A program made the translations under genes and the position numbers. The notes beneath the pieces were generated by a model, which saw nothing but the letters and a program-made list of their open reading frames with translations, was not told where the DNA came from and searched no databases. Positions 1-64,000 of a DNA stretch of 64,000 nt are shown one piece after another. Position 1 is the first letter of the stretch; the number at the start of each line of letters is the position of its first letter. The DNA is taken from contig NZ_CP065044.1 of NCBI RefSeq assembly GCF_015689195.1, forward strand, positions 1,612,001 to 1,676,000, read 5' to 3'. Origin of the DNA: Pectobacterium aroidearum. Lineage in GTDB: Bacteria; Pseudomonadota; Gammaproteobacteria; Enterobacterales; Enterobacteriaceae.

Positions 1-2
1 AG

Positions 3-281
3 GCACAGGGAGACAATAGTCAGCGAGACGTCAGCCTGCCGATTTTGATTTCGCAAAGTACCAAACGTTACGGGCTGACGGTCGTACGCTTGCAGCCGCA
101 GGGCAATCAGGCGTCGGTGACGCTGGCTCAGAGCGACTTTACCAGTTTGCTGCGCTGGCTTAGCGAACTGGAACAGAAAAACGGCGTGAAAGTGATGTCA
201 CTGGATGTGAATGCCGTTGAGCAAAGCCCGGGAATGGTGGATGTGACCAGACTGATGCTGGAACGGGCGGATGAAGCTTAA
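3..281 (+). CDS. outM: Type II secretion protein OutM (GspM), C-terminal part
   Basis: Reading frame open from the left edge, ending in TAA; only about 92 C-terminal residues are present and the start lies outside the window. GspM is the inner-membrane platform protein that partners GspL in the type II secretion system; the part seen here is the periplasmic ferredoxin-like domain (residues reading TVVRLQPQGN, then LLRWLSELEQKNGV and VTRLMLERADEA). It overlaps outN by 11 bases, the usual coupled arrangement of out/gsp operons. The identity rests on this short domain plus the outN and outO neighbours. Confidence 0.85.
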   Translation, partial: AQGDNSQRDVSLPILISQSTKRYGLTVVRLQPQGNQASVTLAQSDFTSLLRWLSELEQKNGVKVMSLDVNAVEQSPGMVDVTRLMLERADEA

Positions 282-1017
282 ATCCGGTATTGGCGCAGGC
301 GTCGCTATGGTTCTGGCCTATGGGGTGTTCCTGGCGTGCTATGCGCCTGCCCGCTTGCTCACGGCGGTGCCGCTGCCGACCGGAATGGTGGTTGCAGAAG
401 CCGCCGGAACGCTATGGCAGGGGAACCTGCAACGGTTTAGCTGGCGCACGTTAATGTTGGATGATGTGCGGTGGAATATCACCTTCTCGGGTTTTATGCC
501 TGCACTAGAAATTGCCTTCCACAATCCGGAGGGCATTGAAGGCCGTGGGATCATTCGTGGTTGGCAGCAGCCGCAGTTTTATCAATGGCAGCTTTCGGTA
601 CCCGCGGGCTATTTATTCAGCCGCATGCGTTTTATCGTGCCAATCGGGGCAGAAGGAAACGTGCAACTGAACCTGCAAGAAGCGACGGTTGACCGTTCTG
701 GCTGCCAGTCGCTCGATGCCAACATCAGTTGGCCGGGCGCTCGGGTGAACACCCCGCTGGGTGGGCTAATGCTCGCAACACCTCAGGCCGCATTACGCTG
801 CCAGCAAGGGGCGCTTGAGGCAAACCTGCGGCAGACTTCTTCGCATCTGCAATTGTCCGGCAAAGGCAGCGTTACCCCAAAAGGTGAATATCGTTTTACG
901 GGGCAACTTAGCAGCGGAAACGACTTACCCGCTACCATGAAAAAGTTACTGGCGACCACTGGCAAAGCAGACGAACAAGGTGCCAGGACGCTGAATTTTC
1001 AGGGGCGTCTGTTGTAA
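271..1017 (+). CDS. outN: Type II secretion protein OutN (GspN)
   Basis: A 248-residue protein starting with ATG inside the end of outM. GspN is an inner-membrane protein with a single N-terminal membrane anchor (here roughly residues 7-28, GAGVAMVLAYGVFLACYAP) and a periplasmic beta-rich domain; it is present in some Out/Pul systems and is often dispensable. Family-like features are the LWQGNLQRFSW stretch near residue 50 and a Cys pair near residues 145 and 177 that could form a disulfide. The gene sits between outM and outO as in other pectolytic enterobacteria, where Out exports pectinases and cellulases. Confidence 0.88.
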   Translation: MKLKSGIGAGVAMVLAYGVFLACYAPARLLTAVPLPTGMVVAEAAGTLWQGNLQRFSWRTLMLDDVRWNITFSGFMPALEIAFHNPEGIEGRGIIRGWQQPQFYQWQLSVPAGYLFSRMRFIVPIGAEGNVQLNLQEATVDRSGCQSLDANISWPGARVNTPLGGLMLATPQAALRCQQGALEANLRQTSSHLQLSGKGSVTPKGEYRFTGQLSSGNDLPATMKKLLATTGKADEQGARTLNFQGRLL

Positions 1018-1124
1018 CAACGATGGCCGTTTTACTAGGGATGACCGTTGTCATTGCTGTGTAGTGGTTTGCAACAAGGAGCCGCTAACTTATCTCTTTT
1101 CTTTATCAACAATCAGGGACTAAC

Positions 1125-1970
1125 GTGGACGATTTAAGGGAATTCGCACTGGTATTTCCGGCATGGTGGTATGGTGCGCTGGGCGTATTGGGCTTGATTG
1201 TTGGCAGTTTTCTGAACGTCGTGATTTACCGCCTGCCGATTATGTTAGAACGCCGCTGGCGGCAGGACATCGAACTGCAAACGGGTGTGACCGATGTCGA
1301 GCATGTGACGAGTTACAACCTGTGTTGGCCGCCTTCGTCTTGCCCGCACTGTCAGCAGGCGATTGCGGTGAAAGATAACATCCCGTTATTCAGTTGGCTG
1401 TGGCTGCGCGGCCGCTCCCGCTGCTGTCATCAGCCAGTGTCTGTGCAGTATCCGCTGGTGGAAGTAATTACGATGCTGGCTTTTCTGGTCGCAGGGTTAC
1501 TGTGGTTGCCCGGCATGGCGTTATGCGGGGCGCTGATTCTGCTGTCCTTTCTGGTGGTTTTGACCGTCATTGATATAAAAACGTTACTGCTGCCAGATGT
1601 GCTTACGCTTTCGCTCTTGTGGATGGGACTGCTGTTTAATCTGTCGGAGACCTTTGTCCCATTACGCGATGCCGTAGTAGGCGCGATGGCGGGCTATTTG
1701 TCCCTGTGGCTACTTTATTGGGTATTTAAATATGCCACAGGCAAAGAAGCGCTAGGGTATGGTGATTTTAAGTTACTCGCCGCGCTGGGTGCCTGGCTGG
1801 GCTGGCAGGCATTGCCGAATCTGGTCTTGGTGGCGGCGCTGAGCGGGCTGGTCGTTACTCTCATCTGGCGCGGGGTGCGTAAAGAAGATACGGCTAAACC
1901 GTTGGCCTTTGGCCCCTGGCTGGCGATTGGCGGCGTGTTCGGTGTGATAATAAACGGACTCTATCTGTAA
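1125..1970 (+). CDS. outO: Prepilin peptidase OutO (GspO)
   Basis: A 281-residue polytopic membrane aspartyl protease that cleaves and N-methylates the pseudopilins of the Out type II secretion system. GTG start behind CAGGGA. The catalytic aspartates are visible in VIDIKTLLLPD (about residue 150) and in the GYGDFKLL motif (about residue 210). A cytoplasmic zinc-binding loop follows the first membrane segment: Cys73-x2-Cys76 is normal, but the second pair reads Ser98-Arg-Cys100-Cys101, so the usual first Cys of that pair is Ser and a Cys lies two residues on. Last gene of the out operon; it is followed by a terminator. Confidence 0.93.
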   Translation: MDDLREFALVFPAWWYGALGVLGLIVGSFLNVVIYRLPIMLERRWRQDIELQTGVTDVEHVTSYNLCWPPSSCPHCQQAIAVKDNIPLFSWLWLRGRSRCCHQPVSVQYPLVEVITMLAFLVAGLLWLPGMALCGALILLSFLVVLTVIDIKTLLLPDVLTLSLLWMGLLFNLSETFVPLRDAVVGAMAGYLSLWLLYWVFKYATGKEALGYGDFKLLAALGAWLGWQALPNLVLVAALSGLVVTLIWRGVRKEDTAKPLAFGPWLAIGGVFGVIINGLYL

Positions 1971-2029
1971 AAAATAACAAAGCGAATGCCGAATTATTAA
2001 TTGAATGGCTATTGGCAGGCATAAAAATA

Positions 2030-2062
2030 GGCTGAGGGTATAAATACCATCAGCCTTTTTTA
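2030..2062 (+). terminator. Rho-independent terminator of the out operon
   Basis: Stem GGCTGAGGGTA / TACCATCAGCC with a short AT loop, followed by a run of T. It lies 60 bases after the outO stop codon. Confidence 0.8.
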
Positions 2063-2112
2063 TCTCTGTGTGTGCCCTTCAATGTATAAATCGTTGTCGG
2101 GCAAATGACAGG

Positions 2113-2187
2113 TTATTCTACCATCAGCATAAAGGTACTCACCCAAACGACTAAACAGAATGAGATACCCATAAAAAAATACTTCAC
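2113..2187 (-). CDS. ypdK: YpdK-like 24-residue membrane peptide
   Basis: GTG start with GGAG nine bases upstream. The product has 24 residues, opening MKYFFMGISF and ending STFMLMVE. From memory it closely matches E. coli YpdK (23 residues, also opening MKYFFMGISF), a single-pass inner-membrane small protein of unknown role. Almost the whole length is one hydrophobic segment. It lies alone between the out operon terminator and a terminator at 2433-2477, so it should have its own promoter; no close partner gene is visible. A longer frame on the other strand across this place shows no coding character and is taken as its shadow. Confidence 0.7.
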   Translation of the reverse strand: MKYFFMGISFCLVVWVSTFMLMVE

Positions 2188-2432
2188 CGATTTATTCTCC
2201 AGCAGAAACCACGCCAGCAACGATCCCGATTGTGCGTTTTATTATGGAAGGAAATTATTACGCTGCCGGCGATGTCACCGAAGGGTAATCTTTCCCGTTG
2301 TCATCACCAGAATCACACCAGTTATGACGGGATCGGCGCTAAATCTACGCCGAGTGAGGGGGGGAATTCAAGAGGTCCAGAAACTATATTTTCAAAATAG
2401 CATTAAAAAGCGTTGGGTCGCTTCACAGGCGG
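2188..2432 (-). other. Leader and promoter region of the YpdK-like gene
   Basis: No gene is seen in this stretch. On the minus strand a TTGAAT, 18 bases, TAGATT pair around 2345-2375 could be a sigma-70 promoter for the small gene, leaving an untranslated leader of roughly 150 bases. A TCGGCG/CGCCGA hairpin lies at 2333-2353. Promoter call is weak. Confidence 0.3.
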
Positions 2433-2477
2433 AAAAAAACGGGGGAATAAGAGTGAAAATGGCCCTCAATTCCCCCG
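2433..2477 (-). terminator. Rho-independent terminator after the flavin monooxygenase gene
   Basis: Read on the minus strand, the stem CGGGGGAAT / ATTCCCCCG (2469-2477 and 2440-2448) has a 20-base loop and is followed directly by seven T. It ends transcription from the luciferase-like gene before the YpdK-like gene. Confidence 0.75.
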
Positions 2478-2543
2478 ATTCTTGATACGGCTATCTTTGG
2501 TTTGACGCCTGTTGGACAGGCTTGAATGCCTTAGGCTACAGGC

Positions 2544-3569
2544 TTACTCTCTCCACCCCATCGCGGGTGCGACATGCTTCAGAATTGATTCGATAACATG
2601 CGCATTGTAATCGACGCCCAGTTGATTCGGCACCGTTAGCAATAGCGTATCCGCTTCGGCAATAGCTTCATCCTGTTTTAATTGCTGGATAAGGGCTTCC
2701 GGCTCGGCGGCATAGCTGCGCCCGAAAATCGCGCGCGTTTTTTCATCCAGGAAACCTACCTTGTCGCTATCGTTACTGCTCCCGCCAAAATAGGCGCGAT
2801 CGCGATGATCTACCAGTGCAAAAATACTGCGGCTGACGGACACACGTGGCGTACGCGTATGCCCAGCTTCAGCCCAGGCAGCCCGATAGGCACGAATTTG
2901 CTGTGCCTGCTGGATATGAAAAGGTTCACCGGTTTCATCATCTTTTAGCGTGGAGCTTTGCAGATTCATGCCCAGTTTCGCTGCCCATACCGCCGTGGCA
3001 TTCGAGCCAGCTCCCCACCAGATACGCTCACGTAACCCCTCAGAATAGGGCTCCAGACGCAACAGGCCTGGTGGATTCGGGAACATTGGCTGTGGGTTCG
3101 GTTTTGCAAACCCTTCGCCACGCAACACATCCAACAGCACTTCGGTATGATGTCGTGCCATCTCTGCGTCAGATTCCCCTTCCGTAGGCTGATAGCCAAA
3201 ATAGCGCCAGCCATCGATTACCTGTTCAGGCGAGCCGCGACTGATGCCGAGCTGCAAACGTCCGCCAGAGATCAGATCGGCGGCGCTGGCGTTTTCAGCC
3301 ATGTACAGCGGGTTTTCGTAACGCATGTCGATGACGCCGGTGCCAATTTCAATGTTTTTGGTTTTTGCCCCAATGGCGGCCAGCAGTGGGAAAGGCGAAC
3401 CCAGCTGGCGGGCAAAGTGGTGCACTCTGAAATAGGCACCGTCAGCGCCCAGTTCTTCAGCGGCGACGGCAAGATCGATAGATTGCAGCAAGGCGTCAGC
3501 CGCGGAACGCGTGCCAGACTGCTGCGATGGTGCCCAGTGGCCGAATGATAAAAAGCCGATCTTCTTCAT
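2544..3569 (-). CDS. LLM-class (bacterial luciferase-like) flavin-dependent oxidoreductase
   Basis: A 341-residue single-domain protein of the luciferase-like monooxygenase superfamily (TIM barrel binding reduced FMN or F420). Family features are LAVAAEELGADGAYFRVHHF near residue 35, IEIGTGVIDMRYENPL near residue 75, and GRLQLGISRGSP near residue 110. The ATG at 3569 is chosen over an in-frame GTG 36 bases upstream because AAGGAT sits ahead of it and the protein then opens MKKIGFLSFG as relatives do. Substrate cannot be told. Monocistronic: a repeat element lies upstream and a terminator downstream. Confidence 0.85.
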   Translation of the reverse strand: MKKIGFLSFGHWAPSQQSGTRSAADALLQSIDLAVAAEELGADGAYFRVHHFARQLGSPFPLLAAIGAKTKNIEIGTGVIDMRYENPLYMAENASAADLISGGRLQLGISRGSPEQVIDGWRYFGYQPTEGESDAEMARHHTEVLLDVLRGEGFAKPNPQPMFPNPPGLLRLEPYSEGLRERIWWGAGSNATAVWAAKLGMNLQSSTLKDDETGEPFHIQQAQQIRAYRAAWAEAGHTRTPRVSVSRSIFALVDHRDRAYFGGSSNDSDKVGFLDEKTRAIFGRSYAAEPEALIQQLKQDEAIAEADTLLLTVPNQLGVDYNAHVIESILKHVAPAMGWRE

Positions 3570-3615
3570 AGGGTATTTATCCTTATATTCAGGCTCGCTC
3601 TGCACAGCAAGGTTC

Positions 3616-3757
3616 TATACCCGTCATACTTCAAGTTGCATGTGCGTTAGCTACGTTCAAACACTCGGCCCGTCGTGGGCCTCGCCCTGCGGGCCAACGC
3701 TTTGCGTTGTTCAAAACGCTAACGTTTTGTCCTGAAACTCGAATTATTTAGGGTATA
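3616..3757. repeat. Dispersed repeat, full copy 1 (TATACCC ends)
   Basis: About 142 bases bounded by TATACCC and GGGTATA. One end reads TACCCGTCATACTTCAAG, the other CGAATTATTTAGGGTATA. The same two ends, in inverse order, bound a second full copy at 19885-20011, and one end recurs at 11301-11337. No coding capacity; the interior holds hairpin-forming GC-rich sequence (GGCCCGTCGTGGGCC). It looks like a small palindromic or MITE-type intergenic element of soft-rot enterobacteria. Confidence 0.75.
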
Positions 3758-4003
3758 CACATTCAATGATGGGATCACTCTACGCGATTAATAGTGAGAA
3801 TAAATATCATTTTTTTAACGTAATAATTCAGTTTATCTGACCAAACGTTAGCAGAATAAATAATCTCTTTAGCCAAGGATTTCTGGCTGTGTTCGCGTAA
3901 ATAGCGCGCCTGTTATTTAGAAAATAATGCTCCCGGCTTATCTACCTCAAAATTGGTATCTAAATATTATTATGAGCGAGATCAGTATTTTCTTTTTCGC
4001 TGT

Positions 4004-4027
4004 CGCTGTATCATTTGATATATAGCG
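4004..4027. promoter_or_regulatory. ModE-like operator
   Basis: CGCTGTATC, six bases, TATATAGCG. Compared with the known ModE pattern CGNTATATA-N6-TATATANCG the right half matches at every position and the left half at seven of nine. It lies 17-41 bases before the start codon of the binding-protein gene, where bound repressor would block the promoter. The rest of the 3758-4003 intergenic stretch is AT-rich and shows no gene. Confidence 0.65.
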
Positions 4028-4044
4028 AAAATCAGGATACCAAC

Positions 4045-5109
4045 ATGATAAAGAAATTTGGCTACACGCTGTGGTTTGTCGGGCTGTTTTTGGTGTTTTC
4101 CAACGCTGGGGCGGCGCGTCAGGTGACCGATCAACTCGGACGCAATGTGACGATTCCCGACCATGTTAATCGCGTGGTGGTGTTGCAGCATCAAACCTTA
4201 AACCTGCTGGTGCAATTGGATGCGCAAGAGAGCGTGGTCGGTGTGCTTTCTAGTTGGAAGAAACAGCTAGGTGAACATTATTTGCGGCTGGCTCCGCGTC
4301 TGGCGGATTTGCCGATGCCGGGCGATCTCACTCAGGTTAATATTGAAAGCCTGCTGAAGCTGTCGCCTCAGGTAGTTTTTGTCGCTAACTATGCGCCACC
4401 GGAAATGATTGCGCAGATTGAACGGACGGGCATTCCGGTCGTGGCGATCTCGCTGCGTCAGGATCAGCCGGGAGAAGCTGACAAAATCAATCCCACGATG
4501 AGCGATGAAAACACAGCGTATAACGAAGGGCTCAAAGCAGGGATTCGGCTGATTGGTGACGTAGTTGAGCGCCAGAAACAGGCGGAGGCGCTGATCGACT
4601 ATACGTTTACGCAGCGGCAAAACGTGGGTGCGCGTTTGGCGTCCATTCCAGAAGAGAAGCGTATCCGTGTGTATATGGCTAACCCCGATTTGACAACCTA
4701 CGGTTCAGGGAAATATACCGGCTTGATGATGTCGCATGCAGGGGCGGTGAATGTCGCGGCGGCATCGATCAAAGGCTTCAAACAGGTGTCGATCGAAAAC
4801 GTACTGGCCTGGAACCCGCAGGTGATTTTTGTGCAGGATCGCTACCCGGATGTTGTGAAGCAGATCGTTAACGATCCGGCCTGGCAGGCGATTGATGCGG
4901 TGAAACAGCATCGTGTGTATCTGATGCCGGAATACGCCAAAGCCTGGGGCTACCCGATGCCGGAAGCGTTGGCGATTGGCGAACTGTGGATGGCGAAAAA
5001 GCTGTACCCTGAGCGTTTTGCCGATGTCGATATGCAAAAAGCCGCCGATGAGTATTATCAACGCTTCTATCGTATGGGCTACCGTGCGGAAGCCGTCGCG
5101 GCGCAATGA
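4045..5109 (+). CDS. Periplasmic metal/oxyanion-binding protein of a FecCD-type ABC importer (MolA-like)
   Basis: 354 residues with a signal peptide (MIKKFGYTLWFVGLFLVF, cleavage after about residue 25) and the two-lobe helical-backbone fold of class III binding proteins: VTDQLGRNVTIPDHVNRVVV at the start, LLKLSPQVVFVANYAP near residue 115, and VLAWNPQVIFVQDRYPD near residue 260. ATG 4045 is used because it opens the signal peptide and AGGA precedes it. Such proteins carry iron chelates, cobalamin, haem or, in the Haemophilus MolBCA system, molybdate. The ModE-like operator before the gene and the ModA-like gene at the operon end favour molybdate or tungstate here. Confidence 0.8.
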   Translation: MIKKFGYTLWFVGLFLVFSNAGAARQVTDQLGRNVTIPDHVNRVVVLQHQTLNLLVQLDAQESVVGVLSSWKKQLGEHYLRLAPRLADLPMPGDLTQVNIESLLKLSPQVVFVANYAPPEMIAQIERTGIPVVAISLRQDQPGEADKINPTMSDENTAYNEGLKAGIRLIGDVVERQKQAEALIDYTFTQRQNVGARLASIPEEKRIRVYMANPDLTTYGSGKYTGLMMSHAGAVNVAAASIKGFKQVSIENVLAWNPQVIFVQDRYPDVVKQIVNDPAWQAIDAVKQHRVYLMPEYAKAWGYPMPEALAIGELWMAKKLYPERFADVDMQKAADEYYQRFYRMGYRAEAVAAQ

Positions 5110-6143
5110 GTTATCGCACCTATCGGATCACGCTGCTGACGGTGGTCGTGTTCACGCTGTTGATTGCCGTGTGCTCGCTGGGGATAGGGCGTTTTAGCTT
5201 ATCCCCGTGGCGCATCGTCCAGATCCTTATCGAACCGCTGTCTGGCAACGATCTGCTGTTCGGAAAAAAACTGCAGCTTGGGGATATCGAACAGCAAGTG
5301 GTGTGGAGCGTACGTCTACCTCGCGTGTTATTAGCCTGGTGTGCGGGCGCGGCGCTAGCGCTGAGCGGGGCCACGCTGCAAGGTGTTTTCCGTAATCCGC
5401 TGGTCGATCCGCATATTATCGGCGTGTCTGCTGGCGCGGCCTTCGGCGGCACGTTAGCGATTCTATTAAGCTGGACGCCGCTGTTTTTGCTGCTGTCTGC
5501 ATTTACGTTCGGCATGCTGGCGCTCTTGCTGATTTTCATGATGGCCGCCGCATTCGGTAAGCAGAACGTGCTGATCCTGATTCTGGCTGGTGTCATCCTC
5601 AGCGGCTTTTTCGGCGCGCTGGTCAGCCTGATGCAATATCTGGCGGATACCGAAGAGAAGCTGCCAAGTATCGTTTTCTGGCTGCTGGGCAGTTTTGCCA
5701 CGGCACACTGGAATTCGCTGGTCGCAACGGCGGTGCCGCTAGGTCTTGCGGGCGGGCTACTGCTGCGACTGCGTTGGCACATTAACGTGTTGTCGATGGG
5801 TGAGCAGGATGCGCGTGCGTTGGGTATCGCTGTGCAGCCCTTGCGTTGGCTGATTTTGAGTCTATGTGCCGCGATAGTCGCTGCGCAGGTGGCGGTCAGC
5901 GGTAGTATTGGCTGGATTGGGCTGGTTATTCCTCATGTGGCGCGTATGTTGGTGGGGGCCGATCACCGTCGTCTGCTGCCGGTGTCGCTGTGGCTGGGCG
6001 GAGGTTTTATGGTGCTGGTGGACGATCTGGCACGCACGCTCAGTGAAGCCGAGATTCCGCTGGGTATTCTGACAGCGTTGCTTGGCGCGCCACTTTTTGC
6101 CGTGCTGTTATATAAAACGCAGCGGCAGGAGAGGGGACGCTAG
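5106..6143 (+). CDS. FecCD-family ABC importer permease (MolB-like)
   Basis: 345 residues with about ten membrane segments, the length and layout of BtuC/FecCD permeases that work as homodimers. Signatures include VRLPRVLLAWCAGAALALSG near residue 70, GVFRNPLVDPHIIGVSAGAA near residue 95 and GSIGWIGLVIPHVARMLVG near residue 265. The start codon overlaps the stop of the binding-protein gene (ATGA), so the two are translationally coupled. It moves the substrate released by the upstream binding protein across the inner membrane, powered by the ATPase encoded next. Confidence 0.88.
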   Translation: MSYRTYRITLLTVVVFTLLIAVCSLGIGRFSLSPWRIVQILIEPLSGNDLLFGKKLQLGDIEQQVVWSVRLPRVLLAWCAGAALALSGATLQGVFRNPLVDPHIIGVSAGAAFGGTLAILLSWTPLFLLLSAFTFGMLALLLIFMMAAAFGKQNVLILILAGVILSGFFGALVSLMQYLADTEEKLPSIVFWLLGSFATAHWNSLVATAVPLGLAGGLLLRLRWHINVLSMGEQDARALGIAVQPLRWLILSLCAAIVAAQVAVSGSIGWIGLVIPHVARMLVGADHRRLLPVSLWLGGGFMVLVDDLARTLSEAEIPLGILTALLGAPLFAVLLYKTQRQERGR

Positions 6144-6144
6144 C

Positions 6145-6915
6145 ATGCCGACGATCAGGTTATCGACAGAAAGTCTGGTGTATGGTTACCGGCAGGGGCA
6201 AGGTTTTTTTGCACCGCTGAATTTGTGTTGTCGGGAAGGGGAAATCACGGCGATTCTGGGCGCGAACGGCAGAGGAAAAACGACGCTGTTGAATACGCTG
6301 ATGGGACATTTATCACCGCTTTCCGGGACGATCCAGCGGGATGGACACATTGGCTTTGTGCCGCAGATATTTACACCACCGTTTTCCTACAGTGTTCTGG
6401 ATATGGTGCTGATGGGGCGTGCGGCGCATGTGCGGCTGTTTGCCATGCCTTCCGCGCATGACATCACCGTTGCTCGGAATGCGCTGGCCATGCTGGGGAT
6501 CGCGTCCCTTGCTGAATGTGAGTTTAGCGCGTTGTCCGGCGGACAGCGGCAGCTCGTGCTTATCGCGCGTGCATTAGCTTCGGAGTGTCAAATGCTTATT
6601 CTGGACGAACCGACGGCGGCGCTTGATGTGCAAAATCAGGCGCAGGTGTTGCGGTTATTGAAGTATATGGCTAAAACGCAGCACCTGAGCATCCTGCTGA
6701 CTACACACGATCCCTCGCACGCGCTGGCCATTGCGGAGCAGGCGCTGCTGCTGATGGATCATCAGCATTACCTTTATGGCCGCTGTGATGAGGTTGTGAC
6801 GGAGGAAACGCTATCGCGCCTGTACGGCATTCCGATGCGGCAGGTCTGCGTGGAGATGTCGCCGCAGCCTTATCGTGCGCTGATTCCGATATTGACGATG
6901 ACGGAGCCATTATGA
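6145..6915 (+). CDS. ABC importer ATP-binding protein (MolC-like)
   Basis: 256 residues. Walker A GANGRGKT near residue 41, ABC signature LSGGQRQL near residue 132, Walker B MLILDEPTAALD near residue 152 and the switch His in LLTTHDPSHAL near residue 190. The ATG at 6145 follows the permease stop by one base and is preceded by GGAGAGGGGAC. It energises the FecCD-type permease. Its stop overlaps the start of the next gene (ATGA), so all four genes from 4045 form one tightly coupled operon. Confidence 0.88.
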   Translation: MPTIRLSTESLVYGYRQGQGFFAPLNLCCREGEITAILGANGRGKTTLLNTLMGHLSPLSGTIQRDGHIGFVPQIFTPPFSYSVLDMVLMGRAAHVRLFAMPSAHDITVARNALAMLGIASLAECEFSALSGGQRQLVLIARALASECQMLILDEPTAALDVQNQAQVLRLLKYMAKTQHLSILLTTHDPSHALAIAEQALLLMDHQHYLYGRCDEVVTEETLSRLYGIPMRQVCVEMSPQPYRALIPILTMTEPL

Positions 6916-7646
6916 CCGATCCCCTTCGCTTATATGCGGCTGGCAGCCTGCGCCTTGCCTTGACGCCTTTGTTGGCGACGTTCGGCGAACGCTATGCGGT
7001 GGATGTCGCGCCGACTTTTGGCCCGGCGGGACTGCTGAGTGAAAAAATAATACATGGCGACGCGGTAGATATTTTCGCATCGGCAAACTGCGCGCATCCT
7101 TTACGCTTGAAAGCGCTGGGGCTGGCGGAGGAAACCACCGTGTTTACGCGCAACCATCTTTGTATTGTGATGCGTAACGTGCCGGAACTCACCGCGCAAT
7201 CCTGGCTGATGGCGCTCCTTGACCCACGTTTTGTGCTGTCAACTTCCACGCCCGGTAGCGATCCCGGCGGGGATTATGCGTTCCAGCTCTTTGATCGCAT
7301 CGAACGTTTGCATCGGGGCTGGGGGAATCAACTGCGCGACAAGGCGAAACCACTGGTGGGCGGGGGGCTCGAACAGGCGATTCCGGCGGGCATGACGGCC
7401 GCAAGTTATCTGATTCGGAGCGGGCAGAGCGATATGCACATTAGCTATGCCAGCTATCTGCCGTTACTGCTTAATCAACCTGATCTACATGTGGTTCATT
7501 TGCCCGATCCGTATCGTATCGATGCCGAATACATGTTGGCTATCATGAAACCGGCCCGGCGTGAGGCGCGGCTGCTGGCGAACTACCTTTTATCGCCTGA
7601 AGGGCAGAGTTTTCTGGTGAACAAAGGATTCGCCTCACTGTTTTAG
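6912..7646 (+). CDS. ModA-like molybdate/tungstate-binding protein without signal peptide
   Basis: 244 residues homologous to extracellular solute-binding proteins of the ModA/WtpA type: LYAAGSLRLAL near residue 7 (usual oxyanion-binding Ser), ADIFASAN-like VDIFASANCAHP near residue 52, STSTPGSDPGGDYAFQL near residue 114 and ANYLLSPEGQSFLVNKGF at the end. The binding domain begins about six residues after the ATG, so there is no export signal, and the start is fixed by ATGA overlap with the ATPase gene. It may act in the cytoplasm, for example as an oxyanion store, donor or sensor. The substrate is inferred from family and operator. Confidence 0.75.
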   Translation: MTDPLRLYAAGSLRLALTPLLATFGERYAVDVAPTFGPAGLLSEKIIHGDAVDIFASANCAHPLRLKALGLAEETTVFTRNHLCIVMRNVPELTAQSWLMALLDPRFVLSTSTPGSDPGGDYAFQLFDRIERLHRGWGNQLRDKAKPLVGGGLEQAIPAGMTAASYLIRSGQSDMHISYASYLPLLLNQPDLHVVHLPDPYRIDAEYMLAIMKPARREARLLANYLLSPEGQSFLVNKGFASLF

Positions 7647-7766
7647 CCGTGGAGCGAGAGGTAAATCGGTCAACGATGACGAACTCTGCTATGATTGCGG
7701 CATATTTGCGTCGCTCTTTGGCTCGGCGTCACCTTTCGTTATCTCGTCCTTGGTAGAGTAATCACT

Positions 7767-9149
7767 GTGAGTACAACCTCTTTTTCTTCCCTCTCGCTGC
7801 CAGCAGAGCAGTTATCCAATCTTAATGAACTGGGTTATACCGACATGACGCCCGTTCAGGCGGCGACGTTGCCAGCCGTTCTGAGTGGTGCAGATGTGCG
7901 TGCCAAGGCGAAAACCGGTAGCGGTAAAACAGCGGCGTTCGGCATTGGGTTACTGGATCGTATTGTCGTGAGCGACTTTACTACGCAGGCGCTGGTGCTG
8001 TGCCCGACGCGTGAACTGGCCGATCAGGTCAGCAAAGAGCTGCGTCGTCTGGCCCGTTTTGCGCAAAACATTAAGATCCTGACGCTATGCGGCGGTCAGC
8101 CGATGGGGCAGCAGCTCGATTCTCTGGTTCACGCTCCGCATATTGTTGTCGGGACGCCAGGGCGTATCCAGGATCATTTACGTAAGCAGTCACTGTCTCT
8201 GGATAGCCTGAAAGTACTGGTGCTGGATGAAGCAGATCGCATGCTGGACATGGGTTTCACCGATGCGATTGATGATGTGATTTCCTATACGCCGTCCGAT
8301 CGTCAAACCTTGCTATTTTCTGCCACGTATCCGGAAGAGATCGAACAGATCAGCGCGCGCGTTCAGCGTCAACCACAGCGTTTCGAGATTGCAGACGACG
8401 TGAAAGAGTCGGCCATCGAACAACGCTTCTACGAGACGACGAAAGAGCAGCGATTGCCACTGTTGATTTCCATTCTGGGTCATCATCAGCCTTCGTCCTG
8501 TGTCGTGTTCTGTAACACCAAGCGCGACTGCCAAAGCGTGTTTGACGCGCTGGATATGCGTGGGATTAGCGTATTGGCGCTGCATGGCGATCTGGAACAG
8601 CGCGATCGCGATCAGGTTCTGGTGCGTTTTGCTAACCGCAGTTGCCGCGTGCTGGTAGCAACCGATGTGGCGGCTCGTGGGCTCGATATCAAAGAGCTTG
8701 AGCTGGTCGTGAATTTTGAGCTGGCTTTCGATCCTGAAGTGCACGTTCATCGTATTGGCAGAACGGGCCGTGCGGGTATGCAGGGTCTGGCTGTCAGCCT
8801 GTGTACGCCACAGGAAATGAACCGCGCTAATCTGATTGAAGACTATCTCGGTATGCGAATTAAGTGGGCTGCGGCGGATAGCCTTGACCGCACTGGCGAG
8901 GTTACGCTGGAACCTGAGATGATGACGCTGTGTATTGATGGGGGCAGAAAAGCGAAAATCCGCCCTGGCGATATCCTCGGCGCATTAACCGGCGATGCAG
9001 GATTAACCGCAGCAGAAGTGGGGAAGATTGATATGTTTCCGCTGCATGCTTATGTCGCTATCCGTAAAGCTAGCGCTAAACGCGCATTGCAGCAGCTCCA
9101 GAAAGGTAAAATCAAAGGAAAAAGCTGTAAGGCCAGATTGTTAAAGTAA
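7767..9149 (+). CDS. dbpA: ATP-dependent RNA helicase DbpA
   Basis: 460 residues, DEAD-box helicase that acts on hairpin 92 of 23S rRNA during 50S assembly. Motifs in order: Q motif region GYTDMTPVQ (residue 23), AKTGSGKT (48), PTRELA, TPGR, DEAD in VLDEADRML, SAT, then helicase C with ATDVAARGLDI and HRIGRTGRAG. The C-terminal RNA-binding domain ends GKIKGKSCKARLLK as in E. coli. The GTG at 7767 is chosen since the protein then starts VSTTSFSSL in line with E. coli DbpA; an in-frame ATG at 7695 would add 24 unlike residues. It stands alone. Confidence 0.95.
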   Translation: MSTTSFSSLSLPAEQLSNLNELGYTDMTPVQAATLPAVLSGADVRAKAKTGSGKTAAFGIGLLDRIVVSDFTTQALVLCPTRELADQVSKELRRLARFAQNIKILTLCGGQPMGQQLDSLVHAPHIVVGTPGRIQDHLRKQSLSLDSLKVLVLDEADRMLDMGFTDAIDDVISYTPSDRQTLLFSATYPEEIEQISARVQRQPQRFEIADDVKESAIEQRFYETTKEQRLPLLISILGHHQPSSCVVFCNTKRDCQSVFDALDMRGISVLALHGDLEQRDRDQVLVRFANRSCRVLVATDVAARGLDIKELELVVNFELAFDPEVHVHRIGRTGRAGMQGLAVSLCTPQEMNRANLIEDYLGMRIKWAAADSLDRTGEVTLEPEMMTLCIDGGRKAKIRPGDILGALTGDAGLTAAEVGKIDMFPLHAYVAIRKASAKRALQQLQKGKIKGKSCKARLLK

Positions 9150-9215
9150 TCGGTGGCTGATATACCAGACAGGGTAGGATGAGGTTGCTGGGTAACAGAC
9201 AGGAGTGTTAAGGGC

Positions 9216-9788
9216 GTGCAGACAACAGAAATCGATCGGCGGCTGACGGAAGTGAGCCAGCAGCTAACGATGGTGCTGGTGCCAGGATTGCGAGACAGCG
9301 ATGACGAGCACTGGCAGAGCCATTGGGAACGGCGTTTTCCTCACTGGCACCGTATACGCCAGCGGGAATGGTATCAGGCCGATCTGGACCGCTGGGTGTT
9401 AGCGATCCGTCGTGAACTTAGCGTCTGTACACAGCCCGTGATACTGATCGGCCATAGCTTTGGCGCACTGGCTTCCTGTCATGTTGTGCAACAAGGTCAG
9501 GAAGGGATTGCCGGTGTGATGCTGGTGGCGCCTGCCGAGCCCATGCGCTTCGAGATTGACGAGCGCATTCAGGCTACACCGCTGCCGGTTCCGGCGTTGA
9601 CTGTTGCCAGCCATAACGATCCTTTAATGAGTTTTACTCGCGCCCAATATTGGGCGCAGGCGTGGGACAGTGAACTGGTTGATGTCGGTGAGGCAGGGCA
9701 CATTAATGCAGAAGCGGGGTTTGGTCCATGGGAATACGGCCTGACAAGATTAGCTGAGTTTTCAGAGGCACTCATTGCTAGTCGTTAA
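9216..9788 (+). CDS. RBBP9/YdeN-type alpha/beta serine hydrolase
   Basis: 190 residues, a small alpha/beta hydrolase. LVPGLRDSDDEHWQSHWE near residue 17 and a nucleophile elbow GHSFGA near residue 78 are typical of the RBBP9/YdeN family; Asp of NDPL (near 130) and His of GEAGHINAEAGFGPW (near 155) complete the triad. GTG start with AGGAG ten bases ahead. It is 66 bases after dbpA on the same strand, with no clear terminator between. Cytoplasmic; physiological substrate unknown. Confidence 0.8.
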   Translation: MQTTEIDRRLTEVSQQLTMVLVPGLRDSDDEHWQSHWERRFPHWHRIRQREWYQADLDRWVLAIRRELSVCTQPVILIGHSFGALASCHVVQQGQEGIAGVMLVAPAEPMRFEIDERIQATPLPVPALTVASHNDPLMSFTRAQYWAQAWDSELVDVGEAGHINAEAGFGPWEYGLTRLAEFSEALIASR

Positions 9789-9850
9789 TAGGCCGATTTT
9801 CTATTGAGTAACCGCATTCCATTATTAAAGTAACGTTATATTTTCCTTTA

Positions 9851-9883
9851 ATGCCAGGGCAAGGGATTTATTTGTCTTGGCAT
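9851..9883. terminator. Hairpin between the convergent hydrolase and 179-residue-protein genes
   Basis: ATGCCAGGGCAA pairs with TTGTCTTGGCAT (12 pairs, two of them G-T) around a nine-base loop. It lies between two gene ends; no clear T run follows on either strand, so the terminator role is likely but not certain. Confidence 0.4.
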
Positions 9884-9893
9884 GCATACCTTA

Positions 9894-10433
9894 TTAAGAC
9901 AGCTCTTCCCCATTGCCTGAACCATGCAACATTTCCTGAATCTGCTGATAAACTTCGGCCGCAGATAAATTGCTATAGGATGTTTTGCTCTCGAAATGTA
10001 ATACCTGTTCGCCCTCTGAACCATGAAGCGCGCTTATGAGAGCAAGGTCTTCTTGTGTGATGCGCTGTCCCGTAAAGGCATCAAACATTTCAGAATTTCC
10101 ATCTGGGTACTTAATCACGGAAATAAGTTTGCCGTTGTACAACGGAATTCCCGTTGTTGCCAGAGAGTATTCAGTGGCGGCTTTCTGTTGCGCTTTGACC
10201 TGTTCAGGCGGGGGAGTATCGTCCTCTGCAACTGCACGTTTCTTTTGGGAGGACAGCGTAACTTTAGTGCTCTCGTTCGAGCCCTGCATATTTTGAGAGT
10301 CCGAGTTTGTTGATGTATCGGTTTTATTCCCCGGGCTGATAGCTGCAACAACGGTTGGGTTGGCAGCAGCACCAATGGGAGGCATGGGCGCCGGGGTTGT
10401 CGCACTCACGATTTGAATATCTGGAATCACCAC
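9894..10433 (-). CDS. Unrecognised 179-residue protein
   Basis: I do not recognise this family. The gene starts at GTG directly followed by a second GTG, with AAGGAG seven bases upstream of the first. The first 70 residues are rich in Pro, Ala, Ser, Thr and Asn and look disordered (TTPAPMPPIGAAANP). The rest has a charged, possibly folded part including VIKYPDGNSEMFDAFTGQRI near residue 108 and a helical C-terminus (AAEVYQQIQEML). There is no signal peptide or membrane segment. It lies alone in an accessory stretch; a perfect inverted repeat sits 31 bases upstream. Confidence 0.65.
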   Translation of the reverse strand: MVIPDIQIVSATTPAPMPPIGAAANPTVVAAISPGNKTDTSTNSDSQNMQGSNESTKVTLSSQKKRAVAEDDTPPPEQVKAQQKAATEYSLATTGIPLYNGKLISVIKYPDGNSEMFDAFTGQRITQEDLALISALHGSEGEQVLHFESKTSYSNLSAAEVYQQIQEMLHGSGNGEELS

Positions 10434-10463
10434 AGTATAACTCCTTCTTATATCTATTTAATG

Positions 10464-10482
10464 CTGGTAATGGTTTTACCAG
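10464..10482. promoter_or_regulatory. Inverted repeat upstream of the 179-residue-protein gene
   Basis: CTGGTAA, five bases, TTACCAG: a perfect 7-base inverted repeat 31-49 bases before the GTG of the minus-strand gene. Could be an operator or a leader hairpin; no known binding motif recognised. The rest of 10483-10709 is AT-rich without a gene. Confidence 0.35.
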
Positions 10483-10709
10483 TGAGTTACTTCAGTGTGT
10501 TAAAACCACATGCGTTAATAACGCAGTTGTTGACAGCCAGGACATCAACACAGACAAAATAATTATCTTCCTTAGAAGATGCATCAATCTGCCGGATATC
10601 ATTTCCTATTATTCAACAAGATGACATTAACGAAGTGGTTCATTCAGAACACGGTTAATGTAAAACAGTATTTGTGCCAAACACTATTTATGCAAAATGC
10701 AATTGCATT

Positions 10710-10735
10710 AAAAAATACCCTATCGCAAAGGGTAT
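10710..10735 (-). terminator. Rho-independent terminator on the minus strand with no gene ahead of it
   Basis: On the minus strand ATACCCT, seven bases, AGGGTAT is followed at once by T residues. No open frame on the minus strand leads into it; the only minus-strand feature ahead is a second hairpin, CATAAGATT / AATCTTATG, at 10771-10779 and 10804-10812. This pairing of hairpin and terminator could mark a small RNA. Confidence 0.45.
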
Positions 10736-10770
10736 CGGCTGTTTTTTCTGCTTCATTAATATCCAAAAGG

Positions 10771-10812
10771 CATAAGATTTAACTTTTTGATTACTAATCG
10801 TGCAATCTTATG
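10771..10812 (-). repeat. Nine-base perfect inverted repeat in an intergenic stretch
   Basis: CATAAGATT at 10771-10779 and AATCTTATG at 10804-10812 with a 24-base loop. It lies 36 bases before the orphan terminator at 10710-10735 when read on the minus strand. Nothing else is recognised between 10813 and 10959 apart from the presumed promoter of the plus-strand gene at 10960. Confidence 0.4.
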
Positions 10813-10959
10813 TGACCAAATCTCTCCATTTTTAAAAAATAGAAAGCTATCATGGTATTAGCGCGATGCAGTGATAACGGCTGCCGCGTATGTGCTCTAC
10901 AAGCGTAGGGGAACGCGATACACTGTTTCTCTTGTCTTTTCCCTGTTTTAAGAAGCGCT

Positions 10960-11226
10960 ATGCCCAGCATTAAACTGACGGTTAACTATTTGTATCGGCA
11001 ATCTGGTGAAACGCGTGAAGCGTCGCAGGCGACAGCCCGCGTTTTTGTCGGTGATGAACTCATCGCCACGGAGGTGGTTACTGGTATGACGGAAACCCCA
11101 GTTAACAAATATTTGCACCACTCAGGATCAGTATCGCTCCCCGTGCGTGTGGAATGGGATTGCGAGGGAACAACAGTGATGACGGCATCTGAAGTGGAAA
11201 TCTGCCCCTGCTGTCACCATGATTAG
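10960..11226 (+). CDS. Unrecognised 88-residue protein with C-terminal Cys cluster
   Basis: I do not recognise it. ATG start with AAGAAG seven bases upstream. 88 residues, no signal peptide, predicted beta-rich (alternating hydrophobic pattern in IKLTVNYLYRQ and SVSLPVRVEW). The last residues are EICPCCHHD, a CxCC followed by two His, which could bind a metal; one more Cys lies in the middle. Monocistronic between an intergenic stretch and a hairpin at 11234. Coding is supported by the ribosome site and codon composition similar to its neighbours. Confidence 0.65.
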   Translation: MPSIKLTVNYLYRQSGETREASQATARVFVGDELIATEVVTGMTETPVNKYLHHSGSVSLPVRVEWDCEGTTVMTASEVEICPCCHHD

Positions 11227-11233
11227 CCGGATA

Positions 11234-11260
11234 GGCTAAGCCGTTTTTGAACGGTTTAGC
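11234..11260. terminator. Hairpin after the 88-residue-protein gene
   Basis: GCTAAGCCGT / ACGGTTTAGC, ten pairs with one G-T, loop about seven bases, eight bases past the stop codon. T run after it is short (TTCATGATTT). Confidence 0.5.
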
Positions 11261-11300
11261 TTCATGATTTACCTATAATCAACACAACGCGAAGGGTAGA

Positions 11301-11337
11301 TAAACCAACGCATGAGCAGCTTGAAGTATGACGGGTA
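11301..11337 (+). repeat. Fragment of the dispersed TATACCC repeat
   Basis: The stretch ending TTGAAGTATGACGGGTAG matches the right end of the full copy at 19885-20011 and the inverted left end of 3616-3757, and AACCAACGCATG before it is also shared with the 19885 copy. It ends 14 bases before the next start codon, so it forms part of that gene's leader. Confidence 0.6.
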
Positions 11338-11351
11338 GACAAGGTGAATGT

Positions 11352-12107
11352 ATGAGAGTAGCGGTATCAACCTTAATAGCCTGTGGACTGTGGACGGCAA
11401 CCGCGCATGCCGGCTGGTATGTCGTGAGTAATTACGAAGGCCAAATCGGGCCTTATCCGGTGCATTTTTCATTGCAGAAATACAGTACTGACCAGGATAA
11501 GAACCTGCTGGGAAGCTACTTTTACGATAAATATCGCGCTCCGATCCCGCTATATGGGCGGCTCTCGGGAACGTCGCTTGCGATCTGCGAAATCCATACT
11601 CCGCAGGATTATGATAAGTATATCGTTCAGGGCGTTAAGTCTGACATCGATATGACACATTGTCCGTTTACATTGACGGAAATGGGAGAAGAGCTACGCG
11701 GCGAGTGGTCGAATGGGAAAGCTCGCTATGATGTTAGCTTACGGCGTGTGGCATCTTTTGATGATAGTGAGCAGCCTGCAAAGGTGGAAGGACAAGTTGA
11801 TATTCCTTTCTGGGGACAAACCGCGACTCATAGCTTCGTTGGGGTGTATCAAAACAGCGATGCGGGAATGGTTGTTGAGGGGATTAAGGCGATTAACAAG
11901 AAGAGTGGCAATGTTGACCAGCTTCTTAAGCCTGATTTTCAACAGTGCCAGTTTGGTTTTTTTATGACTCCGGTATATATGAATATTGAAAACGGCGCAG
12001 ATAATCGCAGCATCATGCTGAACTGCTATTCCCACGGCGGAGGTGATATTCTGCTGGAATACCGTTTTGATGCAGCAACGCAGCGTTATGACGTGGTCGG
12101 AGAGTAA
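11352..12107 (+). CDS. Unrecognised exported protein, 251 residues
   Basis: I do not recognise the family. The protein starts with a clear signal peptide (MRVAVSTLIACGLWTATAHA, cleaved before GWYVVSNYEG). ATG 11352 is chosen because AAGGTG precedes it and it opens the signal; an in-frame ATG 24 bases upstream lies inside the repeat fragment. The mature part has four Cys (in AICEIHT, THCPF, QQCQF and MLNCYSH), allowing two disulfides, and looks beta-rich. Periplasmic or secreted. It lies just before nip, but a separate promoter for nip seems likely. Confidence 0.7.
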   Translation: MRVAVSTLIACGLWTATAHAGWYVVSNYEGQIGPYPVHFSLQKYSTDQDKNLLGSYFYDKYRAPIPLYGRLSGTSLAICEIHTPQDYDKYIVQGVKSDIDMTHCPFTLTEMGEELRGEWSNGKARYDVSLRRVASFDDSEQPAKVEGQVDIPFWGQTATHSFVGVYQNSDAGMVVEGIKAINKKSGNVDQLLKPDFQQCQFGFFMTPVYMNIENGADNRSIMLNCYSHGGGDILLEYRFDAATQRYDVVGE

Positions 12108-12189
12108 AAAATCCTAACGGTAGGGGATTGATGTTATATATAAATCCCCCACATTATTTTGCATGCTAAATATATTTTTGTTCATTGTT

Positions 12190-12212
12190 GGAAATAAATG
12201 ATTTTTATTTCC
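12190..12212. promoter_or_regulatory. Inverted repeat in the nip promoter region
   Basis: GGAAATAA, seven bases, TTATTTCC: a perfect 8-base inverted repeat 108-130 bases before the nip start codon. It resembles neither a CRP site nor the KdgR pattern (GAAA-N6-TTTC spacing is not met). Possible operator. Confidence 0.35.
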
Positions 12213-12319
12213 TTTTCTTTCTTGTTAAAAGTGTTATTTCCTACTCTCGCATCATGGTCACCTTTTGTGACTCATGGCGACATTGCTTTTCAAAGGACTA
12301 TTTTTCTAAAGGAGTTAAT

Positions 12320-13111
12320 ATGCTTTCAGGAAAGAAAACGATTTTGACATGCTCAATATTGTTCGCGACTTTTTCTTCACACGCAGATAATTTCCCCAAA
12401 TTGAATCAGGCCCTGCCATCAGGAATTGATGCGCGGGCGATTGCACCGGTATTTGATTTTGATACGGATGGTTGTCTTCCTAGTGCGGGAGTCAGCCGTA
12501 ATGGTGTGCAGAACGGCGGACTGAAACCAACAGGAAATATCACGGGCGGGTGCCGGTGGAGTAACTTTCTCGACTCGTCAAATACCTTGCACCGATACGC
12601 CTGTGTTAATTCCGGTGGTTCTCGCTATTGTGGCAGCTTCTATGCGCTCTATTTTCTAAAAGATCAGATATTAAGTGGTGTTAATTCAGGCCACCGCCAT
12701 GATTGGGAACATGTGGCAATCTGGACTAAGAATGGCGCAGTGACGCACGGTAGTTACAGTGCGCATGGTAAATTGACGACCAAAGATGCATCGAGTATTG
12801 ATAAGCAAGATGGTCATCTGAAATTTGTTTATCACAAAGATGGTCTATTGACTCATGCTTTCCGTTTTTCTAAAGAGAATGAGCAAGCGGAAAATCCGTA
12901 TAAGAAATTTGTCACGCCGGATATTATCAGTTGGTACTCGATGTATGGCGATGGCATTAATAATCAAGAGTTACGTAACCGATTAAACGCCTTTGACTAC
13001 GGTTCAGCGTCTATTCCCCTTAAAGACAATAACTTTCTGAATAACCTGAATAATGGTCGACCCGCTGGTTATCCAGAATTTACCGATGCCAGTATAACGG
13101 CGTCGAAATAA
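12320..13111 (+). CDS. nip: Necrosis-inducing NLP toxin Nip
   Basis: 263 residues of the NPP1/Nep1-like family, secreted toxins that bind plant sphingolipids and kill dicot cells. Signal peptide MLSGKKTILTCSILFATFSSHA. The family heptapeptide is intact as GHRHDWE at residues 124-130, and the Asp of FDFDTDGC near residue 50 helps form the calcium site. The mature part has four Cys (about 52, 78, 95, 104), fitting two disulfides. ATG 12320 follows GGAG by six bases. In Pectobacterium Nip leaves through the Out system, whose end lies 10 kb upstream. A hairpin follows the gene. Confidence 0.93.
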   Translation: MLSGKKTILTCSILFATFSSHADNFPKLNQALPSGIDARAIAPVFDFDTDGCLPSAGVSRNGVQNGGLKPTGNITGGCRWSNFLDSSNTLHRYACVNSGGSRYCGSFYALYFLKDQILSGVNSGHRHDWEHVAIWTKNGAVTHGSYSAHGKLTTKDASSIDKQDGHLKFVYHKDGLLTHAFRFSKENEQAENPYKKFVTPDIISWYSMYGDGINNQELRNRLNAFDYGSASIPLKDNNFLNNLNNGRPAGYPEFTDASITASK

Positions 13112-13118
13112 TCATGAT

Positions 13119-13148
13119 GAGAGAGGTGTGGTTACCCATACCTCTCTC
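13119..13148 (+). terminator. Hairpin terminator after nip
   Basis: GAGAGAGGTGTGG pairs with CCATACCTCTCTC around a TTAC loop, 13 pairs with one G-T, seven bases past the nip stop. T run after it is weak. Confidence 0.6.
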
Positions 13149-13214
13149 TATTTCCGTATTACCTGATGAAATCCCTGTAAAATAACATCTTGCCAAATGG
13201 GATGTGGGAATACA

Positions 13215-14411
13215 TTAATGCCGTTCAGCGTTTGTCTGCGTTTGCCGTGGTAATGTGAACAGAATGGATATCACCACAAAGCCTACTGCTGCGTAGAGTA
13301 CCGTTGCATATCCCCAATGCAGATAAAGAGCACCAAAAAGCGTATTCCCTACAAAGACTGCCAAATAGGTAACCGCACTGTTCAGCCCCATGATTGCGCC
13401 GCGCTTCGAGACATCCGTTGTGCTTAACCCGGTAATCAGCAAATTGACGCACAGGTGATTCGCGGTGCCCAGAAAAAGCATTAACACGCACACAACAGGT
13501 AAGCTACTTCCTGACAGGGCAAAAATCAGATACACCGTCGCTACCGTAAGGAATGAGGCTGGCATCGCCACTCTGGAATTCACTTTACTTATCATGGTAT
13601 CCAGAAAAGCTGCTGAACCAAACCCAACGCCATAGCAAAGCGCAATCAGGCCGTTAGCACTGAGAGGTTGGTGGAGTTGGTGGTACAGATAGTCACCCAG
13701 ATAACCATAAACCCCATAAAAGGCGGTCATGAACCCACCACAGGCAGCCAGCAACGGTTTCACGCCGGGCACGCTCAGTGCCGCCAGCGGTGATGATGAA
13801 ACCCGCGTGGTATTTTCATCCTGATTACTCAGACGAGAAAGGATGACAACAGCCAAAACGGCCAGTGCGCCGATCCCGAGATAAACGACGCGCCAGTGAA
13901 ATTGCTCTGCCAGAATCGACGCGAGTGAAACGCCAGCGACAAGGCTCAGCGTCCAGCCGGTAAGAACGACGCCAGTTGTTTTGCTTTCCAGCCCTTTAGG
14001 GGCGATAGCCGCAGCGGTGGTATAAATCGCGGGAATCGCCACGCCAGATGCGATCCCTGCAATAAGTTGGCTGATTATCAGCCATTCAACGGAAGAGGCC
14101 ATCGCGCTGGAAAGCAAGGCGACGACCAGCAGAATCATGGCGTTCTTCAACATTCTAAAGGCGCCGAATCGATCGATGTATCGTGCCAGAAACAGAGCGC
14201 TTAGTGCGGTTCCCAGGCCAAAGGCGGCTGAGGCCAGCATCACTGACTGCGCGATACTCTTAAATGATGCGGCGATCTCAGGAGCGATAGGACCCATGAG
14301 TAACGAATTCGATCCAATCACGCCGATACAGAACGTCAGGACATAGGCTGCGCCAGGAACACGACGTGTGCGTGAATTGGCATGACATTCGGCATGTTGA
14401 TGTTGTGACAT
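13215..14411 (-). CDS. MFS multidrug/sugar efflux-type transporter
   Basis: 398 residues, twelve predicted membrane segments of the major facilitator superfamily, DHA1-like. LARYIDRFGAFRMLKNAMIL near residue 75 corresponds to the family's loop 2-3 motif (D-R-x-G-R/A-x), and GWTLSLVAGVSLASILAEQF near residue 150 to motif C of the exporters. Divergent from the Lrp-type regulator gene 82 bases away, which is a common arrangement where the regulator controls the pump. Substrate unknown; amino acids or sugars are plausible. Confidence 0.8.
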   Translation of the reverse strand: MSQHQHAECHANSRTRRVPGAAYVLTFCIGVIGSNSLLMGPIAPEIAASFKSIAQSVMLASAAFGLGTALSALFLARYIDRFGAFRMLKNAMILLVVALLSSAMASSVEWLIISQLIAGIASGVAIPAIYTTAAAIAPKGLESKTTGVVLTGWTLSLVAGVSLASILAEQFHWRVVYLGIGALAVLAVVILSRLSNQDENTTRVSSSPLAALSVPGVKPLLAACGGFMTAFYGVYGYLGDYLYHQLHQPLSANGLIALCYGVGFGSAAFLDTMISKVNSRVAMPASFLTVATVYLIFALSGSSLPVVCVLMLFLGTANHLCVNLLITGLSTTDVSKRGAIMGLNSAVTYLAVFVGNTLFGALYLHWGYATVLYAAVGFVVISILFTLPRQTQTNAERH

Positions 14412-14493
14412 TGAAATTTCACTTTTTGCTTAATATGATTCGGAAAAAATACTATTAACCAAACAGAATTAGTTTTAAATAAGGAATGAGAGA

Positions 14494-14991
14494 ATGAAAA
14501 TAAATAAAGATGACATTAAGCAAAAAGCCATTCCTACACGGGATATTGATGCCACTGACCGAAGATTATTAAGGGAATTGGTTGATGATGCGACGTTGAG
14601 CTACGCTGAACTGGGAGAAAAAGTCGCGCTTTCTGCTCCCGCCGCGCATGAACGGGTTAAACGGCTTCGGCGCGACGGCGTGATACGGAAAACGGCTGCG
14701 CTGCTCGATCCTGTCGCAATAAAGAAGAACCTTCTGGCCTTCGTGCACGTGGACACCAGCGGCTGGGGCGTTTCGTCAGAGCTGATGGAGATCACGCATA
14801 ATTCCGATGTTGAAGAGGTGCATTCGGTTGCTGGCGATGCGGCTCTGATTCTCAAGATTCGCACGGAAGATGCGCAGTCGCTGGAAAAGCTTCTGTTTCA
14901 GCTTTACGCGGTGCCTGGCGTCAGCTCAACACGTTCCTATATTGTGTTGTCTACTTATCTTGAGCGACCTGTACAGCCGAGCGATAGCTGA
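14494..14991 (+). CDS. Lrp/AsnC-family transcriptional regulator
   Basis: 165 residues. An N-terminal winged helix-turn-helix (IDATDRRLLRELVDDATLSYAELGEKVALSAPAAHERVKRL in several parts, residues 18-60) is followed by an alpha/beta ligand-binding RAM domain (LLAFVHVDTSG near 85, VHSVAGDAALILKI near 110, PGVSSTRSYIVLSTYLER at the end). ATG start after AAGGAATGAG. Such regulators sense amino acids and form octamers or hexadecamers. Divergent from the MFS gene, so it probably controls that gene and itself from the shared 82-base region. Confidence 0.85.
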   Translation: MKINKDDIKQKAIPTRDIDATDRRLLRELVDDATLSYAELGEKVALSAPAAHERVKRLRRDGVIRKTAALLDPVAIKKNLLAFVHVDTSGWGVSSELMEITHNSDVEEVHSVAGDAALILKIRTEDAQSLEKLLFQLYAVPGVSSTRSYIVLSTYLERPVQPSDS

Positions 14992-15081
14992 TTGTCTGGT
15001 TGAGTCAGTAGGACGAGAGGTTTATATTCAGGCCATTGCTAAGATAGCAGGCAATAGCCTGAAGTAACATCGGCGTTACTA

Positions 15082-15885
15082 TTACTCTTCGCTTGGATCT
15101 AAACTTGATACTTGTTCACTCATCGTTGCATTATGGCAGCGATAAGCATGAATTTGTTCTTTAATAGGAAGATTATTCGCCTCTAAGGATTCGACATTAC
15201 CGCATTTTTTATTTCTTTCTTTAATCCATGTTTCTTGAGATGCATGGAATTTACTCTTTATGTCTTCAGGTGCGTCTTCCAATATTCCATATACGTCGGT
15301 GAAAAAGAAAAGATATTGTTCTTTTTCATTTTCAAGCGTTTTCTCTTGCGCGGCTTTTGTGATTTTTTCGGCGTTTTCACTGAGCCAGGCTACGCCATAA
15401 ATTGCTCTGGATAGGGCATCATAGGATTTTTTTTCTACTTTTATTTCCTTTTCATTATCGAGAATACTGAGATCGTAGGCAAATGACGGAATGACGATTT
15501 TGTTATCACTGAGCCTATTATCTTTGCTTTCACCTGTTTTAGTAAAAAGGTTATTGCTAATTTTATCCATTTCATCTTTTGTGTACAAAAGATTGTCTTC
15601 ATTCAGAATGATATCGATGACCTCCTGACTTACGGGAATTTCAACCCGCAGGCTACACGAGAATGCTTTTCCCCAGCGTGGTTGAGTTGATAATTTAGAA
15701 TAAATCACGTTCACAGTATCAACAGATTGAGAAGGGGAATTATAGAACAGTGCTTTTGCACGATCGGCAAACGTTTTTTTAACGACTTCCACCGCGTTGA
15801 GATCGCTGCATTGAAAGTCGTCCTTGGCATATGCTGACGTGCAAGTAAGGATCATTCCAATCATGACATAGTAGAGCTTTTTCAT
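15082..15885 (-). CDS. Exported LprI-like protein, paralogue A
   Basis: 267 residues with a signal peptide (MKKLYYVMIGMILTCTSAYA). The C-terminal third resembles the DUF1311/LprI lysozyme-inhibitor domain: FHASQETWIKERNKKCGNVE near residue 215 and a final Cys in YRCHNATM. The N-terminal two thirds is shared with the gene just upstream (DALSRAIYGVAWLSENAEKI here, SVSRTLYGLAWLQENAARL there). Start overlaps that gene's stop by four bases. The DNA is distinctly AT-richer than the backbone, suggesting transfer. Periplasmic; function inferred from the domain only. Confidence 0.7.
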   Translation of the reverse strand: MKKLYYVMIGMILTCTSAYAKDDFQCSDLNAVEVVKKTFADRAKALFYNSPSQSVDTVNVIYSKLSTQPRWGKAFSCSLRVEIPVSQEVIDIILNEDNLLYTKDEMDKISNNLFTKTGESKDNRLSDNKIVIPSFAYDLSILDNEKEIKVEKKSYDALSRAIYGVAWLSENAEKITKAAQEKTLENEKEQYLFFFTDVYGILEDAPEDIKSKFHASQETWIKERNKKCGNVESLEANNLPIKEQIHAYRCHNATMSEQVSSLDPSEE

Positions 15886-16679
15886 TTCTTGTCCCTGTTT
15901 TCAGTCAATCCAAGCTGTACCAGCCTTTCTTTGGTCATCTGTTGTTGGCAGGTATAAATTTTTGCTTGATCTTCCATTGAGCGGTTGTTATTTGTAATAG
16001 TTTCTATTGCACCGCATTTTTTATTTTTGTTTTTTATCCACTGCCGTGCATCCTCTTTCAGTTGCCCTTTAATATAATCGGGCAGGTTACTCCAGTAAGC
16101 ATTTAACGCACTATCAGCCTCTCTGAATTCGACAATGGCTTTAATATATTTAAAACGTGGTGATTGTTCTTCCAGCCTTGCCGCATTTTCTTGTAACCAG
16201 GCCAAGCCATAGAGTGTGCGTGAGACTGACTCATCGTGTGGATACATAATATTGGCTTCTTGCTGATTATCAGCAATATGAACATTATAATAAACACGGT
16301 CTAATGCGATGTATTCATCGCCTTTTTTGTGGAGGTAAAGATTGGAACGGTAAATACTTTTTGCTTTAGGATCTCCGCTCTCCATAATAGGATAGTATTT
16401 TAAAAAATTTGACACATCGGATGGAATTTTTATCTTGGCTTTGCCAAAGCAGCTTAGGTTATTTTTTGTTTTAAGTTTTGTGATAATGATGTCATATTCA
16501 AATTCAATTTTTTTAATTGTCTCTAAAGAGACCCGGTCGCTGATGGGTTGTGCTTTCTCTTGATCTTCTTTGATTAACGACTGAATGACGAGAGGACTAC
16601 GACACTCAAGATTATTTGCATTAACATAGTGTGATGAAAGCATTATCAATAATAGAGATTTTATTATGATTTTTATCAT
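15882..16679 (-). CDS. Exported LprI-like protein, paralogue B
   Basis: 265 residues, signal peptide MIKIIIKSLLLIMLSSHYVNA. ATG 16679 is used since GGAA lies eight bases ahead and it opens the signal; upstream in-frame starts have no ribosome site. C-terminal LprI-like (DUF1311) part: ALNAYWSNLPDYIKGQLKED, then ARQWIKNKNKKCGAIE, then YTCQQQM, with Cys positions matching paralogue A. Middle gene of a three-gene AT-rich operon, 22 bases after the first gene. The two paralogues likely arose by duplication. LprI proteins inhibit lysozyme, so defence of the cell wall is a fair guess. Confidence 0.7.
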   Translation of the reverse strand: MIKIIIKSLLLIMLSSHYVNANNLECRSPLVIQSLIKEDQEKAQPISDRVSLETIKKIEFEYDIIITKLKTKNNLSCFGKAKIKIPSDVSNFLKYYPIMESGDPKAKSIYRSNLYLHKKGDEYIALDRVYYNVHIADNQQEANIMYPHDESVSRTLYGLAWLQENAARLEEQSPRFKYIKAIVEFREADSALNAYWSNLPDYIKGQLKEDARQWIKNKNKKCGAIETITNNNRSMEDQAKIYTCQQQMTKERLVQLGLTENRDKK

Positions 16680-16701
16680 TTTCAATTCCATTGAAATCAC
16701 G

Positions 16702-17328
16702 TTAGCAGGACATACAGATTCGTTTATCTGACGACGGATATGAGTTAGCGCCGATCATCTTATAGGTCTCATCTGTTTTTTTGAATTGGTAGATATAAGC
16801 GCTTTCGCCTGCTTCTTGTCTAAGTTCAGATTCCCTTTCGTTAAGTAGATTGGTGACAATTCCTTTGAGGCCAGGAGGAGAAACGATGTCCATCTGGATA
16901 TTAATGATACCTGATGACAACATATAGTAATTCATGACGAAGACCAATCCTGCATCCGTGTAGGATTTTTCAAAATATTTTTCTGACGATGGGAGGTTTT
17001 TTATTTCTTGCAGAAATGAAATAAAAGCTGCTTTTCCATTTGAACCATTGAAGATAAAACTGGAGTCAGATTCAAGCTTTGGCATTATTTCGTTATTTTT
17101 ATAACTTATTTTATCCTTTTTCGCTATGCTTACACCATAGCTAGCTGGAATAAAATAGGAATCAGTAAGTTCAATAAATTGGTTATAGTCTTTTTGTGAT
17201 AATTTACTTTTCTGCAACACATTGGTGAAATCTGTCACAAAAGTGGGGAAGTCTTGCGCATATACCCCGTTGGCGAGAGGAAGGAAAAGAATAGGCAAAA
17301 TGACGCTTTTTATATAACTCCGTTTCAT
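16702..17328 (-). CDS. Unrecognised exported protein, first gene of the AT-rich operon
   Basis: 208 residues opening with a signal peptide (MKRSYIKSVILPILFLPLANGVYA, cleaved before QDFP). ATG 17328 is preferred to ATG 17337 as it opens the signal. The mature part is charged, without a motif I know; it ends in two Cys (RICMSC). It is the first of three genes read on the minus strand and shares their AT-rich composition. No family name can be given; co-transcription with two LprI-like genes suggests a joint periplasmic role. Confidence 0.6.
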   Translation of the reverse strand: MKRSYIKSVILPILFLPLANGVYAQDFPTFVTDFTNVLQKSKLSQKDYNQFIELTDSYFIPASYGVSIAKKDKISYKNNEIMPKLESDSSFIFNGSNGKAAFISFLQEIKNLPSSEKYFEKSYTDAGLVFVMNYYMLSSGIINIQMDIVSPPGLKGIVTNLLNERESELRQEAGESAYIYQFKKTDETYKMIGANSYPSSDKRICMSC

Positions 17329-17411
17329 AATAAACACGCATTCCTTACAAATAGTGAATAAATCCTTTTGATATTATAAGGTTATTCATGGTTGTAAGTA
17401 TATATTGTTTG

Positions 17412-17873
17412 CTATTCCAGCCGTTGTTGACGCTTCGGGCTGCGTTTCATTTTTAATTCGCTATCAGCGTTATCAATGGTCTGAAAACCTAAGCGTTGGT
17501 AAAGCCTTATCGCTCTGTTGCCTTTCAAAACACTCAGAGTGACAGGGACGTTGGCTTCATCTGCCTGCCGCAGGAATGTGTGTAATAGCCATGCTGCGAT
17601 GCCCTGCCCCTGATAGGCTGGCAACATCTGGATTTGTATAATGATCCACTCATTGACGCCCTTGTGCCGTTTGAATAACCCAATAGGTTCAGATCCCATT
17701 AGCACAATATGGGCATCGTCATAATGATATTTGACTCGTTGCCAGTGTGCCGAATCATCGGCAATTACACCGGCTCTTTGGAGATGCTCATCCATCGTGG
17801 TTCGGCGAAGTTCAAACAGGAACCACTCGTCCTCCGATGTAGCGGGACGGAGCGTGATATTGCGCCATTCCAT
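17412..17873 (-). CDS. GNAT-family N-acetyltransferase
   Basis: 153 residues with a complete GNAT fold: LRPATSEDEWFLFELRRTTM at the N-terminus, acetyl-CoA-binding motif QMLPAYQGQGIAAWLLHTFL near residue 93 (Q-x-x-G-x-A) and the motif B region RAIRLYQRLGFQTI near residue 122. Single gene; substrate unknown. Composition is closer to the backbone than to the AT-rich operon beside it. Confidence 0.8.
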   Translation of the reverse strand: MEWRNITLRPATSEDEWFLFELRRTTMDEHLQRAGVIADDSAHWQRVKYHYDDAHIVLMGSEPIGLFKRHKGVNEWIIIQIQMLPAYQGQGIAAWLLHTFLRQADEANVPVTLSVLKGNRAIRLYQRLGFQTIDNADSELKMKRSPKRQQRLE

Positions 17874-17987
17874 ATAACCCTCGTATTGTTAGATGAACGT
17901 TGTGTGAGTATTCCTCTCCATATTGACAAAATCAGGTAAGTACCATCAAATAATCTTCAGGAATACATATAAATCAAGGGAATAAGT

Positions 17988-18290
17988 ATGAGATATTTAG
18001 GTGTAATGCTGCTCTATTGTGCTGTTCTTTTCTCGCCATTTTCCCTTGCCGTCGATGTGTCTAAAGTTTATGGAAGAATTCAAATTGTTGATTCGTTTCC
18101 AGACTATAGAGTGCAGATTGTCAACGCGCACGAACATCTAAGAGTACAAGAAGTTACCGCCTTCGCTAACCGCCCAGGGAAATGGGAAATTGTTGATAAT
18201 TTTCCTGATTTTAAGATTAAAATTGTCGACGTTCACCCTGATTTCGAAATTAGACTCGTCGATAACTTTCCCGGCCCAACCCGACGATAA
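17988..18290 (+). CDS. Exported 100-residue protein with an 11-residue repeat
   Basis: 100 residues, signal peptide about MRYLGVMLLYCAVLFSPFSLA. The mature 79 residues are built from repeats of hydrophobic-x-Ile-Val-Asp/Asn: IQIVDSFPDY (31), VQIVNAHEH (42), WEIVDNFPDF (66), IKIVDVHPDF (77), IRLVDNFPG (88), mostly 11 residues apart. The regular beta-type pattern suggests a small solenoid or beta-sheet protein. ATG start about 11 bases after AAGGGA. I cannot name the family. It is the last gene before argW, transcribed toward it. Confidence 0.65.
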   Translation: MRYLGVMLLYCAVLFSPFSLAVDVSKVYGRIQIVDSFPDYRVQIVNAHEHLRVQEVTAFANRPGKWEIVDNFPDFKIKIVDVHPDFEIRLVDNFPGPTRR

Positions 18291-18410
18291 GCGGCGTTCT
18301 TATTCAGATGCTGGTGCGACACTGTAGTTTTTAGTCGATGATATATTCCACTTAACTTTATGATTTTCTAAGGGAAGATGGGGTTTACTAAGTGCTTCGA
18401 GAAGTGTGAA

Positions 18411-18485
18411 TGGTGTCCCCGACTGGAATCGAACCAGTAACTAGCCCTTAGGAGGGGCTTGTTATATCCGTTTAACTACGGGGAC
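18411..18485 (-). tRNA. argW: tRNA-Arg (anticodon CCT)
   Basis: Cloverleaf read on the minus strand: acceptor GTCCCCG / CGGGGAC, anticodon stem AGCCC / GGGCT with loop CTCCTAA (anticodon CCT at 18450-18452, reads AGG), T loop GGTTCGATTCC, discriminator A and encoded CCA. Close to E. coli argW, which also lies beside yfdC and is the attachment site of a prophage there. Its 3' end points at the accessory stretch at 9.9-18.3 kb. Confidence 0.95.
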
Positions 18486-18579
18486 GTGAAGCCGAGTCAT
18501 TATACGCATTTTCGCTCTGAGAATAAGCACTTAACGGCGCGTTTGCTCAAAGTGTCGGCAATTAGCGTGCTTACTGGCG

Positions 18580-19500
18580 TTATTTTTCCTCGTTTTCACG
18601 CCGTTTTTGGGGTTTTCCGCGGTATGGATTGCTCATGTCGTTACGAATTTGCGCGTGGCTGATGAGGGCGAAAATAAAGGTGCCGCCGATGATATTACCC
18701 GCCAGCGTGGGCAAGGCAAACGGCCAGATGAACGCCTGCCAGGAGATGTGGCCAATAAACACCAAATAGAAAATCTCTGAGGCACCGGCCACGATGTGAG
18801 TCAGGTTACTGAAGGCAATCATCCAGGTCATAATGATGATAATCCACAGTTTGGCGGAGTAGGCGCGTGGCAGCATCCACACCATTGTGGCAATAATCCA
18901 GCCAGACACAACAGCATTGGCGAACATCTCCGTCGGAGAGTTTTTCATGACTTTCATGGCGATGTCGACTAACGCTTCCCGCGTTTCACCATCAAAAACC
19001 GGCATGTAGGTAAAGGCGAGGGCAGCTAAGGCTGTACCGATCAGGTTGCCAACCAGCACGACAAACCATAATCGACCAAGTAGGTAGACATTGCCGCGTG
19101 TGGGTTTATGCATGATGGGGAGCACTGCTGTGACCGTGTTTTCGGTGAACAGCTGCTGACGTGCCATAATGACAATCACGAAGCCGATGGTGTAACCGAA
19201 ACACTCCAGCAGAAAACCGCCGGGCACGCCAACCAGATGGTTGTGGAGCATGCCGACCGCCATGAATGAGGTTCCCATCGAAATGCCTGCGGCAATCGCC
19301 GACCACAGTAACGCCATCGCATCGCGTTCCAGCTCCTTTTGTCCTTCCTGTCGAATCTCTTCGTGGATTGCGGCGGCAGGAGAGGGTAAGCGATCTTCAT
19401 CCACGTTGATCGCTTTTCCCTGCGTGCTTTCATCGCTCTCTACCGCAACGTCCTTTTCTTGCTCTTGCTGGGTTTGCCTGGATTTTGATGATGAATTCAT
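18580..19500 (-). CDS. yfdC: YfdC-like formate/nitrite transporter family protein
   Basis: 306 residues. An acidic, polar N-terminus of about 75 residues precedes six membrane segments of the FNT (FocA/NirC) fold; recognisable pieces are ISMGTSFMAVGMLHNHLVGV near residue 95, WLL-type NLIGTALAALAF and FSNLTHIVAGASEIF near residue 240, close to the family's central pore motif. ATG 19500 gives the expected MNSSSKSRQ start and has GAGA before it. Together with argW and mlaA it keeps the E. coli yfdC neighbourhood. Substrate not known. Confidence 0.85.
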   Translation of the reverse strand: MNSSSKSRQTQQEQEKDVAVESDESTQGKAINVDEDRLPSPAAAIHEEIRQEGQKELERDAMALLWSAIAAGISMGTSFMAVGMLHNHLVGVPGGFLLECFGYTIGFVIVIMARQQLFTENTVTAVLPIMHKPTRGNVYLLGRLWFVVLVGNLIGTALAALAFTYMPVFDGETREALVDIAMKVMKNSPTEMFANAVVSGWIIATMVWMLPRAYSAKLWIIIIMTWMIAFSNLTHIVAGASEIFYLVFIGHISWQAFIWPFALPTLAGNIIGGTFIFALISHAQIRNDMSNPYRGKPQKRRENEEK

Positions 19501-19884
19501 AGTGATTCTCTCGACGAATGAGCCGATTGGCGCTTGGCTAACGGGACTGAAGACCGGGGCAAGCATCGACAGCCCCGCTGATAAGCGTAGTCAGTTTTTA
19601 CACTATGGGATGGTGCGGCGTAGCTCACTGGTTTAGGCTGGCGGTGCTATGCTGTGAGTGGAGCAATGAAAGACTGGGTCATCGTCCACGCTGGAGCGCG
19701 TGTCGCAACGATGCCGTGAGCTGCCCCATAAGAAAAATGGCAATCCTCTGAAAATACAGTAATACGTAAGCCAACGTAGCGATGGAGCCATAAAATGTTA
19801 CACTGTTGGCCGATATCCCGTCCTTGTCGCTCAGTCTGATAGGCTGGGGCTGATACTGGGAATACCCATTTTCGGTCGCGGGTA
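19501..19884. other. Intergenic region between divergent yfdC and mlaA
   Basis: No gene seen. It holds the presumed promoters of yfdC (minus) and, beyond the repeat element at 19885-20011, mlaA (plus). No known operator recognised. Confidence 0.5.
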
Positions 19885-20011
19885 TATACCCTAAATAATT
19901 CGTGTTGCAGGCCGGCGGTAAGTGAAGGAATCCCGATGAGCTTACTTAAGTAAGTGATTCGGGTGAGTGAACGTAACCAACACACATGCAACGTGAAGTA
20001 TGACGGGTATA
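19885..20011 (+). repeat. Dispersed repeat, full copy 2 (TATACCC ends)
   Basis: About 127 bases from TATACCCTAAATAATTCG to AAGTATGACGGGTATA. Inverse orientation to the copy at 3616-3757. It ends 27 bases before the mlaA start codon, so the mlaA promoter is either inside it or upstream of it. The interior has an imperfect hairpin around CTTACTTAAGTAAG. Confidence 0.75.
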
Positions 20012-20038
20012 GCACACTATAAATCAGGGAGAACAGAT

Positions 20039-20800
20039 ATGAATTACCGCCTGAGTGGGGTGGTGTTTGCCAGCGTGTTACTGATCGGCTGCGCCAGTTC
20101 CGGGGATCGCGATCAAGAAGGTCGTTCCGATCCGCTTGAAGGCTTTAACCGTACCATGTTCAGCTTTAACTATGACGTTCTGGATCCTTATCTGGTGCGT
20201 CCTGCGGCTGTTGCCTGGCGCGATTATGTACCGAAGCCTGCGCGTAATGGACTGGGGAATTTCTTCAGCAACCTCGAAGAGCCTGCAACGATGGTGAACT
20301 ATTTCGTTGAAGGCAAACCGTATAAAGCGATGATTCACTTTAACCGTTTCTTCCTGAATACCTTGCTCGGGATGGGCGGTCTGATTGACGTCGCGTCAAT
20401 GGCGAATCCGAAACTGGCGAAAGAAGAGTCCCGCCGTTTTGGTAGCACATTGGGTAATTATGGCGTGGGTTACGGGCCTTATGTCGTGGTGCCCGGCTAC
20501 GGTAGCGTAACACCTCGCGAAGACGGCGGTGGCGTCGTAGACACGCTGTATCCGATGCTGAGCTATCTGACGTTCTGGATGTCGGCGGGTAAGTGGGCTA
20601 TCGAAGGGATAGAAACGCGAGCGCAGCTGTTGGATTCCGATGGTTTGCTGCGTAACTCTTCCGATCCTTACCTGATGATGCGTGAGGCCTACTTCCAGCG
20701 GCATGATTTTCTTGCCAGCGATGGGCAAATCACCCCGCAGAAGAACCCGAATGCTGCAGCGATTGAAGACTCGCTCGACGAGATCGATTCAGCGAAATAG
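20039..20800 (+). CDS. mlaA: Outer-membrane phospholipid-transport lipoprotein MlaA (VacJ)
   Basis: 253 residues. Lipobox LIGC at about residue 18 in MNYRLSGVVFASVLLIGCAS. The MlaA fold is clear: DPLEGFNRTMFSFNYDVLDP near residue 33, YVVVPGYGSVTPRE near residue 150. MlaA takes mislocated phospholipids from the outer leaflet of the outer membrane and hands them to the MlaC-MlaFEDB pathway. ATG 20039 follows GGGAGA; an upstream in-frame ATG at 20000 lies inside the repeat and is rejected. Confidence 0.95.
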   Translation: MNYRLSGVVFASVLLIGCASSGDRDQEGRSDPLEGFNRTMFSFNYDVLDPYLVRPAAVAWRDYVPKPARNGLGNFFSNLEEPATMVNYFVEGKPYKAMIHFNRFFLNTLLGMGGLIDVASMANPKLAKEESRRFGSTLGNYGVGYGPYVVVPGYGSVTPREDGGGVVDTLYPMLSYLTFWMSAGKWAIEGIETRAQLLDSDGLLRNSSDPYLMMREAYFQRHDFLASDGQITPQKNPNAAAIEDSLDEIDSAK

Positions 20801-20825
20801 TCTTGCATCGTCTCGTTCCTTTCAC

Positions 20826-20850
20826 AGGCACCTTCGGGTGCCTTTTGCTT
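20826..20850 (+). terminator. Rho-independent terminator of mlaA
   Basis: AGGCACC, TTCG tetraloop, GGTGCCT, then TTTGCTTTT. Confidence 0.85.
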
Positions 20851-21020
20851 TTATAAAACACTGCTAAACTTATTGTTACCCCACTGATTCTGTGGTTTGT
20901 TTCTTAAAAGTTATTACTTTGTTGTCCATTTATTTACTTACTAAAATTTATTTCCTTTCGTCAGATAACAATAATGCAACGTCGTTAACCGCTATTGATG
21001 TTCACGGTGGCTGAAATGTG

Positions 21021-21054
21021 TCAGCACGCTGATTTTTTTGTTAGCACGGTGATT
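21021..21054 (+). promoter_or_regulatory. Tandem direct repeat in the mqo promoter region
   Basis: TCAGCACGCTGATT at 21021-21034 and TTAGCACGGTGATT at 21041-21054 match at 12 of 14 positions and start exactly 20 bases apart, so they face the same side of the helix. They lie about 110-140 bases before the mqo ATG. Binding protein not known. The remaining 20851-21162 stretch shows no gene. Confidence 0.4.
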
Positions 21055-21162
21055 AACAAAAAGGTCATAAGAATGATGCCTTTTGCTGATGGTGGCACGG
21101 TCGTGTGTTAATGAATGCCTGGAATTCTATTTACCTGCACTTATAAAAATAGAGATATAAGC

Positions 21163-22746
21163 ATGAAAAAACTACTTGCTATGTTCTTCTGCCTGACCGT
21201 GGTGGCTAACGCCCCACTGGCGATGGCTGAAGATGCTAAAACGACAGAGAAGACAACGGATGTGGTACTGATCGGCGGGGGTATTATGAGCTCTACGCTG
21301 GGTGTGTATTTACAGGAGCTGCAACCGGACTGGTCTATCGATATGGTTGAGCGTATGGATAACGTGGCGGAAGAGAGCTCTAACGGCTGGAATAATGCCG
21401 GTACGGGTCACTCGGCCTTCATGGAACTCAACTACACGCCGGATAATCCAGACGGCCCAATCAATATCAGCAAAGCGCTGGAAATTACTGAGGCCTTCGA
21501 GGTCTCGCGCCAGTTCTGGTCCTATCAGGTGAAAAACGGCGTGCTGAATAATCCGCACTCTTTCATCAATAGCGTGCCGCACATCGCTTTTGTCTGGGGT
21601 GATGAGAACACCACTTTCCTGAAACACCGCTATGATGCGATGCAGCACAGCACGCTGTACCGTGGCATGGAGTTCTCTGACGATCCTAATACGATCAAAG
21701 AGTGGGCGCCGCTGGTGATGGAAGGGCGCGATCCGGCGCAGAAGATTGCCGCGACTCGCATGCCTATTGGTACCGACGTGAACTACGGCGAAATTACTCG
21801 TCAGCTGGTTGACGCGATGAAAACCAAGTCCAACTTTGCGCTGCACCTGAATTCAGAAGTTCGTGATATCAAGCGTAATGCGGACAACACCTGGAGCGTG
21901 ACTTACGCCGATCTGAAGAACGGTGAGAAAGAGAGCGTGATTAAGGCGAAGTTCGTCTTTATCGGTGCGGGTGGGGCGGCACTGCAACTGTTGCAGAAAA
22001 CCGGTATTCCTGAGGCCGATCTGTACGGCGGCTTCCCGGTTGGCGGTGAATTCCTGGTGACAGAAAACCCGGAAATCGTGAAGCGTCACATGGCAAAAGT
22101 GTACGGTAAAGCCTCCGTGGGCGCGCCGCCGATGTCCGTTCCTCATCTGGATACGCGTATTTTTGACGGCAAGCCAGTCCTGCTGTTTGGGCCATTTGCT
22201 ACTTTCTCCAGCAAGTTCCTGAAAAACGGTTCGCTGTGGGATCTGATCGGTTCCGTGACTTTCTCCAACGTGATGCCGATGACGCACGTCGGTCTGGATA
22301 ACTTCGATTTGGTGAAATATCTGATCGGTCAGGTCATGATGGATGACGACGATCGCTTCGCGTCATTGAAGGAATATTTCCCGAATGCGAAGAAAGAAGA
22401 CTGGAGACTGACGGTTGCTGGCCAGCGCGTGCAGATTATCAAGAAAGATGATGATAAAGGTGGCGTACTGAAGCTGGGTACTGAGATTGTCAGCTCTCAG
22501 GATGGCTCGATTGCTGCGCTGTTGGGTGCCTCTCCAGGTGCTTCTACCGCCGCGCCGATTATGCTGAGCCTGCTGGAAAAAGTGTTTAAAGATAAAGTCG
22601 CGACACCAGAATGGCAGAGCAAGCTGAAAGAGATTGTTCCGTCTTATGGTCAGAAGCTTGACGGCAATATTGAAATGACCAATAAAATCCGCAGCTACAC
22701 CAGCAGCACGCTGGGTCTGGATTATATTGAGGTTAAACCTGAGTAA
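21163..22746 (+). CDS. mqo: Malate:quinone oxidoreductase
   Basis: 527 residues, FAD enzyme that oxidises malate to oxaloacetate and passes electrons to quinone. Dinucleotide-binding [17 protein letters not shown] near residue 28, then [33 protein letters not shown] and [15 protein letters not shown] near the end, all typical. The N-terminus [19 protein letters not shown] looks like a signal or anchor, as in E. coli Mqo. ATG 21163 opens that segment; an in-frame ATG at 21115 is rejected. In E. coli mqo is elsewhere, so its place between mlaA and fadL is a rearrangement. A terminator follows. Confidence 0.95.
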
Positions 22747-22770
22747 TCGGTATTAGCTAGAAAGAATGAC

Positions 22771-22796
22771 AATAAGGCCGCGAAAGCGGCCTTATT
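22771..22796 (+). terminator. Terminator of mqo
   Basis: AATAAGGCCGC, GAAA tetraloop, GCGGCCTTATT, then TTGTG. Works on either strand. Confidence 0.85.
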
Positions 22797-22814
22797 TGTG
22801 TCAATTCAAGCAAT

Positions 22815-22846
22815 AAAAAAAGCAGGTAAGTCGCCTTACCTGCTTT
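22815..22846 (-). terminator. Terminator of fadL
   Basis: On the minus strand AAAGCAGGTAAG, four bases, CTTACCTGCTTT is followed by further T. It lies 22 bases past the fadL stop. Confidence 0.85.
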
Positions 22847-22868
22847 ATTACGTTCTGACTGAGGACAA

Positions 22869-24155
22869 TTAGAACGTATAGTTAAAGTTTGCGCCGTACA
22901 GCCAGGCAGAACCTTTAGACGTGAAATCATAGTGTACTGCGCTGAAGGCGCCTGGGGCTGCTTCGGCTACACTGACACTTTTACCACGCATGTAGGAAAC
23001 GCCTACATCTACTGACATATCTTTATTAAAGGCATAGGTTGTTCCTGCGCTTAACCAGAAACGATCCTGATCCGGAATGGAGATGGAACGTTTGTCGGCA
23101 GGTACAGGGCTGTCATCAAACGCGATACCGCCGCGGAACGTCCAGTTATCGTCATGATAATAGGTCGTGCCGAGTGCAATGCGGTAAACATCGTGGAAGC
23201 TTTCATCTTTCTGGAACAGCGTTTGCCCGTTGCTGCCAGTCGCTTTCAGCTCCTGGAACTGGCTCCAACTGGTATAGGCAAGGCTATAGTGCACTGCCCA
23301 TTTAGGCGCTACGCGGTGGTAGGCAGAGGCTTCCCACATCTCCGGCAGATTCAGTGTCAGCTTACCGGGAACGGTTGTACCACCAAGACCACCCAGACTA
23401 CCCGGTAGTTGGTTGCTGTAATCGCCGTTAAAGTCGATATCCACCTTAGAACGATAGGTCAGGCCGACGCGGTTGTTTTCATCGATTTCATACAGGATGC
23501 CTGCATTCCAACCGTAGCCCCATTCTTTGCCTTCCAGTTTTGCTATTTCAGTACTGCGAGGTAGAGCGCCACTAATTGGCGGTAGCGTGTTGAGATCGCC
23601 GAGGTGACGCACAATTTTTGCGTCGGCATAAACGGCGTTAACGCCCAGACCGAAGCTGAAATGTTGGTTCAGACGGTAGGCTGCGCTCAGATTCAGGTTT
23701 GATGTCACCAGATCGGTTTTACCGCCGATAGAGCCAGCGGCATAGCTATCGTTGAATTCCGTTGCCAAGCCGTAGTTGGTCGTCGCGGAAGCACCAATCG
23801 CCCATTGTTCATTAAGCGGCATGATGAAATGCAGGTTCGGTACCCAGGCGTGCGGCGCGATATTTTTGGCGCTGGCATCATTGCCTGTCAGCCGGTTTGA
23901 ACCGCTGACATCAATATCTGGGTTGATATAGGTGACACCGCCGGAGAAAGACGGGCGGTCAAACATGGTCATGGTCGCCGGGTTACGGCTGCCGGAGGCC
24001 GCATTGTCGGCTACAGCACCCTCACCAGAAAATGCACGTCCCAGACCCGATGAGGAGTATTCATTTAGCTGGAAACCAGCTGCTGACACATTTGCTGAAA
24101 ACAGGGCCACCGCAACAGCAATTGTGGATTGTTTGAACAGGTTTTTCTGGTTCAT
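22869..24155 (-). CDS. fadL: Outer-membrane long-chain fatty acid transporter FadL
   Basis: 428 residues with signal peptide [19 protein letters not shown] (cleaved at ANVSAAG). Mature start [20 protein letters not shown] and [17 protein letters not shown] are hallmarks of the FadL/TodX 14-strand barrel; ends in aromatic residues ([11 protein letters not shown]) for barrel insertion. ATG 24155 has AGAGG upstream. A FadR-like operator lies 86-102 bases before the start, consistent with repression in the absence of fatty acids. It imports fatty acids that FadI and FadJ, encoded nearby, help degrade. Confidence 0.95.
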
Positions 24156-24240
24156 GACCAAAACCTCTTTATATGCTTGTTATTTAACGTTGTTACACGG
24201 GGTAACAAGGGACGCGCATTGTAGGGGGCGCACTCAGCCT

Positions 24241-24257
24241 GACAAATCAGACCAGTT
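24241..24257 (-). promoter_or_regulatory. FadR-like operator before fadL
   Basis: On the minus strand AACTGGTCTGATTTGTC. Against the FadR pattern AACTGGTCNGACCAGTT the left half and centre match fully and the right half only partly. Confidence 0.55.
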
Positions 24258-24404
24258 GCCAAAGTATAAGTTGGGAATACGCCAATGTTGCGCTTGTGTA
24301 TTAAAAATATTTCCAAAATGATGCAAAATTTAGATCTGCTTAACGTTTTGGTTAATTTGTGTGAAGAGATATTACCCGGTTTTTACTGCTGCATAACACC
24401 TTAA

Positions 24405-24420
24405 TGTGATTGATATCACT
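24405..24420. promoter_or_regulatory. CRP-like site between fadL and yfcZ
   Basis: TGTGA-N6-TCACT (TGTGATTGATATCACT), one base from the full consensus palindrome. It is 250 bases from the fadL start and 124 bases from the yfcZ start; it could serve either divergent gene. Confidence 0.6.
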
Positions 24421-24494
24421 AAAATTACAGGGTGGCATGAAGTGCTGGTGCTGCTTTAGGAGGAGGGAGTAAAATATAAGGAAGATACAAATAT

Positions 24495-24508
24495 TTGAAC
24501 TGGATCAA
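24495..24508. promoter_or_regulatory. FNR-like site before yfcZ
   Basis: TTGAACTGGATCAA against TTGAT-N4-ATCAA: one mismatch. It lies 35 bases before the yfcZ start codon, a place that would suit repression. Confidence 0.4.
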
Positions 24509-24543
24509 ATCTCCCGCGTCTTAAGTCTTAAGAGGAAAGTAGC

Positions 24544-24840
24544 ATGACGAACGTAATCAACAAATGCAGTGCTGAGGAAACCGCAGCGTGTTGCTGTGTC
24601 GATGTCGGCACAATCATGGATAACACCGATTGCACGGCGTCTTACAGCAAAGTTTTCAGCGATCGTTCTGACGCGGAAGCCGCGTTGGCCGCGCTGACGG
24701 AAAAAGCGCGCGCGGTAGAATCTGAACCTTGCGACATCGTCAGCACGCTGGAAGAGGTAGACGGCGGCGTGAAACTGGACATCGATTTTACGTTCAGCTG
24801 CCAGGCTGAAACGATGATTTTCCAGCTCGGTCTGCGTTAA
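24544..24840 (+). CDS. yfcZ: YfcZ/YiiS-family protein (DUF406)
   Basis: 98 residues, close to E. coli YfcZ: KCSAEETAACCCVDVGTIMD at the N-terminus with the CCC cluster, then CTASYSKVF, ALTEKARAVESEPC and LDIDFTFSCQAETMIFQLGL. Function unknown; the cysteines may bind metal. AGAGGAAAG precedes the ATG. It keeps its E. coli place between fadL and fadI and is followed by a hairpin, so it is probably a separate unit with CRP- and FNR-like sites upstream. Confidence 0.92.
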   Translation: MTNVINKCSAEETAACCCVDVGTIMDNTDCTASYSKVFSDRSDAEAALAALTEKARAVESEPCDIVSTLEEVDGGVKLDIDFTFSCQAETMIFQLGLR

Positions 24841-24852
24841 TTTTTGTTGTGG

Positions 24853-24875
24853 CAGGAGCCCGCTTGTGGCTCCTG
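24853..24875 (+). terminator. Hairpin terminator of yfcZ
   Basis: CAGGAGCC, seven bases, GGCTCCTG, 12 bases past the stop. T run is interrupted. Confidence 0.6.
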
Positions 24876-25023
24876 TTCGTCACCCTTTCTCCTAACGTAC
24901 TACCTCACTTCTTATTTCCTTTATTTTTGCTATTTCTTCATCTTTGTTCGCTGCGACTCGCATGATCTTCACACTTTTATGTTGCGCAGCTTTGCGTAAT
25001 GTAACTATCTGGTTAACAATGAA

Positions 25024-25040
25024 ATCAGGTCTGACCTGTT
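25024..25040 (+). promoter_or_regulatory. FadR operator before fadI
   Basis: ATCAGGTCTGACCTGTT, a strong match to the FadR pattern with a perfect AGGTCTGACCT core. It lies 36-53 bases before the fadI ATG, as in E. coli fadIJ. Confidence 0.8.
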
Positions 25041-25076
25041 GTGTGCGCACTTTATTTTCGGTTAACAGGAGCGTTT

Positions 25077-26390
25077 ATGAGCGAGGTATTACCTCTGATA
25101 ACCCGCCGTGGCGATCGCATTGCGTTCGTGAGCGGATTACGCACCCCATTTGCCCGGCAGGCAACGGCCTACCATGGCGTACCGGCCCTCGAGTTAGGGA
25201 AGCTTGTCACCAGTGAATTACTGGTTCGCACGGGTATCGATCCTGAATTGATCGAACTATTGGTGTTTGGACAAGTGGTTCAAATGCCTGAAGCGCCGAA
25301 TATCGCCAGAGAGATCGTACTTGGCACGGGCATGAGTGTGCATACCGATGCCTACAGCGTGTCGCGTGCCTGCGCGACCAGCTTTCAGGCGGTTGCCAAC
25401 GTGGCGGAAAGCATTATGGCGGGGACGGTGGAAGTCGGTATTGCCGGCGGCGCGGATTCCTCTTCCGTGCTGCCTATTGGTGTCAGCAAAGCGCTGGCCA
25501 GAACGCTGGTGGATATGAACAAAGCCAGAACGCTGGGTCAGAAGTTAAAGCTGTTAAGCGGCCTGCGCCCGAAAGACCTGCTGCCAGTTGCCCCCGCCGT
25601 GGCGGAGTATTCCACCGGGTTGCGTATGGGCGACACCGCTGAACAGATGGCAAAAACCTACGGCATCACGCGTGAAGAGCAGGATGAGCTGGCGCACCGT
25701 TCGCACAAGCTGGCGGCCCAAGCCTGGGAATCTGGCGTGCTGCGCGATGAAGTGATGACGGCTTATGTCCCGCCTTATGAGAAGGCGCTGAGTGAAGATA
25801 ACAATGTGCGCCATGATTCCGCACTGGAGCAGTATTCCCGTTTACGCCCGGCATTCGATCGCCGGCATGGCTCCGTGACGGCGGCGAACAGTACGCCGCT
25901 GACGGATGGCGCGGCGGCCGTGTTGATGATGAGTGAGTCCCGAGCCAAAAGTCTGGGACTCACGCCGCTAGGCTACCTGCGTAGTTATGCATTCAGCGCT
26001 ATCGGCGTGCAGCGTGATATGTTGCTGGGGCCGGCTTATGCCTCTCCGCTTGCGCTGGCAAGGGCTGGAGTGAAGCTGGCTGATTTGACGCTCATTGATA
26101 TGCACGAAGCCTTTGCCGCCCAGACGCTGGCAAACCTCAAACTGTTTGCCAGCGATGAGTTCGCGCGTCATCAACTGGGTAGGAATGCCGCGCTGGGTGA
26201 GGTAGATCGCGCTAAGTTCAATGTGCTGGGGGGATCCATTGCCTATGGACACCCCTTTGCGGCCACCGGCGCGAGGATGATTACCCAAACGCTGAATGAA
26301 CTGCGCCGTCGCGGCGGCGGACTGGGATTAACCACCGCCTGCGCGGCGGGCGGGCTGGGTGCGGCAATGGTACTGGAGGTGACGCCATGA
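25077..26390 (+). CDS. fadI: 3-ketoacyl-CoA thiolase FadI
   Basis: 437 residues. Thiolase that cleaves 3-ketoacyl-CoA in the (mostly anaerobic) beta-oxidation complex with FadJ. Nucleophile Cys in [17 protein letters not shown] near residue 100, base His in [16 protein letters not shown] near 340, [18 protein letters not shown] near 385 and the C-terminal Cys in [16 protein letters not shown] 25077 after AGGAG; a longer in-frame start lies in the operator. The stop overlaps the fadJ start (ATGA). Confidence 0.96.
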
Positions 26391-28570
26391 ACGATCAACA
26401 GCCTTTCTCTGCCATAACGGAAAGCCCCTCTGCCTTTTCCCTCACGATTCGGCCGGATAATATCGGCGTGATCGGCATTGACGTGCCCGGCGAGAAGGTA
26501 AACACGCTAAAAAGCGAATTTGCGCAGCAGATTCTTTCGGTCTTCGAGCTGGCGCGACAACATGCGACGCTCAGGGGGCTGATCCTGATTTCCTCCAAAC
26601 CTGACTCGTTTATCGCAGGTGCGGATATCACCATGTTGAACCAGTGCCGCAGCGCTGAACAGGCTGAAAATCTGGCAAAGCAGGGGCAGGAAACCTTTGA
26701 GCAGATTGCTGCATTACCGTTCCCCGTGGTGGCCGCGATTCACGGCGCTTGTCTGGGCGGCGGGCTGGAACTGGCATTAGCCTGCGATTATCGCGTTTGC
26801 TCGCTGGATGAAAAAACGGTGCTGGGGTTACCGGAAGTGCAGCTTGGACTCCTTCCCGGATCAGGCGGAACGCAGCGTTTGCCGCGGTTGATTGGTCTGG
26901 ATAGCGCGCTCGATCTCATTCTGACCGGTCGCCACCTCCGCGCGAATCAGGCATTACGGCAGGGGCTGGTCGATGAGGCCGTTCCGCACGATATCCTGCT
27001 GGATACCGCAGTCGAGATGCTCAAAAAAGGAAAACGTAAAGCGGAGCCGCTAGGCTGGCGGTCGCGCCTGCTGAGCAGTCCGGGCATTCGCCATGTGCTT
27101 TTCAAGATGGTGAAGCGCAAAACCCGTGCGAAAACACACGGCAACTATCCGGCCACTGAAAAGATTATTCAGGTCGTGCGCCGGGGAGTGGAAAAGGGTC
27201 GTGAAGAAGGATACCGACAGGAGGCGCGGGCGTTCGGTAAGCTGGTGATGACGCCGGAATCTGCCGCGCTACGCCATTTGTTCTTTGCTTCCAACGCGTT
27301 AAAGAAAACTACTGGTGCAGCCTCTGATGCGAAACCGATCCACTACGTCGGCATTCTTGGCGGCGGGTTGATGGGAGGAGGGATCGCCAGCGTGACGGCG
27401 ACGCGCGGGCAGTTGCCGGTGCGGATTAAAGATATCAATGAGCAGGGTATCAACCATGCGTTGAAGTACAACTGGCAACTGTTGACCCAGCGCGTTCAGC
27501 GTAAACGGATGAAGCCGACGGAGCGTCAGCGGTTGATGACGTTGATTTCCGGCAGTACGGATTATCGCGGGTTTGAACATGCGGATATTGTCATTGAGGC
27601 CGTGTTCGAAGATCTGGCGCTGAAGCGGCAAATGGTGGCGGAGATTGAAGATCATGCCGCGCCGCATACGATTTTCGCATCCAACACCTCATCGTTGCCG
27701 ATCCATCAGATTGCGGAAGGCGCGCGCCGTCCACAGCAGGTTATTGGGCTGCACTATTTTAGCCCGGTAGACAAAATGCCGCTGGTTGAAGTGATTCCTC
27801 ATGCGCATACCAGCGCCGAAACGGTGGCGACGACGGTTGCTCTAGCCAGAAAGCAGGGAAAAACCGCGATCGTCGTGGGTGACAGCGCCGGTTTTTATGT
27901 GAACCGCATATTGGCACCTTATATCAATGAAGCGGCTTACTGCCTGCTGGAAGGCGAGCCAATTGAATCGATCGACTATGCGCTGGTGCGCTTTGGTTTC
28001 CCCGTTGGTCCGTTTGCGCTGCTTGATGAAGTCGGCATCGATGTCGCGACCAAAATTGTGCCAGTGTTAAGTGAAGAACTGGGCACACGTTTCACCTCTC
28101 CACCTGCGTTTGATGCGATCCTGAAAGATGGGCGCAAAGGTCGTAAGAATGGGAAAGGGTTCTATCGATACAATAAAACGCGCCGTTTCTGGCAGACGGG
28201 GAGGGAGGTTGATAGCTCAATTTACCCGCTGCTGGATGTGACGGCAAAGGCTCACATCGACCCTGCGCTAATTAGCCAGCGTGGCGTAATGATGATGCTG
28301 AATGAGGCGGCGCGTTGTCTGGATGAAGGCGTGATTCAATGTGCGCGCGATGGTGATATCGGGGCAGTATTTGGTATTGGTTTCCCACCGTTTCTTGGCG
28401 GACCGTTCCACTACATGGATCGTCTGGGGATGGAAACCGTCGTGAAAACACTACTGGTTCTGCAACAACAGTATGGCGATCGGTTCGCGCCCTGTGAGCG
28501 TTTGCTTGCGATGCGGGAAGGTCAGCGGACGTTTTATCCGCCAACCGATGAGGACGATAGCGCTAGTTAA
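26387..28570 (+). CDS. fadJ: Multifunctional fatty-acid oxidation protein FadJ
   Basis: 727 residues: enoyl-CoA hydratase domain ([10 protein letters not shown] near 67, [19 protein letters not shown] near 112, [15 protein letters not shown] near 147) joined to a 3-hydroxyacyl-CoA dehydrogenase (NAD motif [15 protein letters not shown] near 325, SNTSSLPI, catalytic His in [17 protein letters not shown]). It forms an alpha2-beta2 complex with FadI. Coupled to fadI by ATGA. Its last eight bases overlap the end of the convergent fimbrial adhesin gene, leaving no space for a terminator. Confidence 0.96.
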
Positions 28571-29573
28571 TTGTGACGTTGATCGTGACGGTGTCTTTAT
28601 ACGCCCCCTCCGGCTTGCTGGCCTGACTGGCGTTAATGCGGGCGGTGTACGGGATACTCTGTGTAATCCCCGAACCCGTCCCGCTGTAATCGTTCGTCTC
28701 GGTCCAGGCGATATTCCCGGTGCGATAGAACTGATATTGCAGGTAGTAGGGCGTGCCGCCGACGGTGGCTGTCATTCTGCGCCAATTGGCATCGTCAGGG
28801 TGGGTACTGACCAGCTTGACGGTATACGCGCCCAGCAGCGTACAGCGAACGCCGAGGCTATTGTTGACATCCGCAAAATCGGCAGGAAACGCCGCAGTAC
28901 CAAAGCTGATATTCGGTGCGTTGGTGATCTGGCAATCATTGGTGATGTTCATGGTGATATTGAGGGTTGACGTCGTTGAGCCCTCATCGTAAATGCAGAG
29001 GCCTAATGCACCCAGCGCACACAGTCGGTAATCCCATTTGATGGTCACCGTGTCGGTATAGGTACCGGCGGAAATGTTGTTACCGGTACTGGTGCGGATA
29101 TAGATCGGCATTGTGCCGTCAGTGGAATTGAACAGGCCTAATATGTCCAGAAAGGTAGTCCGGCTCCAGGTGTAGGACGAGTTGATGTTATAAAGCGTAC
29201 CGCAGCCGGAATCCATACACAGGCTGTAAGGAACGTAATCTGTGCTTGTCCCTCTGCGCAGCCGCATGGTGGTTCCGCTGGGGTTGCTGTCACTCTGTAT
29301 CGTCGCGGTGATGGTATTGGGACTGATTAAACTCAACACACTCCCCGTACAACGAAACCCGCTTCCCGATGCCACGATCTGTGGTGATCCGTTAACACCG
29401 ACAACGGAAGAACCATAAGGCCCCAGCGTGGTGTTGCTGGGGGGCGTGGTACAGGCGGCATAGCCAAAAGGCGCGTAATAGAATGTCATCATGAGCAAGG
29501 GCAGACGCAACCAGCGGATAGCCTGCCAGTTGGCGGAAAAGGTGAAAGGAATCTTCGGTATCGGATTCAGCAT
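28563..29573 (-). CDS. Spore coat U-domain tip adhesin of an archaic (Csu-type) fimbria
   Basis: 336 residues, larger than the pilins, with two SCPU-like halves: Cys-rich N-terminal half ([36 protein letters not shown]) and C-terminal pilin-like half ([20 protein letters not shown], ending [14 protein letters not shown] as a donor-strand style edge). This matches CsuE, the tip subunit. A long N-terminal signal runs to FGYAAC. Its ribosome site lies in the last codons of the usher gene. Last gene of the operon, and it runs into the end of fadJ. Confidence 0.8.
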
Positions 29574-29577
29574 CGTT

Positions 29578-31944
29578 TTATCCTTTTGGGTCAGTCTGGC
29601 AGGTGAGCGGGCCGATGGTCGCCATCATGTTCTGTGATTCCGGCAGCGAGAATTCCACCCGGCAAAGCCGTCCGTCTTCTTGTTTAAAGCGTAAGCGATT
29701 AGCGGTGCTCAGATTGGCGAAGTAGGCCAGACCATCGTAGCCGCTGATCGTGGTGTCGCCGCTGATTTCGTCGGTGATCCAGGTGCCGATGGTGAGCGGG
29801 TTGCCCTCCGAATTGAGCAGCCTGATGTTGGCGGAACGCACGACATGAACGGGGAATTTCACGATGGTGCCGCTGCCTTCTTTGACCGCCACGCGTGATT
29901 CCACCTGGGGTGTCGTGACGTTGGCTGGCAGTTGTAGCGTATCGATTTCCACTTTCGCTGGGTAGTTGGACACGACCCACGGGACAAGTAAGTGGCCGTT
30001 TTTGTTGGTTTTCCCCACGAGCTGATTTTCATATTTCACCGGGACATCGGGGTATCCTTCGGTATCGACCACAATAAAGGCATCGTTGATGCGGTTACTG
30101 GGGAAAAGCCCCCCGTTCATGTAGATTAGCGAGCCGCTCAGTTCCCCCCACTGTGTCATATTGCCTTCATTGCCATACGTCCCGCCAGCAAGCATGGCAT
30201 AAGGGCCGCGCCAATTCAGCGCCCCTTGATGATAAGGGTTTCTGCCTGCGCCATAGGCGGCGTTCCAGCCTAATCCGCCTTCTGTCGGCGTGGTACGGTT
30301 CACTCCAATGCGCGGTGAGTAATCGCCATTGCTGTCACGCTGGACCCCGGCATTGATGCTGCCGTTGCGACCAAAAGGCATCACGAACTGGAGTTGGGCG
30401 CTGTAGCCGTTTCCTCCCAGCGCTTTGTTAAAGGCGAGGTAAATGGAGCTGTCTTGCCAGACCTGACGGCTGAAAGAGAGATTCAGCAGACGGGTACGGG
30501 TTGAATCGTACGAGCGGATATCGAAATAACCCACGCCGAATGAACCATTACCTTCACCAAATAACTGGCTGCTGAGCGTCGCCTGATAGCTTTCCCGACT
30601 GAGGCGGCCTTCTGTGAGCACGGAGGCTAAATCGCGGTACTTTTCACTGCGTTTAGCGTGTTGGACGCTCAGGCCAAATGCAGAACTGTAGTAAGAGTAG
30701 CCCGTGGTGTATTGGTGTCCGGTGGCTTCCTTTTCGCTTTGACTGTAAGAGGAACTCAGTGTGCCCCAGCGACCCACGGTAAAGTCCACCCCTGCGCCGA
30801 GTAGATACAGATCCTGTACGGCCTCGCCATGTGTCGATACCGTCAGCTTATTGGTCAGCCCGTAGCGATAGATGCCGCTGACGGCAGGATCGTCAGTGTA
30901 GGAATTATTCTGTACCCCATAGTCCCGGCGCAAAACACCAATGGACAGATCGAAATCGCTTAATCCCTCCCGCAGCAAGGCGTTGGAGACATAAAAAGGA
31001 ATCGTGGTAGAAACCTGCCGCCCTTGAGCGTCCGTGGTAATCACCGTCGCTTCCCCTGCGCCATTCAGGTAAGGCGTATTGGTGAGGGTGAACGGACCCG
31101 CGTTCAGGTTCGTGCTGTTGGCTTTATAACCGTTAATAAACAAGTCAAGCGTGCTGGGTACGGCGGCCGTACCGGTGTATTGCAGCATTGGATAGGTCAC
31201 GATATCCGGGCGAAGGCCGAAATTGCGGGCGACACGCAGGCCGCCCATACGCACCGAGTTGCTCCACGTCAGGGAGTTGCTAATCAGATCGCCAACCTGA
31301 TAGGTGAGCATGCGTTCGTTATCGTTATAACGCCAATAGGTATCGAAGCGCTGATAGCCATCTTGCTGCGAGGTACTATTGCCCGATGTGAAATAGTAGA
31401 TCCCCGTATTGGATAGGGTTCCGTAGGGGCTGAAAAAGCGCTGTTCCATCCAACTGCTGAGCGAGTCCGAACTGCTGCGGGGCGAGGTGTAATAAAGGTT
31501 ATAGTTGAATAACAGGCCTGGACTGGTGCGAGCGGGAAGGCGCGCCATATTCTGCCCTCCGCCTTCAACGGATTGCTCGGGTAGCCAGTGCATGGGCACG
31601 GTGAGTTTTAGCTGCTGTATGGCCTGATCGTAATCGACGGTGACGTCTGGCAGATCGCTGATATTGACCAGCCCCACGCTTTGCTCTGACAGGCGAATGT
31701 GATTCTGGCGCAGCGCGGCCGCATCCACATAATAGTTCCCGGCACGATACGTGACAGGGACTACCGCGTTATCGCTCTGTCCGTTGACGGAAAGTGTTAA
31801 ATAATAGACGGATTCGCTGAGCGAGGGCATCGCGCTGGGGGGGGCGGGGAGATCGGTATACTCTTCCGCGAGAAGGGTCGCAGAATAAAACAGCGCAAGC
31901 GGGGCGCACATGAGCAGGAGAAAGGCACCTGTTTTGTGCGTCAT
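29578..31944 (-). CDS. Archaic-type fimbrial outer-membrane usher (CsuD-like)
   Basis: 788 residues, FimD/PapC superfamily. Signal MTHKTGAFLLLMCAPLALFY; N-terminal chaperone-docking domain (YYLTLSVNGQSDNAVVPVTY), 24-strand barrel with plug, and C-terminal domains ending CRVEFSLPESQNMMATIGPL. It assembles and exports the subunits encoded around it. ATG 31944 has GGTGAG ahead, whereas an in-frame ATG 15 bases upstream has none. Placement chaperone-usher-tip is that of Csu operons. Confidence 0.85.
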   Translation of the reverse strand: MTHKTGAFLLLMCAPLALFYSATLLAEEYTDLPAPPSAMPSLSESVYYLTLSVNGQSDNAVVPVTYRAGNYYVDAAALRQNHIRLSEQSVGLVNISDLPDVTVDYDQAIQQLKLTVPMHWLPEQSVEGGGQNMARLPARTSPGLLFNYNLYYTSPRSSSDSLSSWMEQRFFSPYGTLSNTGIYYFTSGNSTSQQDGYQRFDTYWRYNDNERMLTYQVGDLISNSLTWSNSVRMGGLRVARNFGLRPDIVTYPMLQYTGTAAVPSTLDLFINGYKANSTNLNAGPFTLTNTPYLNGAGEATVITTDAQGRQVSTTIPFYVSNALLREGLSDFDLSIGVLRRDYGVQNNSYTDDPAVSGIYRYGLTNKLTVSTHGEAVQDLYLLGAGVDFTVGRWGTLSSSYSQSEKEATGHQYTTGYSYYSSAFGLSVQHAKRSEKYRDLASVLTEGRLSRESYQATLSSQLFGEGNGSFGVGYFDIRSYDSTRTRLLNLSFSRQVWQDSSIYLAFNKALGGNGYSAQLQFVMPFGRNGSINAGVQRDSNGDYSPRIGVNRTTPTEGGLGWNAAYGAGRNPYHQGALNWRGPYAMLAGGTYGNEGNMTQWGELSGSLIYMNGGLFPSNRINDAFIVVDTEGYPDVPVKYENQLVGKTNKNGHLLVPWVVSNYPAKVEIDTLQLPANVTTPQVESRVAVKEGSGTIVKFPVHVVRSANIRLLNSEGNPLTIGTWITDEISGDTTISGYDGLAYFANLSTANRLRFKQEDGRLCRVEFSLPESQNMMATIGPLTCQTDPKG

Positions 31945-32002
31945 GCTACATCTCACCATGGCCGGACAGCCAACAGACTCGACTCTGTTCTTAACCGATC
32001 CA

Positions 32003-32788
32003 TCATTCGCGTTTAATCAGTATGGGATCGGTGATATCGATCAGATTGGTGAAGAGCTGCATCGCTGCGCTCGGGGTGGATACGCCAGCAGGTAACGGCC
32101 AGCGCATCTCTTGCCCCGGTAGCACATAGCCTAAAAAGCCGTCGGTTATCTTTATTCGGCTTCCTTTCCCGCTCTGGTCGGCTGACCAATAGACGTTACT
32201 CAGCCGGGCATGCACCACGCCACGGTTGCGGACATAAAGATAGTTTCTCCCCCCCACCGCGCTGATTCGCCAACTGAGTACGGGCAGCGTCGGTTCGGCA
32301 TTGGAGCGTCGTTTCTCCGGGCGAGCATGTGTCCAGACGCCTTCACCATCAAGAAACAGAGGTAGCAGATAGCGCATCTGGAATTGCAGCCCCATCTGCG
32401 GGGTATTTTGTTGATAAGGAGCGGAAATCTCATCAACGATGATGCGGTAAGCCTGTTCGGTATTAGCGGGGGCTGAGTTGACGCGAATCAGGCGCACCAT
32501 ATTGCGTTTACCCGGTTCCAGCGTCATGAACGGCGGTGTCGCAATTACGTTATTTTGTTCGGCATAACGATCCTGAAAGTCTATTTGCTTCCAGGACATG
32601 ATGCGGATTTGCAAACCAACGGGTGCATTGCCTTTGTTTTCCAGCCACAGGGCTGAACTGTTCTCATCGGATTCAATGACCTGATAAATCGGCCACACGA
32701 GGATAGAACTGGCGGCAAAGCACGATGAGCCGAATCCGCTTAATAAAAAGACCATTGCCCGAATAAAAAACGTCATTTTCCTCTTCAT
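32003..32788 (-). CDS. Periplasmic fimbrial chaperone (CsuC-like, PapD superfamily)
   Basis: 261 residues, signal peptide MKRKMTFFIRAMVFLLSGFGSSCFA. Two immunoglobulin-like domains: SILVWPIYQVIESDENSSAL at the start (archaic chaperones keep the I-x-P-x-x-x-x-I pattern), then FMTLEPGKRNMVRLIRVN near residue 95 and AYRIIVDEIS near 118. It caps subunits by donor-strand complementation and delivers them to the usher. Located 24 bases after the second pilin gene. Confidence 0.85.
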   Translation of the reverse strand: MKRKMTFFIRAMVFLLSGFGSSCFAASSILVWPIYQVIESDENSSALWLENKGNAPVGLQIRIMSWKQIDFQDRYAEQNNVIATPPFMTLEPGKRNMVRLIRVNSAPANTEQAYRIIVDEISAPYQQNTPQMGLQFQMRYLLPLFLDGEGVWTHARPEKRRSNAEPTLPVLSWRISAVGGRNYLYVRNRGVVHARLSNVYWSADQSGKGSRIKITDGFLGYVLPGQEMRWPLPAGVSTPSAAMQLFTNLIDITDPILIKRE

Positions 32789-32811
32789 CCTGTGTTCACC
32801 CTGTTTTGTTT

Positions 32812-33348
32812 TTAATAAGTCAGGCTGACGGTCACGTTATCGGTATAAACCCCTGCGGGAGGCAGAGGTGTGCCGCCAAAGTAGCGGGCATAAACGGTGT
32901 AGGTCTGGGTTGTGCTGGGAAAGGAGACAATACTGAACGCCAGACTTCCCGTTCCCCATACCTGCGTGCGCGCAGCATCGCGGTAAAGCTGATAGGCCAA
33001 CAGGCGCGTTCCTGCTGCATTTTTCAGATAACGCTGTGCGCTGCTACCGCCATTGGCACCGTAGCTCAGTTCAATGATGGCGCTTGTGCCTGGTGTGCAG
33101 GTGGCAACAATCGAGCCGCCGCCGCTCGTGCTGGCGATATCCACGTTGGTCGCCGTGGCGCTGCGCGTTCCGAAGTCAAGTGTGCCCATATTGGGCTGAC
33201 TATTTGCCGTACTGGTGCCAAAAACACAGCCTCTTTGTATCGTTGCCGTGACATCGAATGTGCTGCTAACGGTGAGCGCCATCGCCACCATGGGGATGAT
33301 GGAACCGTACAGCAGAAGTGGCAAAACCAATACCGATAGAAAACGCAT
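32812..33348 (-). CDS. Spore coat U-domain fimbrial subunit 2
   Basis: 178 residues, signal peptide MRFLSVLVLPLLLYGSIIPM cut after VAMA. Mature SCPU domain: TFDVTATIQRGCVFGTS, GTLDFGTRSAT, ATCTPGTSAIIELSYGAN, LAYQLYRDAARTQVWG and ending GVYTDNVTVSLTY. The two Cys likely form the pilin disulfide. ATG 33348 is chosen because it begins the signal; longer in-frame starts run through a different small frame. A minor CsuA- or CsuB-like subunit. Confidence 0.8.
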   Translation of the reverse strand: MRFLSVLVLPLLLYGSIIPMVAMALTVSSTFDVTATIQRGCVFGTSTANSQPNMGTLDFGTRSATATNVDIASTSGGGSIVATCTPGTSAIIELSYGANGGSSAQRYLKNAAGTRLLAYQLYRDAARTQVWGTGSLAFSIVSFPSTTQTYTVYARYFGGTPLPPAGVYTDNVTVSLTY

Positions 33349-33362
33349 CGCAATACCAGTGG

Positions 33363-33461
33363 TTACTTGGCCTGAATGGCGATGCGGGCAGAACCCAACG
33401 CCAAGGGGAACGGCAGGCCACTGGCAGCAAACGCGATATCGCGTATAAGACGTGGTGACAT
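33363..33461 (-). CDS. Possible 32-residue protein inside the fimbrial operon
   Basis: Short frame starting ATG with AAAAGGAGCCGTT immediately before it, a better ribosome site than most here. It encodes 32 residues (MSPRLIRDIAFAASGLPFPL, then a short tail ending RIAIQAK) and stops 14 bases before the second pilin gene. Slightly hydrophobic, no signal peptide. It could be a translated small protein, a coupling leader for the next gene, or the tail of a lost subunit gene; no family known. Confidence 0.4.
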   Translation of the reverse strand: MSPRLIRDIAFAASGLPFPLALGSARIAIQAK

Positions 33462-33531
33462 AACGGCTCCTTTTCTTACGGATCAATGACCCTAAAAAGG
33501 CCGACATGTAGGCATGTCGGCCTGTAAAAGA

Positions 33532-34080
33532 TTACCATTCGATAGTGGCAGTGACGGTATCGGTATAAGACCCAGCGGTGGGTGCCAGAACGGTCTGGTC
33601 TGACGGCTGAATACGCGCATAGATCGGAACCATCTGCGGGTTGCCTGTTGCGACGATAGCAATACCCGTTGCACTATTCAGCGGGATTTCAGTCGTGCGG
33701 GTTGAGTCACTGTATAAACGGTAGGGGACGTTATAGGTTCCTGTGCCTGGCGCCAGTCTGCGTAGCGTGGTGGAGGCGTTTGCACCTTCACCGATACGCA
33801 ATGTGGCTGGCGTGCCAACAGAGCAACTGACAGTGATCCCGTTGCCACCGATGCTGGCCACCTGGCTATCAATCGCGGCAGTCAGGTCGGAGTGGGAACC
33901 GAAATCTATTGTTCCCCATGTGGTTCCTGCTCCTCCCCCGTTATTGACTGTACAGGCGGCGGTAATGGTGAGTGATACGGGGATCTGACCATTAATCGTC
34001 ACGCTGCTGGCGGTGGGGGAAAGGCCGAACGTGGTGAATAGTGTCGCCAGAATAGATAATGTGATACGTTTAGAATTCAT
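33532..34080 (-). CDS. Major spore coat U-domain fimbrial subunit (CsuA/B-like)
   Basis: 182 residues, signal peptide MNSKRITLSILATLFTTFGL ending near TASS. Mature SCPU domain: QIPVSLTITAACTVNNGGG, WGTIDFGSHSDL, VSCSVGTPATLRIGEGANAS, VPYRLYSDSTRTTEIPL and the C-terminal strand GSYTDTVTATIEW. First gene of the operon and shortest subunit, hence likely the shaft pilin. ATG has AAAGGAATCG before it. The operon is inserted between fadJ and sixA, which are adjacent in E. coli. Confidence 0.85.
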   Translation of the reverse strand: MNSKRITLSILATLFTTFGLSPTASSVTINGQIPVSLTITAACTVNNGGGAGTTWGTIDFGSHSDLTAAIDSQVASIGGNGITVSCSVGTPATLRIGEGANASTTLRRLAPGTGTYNVPYRLYSDSTRTTEIPLNSATGIAIVATGNPQMVPIYARIQPSDQTVLAPTAGSYTDTVTATIEW

Positions 34081-35179
34081 AACGATTCCTTTATATGCCT
34101 CTCACTTATTTTCATTGAAAGTGTCTTCACGAAAGTACCGTGGTCTCCGTGAAAACTGCTCGTTATGAGTGATTATTACGAAAGAAATCATAACGAGTCG
34201 TTTAATCAATATGGGTATTTACGTGGCATGGTTTTGGCTATTCAGGAAAATGCAGAGAAAGGCGTTATCTTTCCTTATTTCCTAAACCACGAACGCAAAA
34301 ATGTCATATTGCTGAAATATATATCACTACTATTTTCAGTGCTTTCCGTTTGGTGAGAATAAATCTATAAAGAAATGTATTACTCATTTTTCTTCCATGG
34401 CGTGAATAATGGCGGGCATATAAAACAACAGAGAGATTCTTCGGGATTTATCCTGAATTGCGCATTCGTCCATAAATAGAAGAGCAATCTATTTTTATTA
34501 TATGACGTTATATTCTGTGTCATTACCTTGTTTATATAAAACGAATAGTAAAAAAAACACTATTTAAGATAAAGATAGAAGTAGAGTGGTTGTTTAACAA
34601 TATCACAAAATTAATATGTGTTAAAAAAGTGTAAAAAATTGACTTTTTTTATTTTTTTGGTTTTTTATGCTGATTTGTTTTTATTTTTTGAATTCTATAT
34701 CTTATTTATTCGTTTTATTGTAATTGATTATAATGACCATTTTAAAATTATGGTCATTTTCTTCGGGTGGGGAATGATCTCTCAAATGTCTTTAAATGTT
34801 TTATTTATCAATATTTTATTGAGAAAAACTGAAAGTTGAGCGCGCCTTCTGATTTTATCGATTCATAACGATAATTGACTCTTTGGCGACGGATCGGATA
34901 AAAACGCGGCATTGAGGTGGTTAATTTTTCAACAGTATTCGGTCGTATTTTTGTCTGATTACGGTTGGTTGCCTGTGGTAAGACGCGGCGAGGATGCGTT
35001 TTTCTACCGAAACCTGATCTCAGGCGAGTTTACATAGCAAGAAACTCAGGTAACCTACAGCAAGACACTATACCTTATATGGCTTATGTTGCGGGCATGC
35101 CCAATTGCAGAAAAGCCAATCCTCATACCGACAGGGTTATGAGGATATACCATATATTTCATTAACATAGCGGTGTGAT
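34081..35179. other. AT-rich 1.1 kb region upstream of the fimbrial operon
   Basis: Contains the promoter region of the fimbrial operon (minus) and of sixA (plus). Very AT-rich between about 34150 and 34840, as is typical of H-NS-silenced DNA. Two frames, 34165-34356 (63 codons) and 34618-34839 (73 codons, hydrophobic, GTG start), lack ribosome sites and are probably chance. A CCTCATA / TATGAGG hairpin lies at 35121-35144, just before sixA. Confidence 0.5.
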
Positions 35180-35662
35180 ATGCAAGTGTTGATAATGCGT
35201 CATGGTGATGCGGTACTTGATGCAGCGAGTGATGCCGTTCGGCCACTGAGCGACGCTGGTCGCGATGAATCTCGCCAGATGGCGTGCTGGCTGAACGAGC
35301 AAAATATTGATATTGAGCGCGTTTTGGTGAGTCCTTATTTACGCGCGCAGCAAACGCTCGACGTGGTGAAGAAAGAGCTGCTGCTGCCGGAAGAAGCGGA
35401 TTGCTTAAATGAACTGACGCCCGGTGGTGATGCCCAGCTTGTCGGTTATTACCTGCAAACGCTGGCGAGAGAAGGCGTTAGTGCGGTTCTGGTGGTTTCG
35501 CACCTGCCGCTGGTGGGCTATCTGGTTGCAGAATTATGCCGGAATGAAACGGCTCCGATGTTCGCTACGTCCGCCATCGCCTGCGTGAAACTGGAAGCGG
35601 AATCCGGCAATGGTGTGCTGCATTGGCAGGTTAGCCCAGCACAACTGACCGCGAAACCCTGA
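35180..35662 (+). CDS. sixA: Phosphohistidine phosphatase SixA
   Basis: 160 residues, histidine phosphatase superfamily. RHG motif as VLIMRHGDA at residues 4-12, and second catalytic His in VVVSHLPLVGYL near residue 107. In E. coli SixA removes phosphate from His of HPt domains (ArcB) and of NPr in the nitrogen PTS. Next to fadJ in E. coli, separated from it here by the fimbrial operon. Confidence 0.93.
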   Translation: MQVLIMRHGDAVLDAASDAVRPLSDAGRDESRQMACWLNEQNIDIERVLVSPYLRAQQTLDVVKKELLLPEEADCLNELTPGGDAQLVGYYLQTLAREGVSAVLVVSHLPLVGYLVAELCRNETAPMFATSAIACVKLEAESGNGVLHWQVSPAQLTAKP

Positions 35663-35698
35663 TTGCTAATCGAGAAACTCGGCATTCAGAGGGGATGA

Positions 35699-35720
35699 GG
35701 CGTGTAGCTTGCTACACGCC
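35699..35720. terminator. Hairpin between convergent sixA and smrB
   Basis: GGCGTGTAGC TT GCTACACGCC, ten perfect pairs, 37 bases past sixA and 25 past the end of smrB. No T run, yet placed to serve both genes. Confidence 0.55.
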
Positions 35721-35744
35721 CGCATGCTTGACGTATGACAAGGG

Positions 35745-36287
35745 TTACTCAAGCGAAGGTGCCTCCAGCGCCACCAATACCAGTAGCGCGGCATTCCCCC
35801 CAAATTCTTTCGGGGCCTGATGAAACGCCAACACATCGGGGTGCTGCGCCAGCCAGAGCGGTGTTTGCTGCTTCAGTATATGTTTGCCGTGCCCGTGCAT
35901 CACGCAGGCGCAGTAAACGTGCTCCCGACGGCAAGCTGCCAGCAGCGCGCCCAGTTCCTGTTTCGCCTGAAGCTGCGTCAGGCCGTGCAGATCCAGAAAC
36001 AGCTCTGGTGAATAATCTCCCCGTCGCAGTTTCTTCAATTCATAGTGGCTGGCGCCTGGACGGACATAGCGCGTAGGGCCTTCTGCATCCAACTGCGGCT
36101 GAAATTCATCCGAGAAATAGAAACTGGCATCAACCTGTTCCTGCAATGCCCGTTTTGCCGGCAATTCGCCTATTTTCCTGCGCAGTGGTTTGTGGGTATA
36201 GGTGTCCTGACGCAACTTTTTTGTGCCAGTGATTGACGTGCGAAAAAGCTGTAATTCGTCGTCATTCAGCGAATATTTATTACTCAT
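35745..36287 (-). CDS. smrB: Ribosome rescue endonuclease SmrB
   Basis: 180 residues with a C-terminal Smr domain: [20 protein letters not shown] near residue 98 and the active [15 protein letters not shown] near residue 135. SmrB cuts mRNA at collided ribosomes. N-terminal extension ending with [19 protein letters not shown] binds the ribosome. Divergent from prmB, as in E. coli. Confidence 0.93.
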
Positions 36288-36458
36288 ATTTCATTCATCT
36301 TGCGTCAACATTCGATCAGTTTACCTTGTCTGCCTGCTGTCGCTAAATAAAAGTCTGTATCGGGGCGCGTTCAGTCGGTTATATCTGCTGATTTGTCGCG
36401 GGCTTCATGGCAAACTAAGCGCCAATTTCCCGTTCAGAACTGTCTGCGGAGGACACCC

Positions 36459-37391
36459 TTGGACAAAATTTTCGTCGATGAGGCCGTCAGTGAACTTCAT
36501 ACCATTCAGGATATGTTGCGCTGGGCTGTCAGCCGGTTTAACGCAGCCAACGTCTATTACGGTCACGGGACGGATAATCCCTGGGATGAGGCCATACAGC
36601 TGGTATTGCCTAGTCTGTATCTGCCGCTCGATATTCCTGAAGATATGTACACGTCTCGTTTGATCACCAGCGAGCGGCAGCGCATTGTTGAACGCGTGAT
36701 CCGCCGCGTTAACGAGCGTATTCCGGTTGCCTATCTGACCAACAAGGCCTGGTTCTGCGGCCTGGAATTCTACGTTGATGAACGCGTGCTGGTGCCGCGT
36801 TCTCCTATCGGTGAGCTGATCAATAACTATTTTGATGAGCAGTTACCAAAAGCACCAAACCATATTCTGGATCTGTGCACGGGCAGCGGCTGTATTGCAA
36901 TAGCTTGCGCTCAGGCATTCCCTGAAGCGGAAGTTGACGCCGTGGATATCTCCAGTGATGCGCTGGCGGTAACCGAACAGAATATTCAGCAGCACGGTCT
37001 GGAATACCGCGTGACGCCGATTCGGTCTGACTTGTTCCGCGATTTGCCTACGATTCGCTATGATTTGATCGTGACCAATCCACCGTATGTGGATGAAGAA
37101 GATATGTCCGATCTACCGCAGGAGTTCCGTTTCGAACCGGAGCTTGGGCTGGCGGCGGGCAACGATGGTCTGGATCTGGTTCGTCGTATTCTGGCCTGCG
37201 CGCCAGACTATCTTCGCGACGACGGCGTGCTGATTTGCGAAGTGGGCAACAGCATGGTGCACCTGATCGAGCAATATCCAGAGATTCCGTTCACCTGGCT
37301 GGAGTTTGATAATGGCGGTGACGGCATATTTATGCTCACGCAATCACAGCTGGTTGATTGCAAAGCGCACTTTAGCGCTTACCGCGACTAA
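36459..37391 (+). CDS. prmB: Ribosomal protein uL3 glutamine methyltransferase PrmB
   Basis: 310 residues. TTG start preceded by GGAGG at ideal distance; this gives [10 protein letters not shown], aligned with the start of E. coli PrmB, whereas an ATG at 36393 would add 22 unrelated residues. SAM-binding motif [20 protein letters not shown] near residue 132 and the catalytic NPPY in [14 protein letters not shown] near 205. Methylates a Gln of ribosomal protein L3. Followed by aroC. Confidence 0.95.
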
Positions 37392-37474
37392 GCGGTCATA
37401 ACGATATTCAGTAGTCCTATCGTGCATCTGGCTGCGCGGTGGGACAGAAACAGAACACATGCGAAGGAGTTGTG

Positions 37475-38560
37475 ATGGCAGGCAACAGTATTGGGCAATT
37501 TTTCCGCGTCACTACATTTGGTGAATCCCACGGTATTGCTCTGGGGTGTATTGTTGATGGCGTACCACCGGGGATCCCGCTGACCGAAGCGGATCTGCAA
37601 CACGATTTGGATCGTCGCCGCCCGGGGACATCCCGCTATACGACGCAGCGCCGCGAGCCCGATCAGGTCAAGATCCTGTCCGGCGTTTTTGAGGGCGTGA
37701 CAACAGGGACCAGCATTGGTCTGCTGATTGAAAACACCGATCAGCGCTCTCAGGATTACAGCGCGATTAAAGATGTTTTTCGCCCCGGTCATGCGGACTA
37801 CACCTATGAGCAAAAATATGGCCTGCGCGATTACCGCGGTGGCGGTCGCTCTTCTGCGCGTGAAACCGCGATGCGCGTTGCCGCAGGCGCGATTGCGAAG
37901 AAATACCTGCAACAGCAATACGGTGTGAAAGTTCGTGGCTATCTGTCGCAGATTGGCGATGTCACCTGCGAACTGAAAGATTGGGATCAGGTTGAGCAAA
38001 ACCCGTTCTTCTGCCCGGATGTCGACAAGCTGGAAGCCTTGGATGAACTGATGCGTGCGCTCAAAAAAGAGGGCGACTCCATTGGCGCGAAGGTGAGCGT
38101 CGTGGCGGAATCTGTGCCCGCCGGATTAGGTGAGCCGGTCTTTGATCGTCTTGATGCCGATCTGGCTCATGCGTTAATGAGCATCAATGCTGTGAAAGGC
38201 GTTGAAATTGGTGATGGCTTTGCGGTTGTCACCAAGCGTGGCAGCGAAAATCGTGACGAAATCACGCCGGACGGTTTCCAAAGCAACCACGCTGGCGGCA
38301 TTTTAGGCGGGATCAGCAGCGGTCAGCATATCGTTGCGCATCTGGCGTTGAAACCGACCTCCAGCATTATGGTGCCGGGGAAAACGATCAACCGTCAGGG
38401 CGAAGCGACGGAAATGGTCACACGCGGCCGTCACGATCCTTGTGTCGGTATTCGTGCGGTGCCGATTGCCGAAGCCATGATGGCGATTGTGTTAATGGAT
38501 CACCTGCTGCGCCAACGCGCACAGTGTGGGGATGTGAATAGTCAGGTTCCTCGCTGGTAA
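37475..38560 (+). CDS. aroC: Chorismate synthase AroC
   Basis: 361 residues; converts EPSP to chorismate with reduced FMN, the last common step to aromatic amino acids. Signatures: [20 protein letters not shown] near residue 16, [20 protein letters not shown] near 122 and [15 protein letters not shown] near 270. ATG 37475 with AAGGAG; an upstream in-frame ATG is rejected. mepA begins six bases after the stop. Confidence 0.97.
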
Positions 38561-38566
38561 AAAATA

Positions 38567-39412
38567 ATGAAACAAGGGTTAATCGGGGTTCTCGCGCTGG
38601 CGCTGAGCGCGCCGCTGTGGTCGAACGTCGCGTGGGCGAAAACGCCCTGGCAGGAGATCGCACATCCGGTTGCGGGCGCGCCGCAGTCAATTGGTAGTTT
38701 TTCCAATGGCTGTATCATCGGTGCCCAGCCGCTGCCATTGCAGTCGCTGGATTATCAGGTGATGCGTGTCGATCAGCGCCGCTATTTCGGCCACCCCGAT
38801 CTGCTGGCATTTATTCACCGCCTGAGCAACGAGGTGAAGCGTACGACCTCGGGTAATGTGCTGGTGGGGGATATGGGCATGCCTGTCGGTGGACGTTTCA
38901 GCAGCGGCCACGCCAGTCACCAATCCGGGCTAGATGTCGACATCTGGCTGCAATTACCCAGACAGCGCTGGAGCGAGCAGCAGTTGCTGAAGCCGCAACC
39001 TATCGACTTGGTTAACGCCAGCGGACTGAACGTTAACCCGCGCGTCTGGCGACCGGAAATCACCACCCTGATCAAAACCGCCGCGTTGGATAACGATGTA
39101 ACGCGTATCTTCGTCAATCCGGCGATTAAAAAACAGCTGTGTGCCGAAGCGGGCCACGATCGTGACTGGCTGCGTAAAGTCCGCCCCTGGTTTGCGCATC
39201 GCGCGCACATGCACGTGCGCCTGCGCTGCCCGGCGGACAGTCTGGAATGTCAGGAACAGAGTGAACCCCCCATCGGTGACGGATGCGGTGCCGAGTTAAC
39301 CAGCTGGTTCCAGCCGAAGCAGCCGAGTAGCGAAGCCCCAGAAAAAACCACGCCGCCGCCATTGCCTCCTTCTTGTCAGGCATTGCTCGACAGACATTTT
39401 GCTGCGAGATAA
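38567..39412 (+). CDS. mepA: Penicillin-insensitive murein endopeptidase MepA
   Basis: 281 residues, signal peptide [23 protein letters not shown]-type zinc metallopeptidase (M74) cutting DD- and LD-cross-links of peptidoglycan in the periplasm. Metal ligands in [20 protein letters not shown] (His, Asp near 115-122) and [12 protein letters not shown] near 215; six conserved Cys for disulfides. Likely co-transcribed with aroC. Confidence 0.95.
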
Positions 39413-39421
39413 CGAATAACG

Positions 39422-40222
39422 ATGGACTGGTTAGTTCTTGGGCCAGAGATGCTGGCCGTGCTGTTTTTTGTTGGGGCGTTGGCAGGGTTTATTGATTCGA
39501 TTGCGGGCGGTGGCGGTTTATTGACGATCCCAGCCTTGCTGGCGGCGGGTTTATCCCCTGCGCAGGCGCTGGCGACGAATAAACTTCAGGCCGTCGGAGG
39601 ATCCTTTTCCGCCAGCCTGTATTTCATCCGTCGCCGCGCGGTCAATCTGGGCGAGCAGAAGCTGGCGATTGCGCTGACGTTTATCGGTTCGACCTTTGGT
39701 GCCTGGCTGATCCAGCAAATCCATGCCGACTTTTTGCGCCAACTGCTGCCGGTGCTGATTATTGGTATTGGTCTCTACTTTTTACTCACGCCAAAAATTG
39801 GTGATGACGATCGGCAACGTCGCCTGTCGCCGCTTCCGTTTGCGATTGTGGCAGGCGGCTGCGTCGGTTTTTATGACGGCTTCTTTGGCCCCGGCGCTGG
39901 GTCGTTTTATGCGCTGGCGTTTGTCACCCTGTATGGTTTCAATCTGGCAAAAGCGACGGCGAATGCCAAAATCCTGAACTTTACCTCCAACTTCGGCGGG
40001 CTGCTGTTTTTTATGCTTAGCGGAAAAGTGGTCTGGGTGGTTGGGGGCGTCATGCTGATCGGGCAGATCCTCGGCGCGCGGCTTGGGGCTAAAATGGTGA
40101 TGACGAAAGGGCAAAAGCTGATTCGTCCTATGCTGGTGCTGGTTTCCGCCATTATGAGCAGCAAGCTGATTTATGACAGCCACGGACACGAGATTGCTGC
40201 CTGGCTGGGACAGTTTTTATGA
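39422..40222 (+). CDS. yfcA: TSUP-family membrane protein YfcA
   Basis: 266 residues, about eight membrane segments, sulfite exporter TauE/SafE family (DUF81): LAGFIDSIAGGGGLLTIPAL near residue 20 and GGCVGFYDGFFGPGAGSFYA near 140 form the two family repeats. Substrate unknown, perhaps a sulfur-containing anion. Nine bases after mepA. Confidence 0.92.
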   Translation: MDWLVLGPEMLAVLFFVGALAGFIDSIAGGGGLLTIPALLAAGLSPAQALATNKLQAVGGSFSASLYFIRRRAVNLGEQKLAIALTFIGSTFGAWLIQQIHADFLRQLLPVLIIGIGLYFLLTPKIGDDDRQRRLSPLPFAIVAGGCVGFYDGFFGPGAGSFYALAFVTLYGFNLAKATANAKILNFTSNFGGLLFFMLSGKVVWVVGGVMLIGQILGARLGAKMVMTKGQKLIRPMLVLVSAIMSSKLIYDSHGHEIAAWLGQFL

Positions 40223-40250
40223 TAACAATCTTATGATCACAACAGATAAC

Positions 40251-40796
40251 ATGACAACGACGCACCATTATCAGCAACTTATTGATATTTTTAATGATTG
40301 CTTTGGCGATGAATACAACACCCGTCTGGTAAAAGGCGACGATGAGCCGATTTATCTGCCAGCGGATGATGACATTCCGTATCACCGGATTGTGTTTGCG
40401 CATGGTTTTTATGCCAGCGCGCTGCACGAGATCTCCCACTGGTGTATTGCCGGTGCCCAGCGGCGTTTGCAGGTCGACTTCGGCTACTGGTACTGCCCGG
40501 ATGGCCGCGATGCCACGACGCAAAGCCAGTTCGAAGTGGTGGAGATTAAACCCCAGGCCTTCGACTGGCTGTTCTGTGTTGCGGCGGGTTTTCCGTTTAA
40601 TGTCAGCTGCGACAACCTGAACGGCGATTGCGAGCCAGATCGCATTGATTTCCAACGGCGTGTGCATGCGCAAGTGATGCAGTATCTGGACGAGGGGATT
40701 CCTGCGCGTCCGGCGAGCTTTATTCGTGCGCTACAATCGTTTTACAATACGCCCCCGCTGACGGCGGCGAGCTTCCCGTATCCAGCCGATCTGTGA
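40251..40796 (+). CDS. epmC: EF-P Lys34 hydroxylase EpmC
   Basis: 181 residues. Hydroxylates the lysylated Lys34 of elongation factor P. Metal-binding HEISHWCIAG near residue 62 (His, Glu, His) and DFGYWYCPDGRDA near 82. ATG 40251 gives MTTTHHYQQL, matching the E. coli start; an in-frame ATG at 40233 is possible, and neither has a strong ribosome site. Placed between yfcA and yfcL as in E. coli. Confidence 0.93.
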   Translation: MTTTHHYQQLIDIFNDCFGDEYNTRLVKGDDEPIYLPADDDIPYHRIVFAHGFYASALHEISHWCIAGAQRRLQVDFGYWYCPDGRDATTQSQFEVVEIKPQAFDWLFCVAAGFPFNVSCDNLNGDCEPDRIDFQRRVHAQVMQYLDEGIPARPASFIRALQSFYNTPPLTAASFPYPADL

Positions 40797-40830
40797 TGAG
40801 CGGGAACTGCAAAAAATTTGAGGATAAGAA

Positions 40831-41115
40831 ATGATCGCAGAATTTGAAACGCGCATTCTGGCGCTGATTGATGACATGGTAGAACATGCCAGCGACGACG
40901 AGCTTTTTGCTGGTGGCTACTTGCGCGGTCATCTGACAGTGTCGGTTGCAGAAGCGGAAGAAAACGGGGAACACACGCTTGAAGCACTACATGTGCGCGT
41001 TAGCGACAGTATTAATAACGCTATTAAAAATGGCGAACTGTCACCGCCGGATCAGGTATTGGTTAACGGAATGTGGGAACGACTGTTCCAGCAGGCGCAG
41101 AACAGTACACACTGA
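40831..41115 (+). CDS. yfcL: YfcL-family protein
   Basis: 94 residues, helical, acidic protein: [20 protein letters not shown] at the start, [20 protein letters not shown] in the middle. ATG preceded by GAGGA. Unknown function; always near epmC and mnmC. Confidence 0.9.
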
Positions 41116-41144
41116 TTTCATCAGTGCTCATCGTTAAGCAATCA

Positions 41145-41168
41145 GTGCTGGCTTAGTCAAGCCAGCAC
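41145..41168. terminator. Hairpin between convergent yfcL and mnmC
   Basis: GTGCTGGCTT, AGTC, AAGCCAGCAC: ten perfect pairs in the 66-base gap between two gene ends. T-rich on the plus side only weakly. Confidence 0.65.
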
Positions 41169-41181
41169 ATCTTCTTCCTCA

Positions 41182-43209
41182 TTAATCCTGAGTGACGGGT
41201 TTGCCTTTCAGCAGTTTCCTTATCCAGAAGCGATTCGGGTTTAGCGCAGCAAGCGTGTCGCGATCCAGCGGCAGCGGTTCTCCATACATTTGTGAAGCCA
41301 AAATTTCTGCCGCGAGTGGGGCAGAGCAGAGCCCACGTGAGCCTAACGCACCGATAATAAACAGATCTCGCCAATAAGGCGCGCTCGGCACGGTGTCGGC
41401 ACGGTGCTGTGGATGCAGCCGATCTTCATATTCTGCCAGCGTTTGTTCATAGTCCGGCACGGCTCCTAACAGCGGCAGATGATCGCGTAGTGCACTGCGC
41501 ACACCCTGGCGTGCTTGCGCATTGCTGACATCGATCGTCTTGACCCACTCTGCGTGGGGCAAGCAGTTCAGTAGCCGCTGGCGGTTCTCTTGCTGTTCTT
41601 CTTCCCGATACTCACAGCGGGTTTCTCCCCGTATATAGCTTGCCCCGATGCAGTGCGTTTGATGGCGCGGGCTGACCGGTGTCAAATAGCCGTCGTAGCA
41701 CAGAACCTGTTTAAGCTGCCCCAACACGGGGTTAGTGGGAATATGACTGACCTGCCCGCGCACGGCGTAGGCGGGTAAATGATGAGTTTGCGACCAATCA
41801 GTAATGTGATAGCCATTTGCCAGCACCACAACCGCATGACTTACCCGTTGGCCGGTACTGAAGGTGAGCGCCCAGCCGTCGTCCGTTTTCTCCAGTGCGG
41901 AAACGGAGGTATTCATCTGTACCGACAGGCCGTTCTGCTGTGCCAGCTTCAACGCAGCGGCTGTTAGTTCTGCCGGACACAGCCAGCCGCCGTCGGGGTA
42001 GGTGATGCCGTTTACGCCGGGATTCAGACCGCTTTGGTTTTCCAGTTGTTGTGCATCCACGCTAATGACTAACTCTTCCGGCCATTCGCCTTGCAGAATC
42101 TGTTCGATCTTACGCGCGCTTTTTTCATCCCAGGCGAGCTGGCTAACTCCGCACCACTGGTGCTCAAATGCCAGACCCTGTTGCGCCAGTGCCGTGTAAC
42201 TGCGGCGGGCAAAGTCAAAAGCAAGGGAGAAGAAGCGGGATACCGCATCGTGCCTGTTATTCAGCAGGGGATACAGCGCACCCTGACGATTGCCGGAGGC
42301 ACCCGTGGCAGGCAGGGCTTCCGCACAGTAGAGCGTGACCTTTGCTCCGCGCCGTTGCAGCGCCAGTGCGGTGAGCACGCTGGCGATGCCGCCGCCGATA
42401 ATCGCAATATCGTCAGTCGTGCTGGCCGCAGGACGCGCATACCACGGTGTCGGCGAGGTGATGGGAAGCGTCTCGGGAAGGATGCCACTCAGCATCTCGC
42501 GTTTTTGCCCGAATCCTTTGACTTTACTGACCTGAAACCCCGCCTGTTGCAGACCGCGACGTACAAAGCCCGCAGCGGTAAAGGTGGCAAACGTGCCTCC
42601 TTGACGGCACAGACGAGCCATTGCCTGAAACAGGTTATCTGTCCACATGTCCGGGTTTTTGGCGGGGGCGAAGCCGTCCAGGAACCAGGCGTCGACCTGA
42701 TGATTCTGGGTGTCATCCAACTCAGGCAGCAACGTGTTGACGTCACCAAACCATAAATCGAGCGTGATAGCACCTTGCGCCAGAATCAAGCGGTGGCAAC
42801 CCGGCAGCGGCAGCGGCCATTGCTCACGCAGTTCATCCGCAAAGGCGGCCAGTTCCGGCCACTGAGCATGTGCGGCCGCTAAATCATGCCGACGTAGAGG
42901 GAATTTCTCGAAGCTGATGAAATGCAAGTGGCGCAAGGTCGCCTGTGGTTGCTGTTGACGAAAGTCGGCAAAGGCTTGCCACAGCGTAAGAAAATTCAGG
43001 CCCGTGCCAAAGCCAGTTTCTGCTATTACGCAGGCAGTGCGCGGATGTGTGGCGAAACGCTCAGGAAACTGATTGCCCTTTAAAAACACATAACGGGTTT
43101 CAGCTAACCCATCCTGATTCGAAAAATAGACGTCATCAAACTGTTGCGATACAGGTGTACCCTGAGCGTTCCAACTTAACGACGCATGTTGGATGGGGAG
43201 GTTCGTCAC
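41182..43209 (-). CDS. mnmC: Bifunctional tRNA 5-methylaminomethyl-2-thiouridine modifier MnmC
   Basis: 675 residues. N-terminal SAM methyltransferase domain ([19 protein letters not shown] near 65, [29 protein letters not shown] near 178) joined to a C-terminal FAD oxidoreductase ([20 protein letters not shown] near 270, [20 protein letters not shown] near 640). Finishes mnm5s2U34 in tRNA wobble positions. Full length compared with E. coli. Divergent from fabB. Confidence 0.96.
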
Positions 43210-43295
43210 GGTAAAAGCTCATTATTCAAGTGATGGCGAGATTTTAACGAGCGGAATATCGTGGCGCAAATTTAGCAATAATTTCGCGATAGTTC

Positions 43296-43312
43296 GGCTG
43301 ATCGGACTTGTT
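43296..43312 (+). promoter_or_regulatory. FadR-like site before fabB
   Basis: GGCTGATCGGACTTGTT matches the FadR pattern AACTGGTCNGACCAGTT at 12 of 16 defined bases. In E. coli FadR activates fabB from the same kind of site next to a FabR site. Confidence 0.6.
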
Positions 43313-43313
43313 C

Positions 43314-43331
43314 AGCTTACAACTGTACGCT
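43314..43331 (+). promoter_or_regulatory. FabR-like operator before fabB
   Basis: AGCTTACA AC TGTACGCT, an inverted repeat matching at seven of eight positions, resembling the FabR site (AGCGTACA-type half sites). It lies one base after the FadR-like site. Confidence 0.65.
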
Positions 43332-43381
43332 AAAGTGCGAAGCGAAATCCCAAACTCTATAAGTGGAAAAAGAGGTATTAA

Positions 43382-44599
43382 ATGAAACGTGCAGTGATTA
43401 CTGGCCTGGGGATCGTATCAAGCATCGGTAATAACCAGCAGGAAGTTCTGGCATCATTGCGGGAAGGCCGCTCGGGTATTACTTTCTCTCAAGAGCTGAA
43501 AGATTCCGGTATGCGTAGTCACGTCTGGGGGAATGTCAAACTGGACACCACTGGCCTCATCGATCGCAAAATTGTGCGTTTTATGAGTGATGCATCGATT
43601 TATGCCTACTTATCCATGGAGCAGGCGATTCAGGATTCCGGCCTGTCTGATGAAGTTTATCAAAATAACCCACGCGTTGGCCTGATTGCCGGTTCCGGCG
43701 GTTCTGCGCGCTATCAGGTGTTTGGTGCTGACGCGATGCGTAGCCCGCGTGGCCTGAAAGCCGTTGGTCCTTATGTTGTGACCAAATCCATGGGTTCCGC
43801 GGTATCTGCCTGTCTGGCAACGCCGTTCAAAATCCACGGTGTGAACTACTCCATCAGTTCTGCCTGTGCGACCTCTGCACACTGTATCGGTAACGCCGTT
43901 GAGCAAATTCAGATGGGCAAACAGGACATCGTATTCGCTGGCGGAGCTGAAGAGCTGTGCTGGGAATTGGCCTGTGAATTTGACGCGATGGGCGCGCTGT
44001 CGACCAAATACAATGAAACACCAGAAAAAGCGTCCCGTACCTATGATGCCGATCGTGATGGTTTCGTGATTGCAGGCGGCGGCGGTATGGTTGTTGTCGA
44101 AGAGTTGGAACACGCGCTGGCGCGCGGTGCGCACATCTACGCAGAAATCGTCGGCTACGGTGCGACGTCTGACGGTGCAGATATGGTTGCCCCATCGGGT
44201 GAAGGTGCCGTTCGCTGCATGAAGATGGCGATGAACGGTGTTGATACGCCAATTGATTACCTGAACTCTCACGGTACCTCTACGCCGGTTGGCGATGTGA
44301 AGGAACTGGGTGCGATTCGTGAAGTGTTTGGCGACAAATCGCCAGCGATCTCCGCGACGAAAGCAATGACCGGTCACTCTCTGGGAGCCGCAGGCGTTCA
44401 GGAAGCCATTTACTCATTGCTGATGCTGGAACACGGCTTTGTTGCGCCAAGCATTAACGTGGAAAATTTAGATGAGCAGGCTGCTGGCCTGAATATCGTG
44501 ACGACTCCGACGGAGCGTAAACTGACCACGGTGATGTCTAACAGCTTCGGCTTCGGTGGTACGAACGCGACGCTGGTAATGAGAAAACTCGATAAATAA
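43382..44599 (+). CDS. fabB: 3-oxoacyl-ACP synthase I FabB
   Basis: 405 residues, condensing enzyme needed for unsaturated fatty acid synthesis. Catalytic Cys in [20 protein letters not shown] near residue 163, His in [18 protein letters not shown] near 298 and [20 protein letters not shown] near 333. Controlled by FadR- and FabR-like sites just upstream. Followed by a strong terminator. Confidence 0.97.
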
Positions 44600-44636
44600 T
44601 CGGTTTTTCATTCGCGTATTATTATGAAAAGTAATC

Positions 44637-44668
44637 AAACCCCGCTGGCGCAAGCCGCGGGGTTTTTT
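44637..44668 (+). terminator. Terminator of fabB
   Basis: AAACCCCGC, 11 bases, GCGGGG then six T. Confidence 0.9.
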
Positions 44669-44712
44669 GTTGGAATACTTATGAGCTGCCTTGGTCGTAA
44701 TGAGAACGGTGC

Positions 44713-45957
44713 TTAGATCAACACCCAGAGCAGAAATGCGGCCACGCAGGTGCTGACAATCACCAGAAACATCGGCTTATGGAACAGGGATTGCCAACTG
44801 AGCGGCAGTGAGGCAATCAGAGGGTTGAACAGCGGGTGCAGCAATTGTGAAGTTGCCGTCCAGTCCGTTTCCTGCGCACGCTGAATGCGCTGTGTAAACA
44901 GGAACGTCAGCAGATCGCTGACCTGCATCGGCGTCAGCGGCGTTTGTAAGCCGATATTGAAGCGATTCTGCGTGTAATCCATCAATAGGTGCTGTTCCTG
45001 CGCGGTCATTGGCTGTTGTAGCAAAGCCTGCAACGGGGCGAGGTTTGGGGAAAGCAGCGCGTTCTGTGCCGATAGTGGCTGTGATGATAGGTTCGCTGTA
45101 GATGACAGCGTCGCGTTTGTCGTATTAGCCGTGTTGGCTGTCAGCGATTCTGGTGCTGCGCCTGCGGTTCCCGCATTTGTCGGTGTCCCCTGAGATGCCG
45201 GTGAGGTGGCGCGCAGCAGCGTCTGTGTTTGTTGCAACTCAACCTGCGCTTGCAGGAACTGCGTGAGCAAGGGCAGGTGTTTTAACGGGATGGTGTCACC
45301 CGCGTTAAGATTCTGCATCATCATCAGATTACTCAGCACTCTTGCTGGTTGTTCCCCGGTCATGGTCGCCAATCGGGTGACTAACTGATTCAGGCCACGC
45401 TGTTCAGCAGGATTGAGGGGACGATCGGGCGAGTTGGCAGCCTGAGCGGTTTGTGTCGCGCTGGCCGGTGCCGTTGACTGCGGGATTTGCCCATTTTGTA
45501 GCAGCGTCACAACCTGTTGTAGCTGCGTTTTATTCAATGCGCTTAGCGTGGTGCTGCCGAACCGTTGCTGGATAAAATCGCTGACTGCCTGACGATTATT
45601 TCCCTGAGACAGCATATCCGTCAGGCGCTGGAGCAGTTGCTGGCGTCCACCGCTATCTTGTGCCTGCGTTAAACGCGTCTGAAGTATCTGCTCGGCAGGT
45701 TGGTAGTGGCGGGATTGCAGTTCGCTATTCTCTGCCAGACCTAATCCTGTTTTTACCGTCGTCCAGACTTCTGCTGCTTTTGATGTTGTCAGTGCGGCAA
45801 CTTTAAGCACCAGATTTTCCAGCGTGGTACGCTGTGCCAGCGTGAGCGGTCGATCGCCGTTGGCGGAGCCTGTGGCATTCGAGGCTGAGGATGTGGTTGT
45901 CGACGTAACCGGGCGTTCGCCGGGCAGCGGGGCACCCGGGCCACTTACAGGTTGCAT
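44713..45957 (-). CDS. flk: Flagellar biosynthesis regulator Flk
   Basis: 414 residues, longer than the E. coli protein of about 330 through Ala/Thr/Ser/Asn/Gln-rich linkers near residues 15-40 and 255-310. Shared features: QPVSGPGAPLPG at the start, NNRQAVSDFIQQRFG near 120, and a C-terminal membrane anchor (MFLVIVSTCVAAFLLWVLI). Flk checks flagellar ring assembly and FlgM export. ATG 45957 has GAGGATAACC ahead and matches the known start; in E. coli flk lies in the same fabB-pdxB interval. Confidence 0.88.
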   Translation of the reverse strand: MQPVSGPGAPLPGERPVTSTTTSSASNATGSANGDRPLTLAQRTTLENLVLKVAALTTSKAAEVWTTVKTGLGLAENSELQSRHYQPAEQILQTRLTQAQDSGGRQQLLQRLTDMLSQGNNRQAVSDFIQQRFGSTTLSALNKTQLQQVVTLLQNGQIPQSTAPASATQTAQAANSPDRPLNPAEQRGLNQLVTRLATMTGEQPARVLSNLMMMQNLNAGDTIPLKHLPLLTQFLQAQVELQQTQTLLRATSPASQGTPTNAGTAGAAPESLTANTANTTNATLSSTANLSSQPLSAQNALLSPNLAPLQALLQQPMTAQEQHLLMDYTQNRFNIGLQTPLTPMQVSDLLTFLFTQRIQRAQETDWTATSQLLHPLFNPLIASLPLSWQSLFHKPMFLVIVSTCVAAFLLWVLI

Positions 45958-46049
45958 ATCGGTTATCCTCACTGCCGTCATGATTGAGAGGAATCATAGC
46001 AATCTCCTGTGACCGCCGATAGTCATGCACCGCTTAAAAGGCACGAATC

Positions 46050-46943
46050 TCATGAGGGGCGTCCCAGCGGCGTACGCAGACGCTGGGCGAGGATAACACC
46101 GAGTAGTGTGATGCCACCGCCAATCAGATGATAATGGTGCAAAGGCTCGTGCAAAAATCCAATCGCGATCATTGCTGTAAAAATGGGCGTCAGATTCATA
46201 AAAATGGCGGCTTTGCTGGCTCCCAGACGCATAACGCCCTGAATCCACAAAAAAGGTGCGATGATTGAGGCCATGATGCCAGCGAAAATCACCAGCGGCA
46301 GATTCTGGGCATTAAGCTGCACGTTGTCCGTCAGCAGGAAATTTGGAATCAGTACCACCACGCCAAAGGCAATTTGCACATAGAGCGATACCCAGTTGGG
46401 TAACGGGATGCTCCAGCGTTTGGTTAACACACCATAGAGTGCATAGGACAGCGACGCACAAAACATCATGAATTCACCGGGGCCGATGCCTTGCGCCAGA
46501 ATCTGTTCTGGATGTCCTTCTCCAATCAGCCAGATAATGCCTGCCAGCGACAGAATGCTGCCGAGCAGCACGCCTAGCGTGGGGGCGATGCGTAGCAGAG
46601 GGATGCTGAGCAGGACCGTGAGGAGTGGAATGAGCGACCCCATAATGCCCATCATCACCGCGCTGATCGAGTGCGCCGCGTAGTAGGCCAGACTTTGATA
46701 CAGCACCATGCCGAGTAACCCCAGCACCAGCAATTTCCAGGCGTGTTGACGAATGGTTGTCGCATGCTGACGCAGGCTTGGCAGCATGAATGGCGTCATG
46801 ACGAGAAATGCCAGTAGCCAGCGATAAAATGAGATAGCAGCCGGGTCGATGACGCTCGCGGAGAGCTTGTTGACAATGACATTCACTGACCAGATCAGCA
46901 CGGCAATGGTGGGGAATAAGGCGTTCAACGTTGGATTTCTCAT
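46050..46943 (-). CDS. EamA/DMT-family transporter
   Basis: 297 residues with ten membrane segments in two EamA repeats: LFPTIAVLIWSVNVIVNKLS, then AAISFYRWLLAFLVMTPFML, and FAGIMASIIAPFLWIQGVMR in the second half. Exporter of metabolites, substrate unknown. ATG 46943 begins the first membrane helix; an upstream extension lacks a ribosome site. Divergent from pdxB; its place is not part of the E. coli order as I recall it. Confidence 0.82.
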   Translation of the reverse strand: MRNPTLNALFPTIAVLIWSVNVIVNKLSASVIDPAAISFYRWLLAFLVMTPFMLPSLRQHATTIRQHAWKLLVLGLLGMVLYQSLAYYAAHSISAVMMGIMGSLIPLLTVLLSIPLLRIAPTLGVLLGSILSLAGIIWLIGEGHPEQILAQGIGPGEFMMFCASLSYALYGVLTKRWSIPLPNWVSLYVQIAFGVVVLIPNFLLTDNVQLNAQNLPLVIFAGIMASIIAPFLWIQGVMRLGASKAAIFMNLTPIFTAMIAIGFLHEPLHHYHLIGGGITLLGVILAQRLRTPLGRPS

Positions 46944-47241
46944 AACAGACCAGACAGAGAACGTATCGGTTGTCTGATCTGGGAGGTAAAGATAGGGCAA
47001 GTGCCGCAACGGCAAACAACATAGCAGAGGCACACGGCGACTATCAACTCGCGATGTCCTTTAACACGGTTTGGTTTTGCTGCGGTAAATGGTCGCCTCG
47101 TGCGTGGATGGGAGCCGCGTGATGTTGATGTGGGCAGAGGAAGGAAAGATATCGCGTCGTAATTGCCTTGGGTTTCTGCCCCATTCGGTGGCAAAATATC
47201 TCCCCGCTTTTTTTGGCTGGCTACCGATGTCGGAGAAGACA

Positions 47242-48378
47242 ATGAAGATTCTGGTTGATGAGAATATGCCGTATGCCCGCGAGCTTTTTAGCCGTCTGGG
47301 TGACGTGCAGGCTGTGCCGGGACGTCCTTTACCGCGCGATCTGCTGGCAGGCGCAGATGCGCTGATGGTGCGTTCGGTCACGAAGGTGAATGCGGATCTG
47401 CTGTCTGGTTCGGCGGTAAAATTCGTCGGCAGCGCGACGGCTGGCACCGACCATGTTGATGATACCTGGCTTAACGCCAACGGTATCGCGTTTTCTGCTG
47501 CGCCCGGCTGCAATGCCATCGCGGTAGTGGAGTACGTGTTTTCTTCTTTGCTGATGCTGGCCGAACGTGATGGTTTCCAACTGCGTGATAAAACCGTCGG
47601 GATTGTCGGCGTGGGAAACGTTGGCCGACGTCTGGATGCGCGTCTGAAAGCCTGGGGCGTTAAAACGCTGCTGTGCGATCCGCCGCGTGCCGATCGCGGT
47701 GATGCGGGGGATTTCCTGCCGCTAGAGACGCTGGTGCGCGATGCTGACATTCTGACGCTGCATACGCCGCTGTATCTCGATGGTCCATACCGTACCCATC
47801 ACTTGGTTGATGCCAGCGTGCTGGATGCGTTTGCCGACGGACGTATTCTGATTAATGCCTGCCGTGGTCCGGTGGTAGATAATGCGGCACTGCTTGAGGC
47901 CTTGCAACGGGGTAAAAAACTTAGCGTCATTCTCGACGTATGGGAACCCGAGCCTGAATTATCAACCGATCTGCTAGCTCGCGTCGATATTGGCACGGCG
48001 CATATCGCTGGTTATACGCTGGAAGGGAAGGCGCGCGGTACTACGCAGGTCTTTGAAGCCTGGAGCGAGTTTATCGGAACCCCGCAGCAAGTGGCGCTTT
48101 CGTCGCTTTTGCCTGAGCCAGAGTATGCCGAAGTGACACTGACCGTGCCGCTGGATGAGGCGCTGCTAAAACGTCTGGTGCATCTGGTGTATGATGTGCG
48201 CCGGGATGATGCGTTGTTGCGCCACGTTGCGCATCAGGAAGGCGAATTCGATCGCCTGCGCAAACATTATCAGGAACGACGCGAATGGTCGTCACTCCAT
48301 GTTATCTGCGCTGATGCTGACAGCGCAGATTGCCTGAACGCGCTGGGATTCACGGCGTCAGTGCGGGGCGCACGCTAA
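47242..48378 (+). CDS. pdxB: Erythronate-4-phosphate dehydrogenase PdxB
   Basis: 378 residues; second step of pyridoxal phosphate synthesis in the DXP-dependent route. D-2-hydroxyacid dehydrogenase fold: [19 protein letters not shown] at the start, NAD motif [20 protein letters not shown] near 120, catalytic Arg in [10 protein letters not shown], Glu in DVWEPEPEL and His in [18 protein letters not shown] 47242 with GGAGA. usg and truA follow in the same order as in E. coli. Confidence 0.96.
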
Positions 48379-48413
48379 CGGCGTTTCGCGCGAGCATCAC
48401 TTTTTTTATTCAT

Positions 48414-48449
48414 GAACCAACAGACGGCGTCGCGATCGTCTGTTGGTTC
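48414..48449. repeat. Strong hairpin between pdxB and usg
   Basis: GAACCAACAGACG, ten bases, CGTCTGTTGGTTC: 13 perfect pairs. No T run follows, so it may be an attenuator or an mRNA-processing or stability element between the two genes rather than a plain terminator. Confidence 0.55.
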
Positions 48450-48492
48450 CATTTATGATTTGTGTTTCATTCAAAATTTGGGAGAGAACCAA

Positions 48493-49503
48493 ATGTCTGA
48501 CGGCTGGAATATTGCTCTGCTGGGTGCCACGGGCGCAGTAGGCACGGCGTTACTGGAGTTATTGCAGGAACGCGAATTCCCGGTGGGTGAACTGTATCTG
48601 CTGGCCAGCGAACGTAGCGCGGGTGAAACCATACGTTTTAACGGCCAGTCCTGTCTGGTCACCGATGTGGCTGATTTTGACTGGTCACAGGCACAGCTGG
48701 CGTTTTTTGTCGCTGGTCAGGATGTCAGCGCCCGCTATGCAGAAGAAGCAGGGAATGCAGGCTGTCTGGTTATCGACAGCAGCGGTCTGTTTGCGCTGGA
48801 GCCGGATGTCCCGCTGGTCGTGCCCGGCGTGAATGCACATACGCTGGCAGATTACCGTAACCGTAATATTGTTGCGGTGGCCGACAGTCTGACCAGCCAA
48901 CTGCTGACGGCGATTAAACCGCTGACCGATGCGGCAGGGCTTTCACGCCTGCATGTCGTCAATATGCTGGCGGTTTCCGCCCTCGGCAAAGCGGCGGTAG
49001 ACGATCTGGCTGGGCAAAGTGCGCGTTTGCTGAACGGTATTCCGCCAGAAGCCGGGATTTTCCCGAAACAGCTGGCGTTCAATCTGTTGCCTTTACTACC
49101 GGATGAAGCCGGCAGCGTACGTGAAGAACGTCGTCTGGTGGATCAGGTGCGTAAAGTCTTGCAGGACGAAGGATTGCCGATTTCAGTGACCTGCATCCAG
49201 TCTCCTGTGTTCTATGGACACGCGCAGGTTGTCCATCTTGAATCGCTGCGTCCGCTGTCTGCGGAAGAAGCACGCGATGAACTGCTCAATGCTGGAAATA
49301 TTGAAGTTAGTGACGAACAGGATTACCCGACGCAGGTCGGTGATGCGTCCGGCAATGGACAACTGAGCGTCGGCTGTCTGCGTAACGATTACGGGATTCC
49401 TGAACTGCTGCAATTCTGGTCGGTCGCCGATAACGCTCGCTTCGGCGGTGCGCTGATGGCGGTGGAAACAGCAGAATGTCTGGTGCGGGAGTATCTCGGG
49501 TAA
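48493..49503 (+). CDS. usg: Usg-1, aspartate-semialdehyde dehydrogenase-like protein
   Basis: 336 residues. NADP-binding [20 protein letters not shown] at the start and the ASADH C-terminal domain ([15 protein letters not shown] near 240). The place of the catalytic Cys is occupied by [13 protein letters not shown], so there is no nucleophile, as in other Usg proteins; it is not the true Asd enzyme. ATG 48493 after GGGAGAG. Stop overlaps the truA start by one base (TAATG). Confidence 0.92.
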
Positions 49504-50354
49504 TGTCGGAAACCACTCAGGCGGAGGCGATTCAGGCCGACGCCGTTGCGGAAAACGAACGCGCCCCGCTGAAAATCGCGTTGGGCATTGAGTATGACGG
49601 TAGCCAGTATTATGGCTGGCAGCGCCAGAGTGATGTCGCTAGCGTGCAGGCTTGTCTTGAAAAGGCGCTGAGCAAAGTCGCGGATGAACCGATAGAAGTG
49701 TTTTGTGCCGGCCGAACCGATGCTGGGGTTCACGGTACCGGACAGGTTGTGCACTTCACCACGCAGGCGATCAGAAAAGATGCCGCCTGGACGATGGGGG
49801 TGAATGCGAATTTACCGCCAGATATCGCTGTGCGCTGGGTGAAAACGGTGGAGGAGGATTTCCATGCGCGCTTCAGCGCGACGGCACGTCGCTATCGCTA
49901 TGTCATCTATAATCACCGCTATCGCCCAGCGGTGCTCTCACATGGCATGACGCACTTTTATCATCCGCTGGATGTGGAACGGATGGAGCGTGCCGGGCAG
50001 TGCCTGTTGGGGGAGAATGATTTCACCTCTTTTCGGGCGGTGCAATGCCAGTCGCGCACGCCGTGGCGCTATGTAAATCATTTAAAGGTTACACGTCACG
50101 GTGACTATATCGTGGTAGATATTAAGGCCAATGCGTTCGTTCATCATATGGTGCGCAACATTGTTGGTAGCCTGATGGAAGTCGGTTGTGGCAATCGCCC
50201 TGAGGCGTGGATTGCAGAGCTGCTGGCGGCCAAAGATCGTACGTTGGCGGCAGCGACGGCCAGAGCCGAAGGGCTGTATTTAGTGGCGGTGGATTACCCG
50301 GCGCGTTTTGCTTTGCCACAGCCCACGATGGGTCCACTCTTTTTGGCGGACTAG
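49503..50354 (+). CDS. truA: tRNA pseudouridine(38-40) synthase TruA
   Basis: 283 residues. Catalytic Asp in [20 protein letters not shown] near residue 68; [14 protein letters not shown] near 30 and [18 protein letters not shown] near 215. The N-terminus is about 13 residues longer than in E. coli with an acidic, poorly conserved stretch. Start chosen by TAATG overlap with usg and GGGAG upstream. Confidence 0.96.
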
Positions 50355-50463
50355 TGCTTATTGGTGTGAGTTGTGCGTTTTTTGTCGTATCGCACGGGGC
50401 CTGTTGACCTATGGTCATCTGACCGTGTGCGGTGCGTATTAAGGACGATGCTGTTTGGCGTGC

Positions 50464-50505
50464 TATACGCAAGGCAACGCGGGAATTCCGGCTGCCTTGC
50501 GTATA
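50464..50505. repeat. Strong hairpin between truA and dedA
   Basis: TATACGCAAGGCA, 16 bases, TGCCTTGCGTATA: 13 perfect pairs, with a GGAATTCC palindrome in the loop. Lies 110 bases after truA and 46 before dedA. No T run follows; possibly a terminator-like or leader structure. Confidence 0.5.
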
Positions 50506-50550
50506 TCGACCGCGTGCAATCGGTATACACTTTGGGGAGAAGAAGTTGTG

Positions 50551-51213
50551 ATGGAATTTATACAGTTTATTATTGATTTTATTCTGCACATTGACGTTCA
50601 TCTGGCGGAACTGGTGGCGCAATATGGTGTCTGGGTTTATGCCATTTTGTTCCTGATTTTGTTCTGTGAAACCGGGCTGGTAGTGACGCCGTTTCTGCCG
50701 GGCGATTCGCTGCTGTTTGTTGCAGGGGCGCTGGCGGCGTTACCGTCGAACGATCTGAATGTGCATACAATGGTGTTCCTGATGATTGTTGCTGCAATCA
50801 CGGGTGATGCAGTGAACTACACTATTGGCCGGCTGTTCGGTGAAAAGTTGTTTAGCAACCCGAATTCGAAGATTTTTCGCCGCAGCTATCTGGATAAAAC
50901 GCACGCGTTTTACGAGCGTCACGGCGGTAAGACGATAATTCTGGCGCGCTTTGTCCCGATTGTGAGAACATTTGCGCCGTTTGTCGCCGGGATGGGGCAC
51001 ATGAGCTATCGGCATTTTGCGGCCTATAATGTCATTGGTGCGCTGTTGTGGGTGCTGTCGTTCACCTATGCGGGCTACCTGTTTGGCGATTTGCCGGTAG
51101 TGCAGGAAAATCTGAAATTACTGATTGTCGCGATTATTTTTCTCTCTATCCTGCCGGGCGTTATTGAGATTGTCCGCCATCGTAGAGCAGCCGCGCGCGG
51201 CAATGTGAAATAA
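50551..51213 (+). CDS. dedA: DedA-family membrane protein DedA
   Basis: 220 residues, DedA/SNARE-associated family involved in lipid-carrier flipping and membrane homeostasis. [20 protein letters not shown] near residue 50, [16 protein letters not shown] near 115 and [18 protein letters not shown] near 135 are intact, including the Glu, Asp and Arg needed for function. ATG 50551 gives the E. coli-like start; GTG just before is possible. Confidence 0.95.
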
Positions 51214-51437
51214 GTGAAGTATTTTAACATCCGGTTTGACCAGTTTTTTATCCACAGTCCCGGAACGTTATGGTTTAATGGGCAGCATTTATGGTCTGTT
51301 CTTGGGAACACCCTGAGTGCCGATGCCTTTGTACCGCGATTGTCGTGCGTCTCAGGCATTTTTTCATTGGCAATGTTGTCAGGGAATAACATGAACAGCG
51401 GACTGGCATTTGCCAGGTTCAAGCAGAAAGGTTATCA

Positions 51438-52355
51438 ATGAGCTGGATTGAACGAATTCTTAACAAAAGCAACATCACACCGACCCGTAAAGCGAACATC
51501 CCTGAAGGGGTCTGGACAAAATGTGATAGCTGCGGTCAGGTTCTTTATCGTGCTGAGCTGGAGCGCAATCTGGGGGTCTGCCCGAAGTGCGATCACCATA
51601 TGCGTCTTTCCGCACGTAACCGTCTACAGGCGTTTCTGGATAAAGAAAACACTGTCGAACTGGGAAGTGAACTGGAACCGAAGGATGTCCTGAAATTCCG
51701 GGATTCCAAAAAATATAAAGATCGTCTGGTTTCTGCGCAGAAACAGTCCGATGAGAAAGATGCGCTTATCGTCATGAAAGGCACGCTCTATGGCATGCCG
51801 ATTGTGGCTGCATCCTTTGAGTTCTCTTTCATGGGAGGCTCAATGGCCTCTGTTGTCGGTGCACGTTTTGTGCGTGCCGTTGAGCAGGCATTGGAAGATG
51901 GCTGTCCGCTGGTGTGCTTCTCTGCCAGTGGCGGTGCGCGTATGCAGGAAGCGCTGATGTCGCTGATGCAAATGGCGAAAACCAGTGCGGCATTGGCAAA
52001 AATGCGTGAGCGCGGCTTGCCGTATATCTCCGTGCTGACTGACCCGACGATGGGCGGTGTTTCCGCAAGTCTGGCGATGCTGGGTGACCTGAATATTGCC
52101 GAGCCGAAAGCGCTGATCGGTTTTGCCGGTCCACGCGTTATCGAACAAACCGTGCGTGAAAAGCTGCCGCCGGGCTTCCAGCGTAGTGAATTCCTGATCG
52201 AGAAAGGGGCGATCGATATGATCGTTCGTCGTCCGGAAATGCGCTACAAGCTGGCCACTATTCTTGCCAAACTGACGAATCATCCAGAACCAGGCAATGA
52301 TGATGTGGAAATCCGCAGCGATGCGCCGTCGGAATCATCACAGGATGACGCATAA
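51438..52355 (+). CDS. accD: Acetyl-CoA carboxylase carboxyltransferase subunit beta AccD
   Basis: 305 residues. N-terminal zinc ribbon ([16 protein letters not shown] then [12 protein letters not shown], four Cys) followed by the carboxyltransferase fold ([20 protein letters not shown] near 125, [20 protein letters not shown] near 155, [20 protein letters not shown]). With AccA it transfers carboxyl from biotin to acetyl-CoA. ATG after AAAGG. Confidence 0.97.
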
Positions 52356-52460
52356 CTGACATGATGGGCTGGGCGTGTGGCACTCAACCATGTCGTTCTC
52401 GACGGGGTAATAATGCGCACGCTCTGCCCGCAATGAACCGTAAGCCAGTGAACGGGACTC

Positions 52461-53729
52461 ATGGATACACTTCAAACACCTCAAGCCACGTCACCTTTGG
52501 TCACGTGGCTTCATTATCTTGAGCACCTGCACGCTCAGGCCATTGATTTAGGTCTGGAGCGCGTTAAGCAGGTTGCTGAACATCTCCATTTGCTACAGCC
52601 TGCCCCAACGGTTTTCACCGTCGCGGGGACGAACGGCAAAGGAACCACCTGCTGTACGCTGGAATCCATTCTGCTGGCCGCAGGGCTGCGGGTTGGCGTT
52701 TACAGTTCTCCCCATCTTGTTCGCTATACCGAACGGGTGCGTATTCAGGGCAAAGAATTGCCTGAAGCGCAACACACTCAGTCATTTGCGGATATCGAAG
52801 CAGGGCGAGGGGCGGTATCGCTCACCTATTTTGAATTCGGTACGCTGTCGGCGCTGCAACTCTTTAAGCAGGCGAACCTGGATGTCGTCATCCTGGAAGT
52901 GGGGCTTGGTGGGCGCCTGGACGCCACCAATATCGTGGATGCGGATGTCTCCGTCGTTACCAGCATAGCTATCGACCATACCGACTGGTTAGGTAATGAT
53001 CGGGAAAGCATCGGTCGTGAGAAAGCCGGGATATTCCGACAGAGTAGACCTGCCGTTGTCGGCGAGCCGGATATGCCGGGAACGATTGCCGATGTTGCCG
53101 CTGAGAAAGGGGCACTGCTGCGCCGTCGTGGTCGCGACTGGGACTATTCCGTTCAGCGCGAAACGTGGAGCTGGCAGGATAAGCAGCGTGAGTTATCACG
53201 GCTGCCATTACCTAATGTCCCGTTGGCGAATGCCGCCACGGCGCTGGCTGCATTGCACTATTCTTCACTCAACGTGAGCGAAGACGCGATCCGGCAAGGG
53301 TTACAGCACGCGACATTACCGGGACGTTTTCAGACGGTGCAGGAGTCACCGCGAGTGATTCTTGATGTTGCACACAATCCCCATGCGGCGGCGTATCTGG
53401 CAAATCGGTTGGCCGCGTTGCCGACCACCGGAAAAATACGGGCCGTCGTCGGTATGCTGTCGGATAAAGATATTGCCGGTACGCTGGCCTATTTAACACC
53501 GTTGGTGGATGAGTGGTATTGCGCGCCGCTGGAAGGGCCTCGTGGTGCCACCGCGCAGCAGATTGCCGAGCACCTGACGCGCAGCCAATCGTTCCCTGAT
53601 GTCGTGGCGGCCTGGCAGCAGGCGATGTCCGAGGCGGCGGAGCAGGATATCGTCATTGTATGTGGATCTTTTCATACGGTAGCGCATGTAATGGAAGCGC
53701 TGGATGAGGAGAAGGCGAATGGCGAGTAA
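52461..53729 (+). CDS. folC: Folylpolyglutamate/dihydrofolate synthase FolC
   Basis: 422 residues, Mur ligase family. P-loop VAGTNGKGTTCCTLESILLA near residue 53, YFEFGTLSALQLF near 122, VVILEVGLGGRLDATNIVDA near 143, and SIAIDHTDWLGNDRESIGRE near 170. Joins dihydropteroate to glutamate and extends folate polyglutamate. Ends inside dedD (11-base overlap). Confidence 0.96.
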   Translation: MDTLQTPQATSPLVTWLHYLEHLHAQAIDLGLERVKQVAEHLHLLQPAPTVFTVAGTNGKGTTCCTLESILLAAGLRVGVYSSPHLVRYTERVRIQGKELPEAQHTQSFADIEAGRGAVSLTYFEFGTLSALQLFKQANLDVVILEVGLGGRLDATNIVDADVSVVTSIAIDHTDWLGNDRESIGREKAGIFRQSRPAVVGEPDMPGTIADVAAEKGALLRRRGRDWDYSVQRETWSWQDKQRELSRLPLPNVPLANAATALAALHYSSLNVSEDAIRQGLQHATLPGRFQTVQESPRVILDVAHNPHAAAYLANRLAALPTTGKIRAVVGMLSDKDIAGTLAYLTPLVDEWYCAPLEGPRGATAQQIAEHLTRSQSFPDVVAAWQQAMSEAAEQDIVIVCGSFHTVAHVMEALDEEKANGE

Positions 53730-54486
53730 ATTTCAGAACCGCCTGGTGGGTACGGTGATTCTGGTCGCGCTGGGCGTGATCATTTTACCCGGCCTGCTGG
53801 ATGGTAAGAAAAAGCACTACGAGGACGAGTTTGCGTCGATTCCGCTAATCCCTAAACCGGGTGATAGTAATGAGATGGAATCGCTGCCTGCGTTGAACCC
53901 GTCGCTGCCGAGTCAGCCACCGGAAGGGGCGGAGGCGGCGATGCAGAACAGCCCGGAAGCCGAAGCGCCTGATGCGAGATCATCGACAGCGAATTCATCG
54001 GCAGCGACAGCACCTGAAACCACGACGCAGACACCGCCATCATCCCATTCTGGCGCGAATACGCCAGCGATGACGGCACCGCCGGTTGTGGTGGAACGTC
54101 CGCCGGTTCAGACGCCGAAGCCTCAGCCAAAACCTGAGGTGAAACCGGAAGTAAAACCGAAGCCTGAGCCTAAACCGGAACCCAAACCGGAACCCAAACC
54201 GGAAGTGAAGCCTGAAACACAGCCGACGCAGCAAGCGCCCGTCGGACAGGCTTATATTGTTCAGCTCGGTGCGCTGAAAAACGCGGATAAGGTGAACGAG
54301 ATTGTCGCCAAATTGCGTCTCTCTGGCTATCGTGCGTATACCGTACCGTCAACGCCGGTTTCAGGGCAAATCACCCGTATTTACGTGGGGCCGGATGCCT
54401 CGAAGCAGAAGCTGGAGTCGTCGCTGGGTGAACTGCAACAGCTCAGCGGACTCAGCGGGCAGGTGCGGGCACATTCCGTTCGTTAA
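53719..54486 (+). CDS. dedD: Cell-division SPOR protein DedD
   Basis: 255 residues. One N-terminal membrane helix (LVGTVILVALGVIILPGLLD), a long linker and a C-terminal SPOR domain (YIVQLGALKNADKVNEIVAK near residue 175, ending LSGLSGQVRAHS) that binds denuded peptidoglycan at the septum. The linker carries a run of Lys-Pro-Glu-Pro type repeats (about residues 133-168) that would be extended and stiff. ATG 53719 lies in the folC end, so the two are coupled. Confidence 0.93.
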   Translation: MASKFQNRLVGTVILVALGVIILPGLLDGKKKHYEDEFASIPLIPKPGDSNEMESLPALNPSLPSQPPEGAEAAMQNSPEAEAPDARSSTANSSAATAPETTTQTPPSSHSGANTPAMTAPPVVVERPPVQTPKPQPKPEVKPEVKPKPEPKPEPKPEPKPEVKPETQPTQQAPVGQAYIVQLGALKNADKVNEIVAKLRLSGYRAYTVPSTPVSGQITRIYVGPDASKQKLESSLGELQQLSGLSGQVRAHSVR

Positions 54487-54714
54487 GGCAGGTTAAGCGT
54501 GAAAATAACGGGGTGGATTGTCTGTTGTTTGCCGCGTAATAAGTAGAAGAAGCAGGCTGCGGGGATGAGGCTCATATGCGTGATGCTTCGCCCCGCACTC
54601 GTTTTGAGTGGCCTGTTGTTGATTTTGTTATGCCGACAGTGAATAGAATCAGGCATAGCGAGTTGCTGGTTTTTTCGCCTGATTATCTATTGATGAAATC
54701 GGCGGAAATACGCT
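54487..54714. other. Intergenic region between dedD and cvpA
   Basis: No gene. A TGCGGGG / CCCCGCA pairing at 54558-54597 may end dedD transcription, though the arms are 26 bases apart and no T run follows. The cvpA-purF promoter follows. Confidence 0.4.
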
Positions 54715-54730
54715 ACGCAAACGTTTTCTT
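54715..54730 (+). promoter_or_regulatory. PurR operator of cvpA-purF
   Basis: ACGCAAACGTTTTCTT, matching the PurR box (ACGCAAACGTTTTCGT) at all but one base and the E. coli purF site. A TAGAAT -10 element lies at 54738-54743, so bound repressor would cover the promoter. Confidence 0.88.
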
Positions 54731-54804
54731 TTTCTGTTAGAATGCGCCGCGAACAGGATGACGTAGCGGCTTATCGGTAGCATCGTTCATTATTAGGATC
54801 GTTC

Positions 54805-55305
54805 ATGGTTTGGGTTGATTACGTCATTATTGGCATCATCGGTTTTTCGGCTCTGGTTAGCCTGATCCGGGGGTTTGTTCGTGAAGCGCTGTCGTTAGTA
54901 ACCTGGGGATGTGCGTTTTTTGTCGCCAGCCATTACTACGCTTACCTCGCGGTCTACTTCACCCGTTTTGATGATGAGTTGGTGCGTAACGGCATTGCGA
55001 TTGCCATTCTGTTTATTGCAACGCTGATTGTGGGGGCTATCGTCAACTATGCGATTAGTTCGCTGGTTGAACGTACCGGATTATCCGGCACCGATCGCGT
55101 TCTGGGCATCTGTTTTGGTGCGCTACGCGGGGTGCTGATCGTTTCCGCACTGCTATTCTTTCTGGATACTTTCACCGGTTTTTCACAAAGTGATGACTGG
55201 AAGCAGTCCCAGTTAATCCCGCAGTTCAGTTATATTATCAGGTGGTTTTTTGACTACCTGCAAAGCACGTCAAGTTTCTTGCCGCAGCATTTACCGCTGC
55301 GGTAG
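54805..55305 (+). CDS. cvpA: Membrane protein CvpA
   Basis: 166 residues with four membrane segments: [80 protein letters not shown]. Named for colicin V production; contributes to envelope stress tolerance. First gene of the PurR-controlled cvpA-purF unit. Confidence 0.95.
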
Positions 55306-55326
55306 CGCTGATGAGGAAAAGACACC

Positions 55327-56844
55327 ATGTGCGGTATTGTCGGTATCGCCGGTTTTACACCGGTCAACCAGTCGATTTATGACGCGTTAACGGTGTTGCA
55401 ACACCGTGGGCAGGATGCAGCGGGTATTGTAACCATCGATGCCTTTAATTGTTTTCGCCTGCGTAAGGCCAATGGCCTGGTGAAAGATGTGTTTGAAGCG
55501 CGGCACATGCAACGCCTACAGGGAAACATGGGGCTTGGCCATGTGCGTTATCCAACCGCAGGCAGCTCCAGCGCCTCGGAAGCACAGCCTTTCTATGTTA
55601 ACTCTCCGTTCGGTATCACGTTGGCCCACAACGGTAACCTGACTAACGCCCATGAACTGCGTAAAAAGCTGTTCGAGCAGGAGCGTCGTCACGTTAACAC
55701 CACGTCTGATTCTGAAATTCTGCTGAACATTTTTGCCAGAGAGCTGGACCGTTTCCAGCATTATCCGCTGGAAGCCGATAATATTTTTGCGGCCGTTGCC
55801 GCGACGCACCAGCAAATTCGCGGTGCCTATGCCTGTGTTGGCATGATTATCGGACACGGTATGGTGGCTTTCCGCGATCCTAACGGGATTCGTCCGCTGG
55901 TGATTGGTAAGCGCGATCTGGAAGATGGTCGCAGCGAATACATGGTGGCGTCAGAAAGCGTCGCGTTGGATACGCTGGGCTTTGAATTTTTACGTGATGT
56001 GGCGCCGGGAGAAGCGATCTATATTACGGAAAAAGGGCAGCTGTTTACCCGCCAGTGTGCAGAGAATCCAAAGAGCAATCCGTGCCTGTTCGAATATGTT
56101 TACTTCGCGCGCCCGGACTCTTTCATCGATAAAATCTCGGTCTACAGTGCACGCGTTCGCATGGGCCAGAAGCTCGGTGAAAAAATTGCGCGTCAGTGGG
56201 AAGATCTCGATATAGACGTCGTGATCCCGATTCCTGAGACTTCTTGTGATATCGCGCTGGAAATCGCGCGTATCATTAACAAACCGTACCGTCAGGGATT
56301 TGTGAAAAACCGCTACGTTGGCCGTACCTTTATCATGCCGGGACAGCAGGCGCGTAAGAAATCGGTGCGCCGTAAGCTGAACGCTAACCGTGCTGAATTC
56401 CGTGACAAAAACGTGCTGCTGGTGGATGACTCCATCGTGCGTGGTACAACGTCGGAGCAGATTGTGGAGATGGCGCGTGAAGCTGGAGCCAAGCGTGTGT
56501 ATCTGGCCTCTGCGGCACCGGAAATTCGCTTCCCTAACGTGTACGGCATCGACATGCCGAGCGTCAACGAGCTGATTGCTCACGGTCGCGAAGTGGACGA
56601 AATCTGTAAGATTATTGGCGCTGATGCGCTTATTTTTCAGGATCTCGACGATCTGATCGACGCTGCGCGTGAAGATAACCCGGATATCGCTCAGTTTGAA
56701 TGCTCGGTGTTCAACGGGATTTACGTGACGAAGGATGTTGATCAAGGCTATCTGGATTATCTGGAAGTATTACGCAACGACGATGCCAAAGCGCTGCGTA
56801 GCCAGAATGAAGTCGAAGATCTGGAATTGCATAACGAAGGTTAA
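55327..56844 (+). CDS. purF: Amidophosphoribosyltransferase PurF
   Basis: 505 residues; first committed step of purine synthesis. N-terminal nucleophile Cys right after Met ([19 protein letters not shown]), glutaminase [18 protein letters not shown] near 100, and PRPP-binding [20 protein letters not shown] near residue 362. Propeptide-free as in E. coli. Followed by a terminator. Confidence 0.97.
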
Positions 56845-56873
56845 CGGCTAGCTGTTCGTTAACGCTTCATCGA

Positions 56874-56907
56874 GGGGGAGGACGCGAAAGTGTCTTCCCT
56901 TTTTTTA
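56874..56907 (+). terminator. Terminator of cvpA-purF
   Basis: GGGAGGAC, GCGAAA-type loop, GTCTTCCC, then seven T. Confidence 0.88.
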
Positions 56908-57057
56908 TATAGAAAACATCTTGTATATAGAAAACTGGGTTGTTTATAAAAACGCCGTTTCGGCGCTTCTCCTTGCTTATCGCCAATCAATACGGCAAAG
57001 TTTGCGCAGATAATTTTTCCGCGTTTTTGCTTACGCGGTCAGCCAGAGGCAGTACGA

Positions 57058-57630
57058 ATGAAGCGACTGATTGTAGGGATTTCCGGCGCGAGCGGCGTCA
57101 TTTACGGCGTCCGGCTGCTACAGATTTTACAGGCGCTGGAAGGTATCGAAACACACCTGATCATGAGTCAGGCCGCCCGGCAGACGCTGGCGTTAGAAAC
57201 CGATTTTAGCCTGCGTGATGTACAGGCACTGGCCGATGTGGTGCATGACACGCGTGATATCGCGGCCAGCGTCTCTTCGGGGTCGTTTAAAACGGCGGGG
57301 ATGGTGATTTTACCTTGTTCAATAAAAACCCTGTCTGGCATTGTGCACAGTTACAGCGATAACTTATTAACGCGCGCGGCCGATGTGGTGCTGAAAGAGC
57401 GTCGTCCTTTGGTGCTGGGAGTACGTGAAACGCCGCTGCATTTAGGACATTTACGGCTGATGACCACCGCCGTTGAACTCGGGGCGATAATCATGCCGCC
57501 TGTGCCTGCGTTCTATCATCGCCCAGAAAGTGTGCAGGATATTGTCGATCAGACGGTGAACCGCATTCTGGACCAGTTTGATATCGACCTGCCGAAAGAT
57601 CTCTTTACCCGTTGGCAAGGTGCGTCATAG
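57058..57630 (+). CDS. ubiX: Flavin prenyltransferase UbiX
   Basis: 190 residues. Makes prenylated FMN, cofactor of the UbiD decarboxylase in ubiquinone synthesis. FMN-binding VGISGASGVIYGVRLLQIL at the start, SSGSFKTAGMVILPCSIKTL near 78, and RPLVLGVRETPLHLGHLRLM near 118. Own promoter region of about 150 bases after purF; terminator follows. Confidence 0.96.
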   Translation: MKRLIVGISGASGVIYGVRLLQILQALEGIETHLIMSQAARQTLALETDFSLRDVQALADVVHDTRDIAASVSSGSFKTAGMVILPCSIKTLSGIVHSYSDNLLTRAADVVLKERRPLVLGVRETPLHLGHLRLMTTAVELGAIIMPPVPAFYHRPESVQDIVDQTVNRILDQFDIDLPKDLFTRWQGAS

Positions 57631-57667
57631 CAGGCTAGATGCTAACTCGTTCTATTTTCTTCTCTGC

Positions 57668-57697
57668 GGGCAGTAAAGCGTTACTGCCCTTTTTTTG
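57668..57697 (+). terminator. Terminator of ubiX
   Basis: GGGCAGTAA, AGCG, TTACTGCCC and eight T. Confidence 0.92.
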
Positions 57698-57713
57698 TGC
57701 CTTTTTATCACAT

Positions 57714-57751
57714 TGCACCAATTTTGATCGCAAAAGCACTTAAATGGTGCG
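57714..57751 (+). promoter_or_regulatory. Two tandem NtrC-like sites
   Basis: TGCACCAATTTTGATCG at 57714-57730 and AGCACTTAAATGGTGCG at 57735-57751, compared with the NtrC pattern TGCACCANNNTGGTGCA. The second has GCAC-N7-GTGC intact; the first has a full left half. Centres are 21 bases apart, two helical turns, and about 170 bases before the sigma-54 promoter, a normal enhancer distance. Confidence 0.7.
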
Positions 57752-57899
57752 TTTGTGTTTTTGTATTCATGGCAATGTTATCTATTCTTATTGTTATACG
57801 CCAAAAAGTTTCTCGGAAAATATTTCATAATCAAACAGTTATTCATTCGCTTTCCTATGTGTTGATCATGGGGTTTCTACAATGCCCCTGCCTTCATTG

Positions 57900-57915
57900 T
57901 GGCATGAAAACTGCT
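57900..57915 (+). promoter_or_regulatory. Sigma-54 promoter of hisJQMP
   Basis: TGGCATGAAAACTGCT against TGGCACG-N4-TTGCT: the -24 GG and -12 GC are intact with correct spacing. Transcription would begin near 57926, giving a leader of about 120 bases. E. coli argT-hisJQMP uses the same type of promoter. No gene is seen in 57698-58044; an open frame of 102 codons there crosses these sites and is not real. Confidence 0.72.
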
Positions 57916-58044
57916 ATGAAAAGGGTAATAGTCGGCGTTATAAAACAAATAGCACTTACATCGTTCATTTTTAAAGCAATAAATCGATATCTGTTCCGAC
58001 ATTGACGACACATGACATCAATCACTCATGATAAGGGTAGCAAT

Positions 58045-58824
58045 ATGAAGAAACTGATCAAAGTTTTGCCGTTGGCACTCATTCTGGTTGCGGGCAGCGC
58101 GATGGCGGAGATTCCTAAGAACATTAAAATCGGCACCGATCCTACCTATGCGCCTTTTGAATCCAAAAATGCCAGCGGTGAACTGGTTGGGTTTGATATC
58201 GATCTGGCGAAAGAGCTGTGCAAACGTATTCAGGCTAACTGTACCTTTGTGGAAAGTGACTTTGACGCGCTAATTCCTTCCCTTAAAGCTAAAAAAATTG
58301 ATGCCATCATCTCTTCTCTGTCCATCACCGAAAAACGCCAGCAGGAAATTGCCTTCACTGAGAAGCTGTATGCCGCCAACGCACGTCTGATTGCGAAGAA
58401 GGGCGCGAGCATCGAGCCAACGTTGGCGTCTCTGGGCGGCAAGCGTGTCGGCGTTTTGCAGGCATCAACGCAGGAGGCATTTGCTAACGCGAACTGGCAG
58501 CCAAAAGGCGTTGAGGTTGTGGCTTACCAAAACCAGGATCTGATTTATGCAGACCTGACCGCAGGCCGTATCGATGCCGCCTTTCAGGATGAAGTCGCCG
58601 GAAGCGAAGGTTTCCTGAAGCTTGATATGGGCAAAGACTACGCGTTTGCTGGCCCAGCGGTGAAAGATGACAAATTCTTCGGTGTGGGGACGGGGATGGG
58701 TCTGCGTAAAGCGGATACCGAGCTGAAAGCTGCGCTGGATAAAGCCTTTGAAGAGATACGTAAAGACGGTACCTACGATACCTTCGCGAAAAAATACTTC
58801 GATTTTGACGTCTACGGCGGCTAA
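58045..58824 (+). CDS. hisJ: Periplasmic histidine/basic amino acid-binding protein
   Basis: 259 residues, signal peptide [21 protein letters not shown]. Cluster of HisJ/Arg[15 protein letters not shown] near residue 30, [14 protein letters not shown] near 51, [15 protein letters not shown] and [17 protein letters not shown]. Enterobacteria such as E. coli have two paralogues, argT and hisJ; only one is present. Its N- and C-terminal ends read like HisJ (FDFDVYGG), while SDFDALIP and the ANETW-like region recall ArgT. RBS AAGGG. Feeds the HisQMP importer. Confidence 0.88.
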
Positions 58825-58866
58825 TTTCTCCTAACGATTCACACTCTGTAGCGGAATCGCAGGGCC

Positions 58867-58899
58867 ATACGACATGGGACCGTTCCTCCCGTGTCGTAT
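58867..58899. repeat. Hairpin between hisJ and hisQ
   Basis: ATACGACATGGGA pairs with TCCCGTGTCGTAT, 13 pairs with one G-T, loop seven bases. In Salmonella and E. coli a REP hairpin in the same place protects hisJ mRNA and gives more binding protein than membrane proteins; this one likely does the same. Confidence 0.65.
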
Positions 58900-58951
58900 T
58901 CCTGCCGATGACGCACTGTGCCATTAACCGCTATTTCAACGGATATCATTG

Positions 58952-59641
58952 ATGCTTTATGGCTATTCCCAGCTAATTCTGGATGGTGCCATCATGACGC
59001 TGGAGCTGGCAGCGAGTTCGCTCGTGCTGGCGCTGGCTATCGGCCTGATTGGTGCATCGGCGAAGCTGTCTTCCAACCGGCTGCTGGCAGGGTGTTTTTC
59101 CTGCTATACCACGCTGATTCGTGGCATTCCTGACCTGGTGCTGATGCTGCTGATTTTCTATGGCCTGCAAATCGTCTTAAACGGCGTGACGGAGTCGATG
59201 GGGATGGCGCAGATTGACATCGACCCTTTGACCGCCGGGATTATCACGCTGGGCTTTATTTACGGCGCCTATTTCACGGAAACCTTTCGAGGTGCCTATC
59301 TTGCTGTACCGCGTGGGCAAATCGAAGCGGCTGTGGCATTCGGTTTTTCTCCTATGAAGGTGTTCCGCCGTATTCTGTTTCCTTCCATGATGCGCTTTGC
59401 GCTGCCTGGCATTGGCAATAACTGGCAGGTGATCCTGAAAGCTACGGCGCTGGTGTCACTGCTTGGCCTGAATGATGTGATTAAGGCGACGCAACTGGCT
59501 GGAAAGGGCGCACATGAACCATTTTATTTTGCGCTGGTCGCTGGGGCGATGTACCTGATTTTTACCACCATTTCTAACGGCGTGTTGTGGTGGCTGGAAA
59601 GGCACTATTCGCAGGGAGTCAAGAAAGTAAACTATGAGTGA
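58952..59641 (+). CDS. hisQ: Histidine ABC importer permease HisQ
   Basis: 229 residues, five membrane segments, HisM-type permease domain. EAA loop RGQIEAAVAFGFSPMKVFRR near residue 123. ATG 58952 gives MLYGYSQLIL as in E. coli. Forms a heterodimer with HisM; last eight bases overlap hisM. Confidence 0.94.
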   Translation: MLYGYSQLILDGAIMTLELAASSLVLALAIGLIGASAKLSSNRLLAGCFSCYTTLIRGIPDLVLMLLIFYGLQIVLNGVTESMGMAQIDIDPLTAGIITLGFIYGAYFTETFRGAYLAVPRGQIEAAVAFGFSPMKVFRRILFPSMMRFALPGIGNNWQVILKATALVSLLGLNDVIKATQLAGKGAHEPFYFALVAGAMYLIFTTISNGVLWWLERHYSQGVKKVNYE

Positions 59642-60350
59642 GATCCTGCAACAATATTGGCAGCCGCTCCTGTGGAGCGATGGTTACCGACTGACCGGGC
59701 TGGCGATGACGCTCTGGCTGCTCATTTCTTCGGTGGTCATCGGTGGACTGATGGCGCTGCCGCTGGCGATTGCCCGCGTGTCGCCGCGACGTCGGTTCAG
59801 CTTTCCTGTGTGGTTATTTACTTACGTGTTCCGCGGTACGCCGCTCTATGTGCAGCTTCTGGTGTTCTATTCCGGCGTGTATAGTCTGGAGATTGTGCGC
59901 GGCACCGATCTACTGAATGCCTTTTTTCGCAGCGGGCTAAACTGTGCCATCTTGGCGCTGGCGCTCAATACCTGTGCCTATACGACAGAGATTTTTGCCG
60001 GTGCCATCCGCGCGGTGCCGCATGGGGAAATTGAAGCGGCCAGAGCATACGGATTCTCCCGTTTTAAGCAGTATCGCTGCATTATTTTGCCGGGAGCGCT
60101 GCGTATTGCGCTGCCTGCCTACAGCAACGAAGTGATTCTGATGCTGCATTCGACGGCGCTGGCCTTCACCGTAACCGTACCGGATATTCTGAAGATTGCC
60201 CGAGATATCAACGCCGCAACCTACCAACCGTTTTATGCATTTGGTATTGCTGCGGTCATCTATCTGGCGATTTCATTTGTGTTAATCGGGCTGTTTAGAA
60301 GGGCGGAACGGCGCTGGTTACGTCATCTTTATACCCGTTCATCTCATTAA
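59634..60350 (+). CDS. hisM: Histidine ABC importer permease HisM
   Basis: 238 residues, five membrane segments; EAA loop HGEIEAARAYGFSRFKQYRC near residue 130. Overlaps hisQ by eight bases and is followed by hisP after 15. Confidence 0.94.
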   Translation: MSEILQQYWQPLLWSDGYRLTGLAMTLWLLISSVVIGGLMALPLAIARVSPRRRFSFPVWLFTYVFRGTPLYVQLLVFYSGVYSLEIVRGTDLLNAFFRSGLNCAILALALNTCAYTTEIFAGAIRAVPHGEIEAARAYGFSRFKQYRCIILPGALRIALPAYSNEVILMLHSTALAFTVTVPDILKIARDINAATYQPFYAFGIAAVIYLAISFVLIGLFRRAERRWLRHLYTRSSH

Positions 60351-60365
60351 GCGCAGGAAAAAAGC

Positions 60366-61139
60366 ATGTCGAATAACAAACTGATGGTGACGGAACTGCG
60401 TAAACGCTATGGCCAGCATGAGGTGCTTAAAGGGATCTCATTACAGGCGAAAGCGGGTGACGTTATTTCAATTATTGGCTCGTCAGGTTCGGGAAAAAGC
60501 ACCTTACTGCGCTGTATTAATTTTCTGGAAAAACCCTGTGAAGGGGCGATTTACGTCAGCGATCAGGAAATTCGCATGGTGCGTGATACTGATGGACAGC
60601 TGAAGGTGTTTGATAAAAAACAGCTTCAAATGCTGCGCACACGCCTGACGATGGTGTTTCAGCATTTCAACCTGTGGAGCTTCATGACCGCGTTGGAAAA
60701 CGTGATGGAAGCGCCGATTCAGGTATTAGGGCTCAGCAAAGCGGAAGCGCGCGAGCGGGCGGTGTTCTATCTGAACAAGGTCGGGATCACCGATTCTGCC
60801 CAGCAGAAATACCCGTCTGATCTCTCTGGTGGTCAGCAGCAGCGCGTGTCGATTGCGCGAGCGTTGGCGATGGAGCCGGAAGTGCTGCTGTTTGATGAGC
60901 CGACATCGGCACTCGATCCTGAACTGGTCGGCGAGGTATTACGTATCATGCAGCAGCTTGCTGAGGAAGGGAAAACGATGGTGGTGGTGACGCATGAAAT
61001 GGAATTTGCCCGCCATGTCTCCAGCCACGTTATCTTTTTACATCAGGGCGTAATTGAAGAAGAAGGCCCACCGGATCAGCTTTTCGGGAGCCCGAAAAGT
61101 GCGCGTTTGCAGCAGTTTTTGTCTGGAGCATTGAAGTAG
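60366..61139 (+). CDS. hisP: Histidine ABC importer ATPase HisP
   Basis: 257 residues. Walker [16 protein letters not shown] near residue 39, signature [16 protein letters not shown] near 155, Walker [19 protein letters not shown] near 175, switch His in [13 protein letters not shown]. Drives uptake of His, and of Lys/Arg/ornithine if HisJ binds them. Confidence 0.95.
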
Positions 61140-61144
61140 GTTTT

Positions 61145-61166
61145 GGGGCTGATGGTGATCAGCCCC
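61145..61166. terminator. Hairpin after hisP
   Basis: GGGGCTGA, six bases, TCAGCCCC, six bases past the hisP stop and between it and the convergent yfcH end. T run is weak. Confidence 0.6.
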
Positions 61167-61188
61167 ATACGTTTCTCTCAGCACTGAG

Positions 61189-62094
61189 TCAGCTCGGTTT
61201 CTTGATGACGTCCTGTAGGGCTTCTTCTAACTCGAAGAAACGGAAACCAAAGCCTGCGGCTTCTAACCGCTGTGGGATGGCGCGTTGTCCGCCCAAGACC
61301 AGCGTCGAGGCTTCTCCCATCAGCAATTTGATCGCAAAAGCGGGCGCTCGCAGAAAACCGGGGCGATCCAGGACGTGTGCCAGCGTGGCGGAAAACTGCT
61401 CATTATGAACCGGATAAGGCGCAACCATATTGAAAGGGCCGCTCAATATCGGTTGGTCTAGCAAGTAAATGATACCGTTAACCATGTCATCAATATGAAT
61501 CCACGGCATATATTGCTTGCCAGAGCCCATCGGGCCGCCAAGCCCGAACCGGAAAATCGGCAGCATTTTTGCCAGCGCGCCGCCCTGTGCTGAAAGCACG
61601 ATGCCGGTGCGCAGCAGGCAGACTCGGGTTTGATCGCTTTCGGCGGACTGAGCCAGCGCTTCCCAGCGAGCGCACAGGTGATGGGTGAATTCATCAACCG
61701 GAGATTCATCTTCCGTAACCAGCGCTTCTCCTTGATCGCCATAATACCCGACAGCAGAACCAGAGATAAAAACGGCAGGTGGTTCACTGCTGGCTTTTAT
61801 CAGCGTGGCGAGTTGTTCGGTGATGTTCCAGCGGCTCTTTGCCAGCAGCTGTTTTTGCTGTGGCGTCCAACGCTTGTCGGCGATAGGCTCGCCTGCCAGA
61901 TTGATGACGCCATCAAAGTCGTTCAGTGAGGTGATATTATTCAGCGTTGACCAATATTCCACCTGATTGCCGAGAACGCCGCGGGCGCGTTCAGGATCGC
62001 GTGTCAGTACCGTAATGTGATGGGAAAGCAGCTGTAATCGTTGGATAAGATGGCGGCCAATAAGGCCGGTTCCGCCTGTTATGAGTAGTTGCAT
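61189..62094 (-). CDS. yfcH: YfcH-family nucleoside-diphosphate-sugar epimerase-like protein
   Basis: 301 residues, atypical SDR (TIGR01777). NADP motif [16 protein letters not shown] at the start, [15 protein letters not shown] near residue 60, [12 protein letters not shown] near 110, [17 protein letters not shown] near 198. Function unknown. Downstream of folX on the same strand. Confidence 0.92.
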
Positions 62095-62113
62095 TGCCCC
62101 CCTCTCCCTATCT

Positions 62114-62485
62114 TTATGCCTTGTGATAACGCAGGGTCATAGAAACCGAATCGGCGTATCGCAGGGCAAACGGTTTATCTACTTCTACTTCAGCATAGGT
62201 GATCCATTCGTGCTCGCTGGCGATGTTGAGCACATCCTGTGTTAATTTTTCCAGCAAAGCGAAGCGGTTATCTTCTACGTGGCGAATAATGCTTTTGGTG
62301 ATGGTGCGGTAGTTCAGCGCATCGGCGATATTCTCGCTATTGCGCGCCTGCTCTGCTGGGTAGTGAATCACAACGTTGATGATCACATCCTGCTTATTCG
62401 TAATTTCCTCTTCTTTGATACCGATGAAGGTACGCAAACGCAGATTTTTTATACGAATAACGGCGTCAGAATAGTGATGTGGCAT
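62114..62485 (-). CDS. folX: Dihydroneopterin triphosphate 2'-epimerase FolX
   Basis: 123 residues, FolB-like tunnel fold. [20 protein letters not shown] near residue 10 and [20 protein letters not shown] near 47 match E. coli FolX. 19 bases ahead of yfcH, likely co-transcribed. Confidence 0.94.
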
Positions 62486-62608
62486 TGCTCGGCCCTCGGT
62501 TGCTTCTGTGACTGCGATAACACCGCAGCGTCAGGGTATCGTTAACGACAATATGTTGATTACCATAGCAGAAGATACCCAAAGGCCGAATGAGATGATG
62601 CCAGAATT

Positions 62609-63235
62609 TTATTGATCGGCGAGCTGATAGGCCCGCTGCGTTGCCGGACGTTCGCTAATGCGCGTATACCACGCTTTTACCGCTGGATAATCATCAAGAT
62701 CGACACGCTGGCGGGCATAAGAAACCACCCACGGGTAGGTTGCGATATCGGCGATGCTGTACTGCTCTCCCGCTAACCACGGATTGTCCTGCAGGTGTTT
62801 ATCCAGCACGCGATACAGGCGCTGTGTCTCCTGCTGATAACGTTCAATGGCGTAAGGCACTGGCTGAGGCGCATAGTGGTTAAAATGGTGATTTTGTCCC
62901 AGCATGGGGCCGAAACCGGCGACCTGCCAGAACAACCACTGTAGCGTGGCCGTGCGTTCACGTAGTGATGAGCTCAATAGTACGCCGTGTTTTTCCGCCA
63001 GATAGAGCAAGATCGCGCCAGATTCAAACAGGCTGATAGGGGCGTTGCCTTCCGCTGGCTGCGTATCGACAATCGCGGGAATTTTGTTGTTAGGCGAAAT
63101 AGCCAGAAACTCCGGCCTGAACTGTTCGCCTTTGCTGATATTCACGCGGTGGAGCTGGTAGGGGATATTCGCTTCTTCCAGAAACAGAGTGATTTTGTGT
63201 CCGTTAGGGGTTGGTGCGTAATACAGGTCAATCAT
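62609..63235 (-). CDS. yfcG: GSH-dependent disulfide-bond oxidoreductase YfcG
   Basis: 208 residues, glutathione S-transferase fold of the Nu class. Thioredoxin-like half with YYAPTPNGHKITLFLEEANI (Thr/Asn near residues 9-11 contact glutathione) and SLFESGAILLYLAEKHG, then the helical half (QWLFWQVAGFGPMLGQNHHF). The E. coli homologue reduces disulfides rather than conjugating substrates. Confidence 0.93.
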   Translation of the reverse strand: MIDLYYAPTPNGHKITLFLEEANIPYQLHRVNISKGEQFRPEFLAISPNNKIPAIVDTQPAEGNAPISLFESGAILLYLAEKHGVLLSSSLRERTATLQWLFWQVAGFGPMLGQNHHFNHYAPQPVPYAIERYQQETQRLYRVLDKHLQDNPWLAGEQYSIADIATYPWVVSYARQRVDLDDYPAVKAWYTRISERPATQRAYQLADQ

Positions 63236-63483
63236 GAATCAAGTCTCCGTTTTAATTCAGAAAAACATCATGGACTGTATGGCAGTTGATCGCTTCAGAG
63301 AGCGATGCGCTGTCAGAATAGCGTATTGGGGAACGGGTTCTTACCCTACCACTTCTACGGGTGAAAAATAAGCGATGGCGCACATCGTTGGGCGATCTTT
63401 ACCGGAAGCGGTTGGTCAACTTTGGTAGACTACTTCAGGTGAAAGGTACGCGTCTTGTGGATATAAACGTTGTGGAGATGACG

Positions 63484-64000
63484 ATGAAGTTGATGTTTGC
63501 GTCCGATATACACGGTTCTCTCAGCGCGACGGATCGCGTGCTGGCGATCTTTGAGCAGAGCCGTGCCGACTGGCTTATTTTGTTGGGTGATTTTCTCAAT
63601 CATGGTCCGCGCAATCCGCTGCCGGAGCAATATCAGCCTGCGGAAGTGGCGACTCGGCTGAACGCCTATGCATCGCGCATCATCGCCGTACGCGGGAATT
63701 GCGATAGCGAGGTGGATCAGATGTTATTGACCTTCCCGATAACGGCACCGTGGCAACATGTGCTATTGCCGCAGAATCGTCTTTTCCTGACGCACGGTCA
63801 TCTTTATCATCCAGATAATCTGCCGCCGTTACGCGTGGGGGATGTGTTGGTATATGGGCATACCCATATACCGGTTGCTGAGCGACGCGGAGAATATTAT
63901 TTCTTCAATCCCGGCTCAGTAAGCTTGCCGAAAGGGGGATTCCCCGCGAGTTACGGCTTGCTTGAACAAGACACGCTGCGGGTTCTGCCATTACACGGCG
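63484..64000 (+). CDS. yfcE: Metallophosphoesterase YfcE, N-terminal part
   Basis: Open frame running off the right edge; 172 residues present of about 185. Metal ligands MFASDIHGS near residue 4, GDFLNHGPRNPLPE near 37, AVRGNCDSEVDQML near 70, LTHGH near 103 and VLVYGHTHIP near 122. Manganese phosphodiesterase in E. coli. ATG 63484 has GGAG ahead and matches the E. coli start. yfcF, next to yfcG in E. coli, is absent. Confidence 0.93.
   Translation, partial: MKLMFASDIHGSLSATDRVLAIFEQSRADWLILLGDFLNHGPRNPLPEQYQPAEVATRLNAYASRIIAVRGNCDSEVDQMLLTFPITAPWQHVLLPQNRLFLTHGHLYHPDNLPPLRVGDVLVYGHTHIPVAERRGEYYFFNPGSVSLPKGGFPASYGLLEQDTLRVLPLHG

Follow-up and report, generated by a model that had tools for sequence, protein, structure and literature searches.

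A conserved ModE-type operator and a ModA-like partner protein at a putative MolBC-A molybdate/tungstate importer operon of Pectobacterium aroidearum

Results

The window, which is the whole stretch of 64,000 nucleotides of Pectobacterium aroidearum DNA that we analyzed, contains four forward-strand genes between positions 4045 and 7646 that form a single run, each overlapping or nearly touching the next. The first gene, molA (4045 to 5109), is predicted to encode a periplasmic molybdate/tungstate-binding protein. It was identified by a match to PF01497 and by phmmer as an orthologue of HI_1472 (PDB 3psa/3psh), with an E value of 3.4e-145 against 3psa and 65.6% identity over 323 residues. Beside it lie molB (5106 to 6143), a FecCD-type permease (PF01032) whose nearest solved chain is HI1471 (2nq2_A; E = 3e-108), and molC (6145 to 6915), an ABC ATPase (PF00005) that is found beside molB in relatives. 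The last gene (6912 to 7646) starts within the end of molC, overlapping its stop, and encodes a ModA-like protein without an evident signal peptide, an assignment based on NF002916, PF13531, and a predicted structure. We refer to it as modL, a name coined in this analysis. Judged from these matches, the operon is made up of orthologues of Haemophilus MolA, MolB, and MolC together with a ModA-like protein. In the accessible part of PMC4031551, HI_1472 (MolA) is described as binding both molybdate and tungstate. By eye, a probable ribosome-binding site for molA (AGGA, forward strand) lies at 4034 to 4037, and a segment between a luciferase-like gene and molA (3620 to 3745) looks like a dispersed enterobacterial repeat.

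Directly before the operon, at 4004 to 4027, is a palindrome with the 9-6-9 layout of a ModE-type operator, to which no strand is assigned. Its letters are CGCTGTATC-ATTTGA-TATATAGCG, and seven of the nine arm pairs are complementary. The original prediction had placed a CGCTGTATC-N6-TATATAGCG palindrome here, ahead of a FecCD-type operon ending in a ModA-like gene, and its position, letters, and surroundings all proved to be as described. The ModE consensus, which we take to be CGNTATATA-N6-TATATANCG, differs from the operator at 2 of 16 positions, in agreement with the predicted fit of 16 of 18 arm positions once the two N positions are counted. No other position in the window matches the 24-mer at three or fewer mismatches over the 18 arm positions (0.03 matches expected), and its 3' end lies 17 bases from the molA ATG at 4045. 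A matrix scan, which had been suggested as a check, gave the operator 25.9 bits and the second-best site in the window 5.5 bits. The matrix was built from 80 of 83 molA-proximal sites, with the three from the same genus left out. The palindrome is therefore real and far above chance. We also used a degenerate pattern that was widened with the operator in mind, so its zero-mismatch match at the operator exists by construction; the independent tests of the site are the box counts in relatives compared to shuffled sequence and the matrix derived from other genera. A scan of positions 3700 to 7800 for sigma-70 promoters returned two promoter-like matches compared to 3.2 expected, none of them over the operator, and thus we claim no promoter there.

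To characterize the distribution of the site, we searched genomes of the same family for MolA (E ≤ 1e-60) and found it in 87 of 295. A box with three or fewer mismatches at 16 positions precedes molA in 83 of the 87 loci, the exceptions being L065, L130, L134, and L137. Among the first 81 loci, 77 had such a box near the molA start, compared to 0.31% of 1,620 dinucleotide shuffles; the remaining six loci all had one, each with no more than two mismatches. Elsewhere in the same loci there were seven such boxes in 489,844 bases, three of which lie just before a modL gene whose orientation is flipped. Results from the Pasteurellaceae were similar. In a set of nine named loci that includes Haemophilus parainfluenzae (L141) but not H. 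influenzae Rd, a box (three or fewer mismatches) precedes molA in seven, compared to 1 of 900 shuffles, and is missing from L139 and L147. The molA-proximal site was the best in its locus in seven cases, second in one, and far down in one. Conservation of the palindrome among relatives, on which the original prediction had staked itself, thus holds in both families. Across the class (369 genomes, E ≤ 1e-60), MolA had no match beyond the P. aroidearum genome itself, which says little since that set contains few genomes of the same order.

In two Pasteurellaceae loci (L139:1338 and L141:1320), molA has a second, weaker box with three mismatches some 3.1 kb upstream, perhaps before genes resembling HI1475 to HI1473. 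A 110-kb Klebsiella pneumoniae record labelled as a plasmid (L164) carries a complete mol cluster with modL flipped, and in it a two-mismatch box stands just upstream of both molA and modL.

FecCD operons are usually annotated as importers of iron chelates or cobalamin. It is conceivable that this operon is one of them and that the ModE-like box is incidental, given that iron-siderophore and B12 models abound in PF01497 and PF01032 and among the best NCBIfam matches of molA and molB. Yet none of the listed NCBIfam models for iron-siderophores or B12 reaches its curated cutoff for MolA or MolB, the nearest solved relatives are HI_1472 and HI1471 of Haemophilus, and the box is kept in 83 of 87 loci. 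We consider an iron or cobalamin importer extremely improbable. A molybdate/tungstate importer of the MolBCA type, as originally predicted, is instead supported by orthology to HI_1472 and HI1471, by the conserved box, and by a modE gene in the genome.

That modE gene, whose presence the original prediction had also made decisive, encodes a protein with helix-turn-helix and Mop domains (PRK10676, 469 bits; cutoff, 369). It adjoins modA, with a box between the two genes. Elsewhere in the P. aroidearum genome, the box before moaA fits the widened pattern without a mismatch, and boxes with two mismatches precede a DUF1543 gene, fdnG, and the gene for a WtpA-like binding protein. About 210 bases before a gene whose product is a large molybdopterin oxidoreductase similar to assimilatory nitrate reductase, there is a weak box. 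A genome-wide search at two or fewer mismatches gave 22 matches compared to 16 in the control, and therefore two-mismatch matches mean little on their own. Despite the modE gene, the palindrome could be bound by some other regulator: its TATATA core is AT-rich, and the LysR-type helix-turn-helix model PF00126 has 56 matches in the genome, ModE being one of them. Against this stand the similar boxes before modA, moaA, and fdnG in the same genome and the near-perfect boxes at 18 loci in relatives, some of them before moaA, molA, or a WtpA-like gene. We regard a regulator other than ModE as very improbable.

Several of the other boxes are worth recording. The WtpA-like binding protein (L056, 2159 to 3082) lies next to a ModB/WtpB-like permease (1392 to 2108), and the two-mismatch box is 11 bases upstream of the pair, which is possibly a third oxyanion importer. 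A box 149 bases before a gene for an HscC-like Hsp70 chaperone (genome position 4863965; L051:2966) matches the widened pattern at every position and, by eye, departs from the strict consensus at one; we know of no link between this chaperone and molybdenum. The DUF1543 gene (L055:5066-5569) also occurs behind a ModE-like box among L206 to L223, with, by raw count, an upstream box of three or fewer mismatches in 12 of 18 DUF1543 loci. The word DUF1543 was absent from the open-access literature searched. In relatives, perfect boxes lie about 12 to 31 bases before DUF2623/YghW small-protein genes (L287:616-639; L249, L250, L251, L252, L255, L258, and L266), which were assigned with Pfam in L250 and L266 and by likeness in the rest. 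In Escherichia coli 300709, a perfect box lies 13 bases before yghW. A box before a LysE gene in the P. aroidearum genome (4066341) was taken as chance.

The ModA-like gene at the end of the operon was part of the original prediction. Its family assignment stood: ModL scores 510 bits against NF002916 (molybdate ABC transporter substrate-binding protein; cutoff, 359) and matches PF13531. The AlphaFold model (pLDDT 90.7, from a four-sequence alignment) has the ModA fold; its structural matches are ModA and YvgL-like proteins, with sulfate-binding proteins close behind. However, the implied role as a periplasmic binding protein probably does not hold. ModL differs from periplasmic ModA in scoring 44.9 bits against TIGR01256 (modA), under the cutoff of 62.5, in pocket motifs (GPAGLL and DPxGDY in ModL), and in the signal peptide, none being evident by eye in 78 loci. 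In the window, the modL frame contains no earlier ATG, GTG, or TTG, and between the opening of the frame and the conserved AAGSL motif there is room for no more than 15 residues in 32 of the 78 loci and no more than 25 in 44. Because no signal peptide is evident, ModL is probably cytosolic.

ModL also keeps close company with MolA. At E ≤ 1e-20 it is present in 86 of the 295 family genomes; 85 genomes contain both proteins and 207 contain neither, counts that do not factor in shared ancestry. MolA occurs without ModL in two genomes (G019 and G119). Only 1 of 208 genomes without a MolA match has ModL (G094), and there a molA fragment adjoins modL. In 29 loci modL is flipped in orientation and still kept. 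The idea that a flipped modL always has its own box was ruled out, since only 3 of the 29 do. The protein might be no more than a periplasmic ModA paralogue that has degenerated or been assigned the wrong start, without a contribution of its own. NCBIfam does name it a molybdate ABC transporter binding protein, loss of an N-terminal signal is conceivable, and in a few loci (e.g., L069) the open frame may include a start codon farther upstream. We find this quite unlikely, given the scant room before AAGSL in 32 of 78 loci, the conservation of five motifs (AAGSL, GPAGLL, TSTP..DPxGDY, LVGG, and GYAxY) across 86 aligned sequences, and the presence of ModL in 85 of 87 MolA genomes compared to the single genome among the 208. 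The reading that we prefer, in which ModL may receive or buffer the oxyanion in the cytosol, is the weakest step in our account, and we put it at somewhat short of an even chance.

The permease is less constant. MolB adjoins molA in 46 of the 87 loci; in 40 loci from 21 genera there is no molB, and 39 of these 40 have modL. Wider stretches around the molB-less loci (mostly 18 kb, a few shorter at contig ends) contained no molB, and in 34 of the 40 genomes there was no MolB relative anywhere at E ≤ 1e-60, the other six having distant relatives with 41 to 50% identity. In a quick tree, from which one MolA with a stop was left out, 39 MolAs from MolBC-less loci fell on one side of one branch (SH-aLRT, 94). 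In each group of MolAs, with and without MolBC, at least 97% of the sequences retain Glu101 and Glu251, as does HI_1472. From their positions, these residues presumably resemble the glutamates with which BtuF-type proteins dock.

A candidate replacement emerged from E. coli, where the molA-modL pair occurs in 45 of 5,426 genomes. In the two genomes that we read, the pair and the genes for a FecCD permease and an ATPase run in opposite directions from a perfect box that lies between them. The permease stretch likewise occurs in 45 of 5,426 genomes, and the eight listed for it were all among the genomes listed for the pair. We asked whether any MolBC-less genome lacked a candidate permease, and this was ruled out: all 40 encode a FecCD permease of the E. 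coli type (64 to 74% identical). We read 30 of the 40 second-permease loci. In G207, G281, and G260, a one-mismatch box lies 65 to 84 bases upstream of the permease, and a search for two kinds of binding-protein gene found neither there. These three genomes and E. coli provide good indications of a permease exchange. In 16 of the 30 loci, a binding-protein gene lies just upstream and there is no box, which argues against a permease dedicated to MolA in those loci. The remaining 11 have neither just upstream, although L280 and L284 show weak boxes at a distance of 205 bases upstream of the permease, and in L281 a binding-protein gene follows the permease. For genomes other than E. coli and the three with boxes, we infer that MolA may be linked to the second FecCD permease.

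Discussion

A ModE-controlled MolBC-A operon would be a known kind of system whose operator has now become visible. The locus shares orthologous MolA, MolB, and ATPase and a ModA-like neighbor with H. influenzae MolBC-A (HI1470 to HI1472, with HI1469), the neighbor being called modA in the part of PMC3928620 available. The two differ in that a ModE box is present here, whereas the regulator in H. influenzae is called an unknown factor in the accessible text of PMC4031551. With the E. coli ModE regulon (modABC, moa, and others), the locus shares what we take to be the same 9-6-9 palindrome, a ModE with helix-turn-helix and Mop domains, and boxes before modA and moaA in the same genome. Unlike in that regulon, the operator here stands before a FecCD-type importer, and boxes in this or related genomes extend beyond it to DUF1543, DUF2623/YghW, WtpA-like, and FecCD-permease genes.

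Since a ModE-type box precedes the operon in most of the relatives examined, molybdate or tungstate is indicated as the cargo. We consider it highly probable that the genes at 4045 to 7646 encode a MolBC-A (Type II) importer of molybdate and/or tungstate that is repressed by molybdate-loaded ModE at 4004 to 4027. Chelates are the usual freight of the FecCD class, and instead of free molybdate the importer could carry tungstate or a molybdate chelate (molybdophore), in which case its molybdate site would be of low affinity and the substrate taken up would be a larger complex. The Mol system has a Kd for molybdate of about 100 μM according to the portion of PMC3928620 at hand. In the available part of PMC4031551 (Rice 2014), however, molybdate uptake by H. 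influenzae in vivo is higher with MolBC-A than without it, and we consider the chelate or tungstate reading unlikely.

Starting from the site and its conservation, the orthology of the genes, the presence of modE, the lack of an evident signal peptide in ModL, and its co-occurrence with MolA, we propose the following scheme for free molybdate or tungstate. Molybdate-loaded ModE would sit on 4004 to 4027 and repress the operon. When cytosolic molybdate drops, ModE would leave the operator, and molA, molB, molC, and modL would be cotranscribed. MolA would then catch the oxyanion in the periplasm, MolBC would bring it into the cell, and ModL, apparently cytosolic, would probably bind the imported oxyanion as receiver or buffer. 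More tentatively still, ModL may be the constant partner of MolA and the permease exchangeable, with one MolA clade in 21 genera having lost MolBC and now working with another FecCD permease; in some genomes, that permease would have lost its own binding protein and come under ModE.

Addition of molybdate to H. influenzae Rd reduces molB RNA 10-fold and modB RNA 7-fold, and a factor coupling cytoplasmic molybdate to molABC transcription was inferred and called unknown, as stated in the accessible portion of PMC4031551. Given the conserved box, ModE is the first candidate for that factor as the putative repressor of Haemophilus molABC. We found no account of molABC under ModE in the open-access literature searched, as far as the texts were available.

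An operon class that is usually labelled as iron uptake thus gets a likely cargo, and ModE at a defined operator is a direct candidate for the missing molABC factor of Rice et al. (2014). The variant features deserve work, namely, the ModA partner without an evident signal peptide and the MolA clade without MolBC. With ModL in 85 of 87 MolA genomes and MolB beside molA in only 46 of 87 loci, a binding-protein fold may have come to work at the cytosolic face of an importer.
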